The notes beneath the pieces were generated by a model. That model saw nothing but the letters and a program-made list of their open reading frames with translations, ran no database searches and was not told where the DNA came from. From positions 1,838,527-1,902,526 of the forward strand of contig NZ_KB900539.1 in NCBI RefSeq assembly GCF_000378945.1: DNA of 64,000 nucleotides, written 5' to 3'. Position 1 is the stretch's first letter. Each line of letters begins with the position of its first letter. Shown here one piece after another: positions 1 to 64,000 of this stretch. This DNA is from Methyloversatilis universalis EHg5. Lineage in GTDB: Bacteria > Pseudomonadota > Gammaproteobacteria > Burkholderiales > Rhodocyclaceae. The position numbers and the translations under genes are program-made.

Positions 1-508
1 CCCGTGCGGCCAGCTTTGCGGCGCCGCCCAGCGCCGGCAGATCGATCAGGAAGCGGAAACCCACGATATGGCCGCCGGCCTGTGTCACCAGTTCGCCGGT
101 GGCCAGTGCGGTGCCGCCGGTGGCGATCAGATCATCCACCACCAGGATGCGGGCGCCTGGCCGCAGCGCGCCGCGGTGAATTTCCAGCCTGTCCTCGCCG
201 TATTCCAGCGCGTACGAAACGCCCAGCGTCGGGCCCGGCAGCTTGCCCGGCTTGCGTACCGGCACCACGCCGCAGTGCAGCCGGTGGGCCAGTCCGCCGG
301 CCAGCAGAAAGCCGCGTGCCTCGACCGCGACCACCGCGTCGATGTCGCCGGGCGCCAGACCTTCCGCCATCGCGTCCAGCGCCCGTGTCAGTCCGTCGGC
401 GTCGGCCAGCAGCGGCGTGATGTCGCGGAACTGTATGCCCGGTTCCGGAAAGTCGGGAATGGTGCGGATCAGCGCCTGCAGTCGGGCGATGTCGGTGGCT
501 GATGTCAT
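1..508 (-). CDS. apt: Adenine phosphoribosyltransferase (C-terminus cut by window edge)
   Basis: Apt converts adenine and PRPP to AMP and pyrophosphate in cytoplasmic purine salvage. The reading frame runs from the ATG at 508 to the left edge without a stop, giving 169 residues; the family is about 170-180 long, so only the last few residues are missing. Near the N-terminus PDFPEPGIQFRDITPLL is the classic Apt opening, and VVDDLIATGGTA is the PRPP-binding loop. The start codon overlaps the stop of the upstream peptidase gene by four bases (ATGA), so the two are probably translated together. Confidence 0.95.
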   Translation of the reverse strand, partial: MTSATDIARLQALIRTIPDFPEPGIQFRDITPLLADADGLTRALDAMAEGLAPGDIDAVVAVEARGFLLAGGLAHRLHCGVVPVRKPGKLPGPTLGVSYALEYGEDRLEIHRGALRPGARILVVDDLIATGGTALATGELVTQAGGHIVGFRFLIDLPALGGAAKLAAR

Positions 509-1575
509 GGCGTATCCGTGTGAGGGGGCAGGTTGAGGCGGGCGCGCCTTTCGTCCTTCGGCAGCGCAGCCAGCGCGCGCAGGGTGGCCCAGGCCGCCGG
601 CAGATCGGGCGAACTGTCGATCAGTCGCGTGAAGGCGGGCCGGGCGGCGGTGTACAGGCCGACCGAGGCCAGCGTGGCGTTGTTGATGTCCTGCGCGAAC
701 CAGCGATCGTAGCCGCGGAAACCGGCCCACCGGCTGTCGCGGACGAGGATGTATTCGCGCCCGAGTGCTGCCAGCAGATCGGCCTTGCCACGGCGCTTCG
801 CTTCGTCGTCCTGATCGCCCGCATAGAGATCGCCCAGTGCTCCGCGGTAGCGGGTGACCAGTTCGGCGAAATCCTGTCGCATCGCCTGCGCGCGATCGAA
901 AGCCGGGCGCAGCGCCGCCTTGCCCGGACGGGCCAGCCAGCGGCGCACGCCTTCCTCTTCCACCGCACTGGCGAAGGATTCGTTGAACTCGGTGTCGTCC
1001 CGCACGTAGAGCAGCTGATGCGCCAGTTCGTGCACGATGAGCCGCACCAGCTCGGTTTCCGGATAGTGGATGAAGGTGTTCAGCAGCGGGTCGTCGAACC
1101 AGCCCAGCGTGGAATAGGCGGGCACGCCGCTCACGTGCACATCCAGCCCCTCGCTGGCGAGTGCGTCCGCGTGCGCACGCGCGTCGGCTTCGGCGAAAAA
1201 GCCGCGGTAGCTCACGCAGCCGGCGACCGGAAAGCAGGACTGGCGCGGTTTGACCGACAGCGGCTCGGTGGCGAACACGTTCCACACCACGAAACGGCGC
1301 TGCAGATCGGCGTAGTAGCGGTAGCTGCCGTTGTCGGGCAGCGCCAGCTCGTGCGAGGCCCAGTCGCGGATTTCACGGGCCAGCGTGAGCCGGTCGCGCA
1401 GCACCGCCTCGGTCTGCGGATCGGCCGCCACCTCGTCCAGCGGTCGGGCTCGGCGCCACAGTTCGAACTGGCCGTTCGCCGCCTGCCAGTAGTAGCCGGG
1501 CGAAAAGCTGCCGGTGCAGCCGGACATCAGGCCGGCTGTTGCGCCGAACAGCAGCGCCGGCAGCAGTGACCGCAT
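505..1575 (-). CDS. Putative zinc aminopeptidase lipoprotein (PF10023 family)
   Basis: A 356-residue protein beginning with a lipoprotein signal (LMSGC lipobox), so it is probably anchored in the envelope facing the periplasm. The centre carries the zinc-metallopeptidase motif HELAHQ followed by a downstream ESFAS glutamate region, which matches the putative aminopeptidase family PF10023. The start at 1575 was chosen because it places the hydrophobic signal at the N-terminus; upstream in-frame starts add an Arg-rich stretch without signal character. It lies 10 bases after the PabB-PabC gene and overlaps apt by four bases. The substrate is unknown. Confidence 0.8.
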   Translation of the reverse strand: MRSLLPALLFGATAGLMSGCTGSFSPGYYWQAANGQFELWRRARPLDEVAADPQTEAVLRDRLTLAREIRDWASHELALPDNGSYRYYADLQRRFVVWNVFATEPLSVKPRQSCFPVAGCVSYRGFFAEADARAHADALASEGLDVHVSGVPAYSTLGWFDDPLLNTFIHYPETELVRLIVHELAHQLLYVRDDTEFNESFASAVEEEGVRRWLARPGKAALRPAFDRAQAMRQDFAELVTRYRGALGDLYAGDQDDEAKRRGKADLLAALGREYILVRDSRWAGFRGYDRWFAQDINNATLASVGLYTAARPAFTRLIDSSPDLPAAWATLRALAALPKDERRARLNLPPHTDTP

Positions 1576-1585
1576 CCTGCGCGGC

Positions 1586-3388
1586 TCAGCCCTGTTCGCG
1601 GTCGCCCGCGTACGGATCTGCATAGGCCGGTACCGGCATCGGCGCGGACTGCAGCGGCCGGGTGTCCAGCTGCACCGGAATCCAGCCGCGCACGCTGTTG
1701 ATGAACCACAGCGCCTGCGCGCGCGCAAGATCGTCACGGGTGAGCACCCGTTCGATCAGTTCGCCACGCTCGACCAGTTCGCGGCGCAGCGTGCCGTCGA
1801 GCAGGCCGGACGACACCGGCGGCGTCAGCCGCTGGCCGTCGATGTCGAGCACCAGATTGCCGCGGGTGAATTCGGTCAGTTCGCCGGCATCGTTCCACAG
1901 CAGCACGTCGAAGGCGGTGCCCGACACACGCGACAGATGGGCGTCATACAGCGAGCGCCGGGTGGTCTTGTGATAGAGGAAAGGTTCGGCGCGCGACACC
2001 GGTACTTCGGCCAGCCGCACCTTGCGCGGGCTGGCGTCGGGTGCGTCAGCCGCACTGGCGTCGACGCGCAGCGTGCCGTCGGGTGCGCACAGCAGGCGTA
2101 CCCGCCAGCGGCCTTGCGGGTGGGTCTGCGCATGGCGGGCCAGTTCGCCCGCTGCGTCCTGAGGCGGCGTGAAGCCGAAGTGCGCGACTGACGACGCGAG
2201 CCGCGCCAGATGGCGCTCCAGCAGGTCGTAGCGGCCGTCGACCAGCAGCAGTGTTTCCAGCAGTTCGAAGCCGGCGGCCGCGCGGGCGAGGAAGCGGCTC
2301 TTGGTCTGCACTTCGGCGTATTCGTCCGCGGCCACCGAATCCCAGGTGATGCCGCCACCCAGTCCGCATTCCATGCGGCCGGCCGCCACGTCCAGCGTCA
2401 CCGTGCGGATGGCCACGTTGAACCGCGCGGCGCCGCCCGGCGCGACGTGGCCGATGGCGCCGCAATAGACCGAACGCGCCGACGTTTCGAGCTCGGCGAT
2501 GATGTCCATGGACTTGAGCTTGGGCGCACCGGTGATCGAACCGCAGGGGAAGAGGGCGGTGAATACGTCGTCCAGGGTCACGTCCGGCCGGGTACGGGCG
2601 GTGATGGTGGAGGTCATCTGCAGCACGGTCGGGTAGTTCTCGATCGAGAACAGGTGCGGCACCTGTACGCCGCCCGGCATGGACAGGCGCGACAGGTCGT
2701 TGCGCAGCAGGTCCACGATCATCAGGTTCTCGGCGCGGTTCTTTTCCGAGTCGCGCAGCCAGCGCGCCAATTCAGCGTCCTCTTCTGGCAGCTGGCCGCG
2801 ACGGGCGGTGCCTTTCATCGGTCGCGTCGTGAGCAGGCCGTTCTCCCAGGAGAAGAACAGTTCGGGCGACGCGGACAGGATGCGGTGGCTGCCGATGTCG
2901 GCATAGGCACAGAAATCCGCCTGCTGCGCCAGTCGCAGATTTTCGTAGAAGGCGCGCGCGTCGCCGCTGAAGCCGGCATGGGCGCGCACGGTGTAATTCA
3001 TCTGGTAGGCGTCGCCGCGGCGTATTGCGGCGTGAATCGCGTCGATGGCCTGCGCGTAGTCCTCGGGCGTGGTGTCCAGCGCCCACGGCGACAGCGCATG
3101 CGGGCCGGGCGCGGCGGGCGGCGTATCGAGCGGCGCCTCGTGCAGGCCGAACCACACCAGGGGCACAGCACAGCCTTCGCGTACGCGCGCGGCGCGGTCG
3201 AAGGCCGGTGCGGCTTCATAGGCGACGAAGCCGACCGCATGCAGACCGCTGGCCGAGGCTTCGGCGACCCGGCGCAACGCCGGTCGCACCTGATCAAGCG
3301 TGTCGGCCCGCACGATTTCGATCGGGTCACCGAACACCAGTCTCCGAGGCAGGCGTTCAGGGGTGGAGAAATCCAGTATGAAAGTCAT
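1586..3388 (-). CDS. pabB: Bifunctional aminodeoxychorismate synthase I / aminodeoxychorismate lyase (PabB-PabC fusion)
   Basis: A 600-residue fusion for p-aminobenzoate synthesis in the folate pathway. Residues about 1-360 are the chorismate-utilising PabB domain, with the signature GSITGAPKLKSMDIIAELE and MKGTARRG. Residues about 375-590 are a PLP-dependent class IV aminotransferase-fold lyase (PabC), with YHKTTRRSLYD supplying the likely PLP lysine and ELTEFTRGNLVLDIDG the conserved binding segment. PabB makes 4-amino-4-deoxychorismate from chorismate and PabC cleaves it to p-aminobenzoate and pyruvate. The glutaminase PabA is not in the window. It heads a minus-strand run into the lipoprotein peptidase and apt. 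Confidence 0.93.
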   Translation of the reverse strand: MTFILDFSTPERLPRRLVFGDPIEIVRADTLDQVRPALRRVAEASASGLHAVGFVAYEAAPAFDRAARVREGCAVPLVWFGLHEAPLDTPPAAPGPHALSPWALDTTPEDYAQAIDAIHAAIRRGDAYQMNYTVRAHAGFSGDARAFYENLRLAQQADFCAYADIGSHRILSASPELFFSWENGLLTTRPMKGTARRGQLPEEDAELARWLRDSEKNRAENLMIVDLLRNDLSRLSMPGGVQVPHLFSIENYPTVLQMTSTITARTRPDVTLDDVFTALFPCGSITGAPKLKSMDIIAELETSARSVYCGAIGHVAPGGAARFNVAIRTVTLDVAAGRMECGLGGGITWDSVAADEYAEVQTKSRFLARAAAGFELLETLLLVDGRYDLLERHLARLASSVAHFGFTPPQDAAGELARHAQTHPQGRWRVRLLCAPDGTLRVDASAADAPDASPRKVRLAEVPVSRAEPFLYHKTTRRSLYDAHLSRVSGTAFDVLLWNDAGELTEFTRGNLVLDIDGQRLTPPVSSGLLDGTLRRELVERGELIERVLTRDDLARAQALWFINSVRGWIPVQLDTRPLQSAPMPVPAYADPYAGDREQG

Positions 3389-3435
3389 GTGTGTGCATCG
3401 ACCGTGTTACCGGTCGTTCAGGCAGTCGGGCGTGT

Positions 3436-3747
3436 TCAGACTACGTGGGGCGCGATGTAGAGCGCGATCACCCGCCGTCCGAGCAGCGTGACCGAACCGT
3501 TGCGCCGGTTGTTCCCGGTGTCGCTGTATTCAAATCCGTAGGTCCGCTTGATGCGGACCTGACCGTCGTCGTCGCGCGCCAGCCAGGTCGAACGTATGGC
3601 CACCGTGTCGTCCAGCAGCTGGGTGCCTTCGGCGCTGCAGGCGGCACGACTGGCTTCCATTCCGGCTTCGCGCGCATTCAGGCTGTCGAGCCAGAACCAC
3701 ACCAGGGCCGCGATCAGCAGCAGTGACACGATCTCGAACGTGGGCAT
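3436..3747 (-). CDS. DUF3301 family small membrane protein
   Basis: A 103-residue protein with one N-terminal hydrophobic segment (EIVSLLLIAALVWFWLDSL), followed by a polar domain with RIKRTYGFEYSDTGNNRR and a C-terminal VIALYI segment. These features fit DUF3301, a small family found in beta- and gammaproteobacteria with no known role. The start at 3747 follows the stop of the MazG-like gene by one base, so the pair is likely cotranscribed. Confidence 0.75.
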   Translation of the reverse strand: MPTFEIVSLLLIAALVWFWLDSLNAREAGMEASRAACSAEGTQLLDDTVAIRSTWLARDDDGQVRIKRTYGFEYSDTGNNRRNGSVTLLGRRVIALYIAPHVV

Positions 3748-3748
3748 G

Positions 3749-4084
3749 TCAGCCCTCCGCCGGCAGCGCGGGTTGCCGGGCGACATAACGGTCAACCTTG
3801 CGGCCGACGCTCTCCGCCAGCTGTGCGGCCAGGGTTTCCGGCGTGCGCTCGGGGTGCAGGCGGGTGAGCAGCAGCAGCAGGCACAGCAGCACGTCGGCCG
3901 CTTCATCCAGCGTGGCGCCTTCCGGCAGCGTCTTGTGCGGCTTGTAGCCGCGCTCGACCAGCACCGCCTCGGCCAGTTCGCCCGACTCCTCGGTGAGCTT
4001 GCACAGCAGCATCAGCGGGTCCATGCGCTCATGACGGGAAAAAATCCTGAGTGCTTCGGCGAAGGCGTCGGGCGGGCAGTGCAT
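3749..4084 (-). CDS. MazG-like nucleotide pyrophosphohydrolase family protein
   Basis: A 111-residue all-alpha protein with the MazG-like pattern: KLTEESGELAEAVL provides the acidic EExxE metal-binding helix and TLDEAADVLLCLLLLL the second helix with the conserved ExxD spacing. Members hydrolyse nucleoside triphosphates to monophosphates and pyrophosphate and may act in nucleotide-pool cleaning; the substrate is not predictable here. It is the first gene of a short minus-strand pair with the DUF3301 gene. A later start at about 4024 is possible but would remove the first 20 residues. Confidence 0.7.
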   Translation of the reverse strand: MHCPPDAFAEALRIFSRHERMDPLMLLCKLTEESGELAEAVLVERGYKPHKTLPEGATLDEAADVLLCLLLLLTRLHPERTPETLAAQLAESVGRKVDRYVARQPALPAEG

Positions 4085-4378
4085 GGTGAGTGACGGGCGA
4101 GGAGGGGGCGATGAGCCGGAATGGCGGCGACGGAAACGTGGTCAGCGGAGGATTCTAGCCTGCGGGGCTTTCCGGCGGTCTTCCGTGCAATCCTTGCCAT
4201 GCAGTTGCGCCGTTGCCGTGGCACTCTCGCGCCACTCGGACGGTGCCTGCCGCGTTACGGAAACATTTCACGCAATCGCGCTGTAACACGCGCCGGATAC
4301 TGTTCAGGGCTCGCCTCTTGGGCTATCGTGCCCAGCTGCCCATACGTCACAAATCCGCAACATTCTCTCGGGGACAAC
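4085..4378. other. Divergent intergenic region upstream of the EPS export genes
   Basis: No gene is supported in these 294 bases between the divergent MazG-like gene and epsD. A GTTAC/GTAAC dyad (CGCGTTAC at 4251-4258 and GTAACACGCG at 4283-4292) could be an operator. A GGGG stretch just before the epsD ATG may be its ribosome-binding site. A perfect sigma-54 -24 element occurs at 4219-4224 but lacks a correct -12 element. Confidence 0.4.
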
Positions 4379-5326
4379 ATGCCACAACTTGCAGGCCGCT
4401 CCATCGCTCTGACCGTCATTGCCGCAGCCATCCTGACTGCGTGCGGCGGAGAGAGCGGCGAAAAGAAGACGGCGACCCAGGTCGCTGCGAAGGTGAACAG
4501 CGGCGAAGTGTCGGTGCATCAGATCAACCAGGTCATGCAGCGCACCAATGTGGCCGACCCCGAACAGGCCAAGGCGGCCTCCCGTCAGGTGCTGGAACGT
4601 CTGATCGACCAGGAGCTGCTGGTGCAGCAGGCGGTGGACAAGAAGCTGGACCGCGATCCGAAGACGCTGCAGGCGATCGAAGCCGCGCGCCGTGAAATCC
4701 TCGCCCGCGCCTATCTCGAACAGGTGTCCGGCGCGGCCATCAAGCCGACCGATACCGAAATCAAGGACTACTACGGCAAGCACCCGGAGCTGTTCTCCGA
4801 GCGCCGCATCTTCAATCTGCGCGAGCTGGCGATCGCCGCCGGCCCGGAATTCCTGCCCAAGCTCGAACAGTTCATGGCGCAGCCGCGCAACCTGCAGCAG
4901 ATCGCCGAGTGGCTGCGCAGCGAGAACGTGCGCTTCACCGCCAACGCGGTGACCAAGCCGGCCGAGCAGCTGCCGCTCGAACTGGTGAAGAACGTGCACC
5001 AGATCAAGGACGGCCAGATCGGCGTGCTGCGGACCAACAGCGGCATCCTGGTGCTCGAGGTGGCTGCCTCGCGCAGCATGCCGGTCGACGAGAATGCGGC
5101 TCGTCCGGTGATCGAGCAGTTCCTGCTGAATCAGCGCAAGGGCGAACTGGCGCAGGGCGAAGTGAAGAAGCTGCGTGAAAGCGCCAAGGTCGAATACATG
5201 GGCGAATTCAGCGCGCCGGCAGCAGCGGCCACCGCTGCGCCAGCCGCCGCCACGGCGGCTCCGGCTGCCGCACCGGCCGATGCCGCGGGCAGCGCGGTCG
5301 ACAAGGGCCTCTCCGGCCTCAAGTGA
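4379..5326 (+). CDS. epsD: EpsD-type peptidyl-prolyl cis-trans isomerase lipoprotein
   Basis: A 315-residue lipoprotein (ILTACGG lipobox near residue 20) of the SurA/PpiC-like EpsD family that accompanies exosortase-B exopolysaccharide clusters. The middle has the SurA-like N-domain (VLERLIDQELLVQQAVDKK) and a parvulin-type C-region (LVKNVHQIKDGQIGVLRTNSGILVLEV). It is predicted to help fold or place outer-membrane export components. The C-terminus is a low-complexity Ala-Pro tail. The ATG at 4379 was chosen over upstream starts because it gives the lipoprotein signal. It leads a plus-strand block with epsE, epsF, epsG and exosortase B. Confidence 0.85.
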   Translation: MPQLAGRSIALTVIAAAILTACGGESGEKKTATQVAAKVNSGEVSVHQINQVMQRTNVADPEQAKAASRQVLERLIDQELLVQQAVDKKLDRDPKTLQAIEAARREILARAYLEQVSGAAIKPTDTEIKDYYGKHPELFSERRIFNLRELAIAAGPEFLPKLEQFMAQPRNLQQIAEWLRSENVRFTANAVTKPAEQLPLELVKNVHQIKDGQIGVLRTNSGILVLEVAASRSMPVDENAARPVIEQFLLNQRKGELAQGEVKKLRESAKVEYMGEFSAPAAAATAAPAAATAAPAAAPADAAGSAVDKGLSGLK

Positions 5327-5415
5327 ACGCTGCCGGGCAACGATGCCCGGAGGATCACCGCGCGCCGTCCCGGTGCGCGGTGCGAACAGACTGACCAACG
5401 GGAAACCTTCACGAC

Positions 5416-6219
5416 ATGACGAAGTTCGTACGCCAGCTTGTCGCCTTCTGCTTCGGACTGATGATGCTTGCCGGCGCCCAGGCGGCCGACACGCGTGAAT
5501 ACGTGCTGGGCGCGGGCGATATTGTCCGCGTCACCGTATTCCAGAATCCGGACCTCACGGTGGAAACCCGCGTGACCGAGAGCGGTTCCATCACCTATCC
5601 GCTCATCGGCAGTGTTGCGGTCGGCGGTCTCACGCTGCCGGCGTCGGAAAAGCTGATTGCCGACAAGCTGCGCGACGGCGGCTTCGTGCTCAAGCCGCAG
5701 GTGAATGTGCTGCTGCTGCAGATACGCGGCAATCAGGTATCGGTGCTGGGCCAGGTGAATCGTCCCGGCCGCTACCCGATCGAAATCGCCAACACCCGCG
5801 TCAGCGACATGCTGGCCACCGCCGGTGGCGCTACGATCAGCGGTGCCGATCTGGTGACGCTGGTGGGTACCCGCAACGGTCAGCCCTTCCGTACCGAGAT
5901 CGACATTCCGTCGCTGTTCCAGCCGGACGGCGTCAAGGCCGACATTCCGGTGCAGGGCGGCGACATCCTCTACATCCACCGTGCGCCGATGTTCTACATC
6001 TATGGCGAGGTCAACCGTCCGGGCTCCTACCGTCTGGAGCGCGGCATGACCGTGATGCAGGCGCTGGCCCAGGGTGGCGGCGTTACGCTGCGCGGTACCG
6101 AGAAGCGCATCCGCCTGCATCGCCGCAATGCCGCCGGCTCCGTGGAGGCGATCGAGCCCGACATGGCCCAGGCGCTGCAGACGGACGACGTGGTGTACGT
6201 GCGCGAAAGCCTTTTCTGA
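5416..6219 (+). CDS. epsE: Polysaccharide export periplasmic/outer-membrane protein EpsE
   Basis: A 267-residue Wza-like polysaccharide export protein with a cleavable signal peptide (LMMLAGAQA, cut before ADTREY). REYVLGAGDIVRVTVFQNPDL opens the poly-export domain and is followed by SLBB repeats (VSVLGQVNRPGRYPI and FYIYGEVNRPGSYRL). It is expected to form or gate the export pore for exopolysaccharide. No lipobox cysteine is seen, unlike classical Wza. It lies about 90 bases after epsD and 15 bases before epsF, consistent with one operon. Confidence 0.9.
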   Translation: MTKFVRQLVAFCFGLMMLAGAQAADTREYVLGAGDIVRVTVFQNPDLTVETRVTESGSITYPLIGSVAVGGLTLPASEKLIADKLRDGGFVLKPQVNVLLLQIRGNQVSVLGQVNRPGRYPIEIANTRVSDMLATAGGATISGADLVTLVGTRNGQPFRTEIDIPSLFQPDGVKADIPVQGGDILYIHRAPMFYIYGEVNRPGSYRLERGMTVMQALAQGGGVTLRGTEKRIRLHRRNAAGSVEAIEPDMAQALQTDDVVYVRESLF

Positions 6220-6234
6220 TCGGATGACGACCTC

Positions 6235-7623
6235 ATGACGTTCCAGCAATTCCTGCTCATACTTCGCGCGCGCTGGCTGGTCGGCCTGGCAGTGCTTCTG
6301 GTCGTGGTGGCCACCACGGTGGCGGTCAGCCTGGTGCTGCCCAAGCAGTACTCGTCTGCCACCTCGGTGCTGATCGATGTGAAGTCGCCGGACCCCATTC
6401 TCGGCGTCACGCTGCCTGCTCTGGTCACGCCCGGCTATATGGCGACCCAGGTGGACATCGTGACCTCCGACCGTGTAGCCCAGCGGGTCGTGCGCATGCT
6501 CGGTTTCGAGAAAAGTGCGGCGGCGGTCGAACAGTGGCGCGAGGCGACCGAAGGCAAGGGTTCGATGGAAGCCTATTTCGCCGACATGCTGAAGAAGAAG
6601 CTGGACGTGAAGCCGTCGCGTGAATCGAATGTGCTGTCCATCGGTTTCAGCGGCCAGGACCCGGCCTTTTCGGCTGCGGTGGCCAATGCTTTCGCGCAGG
6701 CCTACATCGATACCAACCTTGAACTGAAGATCGAACCGGCCAAGCAGTACGCCAGCTGGTTTGCCGGTCAGTCCAAGGCGCTGCGCGAAGGTCTGGAAAA
6801 GGCGCAGAGCAAGCTGTCCGCCTTCCAGCAGGAGAGCGGCATCGTCGCCACCGACGAGCGTCTGGACATCGAGAACGCCCGTCTGGCCGAACTGTCCAGC
6901 CAGTACACCGCGATCCAGGCCCAGCGCAGCGACAGTTCGTCGCGTCAGGCCCAGGTCGGCCAGTCGCAGATCGAAACCCTGCCCGAAGTGCAGCAGAACT
7001 CGCTCATCATCGGCCTGAAGGCCGACCTCGCTCGCGGCGAGGCGCGTCTGAACGAAATGAGCCAGCGCTACGGTCGCAACCATCCGGAATACCAGCGGGC
7101 ACAGGGCGAAGTCGATACCCAGCGCGCCAAGCTGGATGCCGAAATGAAGAAGGTGGCCAGCACCATCGGCACCTCCAACCGGGTGAACGTGCAGCGCGAA
7201 GCCGAAGTGCGCGCCGCGCTCAACGCACAGAAGAACCGCGTGCTGGAACTGAAGAAACAGCGCGACGATCTGGCCGTGCTGCAGCGTGAAGTGGAAAGCG
7301 CCCAGCGTGCCTATGACGCGGTGGCTCAGCGTTTCACCCAGACCAGTCTGGAAAGCCAGACCACGCAGACCAATATCGTGGTGCTGACGCCGGCAATCGC
7401 TCCGGTCGAACATTCCAGCCCTAACCTGATACTGAACACCCTGGTCGCCATTTTCCTCGGCACCCTGCTGGCAGTCGGTACCGTGCTGCTGCTCGAACTG
7501 CTCGACCAGCGCGTGCGTGGCGACGATGACCTGCAGCAGCTGCTCGGCGTACCGGTGCTCGGCCTGATTTCGTCGGTCAAGTTCAACAAGGGTGCCAAGC
7601 GTGCCCGTGTGGCCACCGCCTGA
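6235..7623 (+). CDS. epsF: Chain-length determinant protein EpsF (Wzz-like)
   Basis: A 462-residue inner-membrane polysaccharide co-polymerase. Transmembrane segments lie near residues 15-35 (WLVGLAVLLVVVATTVAVSL) and about 400-425 (LILNTLVAIFLGTLLAVGTV), enclosing a long periplasmic coiled-coil region rich in Gln, Glu and Arg. A PVEHSSPN proline motif precedes the second segment, as in Wzz proteins. It sets polymer length and partners with the kinase-like EpsG directly downstream, as in bacterial BY-kinase systems. Confidence 0.9.
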   Translation: MTFQQFLLILRARWLVGLAVLLVVVATTVAVSLVLPKQYSSATSVLIDVKSPDPILGVTLPALVTPGYMATQVDIVTSDRVAQRVVRMLGFEKSAAAVEQWREATEGKGSMEAYFADMLKKKLDVKPSRESNVLSIGFSGQDPAFSAAVANAFAQAYIDTNLELKIEPAKQYASWFAGQSKALREGLEKAQSKLSAFQQESGIVATDERLDIENARLAELSSQYTAIQAQRSDSSSRQAQVGQSQIETLPEVQQNSLIIGLKADLARGEARLNEMSQRYGRNHPEYQRAQGEVDTQRAKLDAEMKKVASTIGTSNRVNVQREAEVRAALNAQKNRVLELKKQRDDLAVLQREVESAQRAYDAVAQRFTQTSLESQTTQTNIVVLTPAIAPVEHSSPNLILNTLVAIFLGTLLAVGTVLLLELLDQRVRGDDDLQQLLGVPVLGLISSVKFNKGAKRARVATA

Positions 7624-7633
7624 GGACATACAG

Positions 7634-8497
7634 ATGAACGCCCCCACTTCCATCGATTCCGGATCCGGTCGCGCCATCGGTGCCATCCTCATCGACGCCG
7701 GCCGGCTGACGCCGGATGGCGCGGAGCGCATCCTGCGCGCCCAGCGTGACGGCGGCCTGCGTTTTGGCGACGCTGCCATTTCTCTTGGCCTGCTGAAGGA
7801 ATCGGACATCCAGTTCGCGCTGTCGCGCCAGTTCGACTACCCCTTCCTGCAGCCGGGCGAAAGCACGGTAAGCGACGAAGTGATCGCCGCCTACCGGCCC
7901 TTCACCCGTCAGGTCGAAGAACTGCGCGCACTGCGCAGCCAGCTCATGCTGCGCTGGTTCGATGCCGAATCGGAACGCAAGACGCTGTCCATCGTCAGCC
8001 CGGAGCGCGGCGAAGGTCGCAGCTTCATCGCCGCCAATCTGGCGGTGGTGTTTTCCCAGCTCGGCGAGCGCACGCTGCTGATCGATGCCGACATGCGCAA
8101 TCCCCGCCAGCACGCACTGTTCTCGGTGAGCAACCGGATCGGCCTGTCGGAAACGCTGGCCGGCCGCGGTGGCCCGGAAGCGGTGCAACGGGTGCCGGCG
8201 CTGCTCGACCTGTGTGTGCTGCCAGCCGGCGCGGTGCCGCCGAATCCGCAGGAACTGCTGTCGCGCCCGGCGTTCAGCCAGTTGCTGGCTCAGCTGGCCA
8301 AGGATTTCGACGTCATCCTGATCGATACGCCGGCCGGTGCCGAATACGCCGATGCGCAGACCATTGCGGTGCGTGCCAGCGGCGCGCTGATGGTGGCGCG
8401 CAAGAACGTAAGCCGCGCTTCGCGCCTGCGTCGTCTGGCCGACGAACTGGTGACCGCCAGCGCCACCGTCGTCGGCTCGGTGATGAACGAGCCGTGA
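7634..8497 (+). CDS. epsG: EpsG-type cytoplasmic tyrosine kinase / ATPase of the EPS system
   Basis: A 287-residue BY-kinase-like protein. Residues about 15-80 form an N-terminal GspE-like MshEN segment (GAILIDAGRLTPDGAERIL). The P-loop region is atypical: SPERGEGRSFIAANLAVVFSQ replaces the usual GKS/T with GRS, while Walker A' (TLLIDADMRNPRQH) and Walker B (FDVILIDTPAG) are clear. A tyrosine-rich C-terminal tail is absent. The GRS in the P-loop leaves kinase activity open. It would control EpsF-dependent polymerisation. The ATG at 7634 lies 10 bases after epsF. Confidence 0.85.
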   Translation: MNAPTSIDSGSGRAIGAILIDAGRLTPDGAERILRAQRDGGLRFGDAAISLGLLKESDIQFALSRQFDYPFLQPGESTVSDEVIAAYRPFTRQVEELRALRSQLMLRWFDAESERKTLSIVSPERGEGRSFIAANLAVVFSQLGERTLLIDADMRNPRQHALFSVSNRIGLSETLAGRGGPEAVQRVPALLDLCVLPAGAVPPNPQELLSRPAFSQLLAQLAKDFDVILIDTPAGAEYADAQTIAVRASGALMVARKNVSRASRLRRLADELVTASATVVGSVMNEP

Positions 8498-8514
8498 TGC
8501 AGGCGGTCTGAGCG

Positions 8515-9429
8515 GTGTCTTCGATCTCTTCGGGCGCATCCGGCATGTCTACTCCCCACTCACTGCGTCTGGGTGCCCAGATTCTGTCCCCGATGTGGGC
8601 GCCGTTCTGGATCGTGGTGGCCGGTCTGGCCGCCATGTACGGCCCCAGCTTCCACGACCTGTTTACCGGCATCTGGAGCACCGACGAGAACGCGCACGGC
8701 CCCATCGTGCTGTCGGTGTCGCTGTGGCTGCTCTACACCAAGTGGAACGCGATTGCCGACAACGTGAAGCCAGAACCGGCCCCTGCGCTGGGCTGGCCGC
8801 TCGTCGTGCTGGCGCTGCTGCTGTACATCGTCGGGCGTTCGCAGGACATCCTGATTTTCGAGATCGGTTCGCTGATTCCGATGCTGGCCGGCCTGATGCT
8901 GGTGTTCTTCGGCCGCGCCACTGCGCTCGGCCTGTGGTTTCCGCTGTTTTTCATGCTGTTCATGATTCCGCTGCCCGGCGTGCTGGTCGATGCGGTGACC
9001 CAGCCGATGAAGATGGCGGTGTCGTGGGCGGCGGAACACCTGCTGTATGCGCTGGGTTACCCGATCGCGCGTACCGGCGTCATCCTGGTGATCGGCCAGT
9101 ACCAGCTGCTGGTGGCCGATGCCTGCGCCGGCCTGCACTCGCTGTTTACGCTTGAGGCGCTGGGCCTGCTCTACCTGAATCTGGTGCGCCACGACTCCTT
9201 TGCCCGCAATCTGACGCTGGCCATCCTGATCGTGCCGATCTCCTTCACCGCCAACGTGATCCGGGTGATTGTGCTGACGCTGATCACCTACCACTTCGGC
9301 GACGAGGCGGGGCAGGGTTTCCTGCATGGCTTTGCCGGCATGGTGCTGTTCATCAGCGCGCTCATTCTCATCATCGGCGTCGATTCGATGCTGCGTTTCG
9401 GCGTGCGCCAGACCGACGCCACGGCCTGA
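8515..9429 (+). CDS. xrtB: Exosortase B
   Basis: A 304-residue multi-pass membrane cysteine protease-like transpeptidase. The exosortase triad is visible: Cys in [12 protein letters not shown], Arg in [11 protein letters not shown] and His in [11 protein letters not shown]. About eight hydrophobic segments are present. Exosortase B is found with EpsD/E/F/G in methanolan-type exopolysaccharide clusters, where it is presumed to process or attach envelope substrates. The start is uncertain: GTG at 8515 is given, but ATG at 8545 ([10 protein letters not shown]) is equally plausible. The next gene is tadA, not the usual epsI. Confidence 0.9.
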
Positions 9430-9917
<488 letters not shown>

Positions 9918-9918
<1 letters not shown>

Positions 9919-10418
9919 TGCGCATCGACATCGACATTCCCACCCAGTGGATGCACCTGTACGACGATGGCGGCGTACTGATCCGCCGCTACCGGGTATC
10001 GACCGCGAAGAACGGCGCGGGTGAGCAGCGGGGCAGCTATCGCACGCCGCGCGGTCGCCACATCATCCGCGCACGCATCGGCGCGGGCGCTCCGGCCAAT
10101 ACGGTGTTCATCCGGCGGCGTCCGACCGGCGAACAGTGGTCGCCCGAACTGGCGGCCGCCCATCCGGGCCGGGACTGGATACTGACCCGCATCCTGTGGC
10201 TGTCCGGCTGCGAACCCGGTTTCAACCGGCTGGGCGAGGTCGATACCATGCGCCGCTATGTCTATCTGCACGGCAGCCCGGACACCGCCGAAATGGGCGT
10301 GCCCGGTTCCATCGGCTGCGTGCGCATGCGCAATCGCGACATCATCGAACTGTTCGATCTGGTGCCGGCCGGCACGCCGGTCAATATCCTCGACGGCGAC
10401 CGGAACCGCGCGCCGTGA
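9918..10418 (+). CDS. L,D-transpeptidase (YkuD-domain) family protein
   Basis: A 166-residue YkuD-fold protein. The catalytic signature is HGSPDTAEMGVPGSIGCVRM, with His, Ser and the nucleophilic Cys followed by Arg. Such enzymes form 3-3 peptidoglycan cross-links or attach lipoproteins. No signal peptide is evident, because the mature domain begins at once (MRIDIDIPTQWMHLY), so export is unclear; similar leaderless members exist. The start was set at 9918, overlapping the tadA stop by one base, and the 3' end overlaps the next gene by four. Confidence 0.85.
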
Positions 10419-10837
10419 TCGACATCGTGCTCGGCACTTGGGCCGAACAGGCGCCGGCGCTGAAGCCGCTGCGGCGCGAGGTGTTCATCGTCGAACAGGG
10501 TGTGCCGGAAGAACTGGAGTGGGACGAGTACGACGCGGTCAGCCGCCATGCACTGGCGCTGATCGATGGCGAGGCGGTTGGCTGTGGCCGCCTGCTGCCG
10601 GACGGGCACATCGGCCGCATGGCGGTGCGCAAGGTCTTCCGCGGTCGTGGTGTCGGTCGAATGTTGCTGGCGGCACTGGTGTCCGAGGCCTCAGGGCGCG
10701 GCCTGAGCATGCTGCAGCTGCACGCGCAGACGCATGCACTCGGCTTCTACGCGCAGGCAGGTTTCGTCGCCGAAGGCGTGGAATTCGACGAGGCCGGCAT
10801 CCCTCACCGGCTCATGGTGCGCAGACTGCCGAGCTGA
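10415..10837 (+). CDS. GNAT family N-acetyltransferase (YjcF/ElaA-like)
   Basis: A 140-residue GNAT domain. The acetyl-CoA-binding loop reads RMAVRKVFRGRGVGRMLL (R-x-x-G-x-G type), preceded by GCGRLLPDGHIG and followed by HAQTHALGFYAQAGFVAEG, a GNAT motif B. The opening FIVEQGVPEELEWDEYD matches the YjcF/ElaA group. Its GTG start overlaps the L,D-transpeptidase stop by four bases. The 3' end overlaps the convergent response-regulator gene by 34 bases. Substrate unknown. Confidence 0.85.
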   Translation: MIDIVLGTWAEQAPALKPLRREVFIVEQGVPEELEWDEYDAVSRHALALIDGEAVGCGRLLPDGHIGRMAVRKVFRGRGVGRMLLAALVSEASGRGLSMLQLHAQTHALGFYAQAGFVAEGVEFDEAGIPHRLMVRRLPS

Positions 10838-11208
10838 CCCAGCGCGTCATCGTCCAGCGGCTTGGTCAGAAAGCCGCTCACCCGCGGGAATGCGAGCGCG
10901 CGCTCGCGCTCGCTGTCCAGCGCCGATGAACTGAGCATGCAGATGCGGGTGTCGCCCTGCTGCATGTCCGGCAAGGCGTGAAAGGCCTCCAGGAATTCGA
11001 AACCGTTCATGCGCGGCATGTTGATGTCGAGCAGGATGAGGTCGACCGCATGGCCGGCGTTTTCCGTCAGCCATTTCAGTGCCTTCTCCGCCCACTCGAA
11101 CACCATCACGTCGCCGGCGATGCCGGCCTGTTCGATCAGCAGGCCGTGAAAGAAATTGTCGGCGTCGCTGTCGTCGATCAGCATTACGGTGCGCAGTGAG
11201 GCACTCAT
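10804..11208 (-). CDS. Single-domain response regulator (CheY-like)
   Basis: A 134-residue receiver domain with no output domain. The acidic pair is in MLIDDSDADN, the phospho-acceptor Asp in LILLDINMPRMNGFEFL, and the conserved Lys in GFLTKPLDDDAL. It belongs to the Rcp1-like group paired with phytochrome-type kinases, which act through protein contacts. It overlaps the upstream kinase gene by four bases and so is almost certainly its partner. Its last 34 bases overlap the convergent GNAT gene. Confidence 0.92.
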   Translation of the reverse strand: MSASLRTVMLIDDSDADNFFHGLLIEQAGIAGDVMVFEWAEKALKWLTENAGHAVDLILLDINMPRMNGFEFLEAFHALPDMQQGDTRICMLSSSALDSERERALAFPRVSGFLTKPLDDDALGQLGSLRTMSR

Positions 11209-12938
11209 GCCGTGGTCGTCCTTGCAGAAGTTTCGGGGGTGCGGCCTATCAGGCGGCTGACAGGCAATGCGAGTACGAAACGGGCGCCGCAGCCTGCGGC
11301 CGACTCGACGAACATCCGTCCGCCATGCATGTCCGCGATGCGCCGGCACAGCGCCAGCCCCAGTCCGGTGCCTTCGTATTCGCTGCGCGCGTGCAGACGC
11401 TCGAAGGCGGCGAAGATGCGTTCGTGGAAGGACGGTTCGATGCCGATGCCATTGTCGCTGACCACCACATGCAGTTCGTCCTGCACCTGCGCCGCGCTGA
11501 CCGTGACTTCGGGGGCCACGTCCGGTGCATGGAACTTGATCGCGTTGCCGATCAGGTTCTGCATCAGCAAGGCGAGCTGGCTGCGGTCACCACGTATGAC
11601 CGGCAGCGGCGCCAGTCTCAGCGTGGCGCCGCTGCGGCCGATGGCGTCGGCCAGCGCCTGACGCGTGTCCTCCAGCAGATCGCTCAGGCTGACCGCGTCG
11701 CTGCGCGCTTCTGCGCCGTCCAGCCGCACGTAGGCGAGCAGGTCGTCGACCAGCTGGCGCAGCCGTTCTCCGCCGCGTACCACGAAATCGAGGTAGCGCC
11801 GGCTGCGGCCGTCCGGGGCGTCCTGGTTCTCGCGGGCGAGCAGGCGGGCGAAGTTCAGGATGGAATTGATCGGTTCGCGAAGATCATGCGAAGCGACATG
11901 CACGAACTGCTGCAGCGCGATGTTGCTGCGCTCCAGTTCGTTCAGCGTGCGCCGCAGCTGTTCTTCCGCCTGCAGGCGATCGGTGATGTCCTCGCCCACC
12001 CCGAGCAGACCGGTCGCCGAGCCCCGGTCATCTTCCAGCCGGCTTGTATGCCAGGCGATCACGCGCAGCTGGCCCGCTGCATTCAGCGCGTGTCCGCGGA
12101 AACGGCGTTCGCCGCGCTGCGACCCATCGACCAGCCCGGCGAAATAGACGCGGGCATCCACCTGTTCGGCTGCAGGCAGGCAGAGGTCGAACCAGTCACG
12201 GCCGATCAGGCCGTCGATGGGCCGGCCGAGTACTTCGGCGCTCTTGCGGTTGGCCCGTATCACGCGACCGGAGGTGTCGGTCACCACCATCATGCTGCCG
12301 GCGGTGTCGAAATAGAGCCGGGCCCGATCGCGTTCGGCTTCGAGCTGGCGGGTGCGCAGCGCGACCAGGGCCGACAGTTCGTCGTTGAAGCGCTGCAGCT
12401 GGCGCTCGAACATGTTCTGCCTGTCCTGCGCCTCGTGCATGGCGTCCACCCGGTCGCGCAGTTCGATCTGCGCCACCACCTGACGGGCGAGCGCGGACAG
12501 CGCTTCGCGCTGGGCAGCGTTCAGCGTGCGGGCGACGGTGTCGATCACGCACAGCGTGCCGATGCGCTGGCCGCCAGCCACTTCGAGCGGCGCACCGGCG
12601 TAGAAACGTATGCCCGGTTCGCCGGTCACCAGCGGGTTGTCGCTGAAGCGGCTGTCGTCGCACGCGTCAGGCACTTCCATCAGATCGCGGTTCAGGATGG
12701 CGTGCGCGCAGAAGGCCTGGTCGCGGGGTGTTTCACTGGCCGTCAGACCGACTCTGGCCTTGAACCACTGGCGTTCGCGATCGACCAGACTGATCAGCGC
12801 GATCGGCGTGCCGCAGATGAGCGAGGCGATGCGGGTCAGGTCGTCGAAGGCGGGTTCAGGCGGTGTGTCGAGCAGGCGCGTCGCGTCCAGCGCGGCGATG
12901 CGCGCGGGCTCATCCTGAAGGTGCGGTGCGTTCGGCAA
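11205..12938 (-). CDS. GAF-PAS sensor histidine kinase
   Basis: A 577-residue soluble kinase with no membrane segment. Residues about 20-165 form a GAF domain (LICGTPIALISLVDRERQWF), residues 165-215 a coiled coil, about 220-330 a PAS/PAC module, then HisKA with the phospho-acceptor His in HVASHDLREPINSILNF, and an HATPase domain with N-box NLIGNAIKF, G1 DNGIGIEP and G2 GTGLGLALCRRI. The signal may be a ligand or redox state bound by GAF or PAS. It is translationally coupled to the downstream CheY-like receiver. Confidence 0.93.
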   Translation of the reverse strand: MPNAPHLQDEPARIAALDATRLLDTPPEPAFDDLTRIASLICGTPIALISLVDRERQWFKARVGLTASETPRDQAFCAHAILNRDLMEVPDACDDSRFSDNPLVTGEPGIRFYAGAPLEVAGGQRIGTLCVIDTVARTLNAAQREALSALARQVVAQIELRDRVDAMHEAQDRQNMFERQLQRFNDELSALVALRTRQLEAERDRARLYFDTAGSMMVVTDTSGRVIRANRKSAEVLGRPIDGLIGRDWFDLCLPAAEQVDARVYFAGLVDGSQRGERRFRGHALNAAGQLRVIAWHTSRLEDDRGSATGLLGVGEDITDRLQAEEQLRRTLNELERSNIALQQFVHVASHDLREPINSILNFARLLARENQDAPDGRSRRYLDFVVRGGERLRQLVDDLLAYVRLDGAEARSDAVSLSDLLEDTRQALADAIGRSGATLRLAPLPVIRGDRSQLALLMQNLIGNAIKFHAPDVAPEVTVSAAQVQDELHVVVSDNGIGIEPSFHERIFAAFERLHARSEYEGTGLGLALCRRIADMHGGRMFVESAAGCGARFVLALPVSRLIGRTPETSARTTTA

Positions 12939-13074
12939 GTCGGGTCGCTCTGCTGGGGGCTGTCGGGAATGACGGCACGGGTACGATGAACTTTATTGTG
13001 CGCCTGATGCGGTGTGCCCGGGCAAGGCGTGTTCGACGCGCGGCACTCAGTTCCGAAGATTCGGTGGCGGATGC

Positions 13075-13854
13075 TCAGAGGCGGGTATTCAGAACCGTGC
13101 GTCCGGCGTCGCTGCCGCCTGCGCCGTGCCGTCTTTCCTCGATGTGCAGTGCGGCCGGGCCGAGCACGAGCACGGTGCGCGAACGGGTGCCGTAGTCCTC
13201 GCCGGCGATGAAGACCGGCGACAGCCTGCGCTCCCATTCGAGGCTGACACCGGTATCCGGCAGGTCGGCATCCGCTGCCGGTGTGGGATCGAGCAGCAGT
13301 TCGAACAGCGCCTCGGTCTGTGTTTCCAACGAAGCTTCAGGGTTGTACAGCACGTGGGCGAAGGCCTCACGCGCGCGGACCAGCTTGGGCCAGGGCGTGC
13401 CAGGCAGGTGGTTGGACAGCGCGTGCACCCCGGGCGGCAGCAGGGCGCTGCGCGGCGGATGTCCGCCGCCATACCCCACCCAGATCAGATCGCGGCCGTC
13501 GCACAGCAGCAGGTTGAAGCCATTGTAATGTGCTGCCTCGCGCACGCAGGCCTCGGCGTGTTCGGCGGCCGACATCCGCCCGGTCAGGAAATCAGCCACC
13601 AGCGCGCCGCGCGAGCGTGCGTCCGGCCGCTGGCGGGCCGGGTCACGGTAGTTGGTCAGTGCGGCGAAGCGGCCGTCGGTGCTCACGCCCAGCCAGGTGC
13701 CGCCGGATGCGAGGTCGCGGCCGGCCATCACCTGCGGCGCATCCGGCCACACCTGCAGCGGCGCGGTCGGCCGATGGTGGAATTCGTCGCGGTTGGCAGC
13801 GACCCGCAGCGACGGGCTTCCACCCGGCTGCCAGTCCAGCACGATGAGGCACAT
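13075..13854 (-). CDS. NRDE (TANGO2-like) family protein
   Basis: A 259-residue protein of the NRDE/TANGO2 family, named from the AANRDEFHHRPT motif near residue 20; it also has GRDLASGGTWLGV and LTNYRDP. The N-terminal MCLIVLDW carries Cys2, which becomes the nucleophile-like N-terminal residue in related Ntn folds. Eukaryotic TANGO2 has been linked to haem or lipid handling; no role can be assigned here. It is followed by a DUF4936 gene and ygfZ on the same strand. Confidence 0.88.
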   Translation of the reverse strand: MCLIVLDWQPGGSPSLRVAANRDEFHHRPTAPLQVWPDAPQVMAGRDLASGGTWLGVSTDGRFAALTNYRDPARQRPDARSRGALVADFLTGRMSAAEHAEACVREAAHYNGFNLLLCDGRDLIWVGYGGGHPPRSALLPPGVHALSNHLPGTPWPKLVRAREAFAHVLYNPEASLETQTEALFELLLDPTPAADADLPDTGVSLEWERRLSPVFIAGEDYGTRSRTVLVLGPAALHIEERRHGAGGSDAGRTVLNTRL

Positions 13855-13866
13855 GGCGGGCGCAGC

Positions 13867-14157
13867 CTAGGCGGAGCGGAAACGCTCCAGATGGCGGCCG
13901 GTTTCCGCAGCCAGGAAGTCATGCAGGCCGTGGCGCTGCACGTGACTGCCCAGTTCCAGCTCGAACAGGCGCTGGTTGTTCACGCCTTCGTAGATTTCCA
14001 TCCAGGTCAGCGGATCGTCCAGCCGCCGGCGCACCCGGCCGGGCACACCGGTGGCAGCCTGCAGCGAAGCCTGCATGGTGGCCAGCGCGGCGCGCAGCGC
14101 GGTTTCCTTTGACGGGTCGATGCGGTAGTAGATGTAGTAGTCGATGTGCGTGCTCAT
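13867..14157 (-). CDS. DUF4936 family protein
   Basis: A 96-residue ferredoxin-like-fold candidate starting MSTHIDYYIYYRID, with an LTWMEIYEGV strand motif. This matches DUF4936, a small betaproteobacterial family often beside ygfZ. It could be a monooxygenase-like stress protein by fold, but no catalytic residues are evident. It sits 14 bases after ygfZ on the same strand. Confidence 0.75.
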   Translation of the reverse strand: MSTHIDYYIYYRIDPSKETALRAALATMQASLQAATGVPGRVRRRLDDPLTWMEIYEGVNNQRLFELELGSHVQRHGLHDFLAAETGRHLERFRSA

Positions 14158-14171
14158 GCCGATGCGCGCAG

Positions 14172-15206
14172 TTACTCGCCGAGCGCGTAGGGCAGGGCGG
14201 CGAAGTCGAGCGCGGCGCCGTCAGGCGCACCCAGCCGCACCGGGCCGGCTTCGGTGCTGGACATCTGCACCACCGCCAGCAGCGCGCAGCCACCGTCCGG
14301 TAGCGCCACCGCATCGACCACTGCGCCGCAGGCCTGATCGCCGGTGTCGCTGCCATAGACCGGCGTACCGGCCGCTGGCGGGGTGCAGTCGGCGCTGGCG
14401 CGGTACATGCGCCGCTTCAGCTTGCCCAGGTACTGGGTGCGGGCGACGATTTCCTGGCCCGGGTAGCAGCCTTTCTTGAAGCTCACGCCGCCGGTCAGTT
14501 CGAAATTGACCATCTGCGGCACGAAAGCTTCCTGCGTGGCCGGCCAGATGCTGACCAGTCCGTCGCGGATGTCGAACCAGCGCCACGCCGGCGTGCCGGC
14601 GGGCGTGGCGTGGGCGGCCAGTGCCTGCCATACGGCCTGCAGCCGCTCTGGCGTGGTGACGATCTGGAAGCGGTCAGCGGCCAGACGCAGCACGCTGACA
14701 CCCTCGGCCGTGGCCTGTTTCATCGCCGCCGGCGGCAGCGGCAGGCCGGCGGCGGCCAGCGCGGCTTCGGCGCCGCTGCCGGCCAGACCGAGCGCAGGCA
14801 GGTCGGCGCTTGCATCGCCCAGCTTCGCCTTGGCGCGCAGGATGTACATCGACAGCTTGCGACGCATCGGTTCGGCCAGCGCGCGCGGCAGCTGCAGCAC
14901 GACCGCGTCGCCGTCGCGCCACAGCGTGAAGGCGGCCAGCAGCCGGCCCTTGGGCGAGCAGAAACCGGCGCTGCGCACGCCGTCGGCCGGAATGCCCTGC
15001 ACGTCGTTGGTCATCAGGTTGTGCAGGAAGCTGGCGGCGTCCTCGCCCTCCGCGCGCAGGCGAGACAGGTGGGTGAGCGGCACCAGCACGGTGCCGGTCT
15101 GCGCCGCGCGCATTTCGGCGGCGGCGTCGGCCATCGCGGGAAACTGGCCGTCATCGGCGGCAGTCGAGGCGGCATCAGAGGCGGGAATGAGGTCTGTGAG
15201 CAGCAT
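14172..15206 (-). CDS. ygfZ: Folate-binding Fe-S maturation protein YgfZ
   Basis: A 344-residue GcvT-fold protein that uses tetrahydrofolate in maturation or repair of certain iron-sulfur enzymes. The family signature KKGCYPGQEIVART, containing the essential Cys, is present near residue 235, followed by the LGKLKRRMYR strand. The start at 15206 was chosen because the frame upstream is antisense to mltG; 90 bases separate it from the divergent mltG. Confidence 0.93.
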   Translation of the reverse strand: MLLTDLIPASDAASTAADDGQFPAMADAAAEMRAAQTGTVLVPLTHLSRLRAEGEDAASFLHNLMTNDVQGIPADGVRSAGFCSPKGRLLAAFTLWRDGDAVVLQLPRALAEPMRRKLSMYILRAKAKLGDASADLPALGLAGSGAEAALAAAGLPLPPAAMKQATAEGVSVLRLAADRFQIVTTPERLQAVWQALAAHATPAGTPAWRWFDIRDGLVSIWPATQEAFVPQMVNFELTGGVSFKKGCYPGQEIVARTQYLGKLKRRMYRASADCTPPAAGTPVYGSDTGDQACGAVVDAVALPDGGCALLAVVQMSSTEAGPVRLGAPDGAALDFAALPYALGE

Positions 15207-15296
15207 GGTGTTGCGAATTCCGTGGTCGGGGAAAGTACGGGAAGAGGTTAACATACGGGGCCGCGCACGCCTGCCGCGCGTTCCTCTCCCGGTTGC

Positions 15297-16307
15297 ATGA
15301 CCCGTCTGCTGTCCCGTCTGTTCCTCATCGTCCTGCTGCTCGCGCTCGGCTGTGCCGGCGGGCTGTTCTGGTATGCGCGCCAGCCGCTGAACTGGGCCGG
15401 TGGCGTCATCGAATACACGCTGAAGCCGGGTACCGCGCTGCGCCAGGCGGCCCGCCAGATCGAGGCGGCCGGCGTGCCGGTGGATGGGGCGCTGCTCGGC
15501 CTGATCGGCCGTTTCGCGGTCGATGGCACCCGGCTGCAGGCCGGCAGCTATGCCTTTTCCAGCGGGCTGACCCCGATACAGCTGCTGGAAAAGATGACCC
15601 GCGGCGACGTGAGCATGCGCGAGCTGCGCTTCATCGAGGGCTGGACCTGGCGGCAGATGCGTGCCGCGCTGGCCGCCCAGCCGGACCTCAGGCAGGACGC
15701 CGCCGCGCTGAGCGATGCGGAGGTGATGGCGCGCATCGGTGCGGAGGGTACGCAGCCGGAAGGCTGGTTCTTCCCGGACACCTATCTGTTCGCGGTCGGC
15801 GACAGTGACCTGTCGGTGCTGGCGCGCGCCCATCACGCGATGCGCCGCCAGCTCGACCAGGCCTGGGCGGCCCGCCAGCAGGGTCTGCCCTATGCCACCC
15901 CGCGCGACGCGCTCATCATGGCGTCCATCGTCGAGAAGGAAACCGGTGCCGCGGCCGACCGCGACAAGGTGGCGTCGGTGTTCGTGAACCGGCTGCGCAC
16001 CGACATGCCGCTGCAGACCGACCCCACGGTCATCTACGGTCTGGGCGAGCGCTTTGACGGCAATCTGACCCGCGCCCACCTGCAGGCGGACAACCCGTAC
16101 AACACCTATCTGCGACGCGGCCTGCCGCCCACGCCGATTGCCGCGCCCGGACGCGCGTCGCTGGACGCGGCGCTGAATCCGGCGCCGACCCAGTACTATT
16201 ACTTCGTCGCGCGCGGCGACGGCAGCAGCGTGTTCTCGAAAACCCTGGCCGAGCACAACAGCGCGGTCGACCGCTACCAGCGCCGACCCGCGCGCGCGCA
16301 GCGCTGA
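15297..16307 (+). CDS. mltG: Endolytic transglycosylase MltG
   Basis: A 336-residue YceG-family enzyme that cleaves nascent glycan strands and may end peptidoglycan polymerisation. It has one N-terminal membrane segment ([20 protein letters not shown]), a LysM-like domain and the catalytic region with Glu in [11 protein letters not shown] plus [12 protein letters not shown] and [17 protein letters not shown]. It leads the conserved mltG-tmk-holB-pilZ-tatD order. Confidence 0.95.
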
Positions 16308-16338
16308 TCGACGGCGCCCACCGACTTTGACGACCTCG

Positions 16339-16956
16339 ATGCACAACATCCGCTTCATCACCTTCGAAGGCATGGACGGTGCCGGCAAGAGCACCCAGAT
16401 CGCGCGTACCGCCGACTGGCTGCGGGCGCACGGCCACACCGTGCTGCTTACCCGCGAACCCGGCGGCACGCCGCTCGGCGAGTCGCTGCGCGGCCTGCTG
16501 CTGCACGAAGCCATGCATCCGGATACCGAGGCGCTGCTCATGTTCGCCGCCCGGCGCGAACATCTGGCGCAGGTGATCGAACCGGCGCTGGCACGCGGCG
16601 ACTGGGTGCTGTGCGACCGCTTCACCGATGCCAGCTTCGCCTATCAGGGCGGCGGCCGCGGCCTCGACACCGCGCGGCTTGAGGCGCTTGAAGCCTGGGT
16701 GCAGCGCGGCCTGCAGCCCGGCCTCACGCTGCTGTTCGACCTGCCGTGTGAAGTGGCGGCGCAGCGTCTGGCCGCCAGCGGCGGCGACCCGGACCGCTTC
16801 GAGCGCGAACAGTCGGATTTCTTCAACCGGGTGCGCGCCGCCTACCTCGCGCGCGCTCAGGCCGACCCGGGCCGCATGCAGGTGCTGGACGCTGCGCGCA
16901 GCCCGCAAGAAGTTTCTATTCAACTTGAAGAAATTCTTTCAAGGTACTGTTCCTGA
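16339..16956 (+). CDS. tmk: Thymidylate kinase
   Basis: A 205-residue dTMP kinase making dTDP for DNA synthesis. The P-loop is [12 protein letters not shown], the DR(Y/F) motif is [13 protein letters not shown], and the LID region is [15 protein letters not shown]. The ATG at 16339 was preferred to an in-frame TTG at 16327. Its stop directly abuts the holB start with no gap. Confidence 0.96.
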
Positions 16957-18006
16957 ATGATTTATGACTGGTGCAAGCCGCAGTGGTCTCAGCTGATGGC
17001 GCTCGGCAGCCGGCTGCCGCACGCGCTGCTGCTGGCCGGTCCGTCCGGGCTGGGCAAGCGTGAATTCGCTGAGGCGCTGGCCGCGCGCATGCTGTGCGAA
17101 CGCGCCCGCGGCGAAGAGCAGGCCTGCGGCGAATGCGTGTCCTGCCGGCTGATTGCCGGCGACAACCACCCGGACTGGATCACCGTGCGGCCGGAGGCGC
17201 TCGAAGAGTCGCCGGACGACGAATCGGCGGACGACGAAGGTGACGGCAAGGCGAAATCCACCCAGATCCGCATCGCCCAGGTCCGCGCGGTGGTCGAACG
17301 GCTGGGCGTCGGTTCGCATCAGGGCGGTTACCGCGTGGTGCTGCTGTATCCGGCCGAGGCGATGAATGTCGATTCCGCCAATGCACTTCTCAAATCACTT
17401 GAAGAACCGCCGCCTAATACATTGTTTCTGCTGATTTCCGATCAGCCGAGAAAGCTGCTGCCCACGATACGCAGCCGCACCCGCGTGCTGTCCTTCCAGC
17501 AGCCGCCGGCCGACGAGGCGCTGGCCTGGCTGGCGCAGCAGGGCGTGCGCAACGCGGCCGACGCGCTGGCGCTGTGCGCCGGTTCGCCGCTGCACGCGCG
17601 TGACCTCGCCGGCTCGCGCGACGCTCAGATTCAGGGCCAGTTTGTCGATGATGTAGCCAGGCAGGCGCTGAGCGCGCCGCTGGAGGTGGCCGCCCGCTGG
17701 GACGGCTGGCTCAAGGGAAAGAAAAAGGGCGAGCCGGGCCTGACCGATCTGCCCACGCTGGTCACCTGGCTGCAGCGCTGGCTGGCTGATGTGGCGCTGC
17801 TGGCGCAGGACTGCGAGCCGCGGGTATTCGTCGGTCGTCGCGCCCAGCTCTTGCAGCTGGCGGAACGCAGCGACGTGGCCACTGTCCTGCGTGGGTACAA
17901 TGAATTGCTGAAGGTGCGGGCGCTGGCGCATCACCCGCTGAATGCGCGCCTGTTCCTTGAAGACCTGCTGATGCGCTACGCCCGGCTGTTCCGGGCCGCG
18001 CGCTGA
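16957..18006 (+). CDS. holB: DNA polymerase III delta-prime subunit
   Basis: A 349-residue clamp-loader subunit. It has a modified P-loop (LLLAGPSGLGKREFA), the zinc-binding cysteines in CGECVSCRLIAGDNHPD, and the SRC-like region LPTIRSRTRVLSF. Delta-prime acts as a non-hydrolysing member of the clamp-loader ring that loads the sliding clamp. It directly follows tmk, as in many proteobacteria. Confidence 0.94.
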   Translation: MIYDWCKPQWSQLMALGSRLPHALLLAGPSGLGKREFAEALAARMLCERARGEEQACGECVSCRLIAGDNHPDWITVRPEALEESPDDESADDEGDGKAKSTQIRIAQVRAVVERLGVGSHQGGYRVVLLYPAEAMNVDSANALLKSLEEPPPNTLFLLISDQPRKLLPTIRSRTRVLSFQQPPADEALAWLAQQGVRNAADALALCAGSPLHARDLAGSRDAQIQGQFVDDVARQALSAPLEVAARWDGWLKGKKKGEPGLTDLPTLVTWLQRWLADVALLAQDCEPRVFVGRRAQLLQLAERSDVATVLRGYNELLKVRALAHHPLNARLFLEDLLMRYARLFRAAR

Positions 18007-18040
18007 TCGCCGGTCGAGCAGGACTGCAAAGGAGACTGTC

Positions 18041-18400
18041 ATGTCGGATGCGCAGATGCAGAATCGCCGCAGCGTGCTGTCGCTGGCGGTCAATTCCAAA
18101 TCGGTGCTGTACGCGGCCTTCATGCCCTTCCTGAAGGGCGGTGGCATTTTCCTGCCGACCAACCGCAGCTACCGCCTCGGTGACGAGGTGTTCCTGCTGC
18201 TGCAGCTGATGGACGATCCGGCCAAGCTGCCCATCCAGGGCACGGTGGCCTGGGTGACGCCGGCCGATGCGCAGGGCGCCAAGCAGCAGGGCATCGGCCT
18301 GCGTTTCGGCGACGACGAAAGCAGCAAATCGGCGCGCGCCAAGATAGAACAGGTGATCGGCAGCTATCTCGGTTCGTCGCGCCAGACCCACACGCTCTAG
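18041..18400 (+). CDS. pilZ: PilZ-domain type IV pilus assembly protein
   Basis: A 119-residue PilZ protein. It has the beta-barrel part (GTVAWVTPADAQGAKQQGIGLRFGDDE) but lacks the RxxxR and D/NxSxxG c-di-GMP motifs at the N-terminus, as the founding PilZ of type IV pilus systems also does. It is expected to work with PilB and FimX-like factors in pilus assembly rather than binding c-di-GMP. AAAGGAGAC upstream is a clear ribosome-binding site. It sits in the conserved holB-pilZ-tatD arrangement. Confidence 0.92.
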   Translation: MSDAQMQNRRSVLSLAVNSKSVLYAAFMPFLKGGGIFLPTNRSYRLGDEVFLLLQLMDDPAKLPIQGTVAWVTPADAQGAKQQGIGLRFGDDESSKSARAKIEQVIGSYLGSSRQTHTL

Positions 18401-18434
18401 CGCTCTAGATTTCCCGCATTGCAACGGTTCCTGA

Positions 18435-19232
18435 ATGTTCATCGATTCACACTGCCACATCGATTTTCCCGACCTCGCCGCGCGCGAGGATGAAGTGATC
18501 GCCAATATGGCCGCCCAGCAGGTCAGTCACGCGCTGTGCGTGTCGGTCAATATCGAACAGTGGCCGCGGGTGACCGGCATGGCCGAGCGGCACGCCAACG
18601 TGTTCGCCTCGCTCGGCGTGCATCCGGACTACGAGGACGTGACCGAGCCGGACGTGGCGCAGCTGGTCGATATGGCCCGTCATCCGCGCGTGGTCGCCAT
18701 CGGCGAAACCGGGCTGGACTACTTCCGCCTGACTGGCGACCTCGAGTGGCAGCGCAAGCGCTTCCGCACCCACATCCGCGCCGCGCGCGAGTGCGGCAAG
18801 CCGCTCATCATCCACACCCGCTCGTCGGCCGAGGACACGCTGGCCATCATGCGCGAAGAGCGTGCGCACGAAGCCGGCGGCGTCATGCACTGCTTCACCG
18901 AAACGCTGGAGGTGGCGAAAGCCGCCATCGACATGGGTTTCATGATTTCCTTTTCCGGCATCGTCACCTTCAAGAACGCGCAGCAGCTGCGCGACGTGGC
19001 GCAGGCCATTCCGCTGGACGCGATGCTGATCGAGACCGATTCGCCCTATCTGGCGCCGGTGCCCTACCGCGGCAAGATGAACGAGCCGTCCTATGTGCCG
19101 CACGTCGCCGCCGAACTGGCCAGAGTGCGCGGCCTGAGCGCGGACGACATCGGTCGGGTGACCAGCGACAATTTCTTCCGCCTGTTCCGCGACGCCGCCC
19201 GTCTGGCCGGCCGCGAGGAGTGCCCCGCATGA
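18435..19232 (+). CDS. TatD family metal-dependent deoxyribonuclease
   Basis: A 265-residue TIM-barrel hydrolase. The metal ligands are in DSHCHIDF, GETGLDYFR, IIHTRSSAEDT and MHCFTETLE, with ETDSPYLAPVPYRG at the C-terminal side. It is the YcfH-type member usually found downstream of holB or pilZ. Members have 3'-5' exonuclease or D-aminoacyl-tRNA deacylase activity. Its stop overlaps the start of the ankyrin gene by four bases. Confidence 0.93.
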   Translation: MFIDSHCHIDFPDLAAREDEVIANMAAQQVSHALCVSVNIEQWPRVTGMAERHANVFASLGVHPDYEDVTEPDVAQLVDMARHPRVVAIGETGLDYFRLTGDLEWQRKRFRTHIRAARECGKPLIIHTRSSAEDTLAIMREERAHEAGGVMHCFTETLEVAKAAIDMGFMISFSGIVTFKNAQQLRDVAQAIPLDAMLIETDSPYLAPVPYRGKMNEPSYVPHVAAELARVRGLSADDIGRVTSDNFFRLFRDAARLAGREECPA

Positions 19233-19861
19233 AATCCCTGCGCATCGTGCTGCTCAGCGCCTGTCTGGCCGCCGCCAGCGGCGCATCGGCCGCCGCCTAC
19301 GACGATCTGATCAACGCCGCCAACATGGGTGACGCGGCAACCGTGGCGTCCTATGTCGATCGCGGACTGGATGTGAATTCGGTCGATACCCGCGGTGAAA
19401 CGCTGCTCATCATCGCCGCCCGCAACGGCTATGGCGATCTGGTGAAAGCGCTGGTCGCCCGTCGTGCAAAGCTGGAGGCCGTGAACGCGGTCGGTGAAAC
19501 CGCGCTGGCAGTGGCGGCCTTCAACGGCCATACCGCGGTGGTCGAACAGCTGCTGGCTGCCGGTGCCAATCCGGTCAACACCCAGGGCTGGTCGGCACTG
19601 CACTACGCCGCGATGCAGGGCCACGCGCCGGTGCTCAGGGCGCTGATCGCGCGTGGCGCGCCGGTCGATGCGCCAGCGCCTAACGGCGCCACCGCGCTCA
19701 TGCTGGCCGCCCGTGCCAATGCCGAGTCGGTCAAGGTGCTGCTGGCCGCGCGCGCCGATGCCCGCATCCGCGGTCGCGACAACGAAAGCGCGCTGGACTG
19801 GGCGGTCAAGGCCGGCAATACCGATGCCGCGGCGATGATCCGCGCGGCGATGGGGCAGTGA
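19229..19861 (+). CDS. Secreted ankyrin-repeat protein
   Basis: A 210-residue protein with a signal peptide ([14 protein letters not shown], cut before AAYDDL) followed by about five ankyrin repeats, e.g. [21 protein letters not shown], split by units such as [21 protein letters not shown]. Ankyrin repeats bind protein partners; the periplasmic partner is unknown. It overlaps the TatD gene by four bases and queF by one, suggesting one transcription unit. Confidence 0.88.
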
Positions 19862-20685
19862 TGGAACATCCCGCCACCGGCTCCGGCCTCGGCCACGGCA
19901 CCGATTACCCGGACAGCTACGACGCCGGCCTGCTGTTTCCGATGCCGCGCGAAGCGTCGCGGGCGCCGCTCGGGCTGGCGGCGGATGCGCTGCCCTTCAC
20001 CGGCACTGACCGCTGGCACGCCTGGGAAGTGTCGTGGCTCAACCCGCAGGGCAAGCCCGAAGTGGCTGTCGGCCGCATCGATGTGCCGGCGGACAGCCCC
20101 TTCATGATCGAATCGAAGTCGCTCAAGCTCTATCTGAACGGCTACAACAGCGAACGCATGGCTTCGCTGGAGGCGGTGCGCGCGCTGATCGAAACCGATC
20201 TGTCGGCCGCCTGCCAGGCCGGTGTGACGGTGGAACTGCACAGCCCGGACGCGCTGCCCGGGCCGGCGGTGCAACTGCCGGGTGAATCGATCGACGCGCT
20301 GGACATCGCCTGCGAGCGCTACCACCCGGATCCCGCGCTGCTGTCCGCCGCTGGCGACACGGTGGAGGAAACGCTGCGCTCCGACCTGCTGAAATCCAAC
20401 TGTCCGGTCACGTTGCAGCCGGACTGGGCCTCGCTCATCGTGCATTACGTCGGCCCGCGCATCGACCGCGCCGGCCTGTTGCGCTACGTCGTGTCCTTCC
20501 GCAACCACGCGGATTTCCATGAGCACTGCGTCGAGCGCATCTGGGTGGACCTGATGGAGCGGTGCCGGCCGGAAAAGCTGACGGTATTCGCCTGCTACAC
20601 CCGGCGTGGCGGGCTGGACATCAATCCGTGGCGCAGCAATTTCGAAGCGCTGCCGGATACCTTCGTCAAGCTGGCCCGGCAGTAG
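19861..20685 (+). CDS. queF: NADPH-dependent 7-cyano-7-deazaguanine reductase
   Basis: A 274-residue QueF of the long, two-domain (E. coli-like) type that reduces preQ0 to preQ1 for queuosine in tRNA. The NADPH-binding motif [16 protein letters not shown] and the catalytic Cys in [13 protein letters not shown] are visible, with the conserved [15 protein letters not shown]. The ATG at 19861 was chosen over an overlapping GTG three bases earlier. It ends 7 bases from the convergent UDG-like gene. Confidence 0.95.
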
Positions 20686-20691
20686 CGCCGG

Positions 20692-21390
20692 TTACAGCCG
20701 CGCGCGCAGATCGGCGACCGCGGCACGGAATTCCGGCGCGCCGCCGTAGCTCGGGTGCCGCGCCGGCAGGGCGTCTATGCCCATGTCGGCCAGGCTCTGC
20801 TGGCACACCCGGCCGATGGCCAGACGCGGCACGCCCGGGAAGAGGGCGAGGAACTGTTCGAGCAGCGGCCGCAGCGCACGGCGCTCGGCGGTGTTCGGTG
20901 CGCGGTTGCTGAGCGGATTGCCCGCTTCGTGCGGGTGGTAGGCGACCGCGTTCCACAGTACGAATTCGTGTGGCGCCCAGCCATTGCCGGCCATCGCCGA
21001 CCAGACGATGCTGGCGGTGCGCTCCAGCATGCCTTCTGTATTCTTCAGCTGCGGCAGCGGCCGGCTGGTGCGGACGAAATCGCCCTCGAAGTAGTCGGCA
21101 CCGCGGCCGGCAGCGTGCGCGGCCAGCACGTCACGTTCGCTGGTCATGGCCATGCCGGAGAACTTGGCGCCGCTGTAGCTGGGCGCCTCGGCGATCAGCA
21201 GCACCCGGGCGCGACCCAGCCGTGCGGCGAGGTAGCGCTGCAGGTGGTCGGCGCGGATGCGCGGTGCGTCAGGCACGAGGTCATGGACCGGGTCATGATC
21301 GCCCCAGGGGTTGAACATGATGGCCGGATCGGGGATGCGGTCCCCGGCGGATACCGCGGACACGAAGCGGTCGAGATCGTTTGCGGACAT
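20692..21390 (-). CDS. Uracil-DNA glycosylase superfamily protein
   Basis: A 232-residue protein of the UDG superfamily. IAEAPSYSGAKFSG resembles motif A (the GxAP segment), WNAVAYHPHEAG a middle motif and ALPARHPSYGG the C-terminal motif B (H-P-S). The exact UDG family and activity are not settled, and the catalytic water-activating residue is not obvious. It is convergent with queF and divergent from the FtsX-like permease. Confidence 0.72.
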   Translation of the reverse strand: MSANDLDRFVSAVSAGDRIPDPAIMFNPWGDHDPVHDLVPDAPRIRADHLQRYLAARLGRARVLLIAEAPSYSGAKFSGMAMTSERDVLAAHAAGRGADYFEGDFVRTSRPLPQLKNTEGMLERTASIVWSAMAGNGWAPHEFVLWNAVAYHPHEAGNPLSNRAPNTAERRALRPLLEQFLALFPGVPRLAIGRVCQQSLADMGIDALPARHPSYGGAPEFRAAVADLRARL

Positions 21391-21507
21391 CGGCTGTCAA
21401 TGGAAGCTGAAAAGTCTGGGAACGCGGGCTGAGAACGCCGGCTGAACGTGCGGGCTGAAACGCAAGGCGCGCATTGTGCATCGTCTGAAAGAAAGAACAC
21501 CACAAAG

Positions 21508-23988
21508 ATGAAATCTGACCTCCTGCTGGCCGCCCGCATGGCGCTGCGCGATTTCCGGGCCGGCGAACTGCGGGTGCTGGGGCTGGCGCTGGTGCTGGCC
21601 GTGGCCGCGCTCACTTCGGTCTCCTTCTTTACCGACCGGGTCGCGCGCTCGGTCACGAAGGAAGCGAACCAGCTGCTCGGCGGCGACCTGCTGGTGGTCG
21701 GCGACCGCCCGCTGCCTGCCGCGCTCAGCGTCGAAGCGCAGACGCGCGGCCTGCGCAGCGTGAATACCTGGACCTTCACCAGCATGGCGTCGACCGCCGA
21801 TGGTGCCCAGCTGGTGGGCGTGAAGGCGGTGTCCGACGGCTATCCGCTGCGCGGCCGGGTGCGCACCGCACCGGCGCTCAATGCGCCGGATACCGACATA
21901 CGCGCCATTCCCGCGCCCGGCACCGTGTGGCTGGACGAGCGGGCCACCGCCGCGCTGGGCGTGCGCAGTGGCGACACCGTCAATCTGGGCGCGCTGCGGC
22001 TCACCGTAGCGGCGGTGCTCACCTTCGAATCGGACCGCGGCGCCAACTTCTTCGCCATCGTGCCGCGGCTCATGATGAATGCTGCCGACCTGCCGGCCAG
22101 CGGCCTGATGCAGGAAGGCAGCCGCATCATGTACCGGCTGCATCTGGCCGGCGACGACGCCGCGGTGCGCAGTTACGCCGCCTGGGTGAAGCCGCAGCTG
22201 GCCCGTGGCCAGAAGGTGGAAAGCGTGGAAGAGGCGCAGCCCGAGGTGCGCGGCGCGCTCGACCGGGCGCAGAAATTCCTGCGGCTGGCCGCCATGCTGG
22301 CGGTGGTGTTCGCCGCAGTCGCGGTCGGGCTGGCGGCGCGCCGCTACATGCAGCGCCACCTCGACGGCTGCGCGGTCATGCGCTGTCTGGGTGCGACCCA
22401 GGCGCGGCTCACCCGGCTGTTCCTGATCGAATTCCTGCTGCTGGGCGCACTGGCCTGTGCCATCGGCTGCGTCGCCGGCTATCTGACCCAGTTCGGCGTC
22501 GAGGCGCTGCTGGCCGGGCTGTGGGCGGCGCCGCTGCCGCCGCCCGGACCGCTGCCGGTGGTGTACGGCTTCGCGGTCGGCATGGTGCTCATTCTCGGTT
22601 TCGTGTGGCCGCAACTGCTGAAGCTGCGCCGGGTGTCCACACTGCGGGTGCTGCGCCGCGACTGGGACGATGCCGACGTGGTGTCCTGGGGGGCCTACGC
22701 CTTCGGTCTGGCCTGCCTGTCGGCGCTCATCGTGCTGATGGCCGGCGATGCGGTGCTGGGCGCGGTGGTGGTCGGCGGTTTCATCGTCGCCTGCGCACTG
22801 TATGCAGCGGTGGCCTGGGGGGCGCTCGCGCTGGTGGCCCGCATGCGCGGCGGCACCGCCGGTGGCTGGCGCTACGGGCTGGCCAGCCTGACCCGGCGAC
22901 GGGTGGCGTCGACCGTGCAGATCGCAGCGCTTGGTCTGGGTCTGACTGCGGTGCTGCTGCTGGTGATCGCGCGCGGTGATCTGCTGGACGCCTGGCGCGG
23001 CCGGCTGCCGGTCGATGCACCCAACCGCTTCATCCTGAACATACAGCCTGATCAGCGCGATGCGGTGCGCGCGCTGTTCGCCGAAGCCGGCCTGCCGGCG
23101 CCCGAACTGCTGCCGATGTCGCGCGCCCGGCTGAGCGCGATCAACGGCCGCGCGGTATCGCCCGACGATTACACCGATGCCCGCGCGCGGCGGCTGGTCG
23201 AGCGCGAATTCAATCTGTCGTGGTCCGACCATCTGCAGGTCGGCAACCGGCTGAGCGGCGGACAGTGGGATGCGGCGCTACCGTCCTTTTCCGTCGAGGC
23301 CGGTCTGGCGAAAACGCTGGGGGTACGCGCCGGTGACCGGCTGCGTTTCGAAATCGCCGGCCGGCAGGTGGAGTCCGTGGTCGGCAGCCTGCGCGAGCTG
23401 GAATGGGATTCGATGAACGTGAACTTCTTCGTGGTCGCCACGCCCGGCGTGCTCGAAGACTTCCCTGCCAGCTACATCACCTCCTTCCACCTGCCGGCGG
23501 ACAAGGCCGGCTTCACCAACACGCTGGTGGCGCGCTTCCCCAATCTGACCGCGGTCGACGTAGACGCCATGGTGCGGCAGTTCCGCGCGCTGATGGACCA
23601 GCTGGCCACAGCGGTCAGCGTGGTGTTCGGCTTTGCGCTGCTGGCCGGCGTGGTCGTGCTGCTGGCCGCGATCGAAGCCACCCACGACGAGCGCCGCTTC
23701 GAACTGGCGGTGCTGCGTACGCTGGGCGCGCGCGACCGTCAGCTGCGCGCGGCGCTGCTGGCGGAATTCGCGGTGCTGGGCGGTCTGGCCGGCACGCTGG
23801 CGGCGGTGGGCGCGGTGGCGCTCACCACCGCGCTGGCGCGTCAGGCCTTCCAGCTGCCCTATGTGCCGTCGGCGCTGCTGCCGGCCGCAGGCCTCGCGTT
23901 CAGCGTGGTCGCGGTGGTGGCCGCCGGTCTGCTCGGCCTGCGCGGCGCGCTGCGCTCGCCGGCGCTGGCCAGTCTGCGGGCCGGCTGA
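21508..23988 (+). CDS. FtsX-like ABC transporter permease (YbbP-type)
   Basis: An 826-residue inner-membrane protein with two FtsX modules. The N-terminal segment (LALVLAVAALTSVSFF) precedes a MacB-like periplasmic core domain; four segments lie around residues 265-460 and a second FtsX module at about 690-820, with ERRFELAVLRTLGARDRQL as the hallmark coupling region. Such permeases normally pair with an ATPase (YbbA/LolD-type) encoded next to them. None is present in this window. Role in lipoprotein or lysophospholipid handling is only inferred from the family. Confidence 0.85.
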   Translation: MKSDLLLAARMALRDFRAGELRVLGLALVLAVAALTSVSFFTDRVARSVTKEANQLLGGDLLVVGDRPLPAALSVEAQTRGLRSVNTWTFTSMASTADGAQLVGVKAVSDGYPLRGRVRTAPALNAPDTDIRAIPAPGTVWLDERATAALGVRSGDTVNLGALRLTVAAVLTFESDRGANFFAIVPRLMMNAADLPASGLMQEGSRIMYRLHLAGDDAAVRSYAAWVKPQLARGQKVESVEEAQPEVRGALDRAQKFLRLAAMLAVVFAAVAVGLAARRYMQRHLDGCAVMRCLGATQARLTRLFLIEFLLLGALACAIGCVAGYLTQFGVEALLAGLWAAPLPPPGPLPVVYGFAVGMVLILGFVWPQLLKLRRVSTLRVLRRDWDDADVVSWGAYAFGLACLSALIVLMAGDAVLGAVVVGGFIVACALYAAVAWGALALVARMRGGTAGGWRYGLASLTRRRVASTVQIAALGLGLTAVLLLVIARGDLLDAWRGRLPVDAPNRFILNIQPDQRDAVRALFAEAGLPAPELLPMSRARLSAINGRAVSPDDYTDARARRLVEREFNLSWSDHLQVGNRLSGGQWDAALPSFSVEAGLAKTLGVRAGDRLRFEIAGRQVESVVGSLRELEWDSMNVNFFVVATPGVLEDFPASYITSFHLPADKAGFTNTLVARFPNLTAVDVDAMVRQFRALMDQLATAVSVVFGFALLAGVVVLLAAIEATHDERRFELAVLRTLGARDRQLRAALLAEFAVLGGLAGTLAAVGAVALTTALARQAFQLPYVPSALLPAAGLAFSVVAVVAAGLLGLRGALRSPALASLRAG

Positions 23989-23994
23989 GCCCGC

Positions 23995-24384
23995 CTACAG
24001 TAGCAAGGGCGCGACGAAGGCGAAGAAGCCTCCGGTCAGGAAAAGCAGCACCGACAGCGCATACACCGCGATGGACAGGCGCCGCGCCCGCATGCAGGCA
24101 CGCGCGGCGGCCGGGTCGGCCGGGCAGGGCAGGCTGCGCGCCCGCCACTGCGCCGCGCCGGCGGCCGCCAGCATGAGTGCGGCGGCTCCGAACACGCCGC
24201 CCTTGTGCTCCGACAGCCAGATCAGCTGAGGAAAGCGGGTGGTCAGCGTGACCAGCGTGGCGCCGGCGCCCAGTGCCACCAGCAGCGCCGGCAGCGCGCA
24301 GCACACCAGGGTCGAACTGCTGGCCAGCAGCGACAGGCCGCTCGCCCCCAGCGTGGCCCGCAGCCCGCGCTCAGCGCCCGCCAT
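23995..24384 (-). CDS. MerT-like small membrane protein
   Basis: A 129-residue protein with three hydrophobic segments. The first contains the cysteine pair TLVCCALPALLVALGAGATL, resembling the vicinal-Cys segment of the mercuric transporter MerT; a CPADPAAARACMRA loop follows, which also has two Cys. It is likely an inner-membrane metal or thiol transport protein; metal specificity is not predictable. It overlaps the start region of the MerP-like gene by 14 bases and ends six bases from the convergent permease gene. Confidence 0.6.
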   Translation of the reverse strand: MAGAERGLRATLGASGLSLLASSSTLVCCALPALLVALGAGATLVTLTTRFPQLIWLSEHKGGVFGAAALMLAAAGAAQWRARSLPCPADPAAARACMRARRLSIAVYALSVLLFLTGGFFAFVAPLLL

Positions 24385-24724
24385 GGGCCTTGCCCTTCAG
24401 TTCGGCACGCAGGCTGTCCAGCGACTGCGATACCCGCTCGATCTTCTTCACCTGGTAGCCGGCGTCGGTGATCTGGCTGCGCAGCGTGTCGTCGGCGATG
24501 TCCTGACCGTCCTTCAGGCTGAGCGCGACCACCTTGTGTTCAAGGCTGACCAGCACGTCGTCGGTGGCGGCGTGGCTGCGCAGCTTTTTCTCGATGGCCG
24601 AGCCGCAGAATGCGCATACCAGACCGTCCACCTGCATCCGTATCGTGGTGGCAGCCTGTGCCAGGCCGGTGGCCAGCGCCAGCAGCAGCGCGGCGGCGAT
24701 GGATTGATACGTCCCTGTTTTCAT
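24371..24724 (-). CDS. Periplasmic heavy-metal-associated (MerP-like) protein
   Basis: A 117-residue protein with a signal peptide (LLLALATGLAQAA) and an HMA-like domain. The metal motif is altered: VDGLVCAFCGSAIEKKL gives C-x-x-C as CAFC, in place of the usual GMTCxxC. VSLEHKVVALSLKDGQ and ITDAGYQVKKI match the HMA fold. It probably binds a soft metal in the periplasm and hands it to the adjacent MerT-like protein. A C-terminal Lys/Gly/His tail extends beyond the domain. Confidence 0.75.
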   Translation of the reverse strand: MKTGTYQSIAAALLLALATGLAQAATTIRMQVDGLVCAFCGSAIEKKLRSHAATDDVLVSLEHKVVALSLKDGQDIADDTLRSQITDAGYQVKKIERVSQSLDSLRAELKGKAHGGR

Positions 24725-24740
24725 TTCGATTCCTTTCGGT

Positions 24741-25433
24741 TCAGAACAGAAGCATGAGATTCACGAAGGCGTCGCCGCGGTGTTCGCGATTGACGCTGAC
24801 GCCCACATCCACCCACCAGCGGCGCTGGAACAGGCGCAGCAGCGGGGTGACCTGGGTGGCGTCGGTCAGGCCGCTGCGGCGTTCCAGCTGCAGGCCCAGC
24901 CAGGTGGCGATGTCTTCGTAGTCGGCGGCGTAGGGCGCCCACAGCCCCTGTGCGGTGGTGACGGTCTGGCTGCGCCCGCCGGCGAGGTAGATGTGGGTGG
25001 ATAGCCGGCCGTAGATGCGCCGGGTTTCGTGGTCCGCCCAGAATCCGCCGTGCAGGCCGGCGCGCGTGTCGTCGCCGGAGCCGGCGCCAGCTCCGACGAA
25101 CTCGCTGCTGCGCGCCAGCAGCGGCCCGCCGAACAGATACAGATTGGTGATGCCGTCGGCGCCGTAGTCGCGGTGCACCAGCCAGTTGCCCTGCAGCGTG
25201 GTGTAGTGGCGGTCGATGCGCCGGTCGTCGGAGCGGTAGCGCGACTGGCCGGCGGACAGCGCGAGGTCGGCCCGTACGCCATGGGCGATATCGGCCATCT
25301 GGCTGTCCGGCGAGGCGCTGAACATGAACATGGTCACGTCGCGCGGGATGAAGAAGCCGGCCGATGCCGGCAGCGGCAGTGCGGCCGCGAGCGCCAGCGC
25401 GCAGCGGCGCCACCGGCCTTGAAGCGGTGTCAT
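24741..25433 (-). CDS. Predicted outer-membrane or secreted beta-rich protein, unknown function
   Basis: A 230-residue protein with a signal peptide (ALALAAALPLPASA, cut before GFFIPRD). The mature part has regular alternating strands, Tyr/Arg-rich segments and a final VNLMLLF ending in Phe, a typical beta-barrel C-terminus. No family is recognised. It lies between a Cys/His-rich secreted protein and the MerP/MerT-like pair, 16 bases upstream of the MerP-like gene, so it may be the outer-membrane part of a metal-handling set. That role is an inference from context. Confidence 0.65.
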   Translation of the reverse strand: MTPLQGRWRRCALALAAALPLPASAGFFIPRDVTMFMFSASPDSQMADIAHGVRADLALSAGQSRYRSDDRRIDRHYTTLQGNWLVHRDYGADGITNLYLFGGPLLARSSEFVGAGAGSGDDTRAGLHGGFWADHETRRIYGRLSTHIYLAGGRSQTVTTAQGLWAPYAADYEDIATWLGLQLERRSGLTDATQVTPLLRLFQRRWWVDVGVSVNREHRGDAFVNLMLLF

Positions 25434-25503
25434 GAAGGGCTCCCTGAACGGACGAAGAAGGGACCACCGGCGGCGGGTGCCGCTGTGGCCTCGGCTTTCG
25501 GCG

Positions 25504-25833
25504 TCAGGCGGTGCGGGGCGGGCGTTCGGGTGGTGCGAGCGCGCGGGCGGGCACGCGATCGATCGGCGCTGGACGCGCTGTCGCATGCTGCGCAGCGGCC
25601 GTATCCAGGGTCAGGGAAGGTTCGAGCGCCAGCAGATGAGCAGCGGCGCACAGTGCGGCAGCCGTGCATTCATCCGGACAGTGGCAGCCATGGCCGGACT
25701 CCGCGTCCGCCTGCATCGCGGCGACCGCCAGCGTGCGCTGGGTGGCGCAGTGCAGCGCGTAGGCGTGCAGCGGCACCGCGCACAGCATGAGCAGCGCGAT
25801 CAGGCGACGGAGCGAAAGACGGGCGAACTTCAT
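25504..25833 (-). CDS. Small secreted Cys/His-rich protein (DUF2946-like)
   Basis: A 109-residue protein with an N-terminal hydrophobic segment (LIALLMLCAVPLHAYA) followed by a cysteine- and histidine-containing stretch with HGCHCPDEC and further Cys in CAAAHLL. The composition suggests metal binding. The C-terminus is rich in Pro, Arg and Ala. It resembles small DUF2946-type proteins near copper genes, but no firm assignment is possible. It is the first gene of the minus-strand cluster ending in the MerT-like gene. Confidence 0.5.
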   Translation of the reverse strand: MKFARLSLRRLIALLMLCAVPLHAYALHCATQRTLAVAAMQADAESGHGCHCPDECTAAALCAAAHLLALEPSLTLDTAAAQHATARPAPIDRVPARALAPPERPPRTA

Positions 25834-25914
25834 CGGGCGCAGCTTACCTGCAATCGGGCATGCCGAGGACACTGCGGCGCCGCCCGGGTTCATCCGGGCG
25901 GACGGAGAGCGGTA

Positions 25915-27225
25915 TCAGACCACCTGCGGCCAGTGCAGATCGCCGCACAGCACGCGCAGCTGGTCGTCCCAGCCGCGGTAGGCGATGGACACGGTGACGC
26001 ACAGCAGGCCGGACGAAATCGACAGATAGGGCCGGGTGACCTGCACCTTGCCCACGTTCTCGATCGCGCGGCGGAAGTAGGGACGGCGCGACCAGCGGGC
26101 GTGGCGGCTCTGCGACATCGTGCGGTACTGGCTGTCCGCTGCGCCGAAGGGCTGGCTGGCGCGCACATTGCGCCCGACCTGGCGGCCCTGCTCGTCCAGC
26201 ATGAAGCAGCAGTCGGCGCGCTCGAGCTGAAGGAAGCCGCGGCAGGCCTCTTCCATCGGCAGACCTTCTTCCAGCAGCACCGCGCAGCCGCCCATGGCGT
26301 GGATATAGGGCGCGATCAGTTCGCGGTAGCGGGCGGCGCCGCTGCCGCGCGTGGTGTTGAAACGTTCCCACAGAGTGGTGAGCTGGGCGCTCTGTTCGCG
26401 GGTGTCCACCGGCATCGCCTGCGGCATCGCGAAATAGTAGCCCTGCACGAAGTCGATGTCGGCATCGAGCGCGGCCAGCGCCTGCGCCTCGGTTTCGACG
26501 CCTTCGAGCAGCACCAGCGAGCCGGCTTCGTGGATCAGGCTCACGATCTGCGGCAGCAGCCGGCGGGCCGACGGGTTTTCCACCGACTTGATCGCGAACG
26601 AGCGGTCGAGCTTGACGATTTCCGGCTGCATCGACCAGATGCGGTCGAAGTTGGAGTGGCCGGCGCCGAAGTCGTCGAGCGCGATCATGCAGCCCAGGCC
26701 GCGCAGGTATTCGACTGTGCGGGCGAAGCCGGCGTGCTCGGACACCGCCTGTTCCATCACCTCGATCACGATGTGGCGCGGATCGATGTCCGGGTGTTCG
26801 GACAGTTCGGGCAGGAAGTCGCTCAGGTCGGTATCCGGGCCGCGGCGGAACACCTCCGGGTGAATGTTCAGGAACAGCCAGCCGCCGTGCGTGTCCTGCG
26901 CCGCATGATTGTTTACATGCAGATAGCGGCACAGCTGATCCAGATAGCGCAGGTCATCGTAGTCGCGCGCGTTGCCGATCACGCGCGCGGGCGAGATCGG
27001 GTTGGCGTCGACGTCGGCTGCGCGCAGCAGGCCTTCGTGGCCGATGGCGCGGCAGTGCGAAACGCTGAAAATGGGCTGGAAATGGCTGGTGAGCGTGAGG
27101 CCGCGATAGCGGGCCAGCACGCCCTGTGCGCTGTGCACGATGTCGGCGGAGGCAGTGTCGGCTTCCGCGACGACGGATAACGATGCGTGAGCCATGGCGG
27201 CGCCCGGATAATGAGTCTGGGTCAT
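25915..27225 (-). CDS. EAL-domain c-di-GMP phosphodiesterase-like protein
   Basis: A 436-residue soluble protein. Residues about 45-270 are an EAL domain: HEGLLR (E-G-L variant of EAL), FLNIHPE, IVIEVMEQAV, ALDDFGAGHSN, VKLDRSF and LLEGVETEAQ keep nearly all metal and catalytic residues, so activity is plausible. A C-terminal domain of about 150 residues resembles the YkuI-type PAS-like extension. No membrane segment is seen. It may hydrolyse c-di-GMP or act as a sensor. It is divergent from rmuC. Confidence 0.85.
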   Translation of the reverse strand: MTQTHYPGAAMAHASLSVVAEADTASADIVHSAQGVLARYRGLTLTSHFQPIFSVSHCRAIGHEGLLRAADVDANPISPARVIGNARDYDDLRYLDQLCRYLHVNNHAAQDTHGGWLFLNIHPEVFRRGPDTDLSDFLPELSEHPDIDPRHIVIEVMEQAVSEHAGFARTVEYLRGLGCMIALDDFGAGHSNFDRIWSMQPEIVKLDRSFAIKSVENPSARRLLPQIVSLIHEAGSLVLLEGVETEAQALAALDADIDFVQGYYFAMPQAMPVDTREQSAQLTTLWERFNTTRGSGAARYRELIAPYIHAMGGCAVLLEEGLPMEEACRGFLQLERADCCFMLDEQGRQVGRNVRASQPFGAADSQYRTMSQSRHARWSRRPYFRRAIENVGKVQVTRPYLSISSGLLCVTVSIAYRGWDDQLRVLCGDLHWPQVV

Positions 27226-27432
27226 CTATCGGCAACACTCGGCCGTCCTTGAACCGGATTTTTGCCCGCCTGTATCGCGCAAAGCCTTATGCACAGCGGT
27301 GGTGCGGGAAAGCGGACAGTTGTGGGGCACTGGTATACTTTCCCACGTTCGATGCACCCTTTCATGGCATGGGCATCGTTCCCGGCGCATGGCATGCTCC
27401 GCCGCCCCGGTTTCTCCTGTCCTTTTCTTCGC

Positions 27433-28716
27433 ATGAGCGACTTTTCCCTTCCTTTTGCCCTGTTGCTGCTGGGCCAGCTGGCCACTCTGGTGCTGGTGAT
27501 CGTGCTCGCGCTGCGCCTGCGCGGACTGGCGGCACGCGATGCCGATGCGGCGGACACCCAGCGCCGCACGCTGGAGGCGCTGCACGAGGGCCTGCAGCGC
27601 CAGACCGAACGCACCGTCAGCATGCAGGCCGAGGCGAATGAGCGGCTGCGCCGGACCACCTCGCTCGAACTGGCCGCCGCGCGCGACGCCATCGGTGCGC
27701 TGCGCACCGAACTGGTGGCGCAGACCGCCGCCACGCTGGCCGAACAGACCCGGGCGCAGCAGCAGGCGCTGCAGAACGGCCTGCAGAACGCCTCGGTGCA
27801 GCTCACCAGTTCGATCGAATCGCTCACCCGTACCGTGAACGAGCGGCTGGAAGGGCTGAGCGGCCGGGTGCACGAGCGGCTGGAAGAGGGCTTCCGCAAG
27901 ACCAATGAAACCTTCGCCAGCGTGATGGCGCGGCTGGCCACCATCGATGAGGCGCAGAAGAAGATAGAAGGGCTGTCGTCCAGCGTGATGAGCCTGAACG
28001 AACTGCTGGGCGACAAGAAGGCGCGCGGCGCCTTCGGTGAGGTGCAGCTGGAGGCACTGGTGCGCAATGCGCTGCCGCCGGACGCTTTCGAGTTCCAGGC
28101 CACGCTGTCGACCGGCGTCCGGGTGGACTGCCTGCTCAGGCTGCCGGAGCCGACCGGCCGGGTGGCGGTGGATGCCAAGTTCCCGCTGGAGAACTACCAC
28201 CGCATGTTCGCCGCCGACGCGGCCGAAGCCGACCGCCGGCAGGCGCAGACCGCCTTCCGCGCCGACGTGCGCAGGCACGTGGACGACATCGCCGCCAAAT
28301 ACATCATCGCCGACGAAACCTCGGACGGCGCAGTCATGTTTCTGCCGGCCGAGGCGGTGTTCGCCGAACTGCACGCCCACCACGCCGACGTGATCGCCCA
28401 TGCGCAGGCGAAACGGGTGTGGATCGTGTCGCCCACCACGCTGATGGCGGTGCTGAACACCGCGCGCGCGGTGCTGAAGGACGTCGAGACCCGACGCCAG
28501 ATCCACCTGATACGCGATGCGCTGGGCCGGCTCGCCAAGGATTTCACCCTGTTCGACCGACGCATGGAAAAGCTCGCTACCCACATCCGCCAGGCACACG
28601 AGGATGTGCAGGACGTCGCGGTGTCCAGCCGCAAGATCAGCCACCAGTTCGGCCGCATCGAGCGCGCCGAAGCCGACGCGCTGAAGGCGCTGGACGCGCC
28701 GGAGGAGGGCGCATGA
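27433..28716 (+). CDS. rmuC: DNA recombination protein RmuC
   Basis: A 427-residue protein with an N-terminal membrane segment (LLLLGQLATLVLVIVLALRL), a long coiled coil (residues about 30-200) and a nuclease-like RmuC domain (GAFGEVQLEALVRNALPP and VDAKFPLENYHRM). RmuC limits inversions at short inverted repeats. The ATG at 27433 was chosen because it begins the membrane segment; earlier in-frame codons are in unlikely sequence. Its stop overlaps the next start by four bases. Confidence 0.92.
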   Translation: MSDFSLPFALLLLGQLATLVLVIVLALRLRGLAARDADAADTQRRTLEALHEGLQRQTERTVSMQAEANERLRRTTSLELAAARDAIGALRTELVAQTAATLAEQTRAQQQALQNGLQNASVQLTSSIESLTRTVNERLEGLSGRVHERLEEGFRKTNETFASVMARLATIDEAQKKIEGLSSSVMSLNELLGDKKARGAFGEVQLEALVRNALPPDAFEFQATLSTGVRVDCLLRLPEPTGRVAVDAKFPLENYHRMFAADAAEADRRQAQTAFRADVRRHVDDIAAKYIIADETSDGAVMFLPAEAVFAELHAHHADVIAHAQAKRVWIVSPTTLMAVLNTARAVLKDVETRRQIHLIRDALGRLAKDFTLFDRRMEKLATHIRQAHEDVQDVAVSSRKISHQFGRIERAEADALKALDAPEEGA

Positions 28717-29657
28717 ACGCCGCCGTACAGCAGATCCTGCTCGCCGCGCCACTGTTCGTGCTGGTGTTCGTCGGCTACGGCATCGTGCATTGGGGCGGCT
28801 GGCCCAAGACCGCTGCCGACGCGCTCGCCAAGTTCGTGTTCACCATTGCGCTGCCGGCCATGCTGTTCCGGCTGATGAGTGGTTTCGCCAGCCTGCCGCC
28901 GGTCGATGTGCGGCTGCTGGCCGCCTTCTTCGGCGGCTGCCTCATCGTGTTCGTGCTCGGCCGCCTGGTGTCGGCCCGGCTGTTCCGGCTGGATGGCGTG
29001 TCGCAGTCGGTGTTTGCGCTGGGCGGCGTGTTCTCGAACAACGTGCTGCTGGGCCTGCCGCTCACCCGCATCCTGCTGGGCGACGACGCCATGCCGGCGG
29101 CTGCGCTGGTGGTGGTGTTCAACGCACTGACGCTGTGGACCCTGGTCACCGTGTCGGTCGAGTGGGCAAAGACGGGGGCGCCCACGCTGGCTGGCTTCGG
29201 CAAGACCGCGCGCGGCGTGCTGACCAATCCGCTGGTGGCGTCGATCCTGACCGGCACGCTGTTCAGCCTGACCGGGCTGCAGCTGCCATCGCTGATCGAC
29301 CAGCCACTGAAAATGCTGGGCGACGCAGCGCTGCCGATGTCGCTGATCGCGCTTGGCATGGGTCTGGCGGAATTCGGCGTGCGCGAAGGCTGGCAGCAGA
29401 GCGTGAGCATCAGCGTGCTGAAGCTGCTTGCCCACCCGCTGGTCGTTTGGGGACTGGCGGTGCTGCTCGGCCTGCCGCCGGTGGAAACCCAGGCGGTGGT
29501 GCTGCTGGCGTCATTGTCGGTCGGCGCCAACGTCTATCTGATGTCGCGCCAGTTCCACGTGATGCAGGGGCCGGTGGCCAGCAGCCTGCTCATGTCCACC
29601 GCACTGGCGGCACTCACCACGCCGCTGATGATGGCGCTGGTCGCGGCGAGCCGTTGA
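28713..29657 (+). CDS. AEC (auxin efflux carrier) family transporter
   Basis: A 314-residue inner-membrane protein with about ten hydrophobic segments. ALAKFVFTIALPAMLFRL near residue 40 and LPMSLIALGMGLAEFGV match the AEC family, which in bacteria exports or exchanges organic acids such as malate or malonate. Substrate is not predictable. It is coupled to rmuC by an ATGA overlap and ends at a strong hairpin terminator before convergent cysB. Confidence 0.88.
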   Translation: MNAAVQQILLAAPLFVLVFVGYGIVHWGGWPKTAADALAKFVFTIALPAMLFRLMSGFASLPPVDVRLLAAFFGGCLIVFVLGRLVSARLFRLDGVSQSVFALGGVFSNNVLLGLPLTRILLGDDAMPAAALVVVFNALTLWTLVTVSVEWAKTGAPTLAGFGKTARGVLTNPLVASILTGTLFSLTGLQLPSLIDQPLKMLGDAALPMSLIALGMGLAEFGVREGWQQSVSISVLKLLAHPLVVWGLAVLLGLPPVETQAVVLLASLSVGANVYLMSRQFHVMQGPVASSLLMSTALAALTTPLMMALVAASR

Positions 29658-29701
29658 GGGCAGGCGGCAGTTCGGTCATCGTGGCGCCGCGCCTGCCGAA
29701 C

Positions 29702-29725
29702 GGGCCGGCTGTGCAAAGCCGGCCC
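29702..29725. terminator. Hairpin between the AEC transporter and cysB
   Basis: A perfect 9-base stem (GGGCCGGCT / AGCCGGCCC) with a six-base GTGCAA loop, between two convergent genes. There is no U-run, so it is a stem-only candidate terminator for either strand. Confidence 0.55.
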
Positions 29726-29728
29726 TGT

Positions 29729-29823
29729 GCGAACGCAGTGAGTGTGGGGGCCGCGCCGCCCGCAGGGCCGCCCAAGGGCGGGGAGCCCCCTTGGGGGGCA
29801 GCGAACGCAGTGAGCGTGGGGGC
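29729..29823. repeat. Direct repeat pair flanking a hairpin
   Basis: Two 23-base copies (29729-29751 and 29801-29823) that differ at one position share the core GCGAACGCAGTGAG and GTGGGGGC. Between them a CCCAAGGG/CCCTTGGG hairpin spans 29771-29795. The unit lies between convergent genes and looks like an intergenic repetitive element. Confidence 0.6.
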
Positions 29824-29829
29824 TTCCCC

Positions 29830-30762
29830 TCAGTCCTCCGCGCTCGGCTTCAGCGCCGCCTTCACCGTCACCTCGTTCAGTGAGGGTTCGCACAGTTCGA
29901 TGAAGCGGTAGGCGTAGCTGCGCAGATAGTGCTTGCGGCGCAGCGCGATCATCGTGGTGTTGGCGGCGAACAGGTGTTCGCTGTCGAGCAGGCGCAGCGC
30001 GTTGTCGCGCGCCGGATCGAAGGCGACCGAGGCGATGATGCCGGCGCCCAGGCCCAGTTCGACATAGGTCTTGATCACGTCGGCATCGAGTGCGGACATG
30101 ACGATGTCCGGCAGCAGGCCGGCGCGGGCGAAGGTGGCATCGATGCGGGCGCGGCCGGTGAAGCCTTCGTGGTAGGTGACCACCGGATGTTCGACCAGCG
30201 CTTCCAGCGTGAGCGGCCTGACCGCTTCCAGCGGATGGCCGGCCGGCACGATGACCGAGTGGTGCCAGGAGTGGAAGGGGAAGGTGACCAGCTCGGGCGC
30301 CTCGGCCAGCGTTTCGGTGGCGATGCCGATATCCGCCTCGCCGTCGTGCAGCAGGTCCACGATTTCGCCCGGACTGGCCTGCAGCAGCACCAGATGCACT
30401 TTCGGAAACAGCCGCTTGAATTCGGTCACCACCCGCGGCAGCGCGTAGCGCGCCTGGGTATGCGTGGTGGCGATGCGCAGCTGGCCCTCGTCGCGGCGGG
30501 CGAACTGTTCGGCCAGCCGCTTGATGTTGCCGGCGTCGAGCAGCATGCGCTCGACGATCTCGACCAGTTCGCTGCCCGGCTCGGTCAGGCCGAGCAGGCG
30601 CTTGCCCTTGCGGACGAACAGCTCGACACCCAGTTCGTCCTCCAGATCCTTGATGTGCTTGCTCACGCCGGACTGCGACGTGAACAGCGCGTTGGCGACT
30701 TCGGTCAGGTTGAACTGCCGCCTGACGGTTTCGCGGATGATGCGCAGCTGCTGGAAATTCAT
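29830..30762 (-). CDS. cysB: LysR-type transcriptional regulator CysB
   Basis: A 310-residue regulator with an N-terminal HTH (LTEVANALFTSQSGVSKHI) and an effector domain with ATTHTQARYALP and PGEIVDLLHDGEADIG, the diagnostic CysB/Cbl region. CysB activates sulfate uptake and cysteine synthesis in response to N- or O-acetylserine. It lies 38 bases downstream of cysA on the same strand and may be cotranscribed. The start at 30762 was chosen as the first residue of the conserved MNFQQLRIIRETVRR N-terminus. It is a natural candidate for binding the shared motifs at 33685, 42730 and 49198. Confidence 0.93.
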   Translation of the reverse strand: MNFQQLRIIRETVRRQFNLTEVANALFTSQSGVSKHIKDLEDELGVELFVRKGKRLLGLTEPGSELVEIVERMLLDAGNIKRLAEQFARRDEGQLRIATTHTQARYALPRVVTEFKRLFPKVHLVLLQASPGEIVDLLHDGEADIGIATETLAEAPELVTFPFHSWHHSVIVPAGHPLEAVRPLTLEALVEHPVVTYHEGFTGRARIDATFARAGLLPDIVMSALDADVIKTYVELGLGAGIIASVAFDPARDNALRLLDSEHLFAANTTMIALRRKHYLRSYAYRFIELCEPSLNEVTVKAALKPSAED

Positions 30763-30799
30763 CGTTCTTCTTTCTTTTTCATCAGGCCTTGCCGATGGC

Positions 30800-31864
30800 T
30801 CAACGCGCGAACACGCGCAGACGCTGCGGGTGCAGACGCACGGTCTGGCCTTCCTGCAGGGCCAGGGCCTCGACCCGCTCACGCGTCAGTTCGACCTCGA
30901 AATGCTGGCCGGTGGCGCCATTCAGGCCATCCAGCTCGACCCGCGCGGTGACGCCGAAGGACAGCACGCGTGCCACGCGTGCCGGTACGCCGTCGGTACC
31001 GGCCACATCGGTCACGATGTCCAGTTCATGCGGACGGGCGAAGGCGATCACCTCGTCGCCGTGCTTCAGGTCGGGTGCGGCGTGCCGCAGCACCTCGTCG
31101 CCGACGCGCACGCTCTGGCCATCCACATGGCCGCTGAAGTGGTTTACCGCGCCGAGAAAGCCATAGACGAAGGGCGTGCTCGGGTGGCGGTACACCTCTT
31201 CCGGCGTGCCGATCTGTTCCACCTTGCCGTGGTCCATCAGCACCACGCGGTCGGCCACCTCGAGCGCTTCCTCCTGGTCGTGGGTGACGAAGATCGAGGT
31301 GATGTGCAGTTCGTCGTGCAGCCGGCGCAGCCAGCGGCGCAGTTCCTTGCGCACCTTGGCGTCGAGCGCGCCGAACGGTTCGTCCAGCAGCAGCACGCGC
31401 GGTTCGACCGCCAGTGCACGGGCCAGCGCGATGCGCTGGCGCTGGCCGCCGGACAGCTGGGCCGGGAAGCGGTCGGCCAGCCAGTCCAGCTGCACCAGCT
31501 TGAGCAGATCATGCACCTTGGTGCGGATCACCTTTTCCGACGGCCGCTGGCTGCGCGGCTTCATGCGCAGGCCGAAGGCCACGTTGTCGAACACGCTCAT
31601 GTGGCGGAACAGCGCGTAGTGCTGGAACACGAAGCCGACGTGGCGTTCGCGCACATGGGTGTCGGAGGCGTCCTCGCCGTCGAGCAGCACGCGGCCGCCG
31701 TCGGCCGATTCCAGGCCGGCGATGATGCGCAGCAGCGTGGTCTTGCCGCAGCCGGACGGGCCGAGCAGCGCGACCAGTTCGCCGGTCGGGAAGTCGAGCG
31801 ACACGTCGCCGAGGGCCACGAAATCGCCGAAGGCCTTGTGGATGTTCTGGACCTGGATGCTCAT
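30800..31864 (-). CDS. cysA: Sulfate/thiosulfate ABC transporter ATP-binding subunit
   Basis: A 354-residue ATPase. Walker A is [11 protein letters not shown], signature [15 protein letters not shown], Walker [13 protein letters not shown], and the switch His in FVTHDQEEA. The C-terminal TOBE-like domain (residues about 240-350) is the regulatory part typical of CysA. It energises CysT-CysW and overlaps cysW by four bases. Confidence 0.96.
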
Positions 31865-32745
31865 TCTTCTTCCTTCACTTTCGAAGCTTGCCGTTCGACC
31901 CAGGTCTTGATGCCCAGGGTGACCAGTGCCAGCAGCGCGAGCAGCGACGCGACGGCGAAGGCGGCTGCGAACTGGTATTCGTTGTAGAGAATTTCGACAT
32001 GCAGCGGCATGGTGTTGGTGAGGCCGCGGATGTGGCCGGACACCACCGATACCGCGCCGAACTCGCCCATCGCCCGCGCATTGCACAGGATGACGCCGTA
32101 CAGCAGGCCCCATTTGATATTGGGCAGCGTCACGTACCAGAAGGTCTGCCAGCCGTTGGCGCCGAGCACCACCGCGGCTTCTTCCTCTTCCTTGCCCTGC
32201 GCCTGCATCAGCGGAATCAGTTCGCGGGCGATGAAGGGGAAGGTGACGAAAATGGTGGCCAGCACGATGCCGGGCACCGCGAAGATGATCTTCACGTCAT
32301 GCCCCTGCAGCCAGGGACCGAACCAGCCCTGCGCACCGAATACCAGCACGTAGATCAGGCCGGCCACCACCGGCGACACCGAAAAGGGCAGGTCGATCAG
32401 CGTGATCAGCAGGTGCTTGCCGCGGAAGTTGAACTTGGTGATCGCCCATGCCGCAGCCACGCCGAAGGTGAGGTTCAGCGGTACTGCGATCACCGCGGCG
32501 ATCAGCGTGAGCTTGATCGCCGACACCGCGTCCGGCTCGATCAGCGCGGCGAGGTAGGTGTCCCAGCCCTTGCGCAGCGCCTCGACGAATACCGCGATCA
32601 GCGGCATCAGCAGGAACAGCGTAAAGAAGGCCAGGGACACCGTGATCAGCGTCCATTTGAACCAGGCCGGCTCGCGGGTGGCGGCGCGGTTCTCGAAGCG
32701 GGCGGCAACATCGCCGCCGGCGTGCAGGGTCGTGGCGCCGGCCAT
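31861..32745 (-). CDS. cysW: Sulfate ABC transporter permease CysW
   Basis: A 294-residue permease with about six membrane segments. The EAA loop region reads [29 protein letters not shown] six bases before the ATG at 32745 is a strong ribosome-binding site and sets the start. It overlaps the cysT stop by one base and the cysA start by four, so the three genes are one operon. Confidence 0.95.
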
Positions 32746-33578
32746 CAGCGGTTCCTCCCGGTGGCTTTTTCGGTCCATGCCTGCAGGCCGTTGATGGCCA
32801 GCAGCAGCACGAAGGAGAACAGCAGCATGACGACCGCGATCGCGGTGGCGCCGGTGTAGTCGTACTGTTCGAGCTTGGTGATGATCATCAGCGGCGTGAT
32901 TTCCGACACCATCGGAATGTTGCCGGCGATGAAGATGACCGAGCCGTATTCACCCACCGCGCGGGCGAAGGCCAGCGCGAAGCCGGTCAGCAGCGCCGGC
33001 AGCAGGATGGGCAGTGTCACGTGGCGGAAGGTCTGCCAGCGGCGCGCGCCCAGACTGGCTGCGGCCTCTTCCAGTTCGGTGTCCAGGTCTTCCAGGATGG
33101 GCTGCACCGTGCGCACCACGAAGGGCAGGCCGATGAACACCAGCGACACCAGCACGCCCAGCGGCGTGAAGGCCACCTTGATGCCCAGCGGTTCCAGCGC
33201 GGAACCCAGCCAGCCATTCGGCGCGTACAGCGCGGTCAGCGCGATGCCGGCCACCGCGGTCGGCAGCGCGAACGGCAGATCGATCAGCGCATCGACCAGC
33301 TTCTTGCCCGGGAAGGAGTAGCGCACCAGCGCCCAGGCCAGGCCCAGGCCGAACACCGCGTTGATCGCGGCGGCCAGCAGCGAGGCGCCGAAGGACAGCT
33401 TGTAGGAGGCGATCACGCGCGGCGTGGTGACCACGTCCCAGAACTGACTCAGGCCGAGCTGCGAAGTCTTCAGGAACACCGCGGACAGCGGGATGAGCAC
33501 GATGATGCACAGATAGAACAGCGTGTAGCCCAGCGTCAGGTTGAAACCGGGCAGCACGTGGAAGGTGCGCCGGCTCAT
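32745..33578 (-). CDS. cysT: Sulfate ABC transporter permease CysT
   Basis: A 277-residue permease with about six membrane segments and the EAA-type loop [20 protein letters not shown]. It forms the channel with CysW for sulfate or thiosulfate. It heads cysT-cysW-cysA. No sulfate-binding protein is next to it; the two in the window are at 41647 and 48128. The upstream region contains a candidate CysB-type operator at 33685-33702. Confidence 0.95.
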
Positions 33579-33866
33579 GGCTGGAGCTCCCGTGCGCGAG
33601 GGCGCGTCGGAGAGTGCATGGAGGTCGTCCCGAATCTTGATCGAGCCGACAGGTTAAGGACTCCCTTAAATTACTGGAAATAATAAGAAGTAATTTACTT
33701 AGCCGATTTCTGAATTTGACTGAGGAAAATGCACCGTTGTGGTGCATTCATAAGCACTGCATGAGGGCGTTTGAGTGTCAGGAAACTTTTTTTAATACAA
33801 GGTCTAAAGCCATCCCCGTTGCAGGTCGAGAAGCACCTATCTGCCCCTCGACCAAGGATTTGAGCA
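33579..33866. other. Divergent promoter region between cysT and the PAS-chemoreceptor gene
   Basis: No gene is supported in these 288 bases. The section 33655-33800 is notably AT-rich for this genome and holds the shared motif at 33685-33702 about 110 bases before cysT. AAGGA eight bases before the MFGL start at 33867 is a likely ribosome-binding site. Confidence 0.5.
33685..33702 (-). promoter_or_regulatory. Candidate CysB-type operator upstream of cysT
   Basis: Plus-strand AAGAAG-N5-TACTTAG. The same AAGAAR-N5-TRCTTAK arrangement recurs upstream of both sulfate-binding protein genes, at similar distances from the start codons. The regulator is inferred. Confidence 0.5.
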
Positions 33867-34874
33867 ATGTTCGGACTGACCCGTGCCCGCAAAGACCTCG
33901 AAGCCCTGTCCGGCCTGCTGGCGGCCTGTCGTGACGGTGCCGGCCCGCTGGCCCGCCCGCCGGGTGGTCTGCCCGAGCCGCTGGCGGCTGCATTGCGTGG
34001 CCTGGCCGAGCGCGAAGCGCGGATGCAGGCCGAGCTGGACAGCCTGCGCGCACTGCCGGACACGGTGGCCCGGCTGCGCGACGAACTCGCGGCGGCCCGG
34101 TGGAGCGCGGATGAGGCCCAGGCCGAAGTCGGGCGCGTCGCGCGCGAAGGCTCGGCGGCACAGGACGAGGCCGCCCGTGAGCGCGCACAGGCCGATGTGC
34201 TGCGCGCCGACCTCGAACGGCGCGATCTGGCGCAGACCGCGCTGACCGAAGGCACCTGGACCTATTCCATCACCGACGGCAATCCGGACCACCCGGACAA
34301 TGTGGTGCGCTGGTCGGACGAACTGCGCGGCCTGCTCGGCGCCAGCCGCAGCGATTTCCCGGACAGCTGGGACAGCTGGCTGGCGGTGCTGCATCCGGAG
34401 GACAAGAACCGGGTGATCGATGCCTTCAACGCCCATCTGACCGATGCCACCGGCCGCACGCCCTATGTCTGCGAATACCGGCTGCGCCATCGCGTGCGCG
34501 GTTACATCTGGTTCCGCGAGCGGGCGGTTACGGTGCGCGATGACAGCGGCCGTGCCACCCATTCCGCCGGCGCGCTGCGCGACATCAGCGACGAAAAGCA
34601 GGCGGCGGCACTGCAGCACGAACAGCAGCAGAAGATGGAAGACAGCATGCAGCAGATCCTGTCCATTTCCGGTGTCATCAACGAGATTTCGAAGCGCACC
34701 AACCTGCTGGCGCTGAATGCCAGCATCGAGGCGGCACGGGCCGGTGAAGTCGGTCGCGGTTTCGCGGTGGTGGCCGAAGAAGTGGCCAAGCTCGCGCTGC
34801 AGACCTCGAACGCCACCAATGAAATCGTCAAGATGGCGGAGCAGCAGCGCTCGCAGAGCGCCGTCAGCGCCTAG
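33867..34874 (+). CDS. Soluble PAS-domain methyl-accepting chemotaxis-like protein
   Basis: A 335-residue protein without membrane segments. Residues about 20-120 form a coiled coil, about 125-240 a PAS/PAC domain ([21 protein letters not shown]), and about 260-330 a short chemoreceptor signalling tip ([20 protein letters not shown]). The tip is intact but the long hairpin arms of normal receptors are missing. It may be a cytoplasmic receptor or a signalling fragment. It is divergent from cysT and ends before a perfect hairpin terminator shared with the hydrolase gene. Confidence 0.85.
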
Positions 34875-34888
34875 ATCAGGCGAGCCGG

Positions 34889-34938
34889 GGCAGCAAAAAG
34901 AAAGGGCGTCCTCGCGGGCGCCCTTTCTTTTTGCTGCC
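34889..34938. terminator. Strong bidirectional intrinsic terminator
   Basis: A perfect 20-base stem (34889-34908 pairing with 34919-34938) with a ten-base loop, containing AAAAAG and CTTTTT runs. It separates the convergent chemoreceptor-like gene and hydrolase gene. Confidence 0.88.
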
Positions 34939-34956
34939 GGAAACGTGCGCTCCGGG

Positions 34957-35496
34957 TCAGCTTTCGACCGTGCCGCCGATCAGCGCGGCGCTCTGCTGCA
35001 GACGCTGGAACAGAGCCAGGCCGTCCGGCCAGGCACCGTGACCGGAGTCGACGTTTACATGGCCGGCCTCGCCCAGATCCACCAGCTGGGCGCCCCAGCG
35101 TTCGGCCCAGGTGGCCGCGGACAGGAAGCGCATCCACGGATCGTTGCGGCTGGCCGCCACGACGGCGGCAAAGGGCAGGGCGGATGACGGGATGCGCGCG
35201 GTGACGCCGAACTTGTCCGGGCTGGCCGGCGCCACCAGCAGCGCACCGGCAATGCGCTCACCGACCTGCTGCGCCGCGACGACCGACGCCAGGCAGCCGA
35301 AGCTGTGCGCGATCAGCCACACCCGGCCAGTCGACGATTCGACCGCCTCGGCCACGCGGGTCGACCACAGCTCGATGTCGGGCTGCGCCCAGTCGGCCTG
35401 TTCGACGCGGCGTGCGCCGACCAGGGGCTCGATCCAGGTCTGCCAGTGTTCGGGGCCGCTGCCGTTCAGGCCGGGCACCACCAGTACGCTGTCCAT
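34957..35496 (-). CDS. RBBP9/YdeN-family serine hydrolase
   Basis: A 179-residue alpha/beta hydrolase. The nucleophile elbow is AHSFGCLA, the opening LVVPGLNGSGPEHWQTW is the family signature, and a C-terminal GHVNVDSGHG region gives the His. Its substrate is unknown. It lies downstream of prc on the same strand, about 20 bases away. Confidence 0.88.
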   Translation of the reverse strand: MDSVLVVPGLNGSGPEHWQTWIEPLVGARRVEQADWAQPDIELWSTRVAEAVESSTGRVWLIAHSFGCLASVVAAQQVGERIAGALLVAPASPDKFGVTARIPSSALPFAAVVAASRNDPWMRFLSAATWAERWGAQLVDLGEAGHVNVDSGHGAWPDGLALFQRLQQSAALIGGTVES

Positions 35497-35516
35497 CCTC
35501 TGTCCGTTCTGATCGC

Positions 35517-37640
35517 TTATTTCGTTGCGGCCACGCCGGCACTGCGCTTGGCCAGTGCGGTGTCCGACTTCAGCAGGTCGGCGGCGTCACCCATGATGCG
35601 GGCGGCTTCGTCCAGCAGCACATCGCGGGCAGCCTTGCGCGATTTTTCGGCCGCCAGTTCGCTGTCCAGGCCACGTTCGCCGGCCTGCAGGCCGTCGTCG
35701 CGCAGCACCGGCGCGTCTTCGGTGCCGTCCTTCACTTCGCTGCGCGCCTTCAGCTTCGCTTCCTGCGCTTCGCGCTCCTTGCGCCGGGCTTCGGCATTCA
35801 GCGAAATTTCGGTGCGCTTGCGCATCGCTTCGGCTTCGGCCAGGTCGTCCAGCAGGTCGCGGTAGCCGCGGTCCTGCGTGGTGCGTGCCTGGTGGCGGGC
35901 GGTCAGCATGGGCAGCAGTTCCTGCGGATGACCGACCGCGCGGTAGTCGGCGGGCGGAATCTGTATCCAGGGCAGCGGATTGTCGTAGCTCGATTCGCCG
36001 ATGCGATCGTGGTCCATGGTGCGCGCCAGCGGCAGATCGGGCGTGACGCCGCGCAGCTGCGTGGTGCCACCATTCACGCGGAAGAACTGGGCGATGGTGA
36101 GCTTCAGTTCGCCGTAGGTCGGCTTGTCGCTCTTGGCCATTTCGTCCATGTCGAGCAGGGTCTGCACCGTGCCCTTGCCGAAGCTGGTTTCGCCGATCAC
36201 CAGACCGCGGCCGTAGTCCTGGATGGCGGCCGCGAAAATTTCCGACGCCGATGCCGAAGCGCGGTTGATCAGCACGCCGAGCGGGCCGTCCCAGGCCACG
36301 CCGGCCTCGTTGTCCTGCTCGATGCGGATCTGGCCCTTGCCGTTGCGCTGCTGCACCACCGGCCCGCGGTCGATGAACAGGCCGGTCAGCCGCACCGCTT
36401 CGTCCAGCGAACCGCCGCCGTTGTTGCGCAGGTCGATCAGCAGCGCATCGACCTTGTCCGCCTTCAGTTCGGTGATCAGCTTCGCGACGTCGCGGCTGGC
36501 GCTGCGGAAGTCGGCGTCGGCGCGGGATTTCGCCTCCACGTCCTGATAGAAGGTGGGCAGCGTGATCACGCCCACCTTCTGGCCGCCGGATTCGATCACC
36601 GATTTGGCGGCGGCCTGCTTTTCCAGCTTGATGGTGTCGCGCACCATCTTCACCCGGGTGGGCTTCACGTCGGGGCCGGCGTCGGCCGGCAGGATGTCCA
36701 GCGCCACCACCGTGTCCTTGGTGCCACGGATGAGCTGCACCACGTCATCGACGCGCCAGCCGAGCACGTCGGCCATCGGCGTCTGTTCGTCCTTGGCCAC
36801 ACCGACGATGCGATCACCGATCTTGATCTTTTCCGAGCGCGCGGCCGGGCCGCCGGCCACCAGCTCACGGATGGTCACGTACTCGTCGCGTTCCTGCAGC
36901 ACCGCACCGATGCCCACCAGCGACAGCTTCATGTTGATCGCGAAATCTTCGGCCGCGCGCGGGCCGAGATAGTTGGTGTGCGGCTCGATCGATTCGGCGT
37001 ACGCGTTCATGAAGATCTGGAACACGTCGTCGCTCTTGATGCGCGCGGAATTGCTCAGCGCCTGGTCGTAGCGCTTGGTCAGCGTGTCGCGGATGGCGGC
37101 ATCGTCCTTGCCGGCCAGCTTCAGCCTCAGCCAGTCGTTCTTCACCCGCTTGCGCCACAGCTCCTGCAGTTCGGCGCCGGTCTTCGCCCACGGCGCGTCG
37201 GTGCGCACGTACTGGTAGTTCTCGTCCTGCGTGAAATCGAAGCCCTTGGCGAGCAGGGCACGGGCTTCGCCCAGCCGCTCCTGCTGACGCTGCGCGTAGC
37301 GGGTGTAGATGGCGAACGGGGCGGCCAGATTCTGCTGCCGGATGGCGTCGTCCAGAAGCAGTCGCACCGAATTGAAAGTGTCGATGTCGGACTGCAGGAA
37401 GAACACCCGGTCCGGGTCCAGCGTCTTCAGATAGCGGTCGAGGATTTTCGACGACAGCGCGTCATCCAGCGGCACGTTCTGATAGTGGAAACGGGACATC
37501 AGTTCGGCGCTGGCCTGGGCCGCCAGGGCGTGGGCCTCCACCGGCTTCAGCGTCGGCACGGTCGGTGTTGCAGCCTGCAACGCCACCGGGGCGGGCAGCG
37601 CAAGGCTGATCAGCAGGACGACAAGGGCATTCAGTTTCAT
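35517..37640 (-). CDS. prc: Carboxy-terminal processing protease Prc (Tsp)
   Basis: A 707-residue periplasmic S41 protease. It has a signal peptide (LLISLALPAPVALQA), a PDZ domain around residues 240-330 (VGIGAVLQERDEYVTI), and the serine nucleophile in NRASASASEIFAAAIQDYG with the catalytic Lys in GETSFGKGTVQT. It degrades or processes periplasmic proteins from the C-terminus, including tagged or outer-membrane-biogenesis substrates. The start at 37640 gives the signal peptide. Confidence 0.95.
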   Translation of the reverse strand: MKLNALVVLLISLALPAPVALQAATPTVPTLKPVEAHALAAQASAELMSRFHYQNVPLDDALSSKILDRYLKTLDPDRVFFLQSDIDTFNSVRLLLDDAIRQQNLAAPFAIYTRYAQRQQERLGEARALLAKGFDFTQDENYQYVRTDAPWAKTGAELQELWRKRVKNDWLRLKLAGKDDAAIRDTLTKRYDQALSNSARIKSDDVFQIFMNAYAESIEPHTNYLGPRAAEDFAINMKLSLVGIGAVLQERDEYVTIRELVAGGPAARSEKIKIGDRIVGVAKDEQTPMADVLGWRVDDVVQLIRGTKDTVVALDILPADAGPDVKPTRVKMVRDTIKLEKQAAAKSVIESGGQKVGVITLPTFYQDVEAKSRADADFRSASRDVAKLITELKADKVDALLIDLRNNGGGSLDEAVRLTGLFIDRGPVVQQRNGKGQIRIEQDNEAGVAWDGPLGVLINRASASASEIFAAAIQDYGRGLVIGETSFGKGTVQTLLDMDEMAKSDKPTYGELKLTIAQFFRVNGGTTQLRGVTPDLPLARTMDHDRIGESSYDNPLPWIQIPPADYRAVGHPQELLPMLTARHQARTTQDRGYRDLLDDLAEAEAMRKRTEISLNAEARRKEREAQEAKLKARSEVKDGTEDAPVLRDDGLQAGERGLDSELAAEKSRKAARDVLLDEAARIMGDAADLLKSDTALAKRSAGVAATK

Positions 37641-37770
37641 GGCGAAAACTCCGGCGCGGGCTGGACAAAAAATATGCGGTTGCGCCCGCAATCGACCGCT
37701 TGCGGGGTGGTTTGTTCGCAGCCAGCCGTGAAGATATCTGCTTTTTTCGCGCGCCGTGATGACCGGATGC

Positions 37771-40179
37771 TCAGGCTGCTGCCTCCGCCGGTGCGGCGTC
37801 TGCAGGCGACACCCTTGCCGGGTGTTCCTGCAGGAAGGCCTCGATTTCTGCCGCGGGCATCGGTCGGGCGATCAGATAGCCCTGCAGTTCGTCGCAATCC
37901 AGGTCCTTCAGCAATGCGGCCTGGCTGCGTGTTTCGACCCCTTCCGCCACCACCTGCATCTGCAGGCTGCGCCCCATGGACGCGACCGCCCGCACGATGG
38001 ACGCGTTCTGTGAATCGGCTTCGAGGTCGGTCACGAATGAGCGATCGATCTTGATCTTGTCGAACGGGAAGCTCTGCAGATAGCTCAGCGAGGAGTAGCC
38101 GGTGCCGAAATCGTCCATCGCGATGCGTATGCCCATTTCCTTGAGTGCGGTGAGGGTGCGCAGCACCTCGTCGCGGTTGTCGATCAGCAGCGATTCGGTC
38201 ACTTCCAGCTCCAGGCGCTCGCCCGGCAATCCGCTTTCGGTCAGTGCCCGCTGCACCATGTCGACCAGCCCGCGGCGACGGAACTGCACCGCCGACAGAT
38301 TGACCGCCACGCTCAGCGGCTGTGACCAGCTGGCCGCCTCCATGCAGGCGCGACGCAGCACGAACTCGCCGATCGGCAGGATGAGGCCGGTTTCCTCCGC
38401 GACGGGGATGAAGTCCGCGGGCGAGATGTAGCCCAGTTCCGCATCGTTCCAGCGCACCAGCGCTTCGAACGCGACCGGATGTCCGTCACGGCTGCCCACC
38501 AGCGGCTGGAAGGCGATCTCCAGCGTTTCCGAGGTGATGGCGTGACGCAGCCGGAACTCGAGTCGACGGCGGGATTCGAGTGCGGCATCCATCTGTGCCT
38601 CGAAGAACCGGCAGGTGGCCTTGCCGTCAGCTTTGGCGCGATACATCGCGGTATCGGCGTTGCGCAGCAGGTCTTCGGTGGTGGCGCCATCGTCCGGGTA
38701 GAGTGCCACGCCGATCGAGGCGCTGATTGCGACTTCGGCGTCTGCCAGCCGGATCGGCGTCTGCAGGGTTTCGAGCAGGCGTTCCGCCAGCGCCATGGCC
38801 TGACGCGGCTGGGTGGTGAAGCTCTGCAGGATGGCGAACTCGTCACCTCCGAAGCGGGCCACCACATCGGCGTCCCGCAGTTCGCTCTGAATGCGTCGTG
38901 CCACCGTGCGCAGCAGTTCGTCGCCGGCGGCATGGCCATGCATGTCGTTGACCGTCTTGAAGCCGTCGAGATCGATGGCGAGGATGCCGAAACGCTCGTT
39001 GGTGCGCTGCGCATGGCCCATGGCCTTGTTTGCCAGTTCAAGAAACAGCCGGCGATTGGGCAGGTCGGTCAAGGGGTCGTGCAGGGCGAGGTGCGCGATG
39101 CGGGCCTCGGATTTCTTTCGTGTAGTCAGATCCCGGATGGCCAGCAGTTCGCCCTGCAGTCCGTCTGCCAGCTTGATGTGGCGCCGTGATACCTCAGCCG
39201 GAAAGTACGCGCCCTGGGCATTGAGCAGCGAGAGCTCGAAAGCGCGTTCGTCGTCGATCGGTTCCTTCATCCGCGCGATGCCTGCGGCGTCCAGGAGCGT
39301 ATCCAGGCGTGTGGCGGCGGCCACCGGTCCGTTCAGCCCGAACATGGCACGCGCGGCCGCGTTCGCGTCGACGATCAGGCCGTCACGGTGCACCAGCAGA
39401 CCTTCAAGCGCTCCGTCGGCCAGCGTGCGGAAACGTTCGGCTTCGCTGGCCAGCCGGCTGGCGATGCGCTGGTCGACAATGGCTGCGGTAATGCCGATCA
39501 GCAGAACCACCAGTGCGGCCACGGTCACCGCGATTGCCAGTGCGCTGCGTGACATGCCGGCAGCGTCCGCGGCCAGCGGGCTGAGTTCCAGGCGTACCGC
39601 ACCCATGCCCGTGAAATGAAGGGTGACCGTCATGGCCACGAACAGCGCGGCGGCGAGCGTGCGCGCGTGCGCATCCGCCAGACGCCGTCCGACCCACATC
39701 GATGAGATGCCGAGGGCGATGCTCAGCAGCACCGAGATGATCACCAGATCGACGTCGTAGCTCAGGTGGCCCGGAAAGCGCAGTGCGGCCATTCCCGCAT
39801 AGTGCAGGGCGGCGACGCCGCTGCCGAGCAGCACTCCACCGGCGATTGCGCCACGGGCGCGCCGCTGCCCGCCATGAGCCACTCGTACGCTGAAGCCGAT
39901 GATGAAGACGCCGATGAGATAGGACAGAAGCGTGAGCCCCGGGTCGTAGCTCATCGGGAGCGTGGTCCGGAAGGCCAGCATGGCGAGAAAGTGCGTCGCC
40001 CAGACGGTCGATCCTGCGTTGATCGCCAGCAGCGCTATCCAGGCGCCGGCCCGCCCGCTGGAGGCGATGCGTGTTGCCACCAGCGAACTCGCAGCAGCGC
40101 CGAAGGCACAGATGATGGCGGCCAGCACGACCAGATAGGGGTCGTGATCAACGGTGATGCAGTCGAGAACTCGGTACAT
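37771..40179 (-). CDS. MHYT-PAS-GGDEF-EAL c-di-GMP turnover protein
   Basis: An 802-residue inner-membrane protein. Residues about 1-235 are an MHYT sensor with seven membrane segments and conserved Met-His pairs such as WATHFLAMLAF and ALHYAGMAAL, which may bind copper or a gas ligand. A PAS domain (about 245-350), a GGDEF domain with FGGDEFAIL, and an EAL domain with FEALVRW, DDFGTGYSS and EGVE follow. Both catalytic sets look intact, so it could make and degrade c-di-GMP. The IS5 element lies 186 bases upstream of its start, possibly separating it from its native promoter. Confidence 0.93.
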   Translation of the reverse strand: MYRVLDCITVDHDPYLVVLAAIICAFGAAASSLVATRIASSGRAGAWIALLAINAGSTVWATHFLAMLAFRTTLPMSYDPGLTLLSYLIGVFIIGFSVRVAHGGQRRARGAIAGGVLLGSGVAALHYAGMAALRFPGHLSYDVDLVIISVLLSIALGISSMWVGRRLADAHARTLAAALFVAMTVTLHFTGMGAVRLELSPLAADAAGMSRSALAIAVTVAALVVLLIGITAAIVDQRIASRLASEAERFRTLADGALEGLLVHRDGLIVDANAAARAMFGLNGPVAAATRLDTLLDAAGIARMKEPIDDERAFELSLLNAQGAYFPAEVSRRHIKLADGLQGELLAIRDLTTRKKSEARIAHLALHDPLTDLPNRRLFLELANKAMGHAQRTNERFGILAIDLDGFKTVNDMHGHAAGDELLRTVARRIQSELRDADVVARFGGDEFAILQSFTTQPRQAMALAERLLETLQTPIRLADAEVAISASIGVALYPDDGATTEDLLRNADTAMYRAKADGKATCRFFEAQMDAALESRRRLEFRLRHAITSETLEIAFQPLVGSRDGHPVAFEALVRWNDAELGYISPADFIPVAEETGLILPIGEFVLRRACMEAASWSQPLSVAVNLSAVQFRRRGLVDMVQRALTESGLPGERLELEVTESLLIDNRDEVLRTLTALKEMGIRIAMDDFGTGYSSLSYLQSFPFDKIKIDRSFVTDLEADSQNASIVRAVASMGRSLQMQVVAEGVETRSQAALLKDLDCDELQGYLIARPMPAAEIEAFLQEHPARVSPADAAPAEAAA

Positions 40180-40364
40180 CGGGCAGAACTCCGGGGCGCG
40201 TACATCGGGGTGTTCCGATCACGCGCCGATCAAGTGGGGCAGGTCGGGTCGGAGTGACTATCGACCCGGCCGTCCCGGGCTTGAATGCAAAGTCATGCGT
40301 GCAGTACGGCCGATGCCAAATCGGACACGGTCCATCCTGTTCGGGGCGGTGCGTGCGGCCCTAG

Positions 40365-41575
40365 GGAAACACTGATTTAACCCCGTCCCCGTAGAATGCC
40401 CCGGTCATCCCGATAGGCGCAACCATCCAGATGAAACAGCAAACCAGCTTCGCCGATCTCGAGTACTCGGCGCGTCGCAAGCCGACGCGGCGGGAGAAGT
40501 TTCTGACCGACCTGGATCGTCTGGTGCCGTGGTCGCAGCTGGTGGCATTGATCGAGCCGCACTACTACCGCGGCGAGCGCGGTCGTCCGCCGGTCGGGCT
40601 GGAAACGATGCTGCGCATGTATCTGTGCCAGAACTGCCTGGGCCTGTCGGACGAAGGAATTGAAGATGCCATCGTCGACAGCATCGCGGTGCGTCGCTTC
40701 GTGGGCATCGACCTGATCGAGCGTCAGGCACCCGATGCCACCACGCTGCTGAAATTTCGCCGCCTGCTCGAACGTCACGAGATGCCGGTGCGCATCTTCG
40801 CGCTGATCCGCGAACAGCTCGGTCAGCAAGGGCTGATCCTGCGCGAAGGCACGATCGTCGACGCCACCTTGATCGCTGCGCCCCCCTCGACGAAGAACAA
40901 GGAGGGCGAGCGCGACCCCGACATGCACCAGACGAAGAAGGGCAAGCAGTGGTATTTCGGCATGAAAGCGCATATCGGTACGGATGCGCACACCGGCATC
41001 GTTCATTCGCTTGCCGCCACGGCGGCGAACGCGTCCGACGTGAGCCAGACGCACAAGCTGCTGCATGGTGAGGAGAAGCACGTGCATGCCGACGCTGGTT
41101 ACCAGGGTGCAGGCAAGCGTCCCGAACTGAAGGACTGCCCGGCCGAATTCGTGATCGCACGCCGGCGTTCGACTTACAAGAGGCTGGACAAGACGGACCC
41201 GAGACGCCAACTCATCGAGAAGGCGGAGCACGCCAAGGCGAGCATCCGCTCGAAGGTCGAGCACGCATTCCATGTGGTGAAGAACCTGTTCCGGCATCGC
41301 AAGTGCCGCTACAAGGGTTTGGCGAAGAACACGGCGCAGTTGCATGTGCTGTTCGCGATGGCGAATCTGGTGCTGTCGCAGAGAAGTCTGTGCGCGCCCT
41401 ACAGGACAGGTGCGTCCTGAGGGCGAGAAATCGGAGCGATGAGCTCCGAAAGGGCCTCGGGTCGATGATTCGGGGCTGAAAAAGAGCCGAAATTCGATGT
41501 CATGACGATGCGAATTTCGGAGTTGCTGCCTCACGGACGAAAAATCCCGGAAGGGTGGCTTTGATCAGCGTTTCC
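40365..41575 (+). mobile_element. IS5-type insertion sequence, 1211 bp
   Basis: One complete element with near-perfect inverted ends (GGAAACACTGATTT left; GGAAACGCTGATCA on the right reverse strand). It is flanked by identical CTAG target duplications at 40361-40364 and 41576-41579. The only gene is the transposase at 40431-41420. It lies between the MHYT protein gene and the sulfate-binding gene, and disrupts no recognised gene. Confidence 0.92.
40431..41420 (+). CDS. IS5-family transposase
   Basis: A 329-residue DDE transposase. ATIVDATLIAAPPSTKNK supplies the first Asp, HADAGYQGAGKRPEL the second and the C-terminal KVEHAFHVVKNLF the Glu. The N-terminal domain contains RGRPPVGLETMLRMYLCQ, as in IS5-group transposases. 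It appears intact and therefore may be active. Confidence 0.93.
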   Translation: MKQQTSFADLEYSARRKPTRREKFLTDLDRLVPWSQLVALIEPHYYRGERGRPPVGLETMLRMYLCQNCLGLSDEGIEDAIVDSIAVRRFVGIDLIERQAPDATTLLKFRRLLERHEMPVRIFALIREQLGQQGLILREGTIVDATLIAAPPSTKNKEGERDPDMHQTKKGKQWYFGMKAHIGTDAHTGIVHSLAATAANASDVSQTHKLLHGEEKHVHADAGYQGAGKRPELKDCPAEFVIARRRSTYKRLDKTDPRRQLIEKAEHAKASIRSKVEHAFHVVKNLFRHRKCRYKGLAKNTAQLHVLFAMANLVLSQRSLCAPYRTGAS

Positions 41576-41646
41576 CTAGGCGTGCCCGGACGTGTCCGCT
41601 TGCCGAGGCGTGCGTGGCGGGAACCCTGCCCGCCACGCCGGCCCGC

Positions 41647-42654
41647 TCAGCGCACGCTGATCTGGTCGAACACGCCGCCGTCGGCGAAGTGGGCCTTCTG
41701 GGCCTTCTGCCATCCGCCGAACTCGGCGTCGATGGTGAAGAGTTTCACCGGGGCGAAGGTCTTGGCGTACTTGGCGGCGACCTTGGGGTCGATCGGGCGG
41801 TAGTAGTTCTGGGCCGCGATTTCCTGGCCTTCCGGGCTGTACAGGTATTCCAGGTAGGCGGTGGCCACGGCGCGGGTGCCGCGCTTGTCGACCACTTTGT
41901 CGACCACGCTGACCGGCGGTTCGGCCAGGATGGACAGCGAGGGGGTGACGATTTCGAACTTGTCCGGGCCCAGCTCCTTCACCGCCAGATAGGCCTCGTT
42001 CTCCCAGGCGATGAGCACATCACCGATGCCGCGCTCGACGAAGGTGGTGGTCGAACCGCGGGCGCCGGAATCGAGCACCTTCACGTTGGCGAACAGCTTT
42101 TTCACGAACTCCTTCGCGGTGGCGTCCGAGCCGCCCGGCTGCTTGGCCGCGTAGGCCCAGGCGGCGAGGTAGTTCCAGCGGGCGCCGCCCGAGGTCTTGG
42201 GGTTGGGGGTGATGACCTCGATGCCCGGCTTGACCAGATCGTTCCAGTCCTTCAGGTGCTTGGGGTTGCCCTTGCGCACCAGGAACACGATGGTGGAGGT
42301 GTAGGGAGAGGCGTTGTGGGGCAGGCGCTTCTGCCAGTCGGCGGGGATGAGCTTGCCGTTGTCGTGCAGGGCATCGACGTCGTAGGCCAGCGCGAGGGTG
42401 ACCACGTCGGCTTCGAGGCCGTCGATGACCGAGCGGGCCTGTTTGCCGGAGCCGCCGTGGGACTGCTTGATGGTGACGTTGTCGCCGGACTTGGCCTTCC
42501 AGTGCTTGGCGAAGGCGGCGTTGAAGTCCTGATAGAGCTCGCGGGTCGGGTCGTAGGACACGTTGAGCAGGGTGATGTCGGCGGCCAGGGCGCTGCCGGC
42601 GAGAGCGGTGCCGAGCAGCAGGCTGGCGGCGAGGGTACGCAGGGCGGTTTTCAT
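41647..42654 (-). CDS. sbp: Sulfate-binding periplasmic protein
   Basis: A 335-residue solute-binding protein with a signal peptide ([13 protein letters not shown], cut before ADITLLN). [19 protein letters not shown] and [14 protein letters not shown] match Sbp/CysP; the Ser-Gly-Lys loop is typical of the ligand site. It should deliver sulfate or thiosulfate to CysT-CysW-CysA, which are encoded 8 kb away. The shared operator-like motif lies at 42730-42747, 76 bases upstream. A close paralogue is at 48128. Confidence 0.93.
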
Positions 42655-42729
42655 GGTGGGGCTCCGTGTGCGGGTCAGTCGATGCGATGGATTGCACTGT
42701 AGGGAGCCGCCCGGGCGATGCGAACCAAG

Positions 42730-42747
42730 AAGAAATGCGTTGCTTAG
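42730..42747 (-). promoter_or_regulatory. Candidate CysB-type operator upstream of sbp
   Basis: Plus-strand AAGAAA-N5-TGCTTAG, the same arrangement and spacing as at 33685 and 49198. It lies between the HD-hydrolase stop and the sbp start, suggesting sbp has its own promoter. Confidence 0.5.
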
Positions 42748-42766
42748 ATCATTGTCTTTGCAGAGC

Positions 42767-43360
42767 TTATTCCGCCGGTGAATATGCGGTGCGCGCTGCC
42801 GCCACGGGTGCTTCGGTCAGTGCCGCGAAGCCCCTGCGCACCGCGGCGTGGAAGCGCGCTTCCAGTTCCGCATGGCTGCCGCGCATCGCCGCCACCACCT
42901 CGCCCGACCACGACAGATAGCGCACGCGCCGCTCCAGCGGCCAGTCCTGCGGCGGGCTGTCGATCACGTCGCGCACGTTGGCGATCTTGTCGGCCAGCCG
43001 TACCAGACGCGCCGGCGGGCTGTAGTCGCGCGCCAGCAGCACCTGCATCGCCTTGCGCTCCGGTTTGGGCAAGGTCATGTCGTCGCTCAGTTCGACGACG
43101 ATGGCGGCGACCCGCGGGCCGAAATGTCGCTGCAGCTCCGCTTCGCTGGTGTCGGTGTCTTCCAGCGTGTCGTGCAGCAGTGCGGCCATCAGTGTTTCGG
43201 TGTCCTGCACGCCGCCTTCGCTGGCCAGGATGGTGGCGACCGCGATCGGGTGATGGATGTAGGGCGCCCGGTCTGCGCTCTTGCGGGTCTGGCCCTGGTG
43301 CTTCTGCGCGGCGAAGGACAGCGCCTCCAGCAGCGCCGCGGACGCGAACGGCGGCGTCAT
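42767..43360 (-). CDS. MESH1/SpoT-like HD-domain hydrolase
   Basis: A 197-residue stand-alone HD phosphohydrolase of the RelA/SpoT hydrolase fold. The metal-binding residues are visible: His in FAAQKHQGQ and YIHHPIAVA, the HD pair in LLHDTLEDT, and the late Asp in [10 protein letters not shown]. There is no synthetase, TGS or ACT domain, so it resembles MESH1, which removes a 3'-pyrophosphate from ppGpp or a 2'-phosphate from NADPH. It is the third gene of the fusion operon, overlapping the sulfotransferase gene by four bases. In this context the substrate might instead be 3'-phosphoadenosine 5'-phosphate (PAP), the by-product of sulfotransfer; that is an inference. Confidence 0.85.
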
Positions 43361-44337
43361 GCGGCCGCTCCGCGCGTGTCGGGGGCGTAGCCCATGTCGG
43401 CCGCGATCCGCTGCAGCGAAGGCAGCACCCGTTCGATCTTCCCGGCGTGCGCGTGCTGGCGCCACTTCTCCAGTCTGATCTCGAACATCGGGTCATAGGG
43501 CTTGTCGAGCAGTGAGGCGGCGTGGGCGCGGATGCGGGCGTCGAAGGGCAGCTCAAGTCGGTCGAAGATGTCGAACAGCCCGTCGGTCGGGTTGCGAACG
43601 ATGTCTTCGTAGAACACCTCTATCCATTGGTCCGGTGCGATCGCGGCCTTCGCGTTCAGGATGTCGCGGTGGATGGCTTCGTACTGGAAGGCGCATACCT
43701 CTTCGACCGGCGCTTTCAGATAGTCGCGCCAGCCGCGTGGCAGGTAGTGGCACCAGCGGGTCAGGCGGCCGCCGTCCACCTCGACCTGCGCCGGCAGTTC
43801 GCGCGCCCAGTTGCCGAAGCGCTCAGGCCGGTGCCAGCCCTCGATCATCGAATTGAGCGTGTCGCCCGGATTGCGCTTGATGTAGACGAAGGTGGCGTCC
43901 GGAAACAGCGCGTGCAGATAGGGCACCGCCAGACCGTGCTGGTTGTTCTTGTCGACGAAGCGGGTACGGCCGGTATGCGCGTAGAAGTAGCGGGTGATCA
44001 GGTCGCGGTCGCTGTCGCGGGCGTCGGTGGCGTCCAGCACATGGCTGTCCCAGTCCTTGTGTGCCGGGTGGTGCAGGCGGTCCCACACCGCGTAGATTTC
44101 CCGGTTCAGCGAGCCGATGGCCGACGATTCGGTCAGCGTCTTGTACAGCATCTGGGTGCCCGAGCGGCTGCCGCTCACCACGAATACCGGCCGCTCTGCG
44201 CGCAGCCGGGTGCGGTCCCACCAGGCGCCGCGCAGGTCGGTGAGCGTTTTCTTCGCGTGGTGACGGACGGTCTTGTCCACCTTGAACCAGAACTGGGCCA
44301 CGGCGTTCTGTCCCATTGCGGTGTCTCCGGCGCTCAT
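43357..44337 (-). CDS. PAPS-dependent sulfotransferase family protein
   Basis: A 326-residue cytosolic sulfotransferase. The 5'-phosphosulfate-binding loop VVSGSRSGTQMLYKTL and the 3'-phosphate-binding strand VYIKRNPGDTLNSMIEGWH are clear, and a catalytic-type His/Asn lies in FVDKNNQHG. Sulfotransferases transfer sulfate from PAPS to an alcohol or amine, leaving PAP. The acceptor is unknown; a polysaccharide or small metabolite is possible. It is coupled by ATGA overlaps to the pyruvate kinase-ATP sulfurylase gene upstream and the HD hydrolase downstream. Confidence 0.88.
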   Translation of the reverse strand: MSAGDTAMGQNAVAQFWFKVDKTVRHHAKKTLTDLRGAWWDRTRLRAERPVFVVSGSRSGTQMLYKTLTESSAIGSLNREIYAVWDRLHHPAHKDWDSHVLDATDARDSDRDLITRYFYAHTGRTRFVDKNNQHGLAVPYLHALFPDATFVYIKRNPGDTLNSMIEGWHRPERFGNWARELPAQVEVDGGRLTRWCHYLPRGWRDYLKAPVEEVCAFQYEAIHRDILNAKAAIAPDQWIEVFYEDIVRNPTDGLFDIFDRLELPFDARIRAHAASLLDKPYDPMFEIRLEKWRQHAHAGKIERVLPSLQRIAADMGYAPDTRGAAA

Positions 44338-46526
44338 GCGTGGAACAGCGGCTGGCCCGCCTTCAGTTCGGCGCTGATCATGTCCTGCACGATGCCGCGC
44401 ACATACCAGTCGGGCAGCGGCTCACCGCGCAGCAGCGAATCGCGTACCCGGGTGCCGCTGATTGCCTGCGCATCGTCGTGCAGGCCGCTTTCGTAGGCGC
44501 CGGTGGTCGGGTTGTAGCCGATGGCGTCGAAGAACACCGGCGTGATGCCGGTGTCGCCCAGTTCGTCGAACAGTGCGCGGTAGCTGCGGTCGTCGTAGAA
44601 ATCGCCGACGCCGGCGTGGTTGCGGCCGACGATGAAATGGCTGCAGCCGATGTTCTTGCGGCAGATCGCGTTGAACACCGCTTCGCGCGGACCGGCGTAG
44701 CGCGGGTAGGTGGCCAGTGCGCCCAGCAGCACCTTGCCGGCCGGGTACAGGCCGAAGTCGATCAGCATCTGGTAGCTGCGCAGGATGGGGCGCGGCAGGA
44801 AGTCGCCCGGCTTCTTCGGGCCGATCACCGGATTGATGAACAGGCCGTCGGCATTGGTGCGCTCCAGCGCCTGCAGCTGCAGGTGTTCATGCCCGCGATG
44901 GCTGATGTTGCGGCCGTGGAAAGCCACCACCTTGCTCCAGCCCTTGTGCGCGAAGATGAAACGGCTCTGCCGCGGGGTGAGTTCGAATTCGCGCCAGGGT
45001 GAAGGCCGCTCCTCGATCAGCGTGATGGCACCGGCGACGAAGTGATCGCCGTTGCGGTGCAAGCGGGCCACCCCCGGGTGCTCGGTGGAGGCGGTGCCGA
45101 AAGCCAGGCGGCCGATTTCGTCCAGATCGTGGCGATACACCTCGCTCACGTCGATCACCGCATGGGCGTGGCCGGCGTCGTCGGTCAGCACCCGGCGCTG
45201 CCCGGCGGCCAGCGTGCGGGCGCGTTCGGCGTCCACCTGCAGCAGCACCGGCACGGTCCAGGCCGCACCGTCCGGCAGCCGCTTGCGATGCAGCACGCTG
45301 GTCAGCGTTTCGCGGTCCATGAAGCCGGTCAGCGGCGAGAAGGTGCCGACGCCGATCTGGTGGGCGTCCAGCAGGTCGGTGTCGCGCACGGTCAGTCGCG
45401 GCAGCGTGTCGAGGTCGGCGATGGCCGAAGCCGGACTCACCCGGCTCACCAGCGCGCCGCCGTGCGGCTCGATCAGCAGCGAGGTCGGGTCGGTCGGCAC
45501 ATAGGCCAGACCTTCGTGATGCGGCGCCGGGGTGCGCGCATTGAGCACGCGGAATTCGCGGATGAGCTTCACGATCATGGCGACGCAACCCACCGGGTCC
45601 TTGCCGATCGCGGTTTCGGCTGCCAGCACCAGACCGTCGGCGCCGTCGAGCAGGGTGTTGATCACGTCATTCACTTCGGCCCGGGTCGGTCGCGGCGCGG
45701 TGATCATCGACTCCAGCAGGTTGGTGGCGACATACACCTTGCGCCGGTGCGCCTGGCCGCGCGCGATGATGAGCTTCTGCAGCGCCGGGATGCGCTCGAT
45801 CGGCTCCTGCCGCGACAGGTCGCCGCGGTCGATCAGCAGCGCGTCCGACTTTTCGGAAATCTCGTCCAGATTGATCAGGCCGTTGCGGCACTCGATCTTG
45901 GAAATGAGGAAGGTGTCGTCGCCGACCAGCGCCCGCACCTGATCAACATCGCTGCCGCGATTGGCGAAGGACAGCGCCACGTGGCGGATGCCGACCGAGC
46001 GGCCGTATTCCAGCGCGGCGACGTCCTTGGCGGTCAGCGTGTCGAGGGCGATGTCGCGTTCCACGGTGACCGCCTTGTTCTGACCGATCACGCCGCCGTG
46101 CAGCACCCGCATCGCCACCTCGGTGTCGTCGCGCGAAATCACCTGCACCAGCACCGAATTGAAATCGATGCTGATGAAGTCACCGACCTCCAGCTTGTCG
46201 ATCACGTCGTCCGGATAGAGATTGAAGTTGAACGCATCGCCCGGCACGCGCAGCTTGTGCGCATGCACGATGCTGTTCTCGCGTACCGCGATTTCGCCAT
46301 TCAGCATGTCGCCGGTGCGGATCTGCGCGCCTTCGGTGTCGAGGCAGATCGGCACCGCGCTGCGGCTGCGGATGTAGTCGATCACGCGCGGCAGATCCTG
46401 CAGCTTGGTGTGCGACAGGTTGATGCGGAAAAGATTGACGCCCAGTTCCTCCAGCCGCGCGAGCACGCGGTCGTTCAGTGAGGCGGGGCCGAGGGTGCAG
46501 AGGATTTCCTTGTCGGGTGCGGTCAT
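44334..46526 (-). CDS. Pyruvate kinase-like / ATP sulfurylase fusion protein
   Basis: A 730-residue fusion. Residues 1-330 are a pyruvate kinase barrel: EILCTLGPASLNDRVLARL, FRINLSHT (R34, N36, S38), DTEGAQIRTG (D63), a B domain at about 72-157, the catalytic Lys210 and metal Glu212 in ISKIECRNG, Asp236 in DRGDLS and Thr268 in VATNLLESM. The usual C-terminal regulatory domain is missing. Residues 345-730 are a Sat-type ATP sulfurylase, with GTFSPLTGFM, HRGH at 543-546, the HGRN segment at 537-540, RYAGPREAVF, GRNHAGVGDF and SGTRVRDSLL. It should make APS from sulfate and ATP, while the kinase part could regenerate ATP from PEP. The start at 46526 gives the first conserved residues; no better start lies upstream. 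It leads the operon with a sulfotransferase and HD hydrolase and follows a sigma-54 promoter at 46630-46644. Confidence 0.92.
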   Translation of the reverse strand: MTAPDKEILCTLGPASLNDRVLARLEELGVNLFRINLSHTKLQDLPRVIDYIRSRSAVPICLDTEGAQIRTGDMLNGEIAVRENSIVHAHKLRVPGDAFNFNLYPDDVIDKLEVGDFISIDFNSVLVQVISRDDTEVAMRVLHGGVIGQNKAVTVERDIALDTLTAKDVAALEYGRSVGIRHVALSFANRGSDVDQVRALVGDDTFLISKIECRNGLINLDEISEKSDALLIDRGDLSRQEPIERIPALQKLIIARGQAHRRKVYVATNLLESMITAPRPTRAEVNDVINTLLDGADGLVLAAETAIGKDPVGCVAMIVKLIREFRVLNARTPAPHHEGLAYVPTDPTSLLIEPHGGALVSRVSPASAIADLDTLPRLTVRDTDLLDAHQIGVGTFSPLTGFMDRETLTSVLHRKRLPDGAAWTVPVLLQVDAERARTLAAGQRRVLTDDAGHAHAVIDVSEVYRHDLDEIGRLAFGTASTEHPGVARLHRNGDHFVAGAITLIEERPSPWREFELTPRQSRFIFAHKGWSKVVAFHGRNISHRGHEHLQLQALERTNADGLFINPVIGPKKPGDFLPRPILRSYQMLIDFGLYPAGKVLLGALATYPRYAGPREAVFNAICRKNIGCSHFIVGRNHAGVGDFYDDRSYRALFDELGDTGITPVFFDAIGYNPTTGAYESGLHDDAQAISGTRVRDSLLRGEPLPDWYVRGIVQDMISAELKAGQPLFHA

Positions 46527-46629
46527 GGTGTCGTGTCCTGTCGTGATCGGTCGGTGCGCCACGGATGCCGGATGAATGCCGCCCGGAGATCCGGTCGCAT
46601 CGGGCAGGCGCGCCATTGCGGGGGGTGTC

Positions 46630-46644
46630 GCAAGAGGTGTGCCA
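46630..46644 (-). promoter_or_regulatory. Sigma-54 (-24/-12) promoter of the fusion operon
   Basis: On the minus strand TGGCACACCTCTTGC fits TGGCAC-N5-TTGC with exact spacing. It points at the fusion start 104 bases downstream, and a sigma-54 activator gene lies directly upstream. Confidence 0.85.
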
Positions 46645-46715
46645 CGCGCAGGACATGAAGATTTCGTGACGCAGTCGTCACTTTCCGGATGGAGGTGTGA
46701 CCGATGCACGGAATG

Positions 46716-46742
46716 CCTGTGGCCGTCGCCACAGGGCTGTGG
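46716..46742. promoter_or_regulatory. Candidate activator-binding dyad upstream of the sigma-54 promoter
   Basis: A perfect CCTGTGGC/GCCACAGG dyad with four-base spacer is followed at once by a third CTGTGG half-site. It lies about 72 bases beyond the sigma-54 -24 element, a normal distance for an enhancer-like site. Confidence 0.55.
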
Positions 46743-47002
46743 GCGACGCTGCGCGAATCGGCACACCGCCTGCTGTTTCGTGAGCAATGCCATATGAGTG
46801 GAAGAGGCGAAGCCCGGATCGCGCAAGCGGCGTCTGCGCGCAGGGTGGGTTGCCTCGCACGCGCTGTCGGGCGCCCGTCTGCGCGCAACGACTCGATGCG
46901 CGCAGCGGTGCGCGGACATGGCGGTCAGCGCCTGCATGCAGGCCAGGAATGGGCAGAAGGTGAAAGGGAATGCGCTGTGCGTGGCTGCACAGCGCGGGCG
47001 CG

Positions 47003-48088
<1,086 letters not shown>

Positions 48089-48127
48089 GGCGGCAGCCGG
48101 ACGCGCAGGGCGTCCGGCTCGGTCGGA

Positions 48128-49135
48128 TCAGCGGCGGGTGACGATCTGGTCGTACAGCGCGCCGTCGGCGAAATGGGCTTTCTGCACCGCATCCCAGCCG
48201 CCCAGCCTGCCTTCCACCGTGAAGGTGCGGATGGCCGGGAACTGCGCAGCGTACTTCTTCAGCACGGCTTCGTTGCGCGGGCGGAAATGGTGCTTCGCGA
48301 TGATGTCCTGGCCTTCCGGCGAGAACAGGTACTGCAGATAGGCTTCCGCCTGCTTGCGGGTACCGCGCTTGTCCACCACCTTGTCCACCAGCGACACCGG
48401 TGCGGCTGCTTCGACCGACAGCGACGGATAGACGATGTCGAACTGGTCACCGCCGACTTCCTTGTCCAGCAGCACCGCCTCGTTCTCGAAGGTGATGAGC
48501 ACGTCGCCGATGCCGCGCTGGGTGAAGGTGGTGGTGGCGCCGCGGCCGCCGCCATCCAGCACCGGCACGTTGGCGAACAGCTTGCTCACGAAGTCCTTCG
48601 CGGCGGCTGCGTCGTCGTTGTGCTTCGACAGGGCGTAGCCCCAGGCGGCGACATAGGTGTAGCGGCCGTTGCCCGAAGTTTTCGGGTTGGGCACGATGAC
48701 CTGCAGGCCCGGCCGCACCAGGTCGGACCAGTCCTTGATCGCCTTCGGGTTGCCCTTGCGCACCAGGAACACCGTGGTCGTGGTGTAGGGCGCGGCGTCG
48801 TTCGGCAGGCGCTTGCGCCAGTCCGGCGACACCAGATTGTTCTTCACCAGGATGTCGATGTCCGGCGACTGGTTCATCGTGATCACGTCCGCTTCCAGAC
48901 CACCGATCACCGCACCGGCCTGCTTGCTCGAGCCGCCGTGCGACTGGTTCAGCGTCAGCGTCTCGCCGGTCTTGCCCTTCCACTGCGCGATGAACGCCGG
49001 GTTGATGTCCTTGTACAGCTCGCGCGCGACGTCGTAGCTCACGTTGAGCAGCGTGGTGTCGGCGTGCGCCGGCAGGGCGGCGGTCAGCAGCGACAGGAGG
49101 GCGGCCGATATCAGGGTTCTGCGACGGATGGACAT
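48128..49135 (-). CDS. sbp: Sulfate-binding periplasmic protein (second copy)
   Basis: A 335-residue Sbp paralogue of the protein at 41647. It has a signal peptide (LLSLLTAALPAHA, cut before DTTLLN), [19 protein letters not shown] and LNQSHGGSSKQAGAV, so the ligand-site Lys is SK rather than GK. The difference may change affinity or specificity, e.g. thiosulfate. CTTTCCGGAGTCC before the ATG at 49135 carries a GGAG ribosome-binding site. It likely forms an operon with the sigma-54 activator gene. Confidence 0.93.
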   Translation of the reverse strand: MSIRRRTLISAALLSLLTAALPAHADTTLLNVSYDVARELYKDINPAFIAQWKGKTGETLTLNQSHGGSSKQAGAVIGGLEADVITMNQSPDIDILVKNNLVSPDWRKRLPNDAAPYTTTTVFLVRKGNPKAIKDWSDLVRPGLQVIVPNPKTSGNGRYTYVAAWGYALSKHNDDAAAAKDFVSKLFANVPVLDGGGRGATTTFTQRGIGDVLITFENEAVLLDKEVGGDQFDIVYPSLSVEAAAPVSLVDKVVDKRGTRKQAEAYLQYLFSPEGQDIIAKHHFRPRNEAVLKKYAAQFPAIRTFTVEGRLGGWDAVQKAHFADGALYDQIVTRR

Positions 49136-49197
49136 GAGGACTCCGGAAAGGGGTGAGCGATGCAGCTTAGGCGCGAGTGCTGAGCGCGTGAAGTAAC

Positions 49198-49215
49198 AAG
49201 AAACGATGTACTTAT
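49198..49215 (-). promoter_or_regulatory. Candidate CysB-type operator upstream of the second sbp
   Basis: Plus-strand AAGAAA-N5-TACTTAT, 63 bases upstream of the sbp start. It matches the sites at 33685 and 42730 in sequence and in five-base spacing. Confidence 0.5.
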
Positions 49216-50039
49216 TACTCTTCTGAATAAGCAAGCCGGTCGGCGGTGATCACGGCCGGCTGCGGCCGACCCAGCGCGTGGCCCTGGGCCAGGGCCACGC
49301 CGGCGTCGCGCAGCCGTGGCGTCAGCCCGTCCTGCCCGACCCGCTTCACGATGAGCTGAATGCCATGGCGGGCGCACAGATCGGCATGGCGGCCGATATC
49401 GCGCAGCGTGTCGTCGCGGCCGCCGTCCAGTTTCACGAAATCCGGCCGCACGTGACGTACCAGTTCGCCGATCTGTTCGCCGCGCGCCAGATTCACGCCC
49501 ACCCGGTAACCGTTGTAGCGGTAGTTCAGCAGCACGTAGGCGAGCAGCGAGAAATCGCTGCTCATCGCCTCCGGCGACTCGATCACGATGCGGCGGCGCT
49601 CGATGTCCAGCGCCGACAGCACCCGGCCGAAGGCGCTGCCGTGGTCTTCGCCCACCGCCAGCATGAGCCGGCCGTGCACGTTCAGGAACAGGCTGGCGTC
49701 GTTGTCGGCGCTGCCGAAGTAGTTCAGCACGTGCAGCGTGCGGCACAGCCGGTCCAGTTCGATCAGCGCTTCATCGCTGGCAGCGTTGGCAAACAGGTTC
49801 CAGGGCGACAGGTCGCCGCCGGTTTCGTCGAAGGAGCGGATGAAAGCTTCGTGGCCGATGCCGCGTCCGGTTTCGAGATCGATCAGGGGCTGGAATACCG
49901 ACGACAGGCTGCTGCGCAGGAAGCGGCCGGCCACCCGGCTTTCGGGTGTGATCCATACCGCCTGCGCACCGTCGGCGGTGCGCGGCAGCGCGTGCAGATA
50001 GCGTTCGAGTGCAGACGGGGCGGTCGCGACCGTGTTCAT
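49215..50039 (-). CDS. Degenerate EAL-domain protein
   Basis: A 274-residue soluble protein with the EAL fold but broken catalysis. HEAFIR keeps the first Glu, FLNVHGR and IVIESPEAM keep other ligands, but the DDFG loop is replaced by VNLARG and the EGVE motif by VKRVGQ. It is therefore unlikely to cleave c-di-GMP and may instead bind it or a protein partner. It lies between the sbp-activator pair and the rhodanese/encapsulin block, so a sulfur-control role is possible but not shown. Confidence 0.8.
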   Translation of the reverse strand: MNTVATAPSALERYLHALPRTADGAQAVWITPESRVAGRFLRSSLSSVFQPLIDLETGRGIGHEAFIRSFDETGGDLSPWNLFANAASDEALIELDRLCRTLHVLNYFGSADNDASLFLNVHGRLMLAVGEDHGSAFGRVLSALDIERRRIVIESPEAMSSDFSLLAYVLLNYRYNGYRVGVNLARGEQIGELVRHVRPDFVKLDGGRDDTLRDIGRHADLCARHGIQLIVKRVGQDGLTPRLRDAGVALAQGHALGRPQPAVITADRLAYSEE

Positions 50040-50073
50040 GGTGTCCTCCGCAGGGTGCTGACGGCGTCCGCCG

Positions 50074-50259
50074 TCATTCGATCAGGATGTAGGTGCTGTA
50101 CAGCAGTGCGATGCCCAGGCTGAACACGATTGCGGCCAGCACCTTGTCGACCAGCGGAATGGGCTGAGCGGGCAGGGCCGGTTCCGGCGGCGATTCGATT
50201 CGTCGCGGCGTGTCCTTGCCCTCGGCATGACCGGGGCGTGAAAGATCCGGGCTGTTCAT
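50074..50259 (-). CDS. Small single-pass membrane protein
   Basis: A 61-residue protein with a Pro-rich polar N-terminus and one C-terminal membrane segment (VLAAIVFSLGIALLYSTYIL). No family is recognised. There is no convincing ribosome-binding site, so support is limited to the clean hydrophobic helix and its position directly upstream of the degenerate EAL gene on the same strand. Confidence 0.5.
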   Translation of the reverse strand: MNSPDLSRPGHAEGKDTPRRIESPPEPALPAQPIPLVDKVLAAIVFSLGIALLYSTYILIE

Positions 50260-50523
50260 GGGCCGACTGTAGTGCGCCTGCCAGGCCCGCCCAACCAATC
50301 AATTCTGCTGAGCTTATGCAGCGCCGCTTAGCGGAAATCCTGCAGTGCTTTTCATGGATTGGATCTGAAATTCAATTGGTTTGAGTGCGGGGTGGCGGCC
50401 GATAGATTGGCGTCACCGCAGCGGCTGCCGACGCAGCGACGCGGTGCCGGTCCGGCGTGGCGCGATGAGGTGCTCTTCCTCCGCAGGCCCCGGGCCGCGA
50501 TGTCCTGTCGAGGAGGAATGAAA

Positions 50524-51018
50524 ATGACTGCAGCAATCCAGGGCGCAACGGCGTCCGCAACCCGCCCGGCGGTGCTCGACGCGCCGCCGCTGTCCATCGC
50601 CCGTGAGCGGGCCGAACACGACGCGCTGCTCTACGCCGGTGGCGTCACGCCGGAACAGGCCTGGGCGCTGGTGAGCGCCGGCGACGCGGTGCTGGTCGAT
50701 GTGCGCACCGCGGAAGAACGCAAGTTCGTCGGCCATGTGCCGGGCAGCGTGCACGTGGCCTGGGCCACCGGCACCTCGATGACCCGCAACCCGCGCTTCG
50801 TGAAGGAACTGGAAACCCGCGTCGGCAAGGACGTGGTCATCCTGCTGCTGTGCCGCAGCGGCAAGCGTTCCGCGGCCGCGGCCGAAGCGGCGGCCAAGGC
50901 CGGATTCCGCCATGTGTTCAATGTGCTCGAAGGTTTCGAGGGCGAACTGAATGCCGACGGCCAGCGCCGCAACAGTGGCGGCTGGGTAGTGCGCAGCCTG
51001 CCCTGGCAGCAGGACTGA
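50524..51018 (+). CDS. Rhodanese-domain sulfurtransferase
   Basis: A 164-residue single-domain rhodanese. The active-site loop is LLLCRSGKRSA with the catalytic Cys; VLVDVRTAEERKFVGHVPGS is the conserved N-terminal part. Rhodaneses move sulfane sulfur as an enzyme persulfide. AGGAGG seven bases before the ATG at 50524 supports this start over the ATG at 50518. It leads the plus-strand sulfur block followed by serine acetyltransferase and the encapsulin pair. Confidence 0.9.
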   Translation: MTAAIQGATASATRPAVLDAPPLSIARERAEHDALLYAGGVTPEQAWALVSAGDAVLVDVRTAEERKFVGHVPGSVHVAWATGTSMTRNPRFVKELETRVGKDVVILLLCRSGKRSAAAAEAAAKAGFRHVFNVLEGFEGELNADGQRRNSGGWVVRSLPWQQD

Positions 51019-51076
51019 AGGTCTCGCGGCGGCCGCCGGGCGGCTGCCTTCAATCACCCGGCAACGGAGATCCCGC

Positions 51077-52045
51077 ATGACGCTCAAGAAAGGCGGCCTC
51101 ACAAGGGCGGTCGAATCCGAAGGTTCCTGGCAGCTCGATCGCATCGTGACCGAGCTGCGCGACATCCGTGCGCGCTGGCGTGGCGCGCAGCAGCGCCAGA
51201 CCGAATGCGGCGCGCGCGAATTCCCATCGCGCGACGCGCTGCGCGACATTGCCGAGGCGCTGTGCGCCGCGCTGTTCCCGATGCGGCTGGGTCCGTCCGA
51301 CCTGCATCAGGAGAGCGAGGATTTTTTCATCGGCTACACGCTGGACGCCGCGCTCAACGGCCTGCTGCATCAGGTCAGGCTGGAACTGCGCTACGACGCC
51401 CGCCGCGCGAATACGCCGCAGACCGAGGTCGATGCGCTGGCGCGCACCATCGTCGCCGAATTCGCGCTGGCGCTGCCGGCACTGCGCGCGCTGCTCGATA
51501 CCGACGTGCTGGCCGCCTACCAGGGCGACCCGGCCGCGCGCAGCGTGGACGAAGTGCTGCTGTGCTACCCGGGCGTGATCGCGGTCATCCATCACCGCAT
51601 TGCGCACCGGCTGTATGCGCTGGGCGCGCCGCTGGTGGCCCGCATCATCGCCGAAGCCGCGCATTCGGACACCGGCATCGACATCCATCCGGGCGCGCAG
51701 ATCGGCGCCGGCTTCTTCATCGACCACGGCACCGGTGTGGTGATCGGCGAAACCGCGGTGATCGGCGAACGGGTGCGGCTGTACCAGGCGGTCACGCTCG
51801 GCGCCAAGCGCTTTCCGGCCGACGAGGAAGGCACGCTGCAGAAGGGTTTGCCGCGGCACCCGCTGGTCGAGGACGACGTGGTCATCTACGCCGGCGCCAC
51901 CATTCTGGGCCGGGTCACGATAGGGCGCGGTTCGACCATAGGCGGCAATGTGTGGCTCACCCGCAGCGTACCGGCCGGCAGCCATATCACCCAGGCCAGT
52001 TCCCAGCACACCAGCGTGCTGCCTGCCGAGCTGGCGGCGTCATGA
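51077..52045 (+). CDS. epsC: Serine O-acetyltransferase, EpsC/SrpH type
   Basis: A 322-residue left-handed beta-helix acyltransferase. DIHPGAQIGAGFFIDHGTGVVIGE contains the CysE-family catalytic His in the first turns (here kept to the core IDHGTGVVIGE), then GNVWLTRSVPAGS. It makes O-acetylserine for cysteine synthesis, which feeds the cysteine desulfurase downstream. It is the subtype found beside family 2A encapsulins. It overlaps the XRE gene by four bases. Confidence 0.9.
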   Translation: MTLKKGGLTRAVESEGSWQLDRIVTELRDIRARWRGAQQRQTECGAREFPSRDALRDIAEALCAALFPMRLGPSDLHQESEDFFIGYTLDAALNGLLHQVRLELRYDARRANTPQTEVDALARTIVAEFALALPALRALLDTDVLAAYQGDPAARSVDEVLLCYPGVIAVIHHRIAHRLYALGAPLVARIIAEAAHSDTGIDIHPGAQIGAGFFIDHGTGVVIGETAVIGERVRLYQAVTLGAKRFPADEEGTLQKGLPRHPLVEDDVVIYAGATILGRVTIGRGSTIGGNVWLTRSVPAGSHITQASSQHTSVLPAELAAS

Positions 52046-52362
52046 GCCCGCGTCCGGTCGTACTGCCGCCGGCGGTGGCGGACGCGCTCACCCGCCGCTT
52101 CGGCCGCGCGGTGCGCGAGGTGCGCGAAGCCCGCGGCTGGTCACAGGAAGCGCTGGCCGAGCGCGCAGAGCTGAACCGCTCCTATCTCGGTGAAGTGGAA
52201 CGTGGCGGTGCCATGCCCTCGCTGGCCACCGTGGCCAAGCTCGCTTTTGCGCTCGATCTGCCCACCTCTCATCTGCTGGCCCGCTGCGAAGCGGGCAGTG
52301 CGCTGCTGGCCGAACCCGGCCGCGCTGCCGGCTGGCCGGCGGCGGAGCAGGCGTCCGCATGA
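52042..52362 (+). CDS. XRE-family HTH transcriptional regulator
   Basis: A 106-residue regulator with one Cro/C1-type HTH (VREARGWSQEALAERAEL and SYLGEVERG) and a short C-terminus. It probably controls the encapsulin genes downstream, from which it is separated by 114 bases holding an AT-rich operator-like stretch. It is translationally coupled to the serine acetyltransferase gene. Confidence 0.9.
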   Translation: MSPRPVVLPPAVADALTRRFGRAVREVREARGWSQEALAERAELNRSYLGEVERGGAMPSLATVAKLAFALDLPTSHLLARCEAGSALLAEPGRAAGWPAAEQASA

Positions 52363-52411
52363 AGCACGCGCAGCCGGCATTGATGGCTATAGCCGGTTGA
52401 TCGGCGCTTAG

Positions 52412-52432
52412 AAGAAACAGATATTTGCTTAG
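52412..52432. promoter_or_regulatory. Operator-like AT-rich site before the encapsulin gene
   Basis: AAGAAA-N8-TGCTTAG, similar to the sulfur-uptake motifs but with an eight-base spacer and in the opposite orientation to its gene. CTTAG also occurs at 52407-52411. It lies 45-65 bases before the encapsulin start. Confidence 0.35.
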
Positions 52433-52476
52433 CAATTTTTCGCATAACCAGAATCCATCCCCTCAAGGAGCCTCAC

Positions 52477-53406
52477 ATGGCCGATACCCCCGAACAGCTG
52501 GCACTTGGCGACAACGCCGCCCGCCAGCTTGCCAATGCCACCAAGACCGTCCCGCAGCTGTCCACCATCACGCCGCGCTGGCTGGTGCACCTGCTGCAGT
52601 GGCTGCCGGTCGAGGCCGGCATCTACCGCGTGAACCGGGTGAAGAACCCGCAGGACGTGCGGGTTGCGTGCTCGCAGCGTGACGAAGCCGAACTGCCGCA
52701 GATTTTCGTCGACTACGACGAACAGCCGCGCGAGTACTTCCTGAACGCGGTCACCACGGTGCTCGACGTGCACACCCGCGTGTCCGACCTCTACAGCAGC
52801 CCGCACGACCAGATCAAGGAGCAGCTGCGCCTGACCATCGAAACGATCAAGGAGCGGCAGGAAAGCGAACTGATCAACAACCCGGAATACGGCCTGCTGG
52901 CCAATGTGCACGACGACCAGCGCATCTCCACGCTGACCGGCGCGCCGACCCCGGACGACATGGACGACCTGATCGGCAAGGTGTGGAAGGAGCCCGGCTT
53001 CTTCCTGACCCACCCGCTGGCGATCGCCGCTTTCGGCCGCGAATGCACCCGCCGCGGCGTGCCGCCGCCCACCGTGAGCCTGTTCGGTTCGCAGTTCCTG
53101 ACCTGGCGCGGCCTGCCGCTGATCCCGTCGGACAAGGTGCCGGTCGAGGACGGCAAGACCAAGATCATCCTGCTGCGCACCGGCGAAAAGCGTCAGGGCG
53201 TGGTCGGCCTGTTCCAGCCGGGCATTGCCGGCGAACAGAGCCCGGGCCTGTCGGTGCGCTTCATGGGCATCAACCGCAACGCGATCGCGTCCTACCTGAT
53301 TTCGCTGTATTGCTCCCTGGCCGTGCTGACCGAAGACGCGCTGGCTGTGCTCGATGACGTGGAGATCGGCAAGTACCATGAGTATCCCGACACCTACAAG
53401 CAGTAA
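52477..53406 (+). CDS. srpI: Family 2A encapsulin nanocompartment shell protein
   Basis: A 309-residue HK97-fold shell protein. The sequence matches SrpI-type family 2A encapsulins: PQLSTITPRWLVHLLQWLPVE near residue 30, YDEQPREYFLNAVTTVL and PTVSLFGSQFLTWRGLPL; the last part SVRFMGINRNAIASYLISLY is the axial domain. Family 2A shells package cysteine desulfurase and store sulfur. AAGGAG six bases before the ATG at 52477 supports the start. Its 3' end overlaps the cargo gene by 29 bases. Confidence 0.94.
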   Translation: MADTPEQLALGDNAARQLANATKTVPQLSTITPRWLVHLLQWLPVEAGIYRVNRVKNPQDVRVACSQRDEAELPQIFVDYDEQPREYFLNAVTTVLDVHTRVSDLYSSPHDQIKEQLRLTIETIKERQESELINNPEYGLLANVHDDQRISTLTGAPTPDDMDDLIGKVWKEPGFFLTHPLAIAAFGRECTRRGVPPPTVSLFGSQFLTWRGLPLIPSDKVPVEDGKTKIILLRTGEKRQGVVGLFQPGIAGEQSPGLSVRFMGINRNAIASYLISLYCSLAVLTEDALAVLDDVEIGKYHEYPDTYKQ

Positions 53407-55339
53407 CGTGAGCGGCCTGAGCTCACCGCTGCCGCCCGGGGCGCCGGACGAATCGCTGCTGTCGCGGCTGGCCAGCGAACTGTTCGCTGCGCTGCCCGGC
53501 CAGACGCCGCCGTCGTTCGACGCGCCGCTGAGCGCGGCACCCACGCCGTCGCCGCAGGCGCCCGCGCTGCCGCTGCCGGCCGATGCGCCGTCCAGCCCGG
53601 CTTTCGCCGCTGCACCGGTGGCGCCGCAGCACGCGCTGTCGCTCGGCGCCTCGTCGCCGGCGCTGGTGCCGCATTCGAGCGCGGGCAACGGACTGCCGGA
53701 TGCGGCGGTCGACGCGGTACCGGTCGGCGCACCGCGTGCCGGCGGCGTGCACGGCGTGCCCGAAGCCTATGCGGCGGCGCTGCCGGCGGTGGAGCACGCT
53801 TCGCCGCAGGCGGGGGGCGCCTCGGCACCGTCCTCGCCCTATTACTTTCTGGGCGAGGCGAGTGCGCTGCAGTCGGCGCCCGGCGGTGCATCGCAGGGCG
53901 CGGTCAGCGTGCCGGACGACGATCGCGTGACCGCGCAGTCTTTCGGTCTGCCCGGTGGCGACGCCCTGCGTGCGCTGCTGGCTGCACCGTCGCGTGAGCC
54001 TGCGCTGCCGGTCACGGCGGCGCCGGCGGCGTCGGACTATTACTTCGTGCAGCCGCAGGCAGCGCCCACCGTCGGCCACGCCGGCCGGGTGCCCAACGCC
54101 GATGCCGGCCGTCATCCGCCGTTCGACGTCAACGCGGTGCGGCGTGATTTCCCCATCCTCGCCGAACGCGTGAATGGCAAGCCGCTGGTGTGGTTCGACA
54201 ATGCGGCGACCACGCAGAAGCCGCAGGCGGTGATCGACCGGCTGGCCTACTTCTACGCGCACGAAAATTCCAACATCCACCGCGCGGCGCACGAACTGGC
54301 CGCCCGCGCGACCGATGCCTACGAGGCGGCGCGGCAGAAGGTGGCGCGCTTCATCGGCGCCGGTTCGGTCGAGGAAATCATTTTCGTGCGCGGCGCCACC
54401 GAAGCCATCAATCTGGTGGCCAAGAGCTGGGGTGCGAAGCACATAGGCGCCGGCGACGAAATCATCGTGTCCAATCTGGAACACCACGCCAACATCGTGC
54501 CCTGGCAGCAGCTGGCGGCCGAGAAGGGCGCGAAGATCCGCGTGATTCCGGTCGACGACAGCGGGCAGGTGCTGCTGGAGGAGTACAGGCGCCTGCTCAA
54601 CGAGAAGACGAAGCTGGTGGCGGTCACCCAGGTGTCGAACGCGCTGGGCACCGTGGTGCCGGTGCAGGAGATCGTCGATCTGGCGCATCGCGCCGGCGCG
54701 AAAACGCTGGTTGATGGCGCGCAGTCGGTGTCGCACATGCGGGTGAATGTGCGTGCGCTCGATACTGATTTCTTCGTGTTCTCGGGCCACAAGATCTTCG
54801 GCCCGACCGGCATCGGTGTGGTGTTCGGCAAGCGCGACGTGCTGGAGGACATGCCGCCCTGGCAGGGCGGCGGCAACATGATCCAGGACGTTACCTTCGA
54901 GCGCACGGTGTTCCATCCGCCGCCGGCGCGTTTCGAAGCCGGAACCGGCAACATCGCCGACGCGGTGGGGCTGGGCGCGGCGCTGGATTACGTCGACCGC
55001 GTGGGCATCGAGAACATCGCGCGTTACGAGCATGACCTGCTGGTCTATGCCACGCACGCGATCCGCGACATTCCGGGCGTGCGGCTGATCGGCACCGCGG
55101 CCGACAAGGCCAGCGTGCTGTCCTTCGTGCTGAAGGGCTACTCGACGGATGAAGTCGGCCGTGCGCTGAACCAGGAAGGCATCGCGGTGCGCACCGGCCA
55201 CCATTGCGCGCAGCCCATCCTGCGCCGCTTCGGCGTCGAAACCACGGTGCGTCCGTCGCTGGCCTTCTACAACACCTGCGAAGAGGTTGATCGCTTCGCC
55301 ACCGTCATCCGGCGGCTGGCGGGGCAGCGCAAGGTGTAG
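53378..55339 (+). CDS. Encapsulin cargo cysteine desulfurase with long N-terminal targeting region
   Basis: A 653-residue protein. Residues 1-245 are disordered, Ala/Pro-rich and hold two similar motifs, SPYYFLGEA (YYF at 155-157) and SDYYFVQPQ (YYF at 221-223), plus a predicted helix SLLSRLASELFAAL near the start; this extension is the encapsulation signal of 2A cargos. Residues 248-653 form a SufS-like desulfurase with FDNAATTQKP, PLP-Lys472 in SGHKIFGP and the persulfide Cys610 in RTGHHCAQP. It converts cysteine to alanine and enzyme-bound persulfide inside the shell. The start overlaps the shell gene by 29 bases. Confidence 0.93.
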   Translation: MSIPTPTSSNVSGLSSPLPPGAPDESLLSRLASELFAALPGQTPPSFDAPLSAAPTPSPQAPALPLPADAPSSPAFAAAPVAPQHALSLGASSPALVPHSSAGNGLPDAAVDAVPVGAPRAGGVHGVPEAYAAALPAVEHASPQAGGASAPSSPYYFLGEASALQSAPGGASQGAVSVPDDDRVTAQSFGLPGGDALRALLAAPSREPALPVTAAPAASDYYFVQPQAAPTVGHAGRVPNADAGRHPPFDVNAVRRDFPILAERVNGKPLVWFDNAATTQKPQAVIDRLAYFYAHENSNIHRAAHELAARATDAYEAARQKVARFIGAGSVEEIIFVRGATEAINLVAKSWGAKHIGAGDEIIVSNLEHHANIVPWQQLAAEKGAKIRVIPVDDSGQVLLEEYRRLLNEKTKLVAVTQVSNALGTVVPVQEIVDLAHRAGAKTLVDGAQSVSHMRVNVRALDTDFFVFSGHKIFGPTGIGVVFGKRDVLEDMPPWQGGGNMIQDVTFERTVFHPPPARFEAGTGNIADAVGLGAALDYVDRVGIENIARYEHDLLVYATHAIRDIPGVRLIGTAADKASVLSFVLKGYSTDEVGRALNQEGIAVRTGHHCAQPILRRFGVETTVRPSLAFYNTCEEVDRFATVIRRLAGQRKV

Positions 55340-55371
55340 GTTCGGCTTGCAGGCGGTAATGCAGCAAGGAA

Positions 55372-55407
55372 AACGGCGAGGCGCAGACATGCGCTTCGCC
55401 GTTTTTT
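55372..55407. terminator. Terminator after the desulfurase gene
   Basis: AACGGCGAGGCG pairs with CGCTTCGCCGTT (one G-T pair) around an eight-base loop, followed by a six-U tract. A short A-run on the other side would serve the convergent nitroreductase. Confidence 0.85.
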
Positions 55408-55426
55408 CTGCAGGGCCGGCCCGCGT

Positions 55427-56023
55427 TCAGTCGAACGCGAAGCGCCCTTCAGCCACCAGTTCGGCCAGCGGTTTGCGGGCATTGGGTTTTTCCCGTGCCT
55501 GCAGTTCCGGCGACAGCGTGGTCGCGTCGGTCTGGCGGCCGATGGCGATCACGATGTCCACCGAGTAGCCGTCGGGGATGCCCAGCACGCCCGGTGCGGC
55601 GGTGCGGTTGAAGCCGCCGATGGCGTGCGTACGCCAGCCGGACAGTTCGGCCTGGAAGGCGAGGCTGGCCCAGGCGGCACCGGCGTCGAGCGCGTGGGTG
55701 CGCAGCGGGCTGGTTTCGCTTTCGCCCGGCCGCTGGTGATGGGTGCGGCTCACCAGTACCACCAGTGCGGACGCGTTTTCCGCCCACACCTGATTGCCCG
55801 GGTTCAGCAGCGACAGCAGATAGGTCCAGCGGCCTTCGTTCCTCCGGGCATAGATGAAGCGCCAGGGCTGGCTGTTGTTGGCCGAAGGTGCCCAGCGCGC
55901 CGCCTCGAACAGCCGGAACAGTTCGTTTTCGGGAATGGTTTCGCCAGTGAAGGCGCGCGGCGACCAGCGGTTGATGAACAGCGGGTCGATGTCGTGATCG
56001 GCGATGCGTGCGGTGTCGGTCAT
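55427..56023 (-). CDS. Nitroreductase-family FMN enzyme
   Basis: A 198-residue nitroreductase-fold protein. RWSPRAFTGETIP and RWAPSANNSQPWRFIYA are the FMN-binding opening motifs, and PDGYSVDIVIAIG the C-terminal one. It reduces nitro or quinone compounds with NAD(P)H; the substrate is unknown. It lies downstream of the aldolase-like gene and may belong to the organosulfur module or be independent. Confidence 0.85.
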   Translation of the reverse strand: MTDTARIADHDIDPLFINRWSPRAFTGETIPENELFRLFEAARWAPSANNSQPWRFIYARRNEGRWTYLLSLLNPGNQVWAENASALVVLVSRTHHQRPGESETSPLRTHALDAGAAWASLAFQAELSGWRTHAIGGFNRTAAPGVLGIPDGYSVDIVIAIGRQTDATTLSPELQAREKPNARKPLAELVAEGRFAFD

Positions 56024-56069
56024 GGCGGTTCGGGTGGCGTGAGGTGGATAAAGGGACGCGCGCAGGAAG

Positions 56070-56095
56070 AAAAAAGCCGGGCCCTGCGGCCCGGC
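56070..56095 (-). terminator. Intrinsic terminator of the aldolase-like gene
   Basis: On the minus strand a perfect 8-base GC stem (GCCGGGCC / GGCCCGGC, CTGC-type loop) is followed by six T residues. It lies 60 bases after the class II aldolase stop. Confidence 0.8.
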
Positions 56096-56154
56096 GAACC
56101 TGATGCGATACGGAGCGCGAACGCCCGCAATGCGCACGAGGAGGAGTAAGCGGT

Positions 56155-56838
56155 TCAGCCCTTGTAGGCGAGGGCCTTGTCCAGCAGGCCGGTGCGTGAC
56201 CACTGCAGTTCGATCGCGCCCGGCGTGTAGGGCTGGGCGCCGCCGATCTGTGCGGCGATGGCCTGGAAGCGTGCCGCTTCCTCGATCAGCAGAATGAGCT
56301 GGGCGGTCTTCACGATGCCGCGGCCCCAGAAGTTGGCGCCGCCATTCGACTCCAGCAGCGCCGGCGGCGGCGCCAGTTCCGGCTGCGTGTCCAGCCGCTC
56401 GCGCACCACTTCGAGCACGCTGCGGGTGCGCTCCAGATGATTCGGGATTTCCCGCGCCAGCAGATGGCGCTGGGCCGCGACGTAGAGGATGGGGAAGGGC
56501 TTGTGCGCCAGCGACCATGCGGCCAGATACGGCGTGTGCGCGTGGATGACGGTGTCGGCATCCAGCCGGGTCTCATTCAGCACCGATTCCGGGTGATCGG
56601 AGAAGGCGGACACCGAGATCCGCGGCGAGCGGTCGGTTTCCCAGGGCGACGGAAAGCGTATCGTCAGCAGCCGGTCGTGACCCGGAATGCGGTGGCTCAC
56701 ATGAAAGGTGAGACTGGCTGACAGCGTGCCGGTGTCGCGCAGGAAGTTGAAGGCGTGCTGGGCGTCGCGCCGGGCTTCGTCGACGAAGGACACGAGGTCG
56801 ATGTCCTGCCGGCTGGCCGCCCTGTCGGGTGCGTTCAT
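56155..56838 (-). CDS. Class II aldolase/adducin-family protein
   Basis: A 227-residue class II aldolase-like protein. VIHAHTPYLAAWSL supplies the two metal-binding His, and ESNGGANFWGRGIVKTA is the C-terminal region. The third His in the usual HG(x)n region is not obvious, replaced by ANFWGRG. It might cleave a hydroxy-acid or sulfo-sugar intermediate; no substrate can be assigned. Its neighbours are an FMN reductase and DszB-like gene. Confidence 0.7.
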   Translation of the reverse strand: MNAPDRAASRQDIDLVSFVDEARRDAQHAFNFLRDTGTLSASLTFHVSHRIPGHDRLLTIRFPSPWETDRSPRISVSAFSDHPESVLNETRLDADTVIHAHTPYLAAWSLAHKPFPILYVAAQRHLLAREIPNHLERTRSVLEVVRERLDTQPELAPPPALLESNGGANFWGRGIVKTAQLILLIEEAARFQAIAAQIGGAQPYTPGAIELQWSRTGLLDKALAYKG

Positions 56839-56995
56839 GTCGGGATTCCGTTCGGAGGCGTTTTAGGGAGCGTGCTGCCGCGAGCGCTGACCGCCGCGGC
56901 ATCGTCCCTGCGCCGCGGCAGGGGCGTGCGGGCGGGGGCCGGGCGGCCGGCCGAGCACCACTGCGTGTCGCGGTCGGCGCGCTTGTGCATCGCGC

Positions 56996-57613
56996 TCAGG
57001 CGGCCACGCTGGCGCGTGCGGCAGGGGTGGTGGCAGTGGCCGCGGAGGCCGCAGAGGCCGCAGAGGCCGATTCCGCGCCGAGCTGACGCAGCGCCCGCGC
57101 CGCTTCAAGCGCGGCGTCGACCACGCGTGAGGCCAGCGCCTCGCTGCTCACCGTGTAGTCCTTCAGGTCGGCTTCCGCGCCATAGACGCCGGTTGGCAGC
57201 GTCTGTGCGCGGAAGAAGCCGAACAGCGGGCGCAGCTGATGCTCGATCACCAGTGCGTGCTTGTCGCCGCCGCCGGTAGCGACCAGCAGCACCGGCTTGC
57301 CGGTCAGCGCTTCCGGCGCCACCAGATCGAACACATGCTTGAACAGGCCCGGGTAGCTGCCCTTGTAGACCGGCGAGGCCACCAGCAGCAGATCGGCGCC
57401 TTCGATGCTGCGCAGCGCCTCTTCAAGCGGGGCGGGCAGCGCGTTGCGGAACAGGTGGGCACCGAGCGCGGTACCGATGTCGGCCAGATCGACGATGTCG
57501 CTGTCGATCGCGACCTCGCGCTGGATTTCGGCCAGCACGGCCTCGGCCAGCGCACGGGTGCGCGACGGGCGGGTGGGGCTGCCATTGACGACGACGACTT
57601 TGAGACGGCTCAT
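56996..57613 (-). CDS. SsuE-like NAD(P)H-dependent FMN reductase
   Basis: A 205-residue flavodoxin-fold reductase of the SsuE/MsuE group. VVVNGSPTRPSRTRALAEAV is the FMN-phosphate loop, and LLVASPVYKGSYPGLFKHVF the flavin-face motif. Such reductases supply reduced FMN to sulfonate or sulfone monooxygenases. No monooxygenase is in the window. The last 25 residues are a low-complexity Ala/Ser/Thr tail. It lies 67 bases after the DszB-like gene. Confidence 0.9.
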   Translation of the reverse strand: MSRLKVVVVNGSPTRPSRTRALAEAVLAEIQREVAIDSDIVDLADIGTALGAHLFRNALPAPLEEALRSIEGADLLLVASPVYKGSYPGLFKHVFDLVAPEALTGKPVLLVATGGGDKHALVIEHQLRPLFGFFRAQTLPTGVYGAEADLKDYTVSSEALASRVVDAALEAARALRQLGAESASAASAASAATATTPAARASVAA

Positions 57614-57680
57614 GCTGTAAACCTTGATTCGGGGAATGAAAGCCGGCCCGCGCGGCGGGCCGGTGCGGGGCAACCGCGCT

Positions 57681-58709
57681 TCAGGCGGCCGCGTGCTCAA
57701 GCTGGCGGCGCACTTCGGCCAGCGGCGCCGGGTCTATCCAGGCCTGGACGTCGAAGTCGGCGGTGATGAAGCCCCACTCGAGCAGGAAATCCTTGTAGCC
57801 GGTGAGTGCCTCTACCCAGGCGGGCGCGAGGTCGGTGCCCTGCTGCAGGTGGATGTCGGCACCGTAGGCGCGGCGCACCCATTCGTCGGTGGAGCCGGAT
57901 TCGCGCGCGATGTAAGCGACGGTTTCCTCCGCGTGCGCCTTGGCCCATGCGCCGGTGTCGACGATGCGGCGCAGGAAGCGCACCACCAGATCGGGGCGCG
58001 CGGCGATCAGCGCCGCATCGACCGTGATCGGGCGCGGTGCGCCGTTGTTGGCACGCTTGCGCGGGTCAGGATGGCTGCGCAGGTCGTACAGGATGTGCGC
58101 ACCCCGTTCGACCGCCGCCTGCAGGCCGCGGGCGCCCTTGGTGAAAATGACGTCGACCTTGCCGGTTTCCAGCGCCTCGAACTCGGTGGCGTAACTGCCG
58201 CCGGCGGCGTTCCAGCCGGTGGTTGCGGGGCGTTCCGGCACGGTGAGGTCGATCAGCGTGACGTCTTTCACCTGCAGGCCGCCCACTTCCAGCGCGACCG
58301 TGATGCCGCGCAGTGCGCTGGCGCGCTGGTGATCGATGCTGTTGCCATGCACCGGCACGCCGATGCGCTTGCCAACCAGATCGGCCGGGCCGCGCAGGCC
58401 GCTGTCCGGTCGCGCCAGGATGAGCTGGGCCTCGTCCACCCAGTTCAGGCCGATCACCCGGGTATCGGCACCGCGCGCACGGGCCCAGATGGCCGGCACG
58501 TTGCCGCCCTGGCGGAAGGAGGCCGGCAGCCGGTGGTCGTAATGCGATTCGCGCAGTGCCGGGTCCGCGGTGTCCTGCAGCGTGCGCAGCGTCAGCCCGT
58601 CAGCGCGGAATTCGTCATCGAACCAGCCCTGGCGTGCGGCCAGACCCAGCGGGGTCGGCACCGGGCAGCGGGTGTACCACAGGCTGTCTATCGTGTTCGT
58701 GTCGCTCAT
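57681..58709 (-). CDS. DszB-like sulfinate desulfinase or NMT1-type substrate-binding-like protein
   Basis: A 342-residue periplasmic-binding-protein fold without any signal peptide. The opening DSLWYTRCPVPTPLG resembles DszB, the 2'-hydroxybiphenyl-2-sulfinate desulfinase, around its nucleophilic Cys; here Cys15, His56 and Arg66 (HYDHRLPASFRQGGNVPAI) keep the His-to-Arg spacing of ten known in DszB. The Cys-to-His spacing is longer. Annotated homologues are often called ABC substrate-binding proteins. The start at 58709 has GAGG and GGGAAG upstream. A sigma-54-like site is at 58780-58794. It may cleave a C-SO2 bond. Confidence 0.65.
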   Translation of the reverse strand: MSDTNTIDSLWYTRCPVPTPLGLAARQGWFDDEFRADGLTLRTLQDTADPALRESHYDHRLPASFRQGGNVPAIWARARGADTRVIGLNWVDEAQLILARPDSGLRGPADLVGKRIGVPVHGNSIDHQRASALRGITVALEVGGLQVKDVTLIDLTVPERPATTGWNAAGGSYATEFEALETGKVDVIFTKGARGLQAAVERGAHILYDLRSHPDPRKRANNGAPRPITVDAALIAARPDLVVRFLRRIVDTGAWAKAHAEETVAYIARESGSTDEWVRRAYGADIHLQQGTDLAPAWVEALTGYKDFLLEWGFITADFDVQAWIDPAPLAEVRRQLEHAAA

Positions 58710-58779
58710 CTTCCCGTCCTCGTCCATGTTGTCGGCGTGACCGTGTCCGCTGTTCCGGCACGGGTCTGGCTGCGGTTTC

Positions 58780-58794
58780 GCAGCTTTCGTGCCA
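58780..58794 (-). promoter_or_regulatory. Sigma-54-like promoter before the DszB-like gene
   Basis: On the minus strand TGGCACGAAAGCTGC fits TGGCAC-N5-TTGC with one mismatch in the -12 box (C for the first T) and exact spacing. It sits 71 bases before the start. Confidence 0.6.
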
Positions 58795-58962
58795 GCGGCC
58801 GATGACGCGTGCAAGTGATTGAAATGACGGCGCTTCGTCTGGCGATGGCGGCGTGCGGTCAGCGCCCCGGGGTGCCGGCCTGCCGCAAATTCGGCATGCC
58901 GTGTCGGCAGGATGTGGAAAACGCAGCAGTGCGCAGGCGATGCGCGCCGCCTGCGCTGCGCG

Positions 58963-60843
58963 TCACACCGTCGCCGGCACCGGGGGCGCTTCGTCGCTGG
59001 CTGCGGCGTCCTCGACCGACGCTTCCTCGTACGCGGCATACAGCCGCGAGTAGGCACCGCCGCGCTGCATCAGGTCGGCGTGGGCGCCCAGTTCGGCCAC
59101 CTCGCCGTTCCAGATCACCGCGATGCGGTCGGCATCGCGTATGGTGGCCAGCCGGTGGGCGATCACGATGGCGGTACGGCCTTCGCACAGGCGGCGGAAG
59201 GCGGACTGGATGCGCCGCTCGGTCTGGATGTCCACCGCTGAGGTCGCCTCGTCCAGCACCAGCACCGACGGGTTGGCGAGATAGGCGCGCACCAGGCATA
59301 CCAGCTGGCGCTGACCGTGGCTCAGATGGGCGCCGAGCGGGCCGACCTGAGTGTGGTAGCCGTCCTTCAGCCGCTCCAGCACCTCGTCCGCGCCCAGTTC
59401 GCGCGCGGCGGCGATCAGCGTCTCGTCACGGGCACCGGGTGCGGCCAGCCGCAGGTTGTCGAGCACGCTGCCGGAGAACAGCACATTGTCCTGCAGCACC
59501 ACGCCCACCGTGCGGCGCAGCGTGTGCTGCGCGTAGTCGCGCACGTCCTGCCCGTCGATGCGCACCGCGCCGTCGTTCACCTCGTAGAAGCGGGTGAGCA
59601 GCTGCACCAGCGTGCTCTTGCCGTGGCCGGTCGGGCCGACGATGGCCAGCACCTGGCCGGCCGGAATGTGTAGGCTGAGGTTGCGGATGACCGGTCGCGC
59701 GGCCCGGGGCAGATAGCTGAAGGTGACGTGGTCGAACTCCACTTCGCCGGCGCGTACCAGCGGCGTGCGCGGGTGGCGCGGATCGGCGATTTCCGGCTCG
59801 GTGTCCAGCATCAGGAAAATGCGCTGCGCCGACGAGGCACCGGTTGCGTAGCGCTCGAACAGGTCGTTCAGTTCCTGCAGCGGGCCGAGGAAGAGGAAAA
59901 CGTAGAACAGGCTCTGCGCCATCTGGCCGACCGTGAGCGAACCTTCGGCGATGCCGATGCCGCCGGCCAGCAGCAGGCCGCCCATGCCGATGGCGCTGAG
60001 TACCTGGGTCAGCGGCAGGAACCAGTTCGAGCGTATCGAGCCGCGTACCAGCGTGCCGTTGAAGTCGTCCAGCAGGCCGCGGTAGGTGCGTGCATTCGCG
60101 TCCTCGTTCACCGTCTGCTTGATGATGCGCACGCCGGACACGGTTTCGACCAGATGGGCGGTGAAGCGCGCGCGCGCCTCGGCCACCTTCGCGAAATTGC
60201 GCTGCGACACCCGCTTGAACAGCCAGGTGCCGAACAGCAGTGCCGGCACCACGCTGGCGAGCGCGGCCAGCAGCAGCGGCGACAGCCACCACAGCGCGAC
60301 CGCGGCGACCACGAAGCGCAGCAGCGCCGACAGCAGTTCCGGCGGCCCCTGGATCAGCAGCGGTTCGAGCGCATCGACGTCGCGGTCGGCGCGCGAAATG
60401 ATGCGGCCGGCCTTGGTCTGGTCGAAATAGCGCACCGACAGCGCCTGCACATGGCGGAACACCCGTATGCGCAGGTCGTTCAGGATGGCGATGGCGGCCG
60501 AGCCGGCCAGGTACTGCGACAGGCCGGACAGCACGAAGCGCACCACCCAGCTCGCGGCGATGCCGATCGACATCCAGGTGATCACGTCGCCATCGAGCAC
60601 CAGGCCGGTGGCGGTCTTCACGAAGCCGTGGTCGATCACTTCGCGCAGGAACCAGGGGCGCACGAAGATGGCGCCCACCAGCAGCAGCTCCAGCAGCACC
60701 ACGGCGGCGATGCGGCCGCGTACCGGCGTGAGCAGCGGCAGCAGCCGCCAGAACATGCTGCGGTCCAGCGCCTTTTGCGCCAGCGCCTGTTCAAGTTCGA
60801 TGTCGTTGAGCGCGGTCTGTCCGCGGAAAGCGTTGTTGGCCAT
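58963..60843 (-). CDS. Heterodimeric ABC exporter subunit, catalytic-site partner A
   Basis: A 626-residue exporter half with six membrane segments in the first 330 residues and an ATPase domain. Walker A is VGPTGHGKSTLV and Walker B ends LVLDEATS with the catalytic Glu. Its signature is LSHGQ rather than LSGGQ, which pairs with the degenerate site of its partner. It likely exports lipids, peptides or drugs. It begins 5 bases after the partner stop. Confidence 0.93.
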   Translation of the reverse strand: MANNAFRGQTALNDIELEQALAQKALDRSMFWRLLPLLTPVRGRIAAVVLLELLLVGAIFVRPWFLREVIDHGFVKTATGLVLDGDVITWMSIGIAASWVVRFVLSGLSQYLAGSAAIAILNDLRIRVFRHVQALSVRYFDQTKAGRIISRADRDVDALEPLLIQGPPELLSALLRFVVAAVALWWLSPLLLAALASVVPALLFGTWLFKRVSQRNFAKVAEARARFTAHLVETVSGVRIIKQTVNEDANARTYRGLLDDFNGTLVRGSIRSNWFLPLTQVLSAIGMGGLLLAGGIGIAEGSLTVGQMAQSLFYVFLFLGPLQELNDLFERYATGASSAQRIFLMLDTEPEIADPRHPRTPLVRAGEVEFDHVTFSYLPRAARPVIRNLSLHIPAGQVLAIVGPTGHGKSTLVQLLTRFYEVNDGAVRIDGQDVRDYAQHTLRRTVGVVLQDNVLFSGSVLDNLRLAAPGARDETLIAAARELGADEVLERLKDGYHTQVGPLGAHLSHGQRQLVCLVRAYLANPSVLVLDEATSAVDIQTERRIQSAFRRLCEGRTAIVIAHRLATIRDADRIAVIWNGEVAELGAHADLMQRGGAYSRLYAAYEEASVEDAAASDEAPPVPATV

Positions 60844-60847
60844 GGCT

Positions 60848-62671
60848 TCAGTTCGGATTGAGGCCGAGCAGATCGCGGTATTCCGCGCTCGTTTCGGTCA
60901 GGGCACGGTGGGTGCCTTCGGCGACGATGCGGCCGCGCGCGAGCAGCGCGACCCGGTCCGCCAGCAGCAGCGTCGACAGCTTGCTGGCGATCAGCAGCAC
61001 GGTGATGGGCCGGCCGTGGCGACCGTTTCCTGAATGACCGAGCCGGCGGATGTTGTCGAGCACGCGCCGTTCGGTCAGCGCGTCGAGCGCGCTGGTGGCG
61101 TCGTCCAGCACCAGAATGTCCGGCTGCGCGACCAGCGCGCGCGCCAGGCTGATGCGCTGGCGCTGGCCGCCGGACAGCGTGACGCCGCGGTCGCCCAGCC
61201 GGGTCTGCAGGCCGTGCTCCAGCCGCTCCAGCACTTCACCGGCGCCGGCCTGTTCCAGCGCGTCCAGCAGTTCAACATGGCTGGCCTGCGGACGGGACAC
61301 CCGCAGATTCGCTTCCAGCGTGTCCGAGAACAGGAAGCTCTCCTGCGGCACCACGTGCACCCGGCGCCGCAGTTCGTCCAGCCGCAGCGTGCGCACGTCC
61401 TGCCAGCCGGTGTCGGCCGAGCCGACCTGTACCTGGCCTTCTTCGGCGTCGAGCAGACGGGGCAGCAGGCTGGCCAGCGTGCTCTTGCCGGCGCCGGTGC
61501 TGCCGACCACCGCCACGATTTCGCCCGGCGCGATGTCGAACGAGCAGTCGTCCAGGATGTGGGTGCTGCCACCGGGGGCGCGCACGCCGACCTGCTGCAG
61601 ACGCAGGCCCAGCGGCCCGGCCGGCAGCGGGTCCGGGCCGCCGGTGATGCCGGGTTCGGCGTCCAGCAGTTCCCAGATGCGGGCGGCGGACGAGCGGGCA
61701 TCGGCGAACACCTGCATCACCCGGCCGATGCCTTCGATGCGGAACACGAGCATGTTGGCCACCAGCAGCGAGGCCACCAGTTCGCCGATGCCGATGCGGC
61801 CCTGCTGCACCAGATGGGCGCCGAAGGCCAGTATCCACACATGGCTCAGCGCGACCACGGTCTGCGGCAGCGGGATGCGTGAGGCGGCGTAGGCGAGTGC
61901 TGCGCGCGCCTGGCTCATGAACAGGCCGACGTGGCCGGCGAAAATGTCGATGCGCTGCGCTTCCAGCCCGAAGGACTTGATCACGCGCACGCCATTCACG
62001 CCTTCGCTCAGTTCCTGGTTCACCTGGTCGTAGGCTTCGCCGACCGCGCGGTCCAGCCACACCAGACGGTCGGTCTGCGCCACGAACAGCGCCAGTCCGG
62101 CCAGCGTCATCGCGAGCGGCACCACACCCAGCCACGGGTGGTACCAGCTGAGCAGACCGACGGTGGCGATCAGCACCAGCGATGTTTCGAACACCTGGCG
62201 CCAGAAATTGATCAGCGCGTCGCGCACCTTGTCGGCGTCGCGCGTGGTGCGGGTGACCAGTTCGCCCACGCCGTGCTGCCAGTGGTAGGCCAGATCCAGC
62301 CGCTGCACCTGGGCCAGGATGCGCTCGCGCAGCACGGTGAGCAGGTCCTGCCCGATCACCAGCGACATGATGCCGCCGAAGTACTGCAGCACCGAGCGCA
62401 GCGTCGCGATGCCGGCGATGGCCAGCAGCCAGTGCAGCGCCACGGTCCAGTCCAGGCTGCCGTCGGCGGCGCGGCTGACCGCGCGCCCGGCCTCGACGTC
62501 ATTGACCGCGCGGCCCACCATCCACTGCTGGAAGGCGACGCCGATGTTCACCAGCACGAACAGCCCGGCAGTCAGTGCAAAGCGGCCGGGCATCAGTCGG
62601 TACAGCGCCAGGCAGCGCAGCATCGGCGAATCCCGGAACAGCGTGCGGAACGGTGTCTTGTCGCCGCTCAC
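60848..62671 (-). CDS. Heterodimeric ABC exporter subunit, degenerate-site partner B
   Basis: A 607-residue exporter half with six membrane segments and ATPase domain. Walker A VGSTGAGKSTLA and signature [15 protein letters not shown] are normal, but Walker B ends LVLDDATS, so Asp replaces the catalytic Glu. This matches the asymmetric pairs such as TmrAB and TM287/288. It overlaps the RutE-like gene by four bases. Confidence 0.93.
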   Translation of the reverse strand: MSGDKTPFRTLFRDSPMLRCLALYRLMPGRFALTAGLFVLVNIGVAFQQWMVGRAVNDVEAGRAVSRAADGSLDWTVALHWLLAIAGIATLRSVLQYFGGIMSLVIGQDLLTVLRERILAQVQRLDLAYHWQHGVGELVTRTTRDADKVRDALINFWRQVFETSLVLIATVGLLSWYHPWLGVVPLAMTLAGLALFVAQTDRLVWLDRAVGEAYDQVNQELSEGVNGVRVIKSFGLEAQRIDIFAGHVGLFMSQARAALAYAASRIPLPQTVVALSHVWILAFGAHLVQQGRIGIGELVASLLVANMLVFRIEGIGRVMQVFADARSSAARIWELLDAEPGITGGPDPLPAGPLGLRLQQVGVRAPGGSTHILDDCSFDIAPGEIVAVVGSTGAGKSTLASLLPRLLDAEEGQVQVGSADTGWQDVRTLRLDELRRRVHVVPQESFLFSDTLEANLRVSRPQASHVELLDALEQAGAGEVLERLEHGLQTRLGDRGVTLSGGQRQRISLARALVAQPDILVLDDATSALDALTERRVLDNIRRLGHSGNGRHGRPITVLLIASKLSTLLLADRVALLARGRIVAEGTHRALTETSAEYRDLLGLNPN

Positions 62672-63255
62672 AGCACGCTCACCGCATCGTCGAAGGCGAG
62701 GCGCGGGCCGCGCGGCGACAGACCGTCGCGCACGCCGTAACCGATGTTCGCGAGCAGCAGCGAGCGGTAGCGGCCGTCCGGGAAAAAGGCGGCATCGACC
62801 CTGTCCGCCTTGAAGCCGGACATCGGGCCGACATCCAGCCCGAGCGCGCGCGCCGCGAAGATGAGATAGGCGGCCTGCAGCGTCGCGTTGGTGCGCGCGG
62901 TCGGTTCTATCCAGTCCGGCGACTGGTCGAAGAAGGCCTTGGCGTCGTAGGCCGGGAACTGGGTCGGCAGGTGTTCGTGGAAGCGGGTGTCGTAAGCGAC
63001 CACCACGTTCAGCGGCGCGGCCAGCGTCTTGTCGCGGTTGGCCGAAGACATGCCGTCGGCCAGCAGCGCCTTCGCTTCGGCGCTGCGGATGAACAGATAG
63101 CGGCCGGGCTGGGCGTTGAAGCCGGTCGGTCCGAGCTTGAGCAGGTCGTACAGCGCCTGCAGCGTGGCGTCATCGACCGCGCGGCCGTCGAAGCGGTGGA
63201 TGGAGCGGGCGTCGGTGAACAGCCGGGCGATCGAGGTGTCGTCTATGCGGGGCAT
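62668..63255 (-). CDS. RutE-like malonic semialdehyde reductase (nitroreductase family)
   Basis: A 195-residue nitroreductase-fold protein of the RutE/HadB group. ARSIHRFDGRAVDDATLQALYD and LLKLGPTGFNAQPGR (shown in part as the FMN-contact region) open the domain, and SGFKADRVDAAFFPDG is the late motif. RutE reduces malonic semialdehyde in pyrimidine breakdown, but no rut genes are nearby. It is translationally coupled to the ABC exporter. Confidence 0.88.
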   Translation of the reverse strand: MPRIDDTSIARLFTDARSIHRFDGRAVDDATLQALYDLLKLGPTGFNAQPGRYLFIRSAEAKALLADGMSSANRDKTLAAPLNVVVAYDTRFHEHLPTQFPAYDAKAFFDQSPDWIEPTARTNATLQAAYLIFAARALGLDVGPMSGFKADRVDAAFFPDGRYRSLLLANIGYGVRDGLSPRGPRLAFDDAVSVL

Positions 63256-63273
63256 GGTGGAGTCCGGTGGAAA

Positions 63274-64000
63274 TCAGGAATGCGAGGTGGACAGCGTGTC
63301 CGGCAGGGCCGGGCGGCGGGCGCGCCGCCACAGCAGCAGTGCGCCGGCGCACACCGCCGGCAGCCAGGCGATGAACACCTGCTGCGGCGACACGATGTGG
63401 GCGAGCAGCCCGCCGATCAGCGCGCCGGAAAAATTGCCGCTCATCTGGGCCAGGCTGTAGAGCCCGGAAATCTTGCTTTTCGAGATCGGGTGGCGGCTCA
63501 TCTGGTCCATGTTCACCAGATGGATGAGCGCCGAGCCGCTGGCCAGCGCAATGCCGCCGGCCGCCAGCGTGACGAAGTCGCGGCCGGTGCCGAGCAGCAG
63601 CAGGCCGCAGCAGGCGAGCGTGAAGCTCGCGCCATAGGCGAGCGGACGCGGCAGCCGGTGCAGCAGCGCACCGAGCAGGAACAGGGCGCTGACCGACGCC
63701 ACGCCGTGGGTCATCACCAGCTGCACCGCCTCGCCCTGCGGCAGGCCGAGGCCGGCGATGGCCACCACCAGAATGAAAGTGCCGTGCAGCGAAGAGGTCG
63801 AACTGCTCAGGTATTCGATCAGACAGCTTTCCAGCACCACGCGGTCGGCCAGCAGCGCACGGATCTGCCGCAGTACCCCGGCGTCGGTGCCGGCGCTTGC
63901 TGACGGCGGCAGCGTTTCGGCCGCCGGCAGCAGCACGCGTCCGAGCAGCGCCAGCAGCAGGAAGGCGAGTGCGCAGGTGGCGAAGGCCAGTACCGGGCCG
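63274..64000 (-). CDS. MFS transporter, C-terminal part (N-terminus beyond the window)
   Basis: At least 241 residues of a major facilitator superfamily permease remain, with about seven membrane segments. The frame is open to the right edge, so the start is outside the window. SSLHGTFILVVAIAGLGLPQG and SGLYSLAQMSGNFSGALIGG are typical hydrophobic segments. The substrate cannot be predicted. It is followed by the RutE-like gene. Confidence 0.85.
   Translation of the reverse strand, partial: GPVLAFATCALAFLLLALLGRVLLPAAETLPPSASAGTDAGVLRQIRALLADRVVLESCLIEYLSSSTSSLHGTFILVVAIAGLGLPQGEAVQLVMTHGVASVSALFLLGALLHRLPRPLAYGASFTLACCGLLLLGTGRDFVTLAAGGIALASGSALIHLVNMDQMSRHPISKSKISGLYSLAQMSGNFSGALIGGLLAHIVSPQQVFIAWLPAVCAGALLLWRRARRPALPDTLSTSHS

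Follow-up and report, generated by a model that had tools for sequence, protein, structure and literature searches.

An IS5-family insertion sequence in Methyloversatilis universalis EHg5 lies between a sulfate-binding protein gene, sbp1, and a gene for a predicted c-di-GMP regulator, and its position raises two questions: whether the element arrived there recently, and whether it alters expression of the regulator gene. An earlier note on this DNA had judged the insertion recent and had suggested that it may alter expression. Here we examine both proposals in the window, by which we mean the whole stretch of DNA analysed (64 kb), and in genomes of the same genus and family.

Results

Anatomy of the element

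Features that characterize the IS5 family were found: a transposase, the R(3)E(6)K signature within a DDE region, terminal inverted repeats and a 4-bp target duplication (Table 1), a YTAR-type target with a 4-bp duplication being part of how the family is defined. CTAA is also named as an IS5 target (PMC2753651). The transposase scored 322.2 bits against the NCBIfam model transpos_IS5_4, for which the cut-off is 140, and matched DDE_Tnp_1 at 1e-33. Its DDE catalytic region contains RSKVEHAFHVVK at residue 273, aligned with RARVEHPFRIIK of InsH, and this is the R(3)E(6)K signature. A long minus-strand ORF opposite the transposase (40377-41534) was considered and set aside as a shadow ORF of a G+C-rich gene.

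The exact duplications claimed earlier are borne out, coordinates included. CTAG occurs seven times in the window, and two of these occurrences are the flanks of the element. The ends had also been called well matched, and 13 of their 16 positions are indeed equal (GGAAACACTGATTTAA / GGAAACGCTGATCAAA), but a match of that quality is not rare in the window: IS-like end pairs 1211 bp apart with at least 11 of 16 matches begin at 73 of 62,600 positions, and three of these, the element included, reach 13. Identical 4-mers stand on both sides in four of the 73, and only in the element is the 4-mer CTAG. By themselves, the terminal repeats are within chance expectation in the window; the element rises above chance through its transposase, through the scarcity of CTAG and through the presence of other copies in the genome.

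Table 1. Features at and around the insertion, in positions of the window.
Feature	Position	Strand	Basis
Gene for predicted c-di-GMP regulator (MHYT-PAS-GGDEF-EAL; 802 aa) with intact GGDEF and EAL motifs	37771-40179	-	domain search, motifs
IS-to-regulator spacer, where any proximal native promoter would lie	40180-40360	-	sigma-70-like matches of shuffle quality
Left target-site duplication, CTAG	40361-40364	.	sequence
IS5-family insertion sequence, complete, 1211 bp	40365-41575	+	sequence, profile match, genome copies
Left inverted repeat, 13/16 matches to right end	40365-40380	+	end comparison
Possible -10 (TAGAAT) of transposase promoter, poor -35	40392-40397	+	score reached by 219/300 shuffles
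Transposase of the IS5 family (329 aa) with intact R(3)E(6)K signature	40431-41420	+	ORF, profile match
Right inverted repeat	41560-41575	-	end comparison
Right target-site duplication, CTAG	41576-41579	.	sequence
Spacer between IS and sbp1 stop, G+C-rich hairpin	41580-41646	-	folding of 41576-41650
Gene for a sulfate-binding protein (sbp1 copy A), next upstream of regulator	41647-42654	-	domain/profile search

Copies in this and other genomes

Ten copies of the element, this one included, were found in the genome. Six of them, among which is the window copy, are identical over 1211 bp, and one more carries a single difference; by simple alignment the other three have diverged by 16, 22 (one of these an N) and 34 differences, the last being 1221 bp long with a broken frame. 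Because identical copies occupy six loci, the element is likely to be active in transposition.

Five of the copies lie within 50 kb (G000:C1:1127035-1176763; L215-L217), in a region where some ORFs, judged from their translations, presumably resemble metal-efflux genes and which may be an island of IS arrival. Two inverted IS pairs, their 5' ends facing inward and ∼1.1-1.2 kb apart, were also seen (G000:C1:1147144-1150798 and 790615-794164); in each pair one member (L007, L010) is without an exact 4-bp duplication, and the pairs are possible products of compound transposition or of rearrangement.

Outside this genome, some DNA match to the element was found in 72 of 249 family genomes (the count includes our own). 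Another species of the genus, G005, carries a full-length identical copy (1211/1211), which ends exactly at a contig end and whose sole readable flank is CTAG; a third, G008, carries a full-length copy at 84% identity. Because the IS is identical in G005 whereas the conserved genes compared reach only 81% (prc), 85% (sbp1) and 90% (another conserved gene) DNA identity with the window, its presence there would most simply reflect recent transfer between species, a reading that is well supported. The earlier description of the insertion as recent is thus well supported too, although by the identical copies elsewhere in the genome and in another species more than by the CTAG duplication on which it had drawn.

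The regulator gene

The name MHYT-GGDEF-EAL given earlier to the regulator is correct as far as it goes but omits the PAS domain that separates MHYT from GGDEF; the domain order and the intact GGDEF and EAL motifs, as predicted from sequence, are those of MHYT-PAS-GGDEF-EAL c-di-GMP enzymes. Orthologs were sought in 61 genomes, our own included, 13 of which were from the genus. In the 12 other genus genomes examined, neither protein searches nor DNA searches with the left flank and gene found one, and the best score in any of them was ∼432 bits as compared to 1713 for the protein against itself. The best non-self match by E-value was in G019 (37% identity over residues 15-789), and higher identities, up to 49% among the matches listed, cover the GGDEF-EAL part only. 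Of 249 family genomes, 46 matched the N-terminal 201 residues alone; among the matches listed, the top non-self one by E-value again had 37% identity, and another place in the same genome had 41%. Full-length relatives in named genomes, as seen in the best 80 of at least 594 matches, were mostly from Alphaproteobacteria, with ∼40-44% identity at the top ranks and values down to 33% below them.

In G005, G008, G003, G012, G002, G006 and G009, prc and sbp1 lie ∼0.2-4.4 kb apart without the regulator gene. A 964-codon open frame in G009 lies at the corresponding position immediately upstream of prc, on the same strand, and is 35% identical to window residues 269-526; as neither the MHYT nor the EAL part of the regulator found a match in it at E 1e-5, it was read as a different GGDEF gene and not as an ortholog. 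The regulator gene beside the IS looks accessory from these comparisons.

Search for an uninterrupted site

Neighbourhoods were compared in 13 genus genomes (our own among them) by means of the right flank with sbp1, the left flank with the regulator gene, and prc. The sbp1 gene was found in 12 of the 13 and its coding sequence aligns, but neither short flank aligns in the relatives' stretches compared, except for at most 16 bases beside the sbp1 stop in G006. No uninterrupted site for the window copy was found among the 12 other genus genomes: no ortholog of the regulator gene turned up in them, and conservation does not extend into either short flank. The same was tried for L005, a sibling copy. 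All 12 relatives conserve the gene on its left, but at the point of insertion the spacer showed no conservation in the 11 relatives compared.

The sbp1 gene has a history of its own. It is a recent duplicate: positions 41644-42745 and a second copy ∼94 kb away (G000:C1:1974622-1975722; L161) share 97.9% identity over 1102 bp, and this match ends near the sbp1 stop codon, leaving 64 bp before the IS. As the sbp1 genes of G001 and G010 are only ∼90% identical, as compared to 97.9% between the two copies here, sbp1 was probably copied, or converted, after the species split.

Farther along the window, positions 44334-46937 encode an 867-aa protein in which a pyruvate-kinase barrel is fused to PUA_2 and ATP-sulfurylase domains; it reaches the NCBIfam cut-off of neither parent enzyme, and its gene adjoins a sulfotransferase gene and is conserved in G001, G004, G007 and G010. 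The sulfur-linked stretch 47003-53406 encodes a sigma-54 activator in which no N-terminal sensor domain was recognised, a second sulfate-binding protein, an EAL protein and an SrpI-like shell protein of a type 2A encapsulin. Its gene order is the same in G001 and G010, and also in G007, where the EAL gene has no match.

Discussion

We consider it very probable that a complete, probably active IS5-family element recently transposed into a CTAG target between sbp1 and the regulator gene and that its effect there is small. The anatomy is that of an insertion into an intergenic CTAG with duplication of the 4-bp target, from which we infer the event itself; the window copy is one of a near-identical group in the genome, and the identity in G005 suggests that the same element has moved between species. 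The element points away from the regulator gene, with the transposase on the plus strand and the regulator on the minus strand, the two being divergent and the 5' (left) end of the IS lying nearest the regulator. The distance of 186 bases given earlier is correct as the coordinate difference between the regulator ATG at 40179 and the end of the IS, and it leaves 181 bp up to the duplicated CTAG. This much of its own upstream sequence should be enough for a native promoter. The insertion would have replaced the sequence beyond these 181 bp and separated the gene from sbp1 read-through, and activation by the mechanisms described for E. coli fucAO or glpFK would not be expected. Most likely, the IS at this site is near-neutral.

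A loss of expression is the first alternative to be weighed. Both sbp1 and the regulator gene are on the minus strand and would be ∼252 bp apart without the IS and one CTAG, so the IS might isolate the regulator from sbp1 transcription or from an upstream control site and thereby silence or weaken it. We think this unlikely, because the regulator keeps its 181 bp and because a G+C-rich hairpin follows sbp1. The stretch 41576-41650 folds at -37.9 kcal/mol (z -1.2) without a U tract, and 21 of 200 shuffles fold as well; termination at this hairpin is thus an unproven candidate, its stability not being significantly above that of the shuffles. Up to E 0.5, Rfam families were absent from 39900-43000.

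A gain of expression is the second alternative, and we regard it as rather improbable here. The IS5 copies at fucAO and flhDC have their transposase promoter on the side distal to the gene, and the copy at glpFK has its 3' end proximal to it, activation there involving a bend and an IHF site within that 3' end (PMC2753651); fucAO activation proceeds from a fusion promoter at the transposase start that reads through the IS (PMC11894529). This arrangement (promoter distal, IS 3' end proximal) is not the one in the window. On this comparison the window fits neither the fusion-promoter mechanism nor the one based on the 3' end, because the orientation is opposite to that at fucAO, flhDC and glpFK (PMC2753651), and the transposase promoter is directed away from the regulator gene. 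However, bgl is activated by IS5 in either orientation (PMC2753651), so that orientation alone does not speak against an effect, and one in either direction may be conceivable at this locus. An outward or fusion promoter at the left end of the IS, or relief of silencing as at bgl, could in principle raise expression of the regulator, the more so as the IS is only 181 bp upstream, and in Pseudomonas syringae a 1,210 bp IS5-family element drove a resistance gene from 62 bp upstream, its orientation not being stated in the section that describes it (PMC12858298).

The promoter analysis does not favor such a gain. The best gene-strand sigma-70-like match in the left end of the IS and the spacer was equalled in 98 of 300 shuffles, a separate gene-strand shuffle test of promoter-like matches gave a fraction of 0.488 of 500, and a strict promoter scan on the gene strand found none, although such scans are weak in G+C-rich genomes. 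A separate promoter between the IS and the gene, which the earlier note had named as the observation that would speak against altered expression, fares no differently, the best candidates in the 181-bp spacer being of shuffle quality. A candidate IHF-like site, the best at two mismatches, lies in the left end of the IS and was set aside. As judged from sequence, a regulatory effect of the IS on the regulator gene is a weak proposition without positive support. The open-licence literature that we searched, mainly as titles and the beginnings of abstracts and including PMC8919034, yielded no IS5 insertion upstream of a diguanylate cyclase or c-di-GMP gene.

Simple insertion can itself be questioned, since an empty site for the window copy was not found and since CTAG is palindromic and stands on both sides of three of the 10 copies (L001, L002, and L008), so that recombination between two CTAG-flanked IS copies, and not duplication, could leave matching flanks. 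Three other copies have no exact duplication (L007, CATA/CTTA; L009, CTAA/TAAA; L010, CTAG/CTAA), so the sequence around this IS does at times rearrange or decay, and the gene on one side of the window copy is one without an ortholog found in the genus genomes examined. Nevertheless, we hold recombination to be very unlikely as the source of the flanks, as exact 4-bp NTAR duplications of five different 4-mers accompany seven of the 10 copies (CTAG in three; TTAG, GTAG, ATAG, and TTAA in one each) and point to simple transposition as the common case. Least plausible of all is the proposal that the IS rewired a gas-sensing c-di-GMP regulator unique among the 13 genus genomes and was kept for a change in biofilm behaviour; it would act through the IS 5' end, in an orientation unlike that at fucAO, flhDC, and glpFK.

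With a recent transposition and a probably small effect, this is an ordinary IS copy, IS5 being a common bacterial family, and it carries little weight beyond adding a recently active element common to species and with close relatives on plasmids. Were c-di-GMP signalling found to be changed, the locus would join the known cases of rewiring by an IS, but the sequence gives no positive reason to expect so.

Those plasmid-borne relatives are IS5-family copies on pYS1 of Burkholderia cepacia (97.8% DNA identity) and on RW109 plasmid 1 of Pseudomonas aeruginosa (96.8%), both full length, 2-3% diverged from the window element and flanked by CTAG on both sides. The regulator resembles CdgB of Azospirillum baldaniorum, likewise MHYT-PAS-GGDEF-EAL (794 aa vs. 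802 aa here), in architecture: the two MHYT-like motifs of the window protein, at 125 and 187, stand at the positions of the second and third of CdgB, in which the GGDEF motif is written SGDEF (PMC9683572). CdgB is described as mainly a phosphodiesterase, capable of both activities (PMC9683572). In P. syringae an IS5-family element of similar size, 1,210 bp, has also spread recently, but there it reaches up to >100 copies as compared to the 10 found here, and an effect on expression was measured; the two are likened by size and spread alone (PMC12858298). The IS5 element of E. coli is close in length (1195 bp vs. 1211 bp) and shares R(3)E(6)K and the 4-bp target duplication, its transposase, InsH, being 48% identical to that in the window over 313 aligned positions, but its terminal repeat is GGAAGGTGCGAACAAG as compared to GGAAACACTGATTTAA here. 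E. coli IS5 targets YTAR, whereas the targets used in this genome include GTAG and ATAG besides YTAR.
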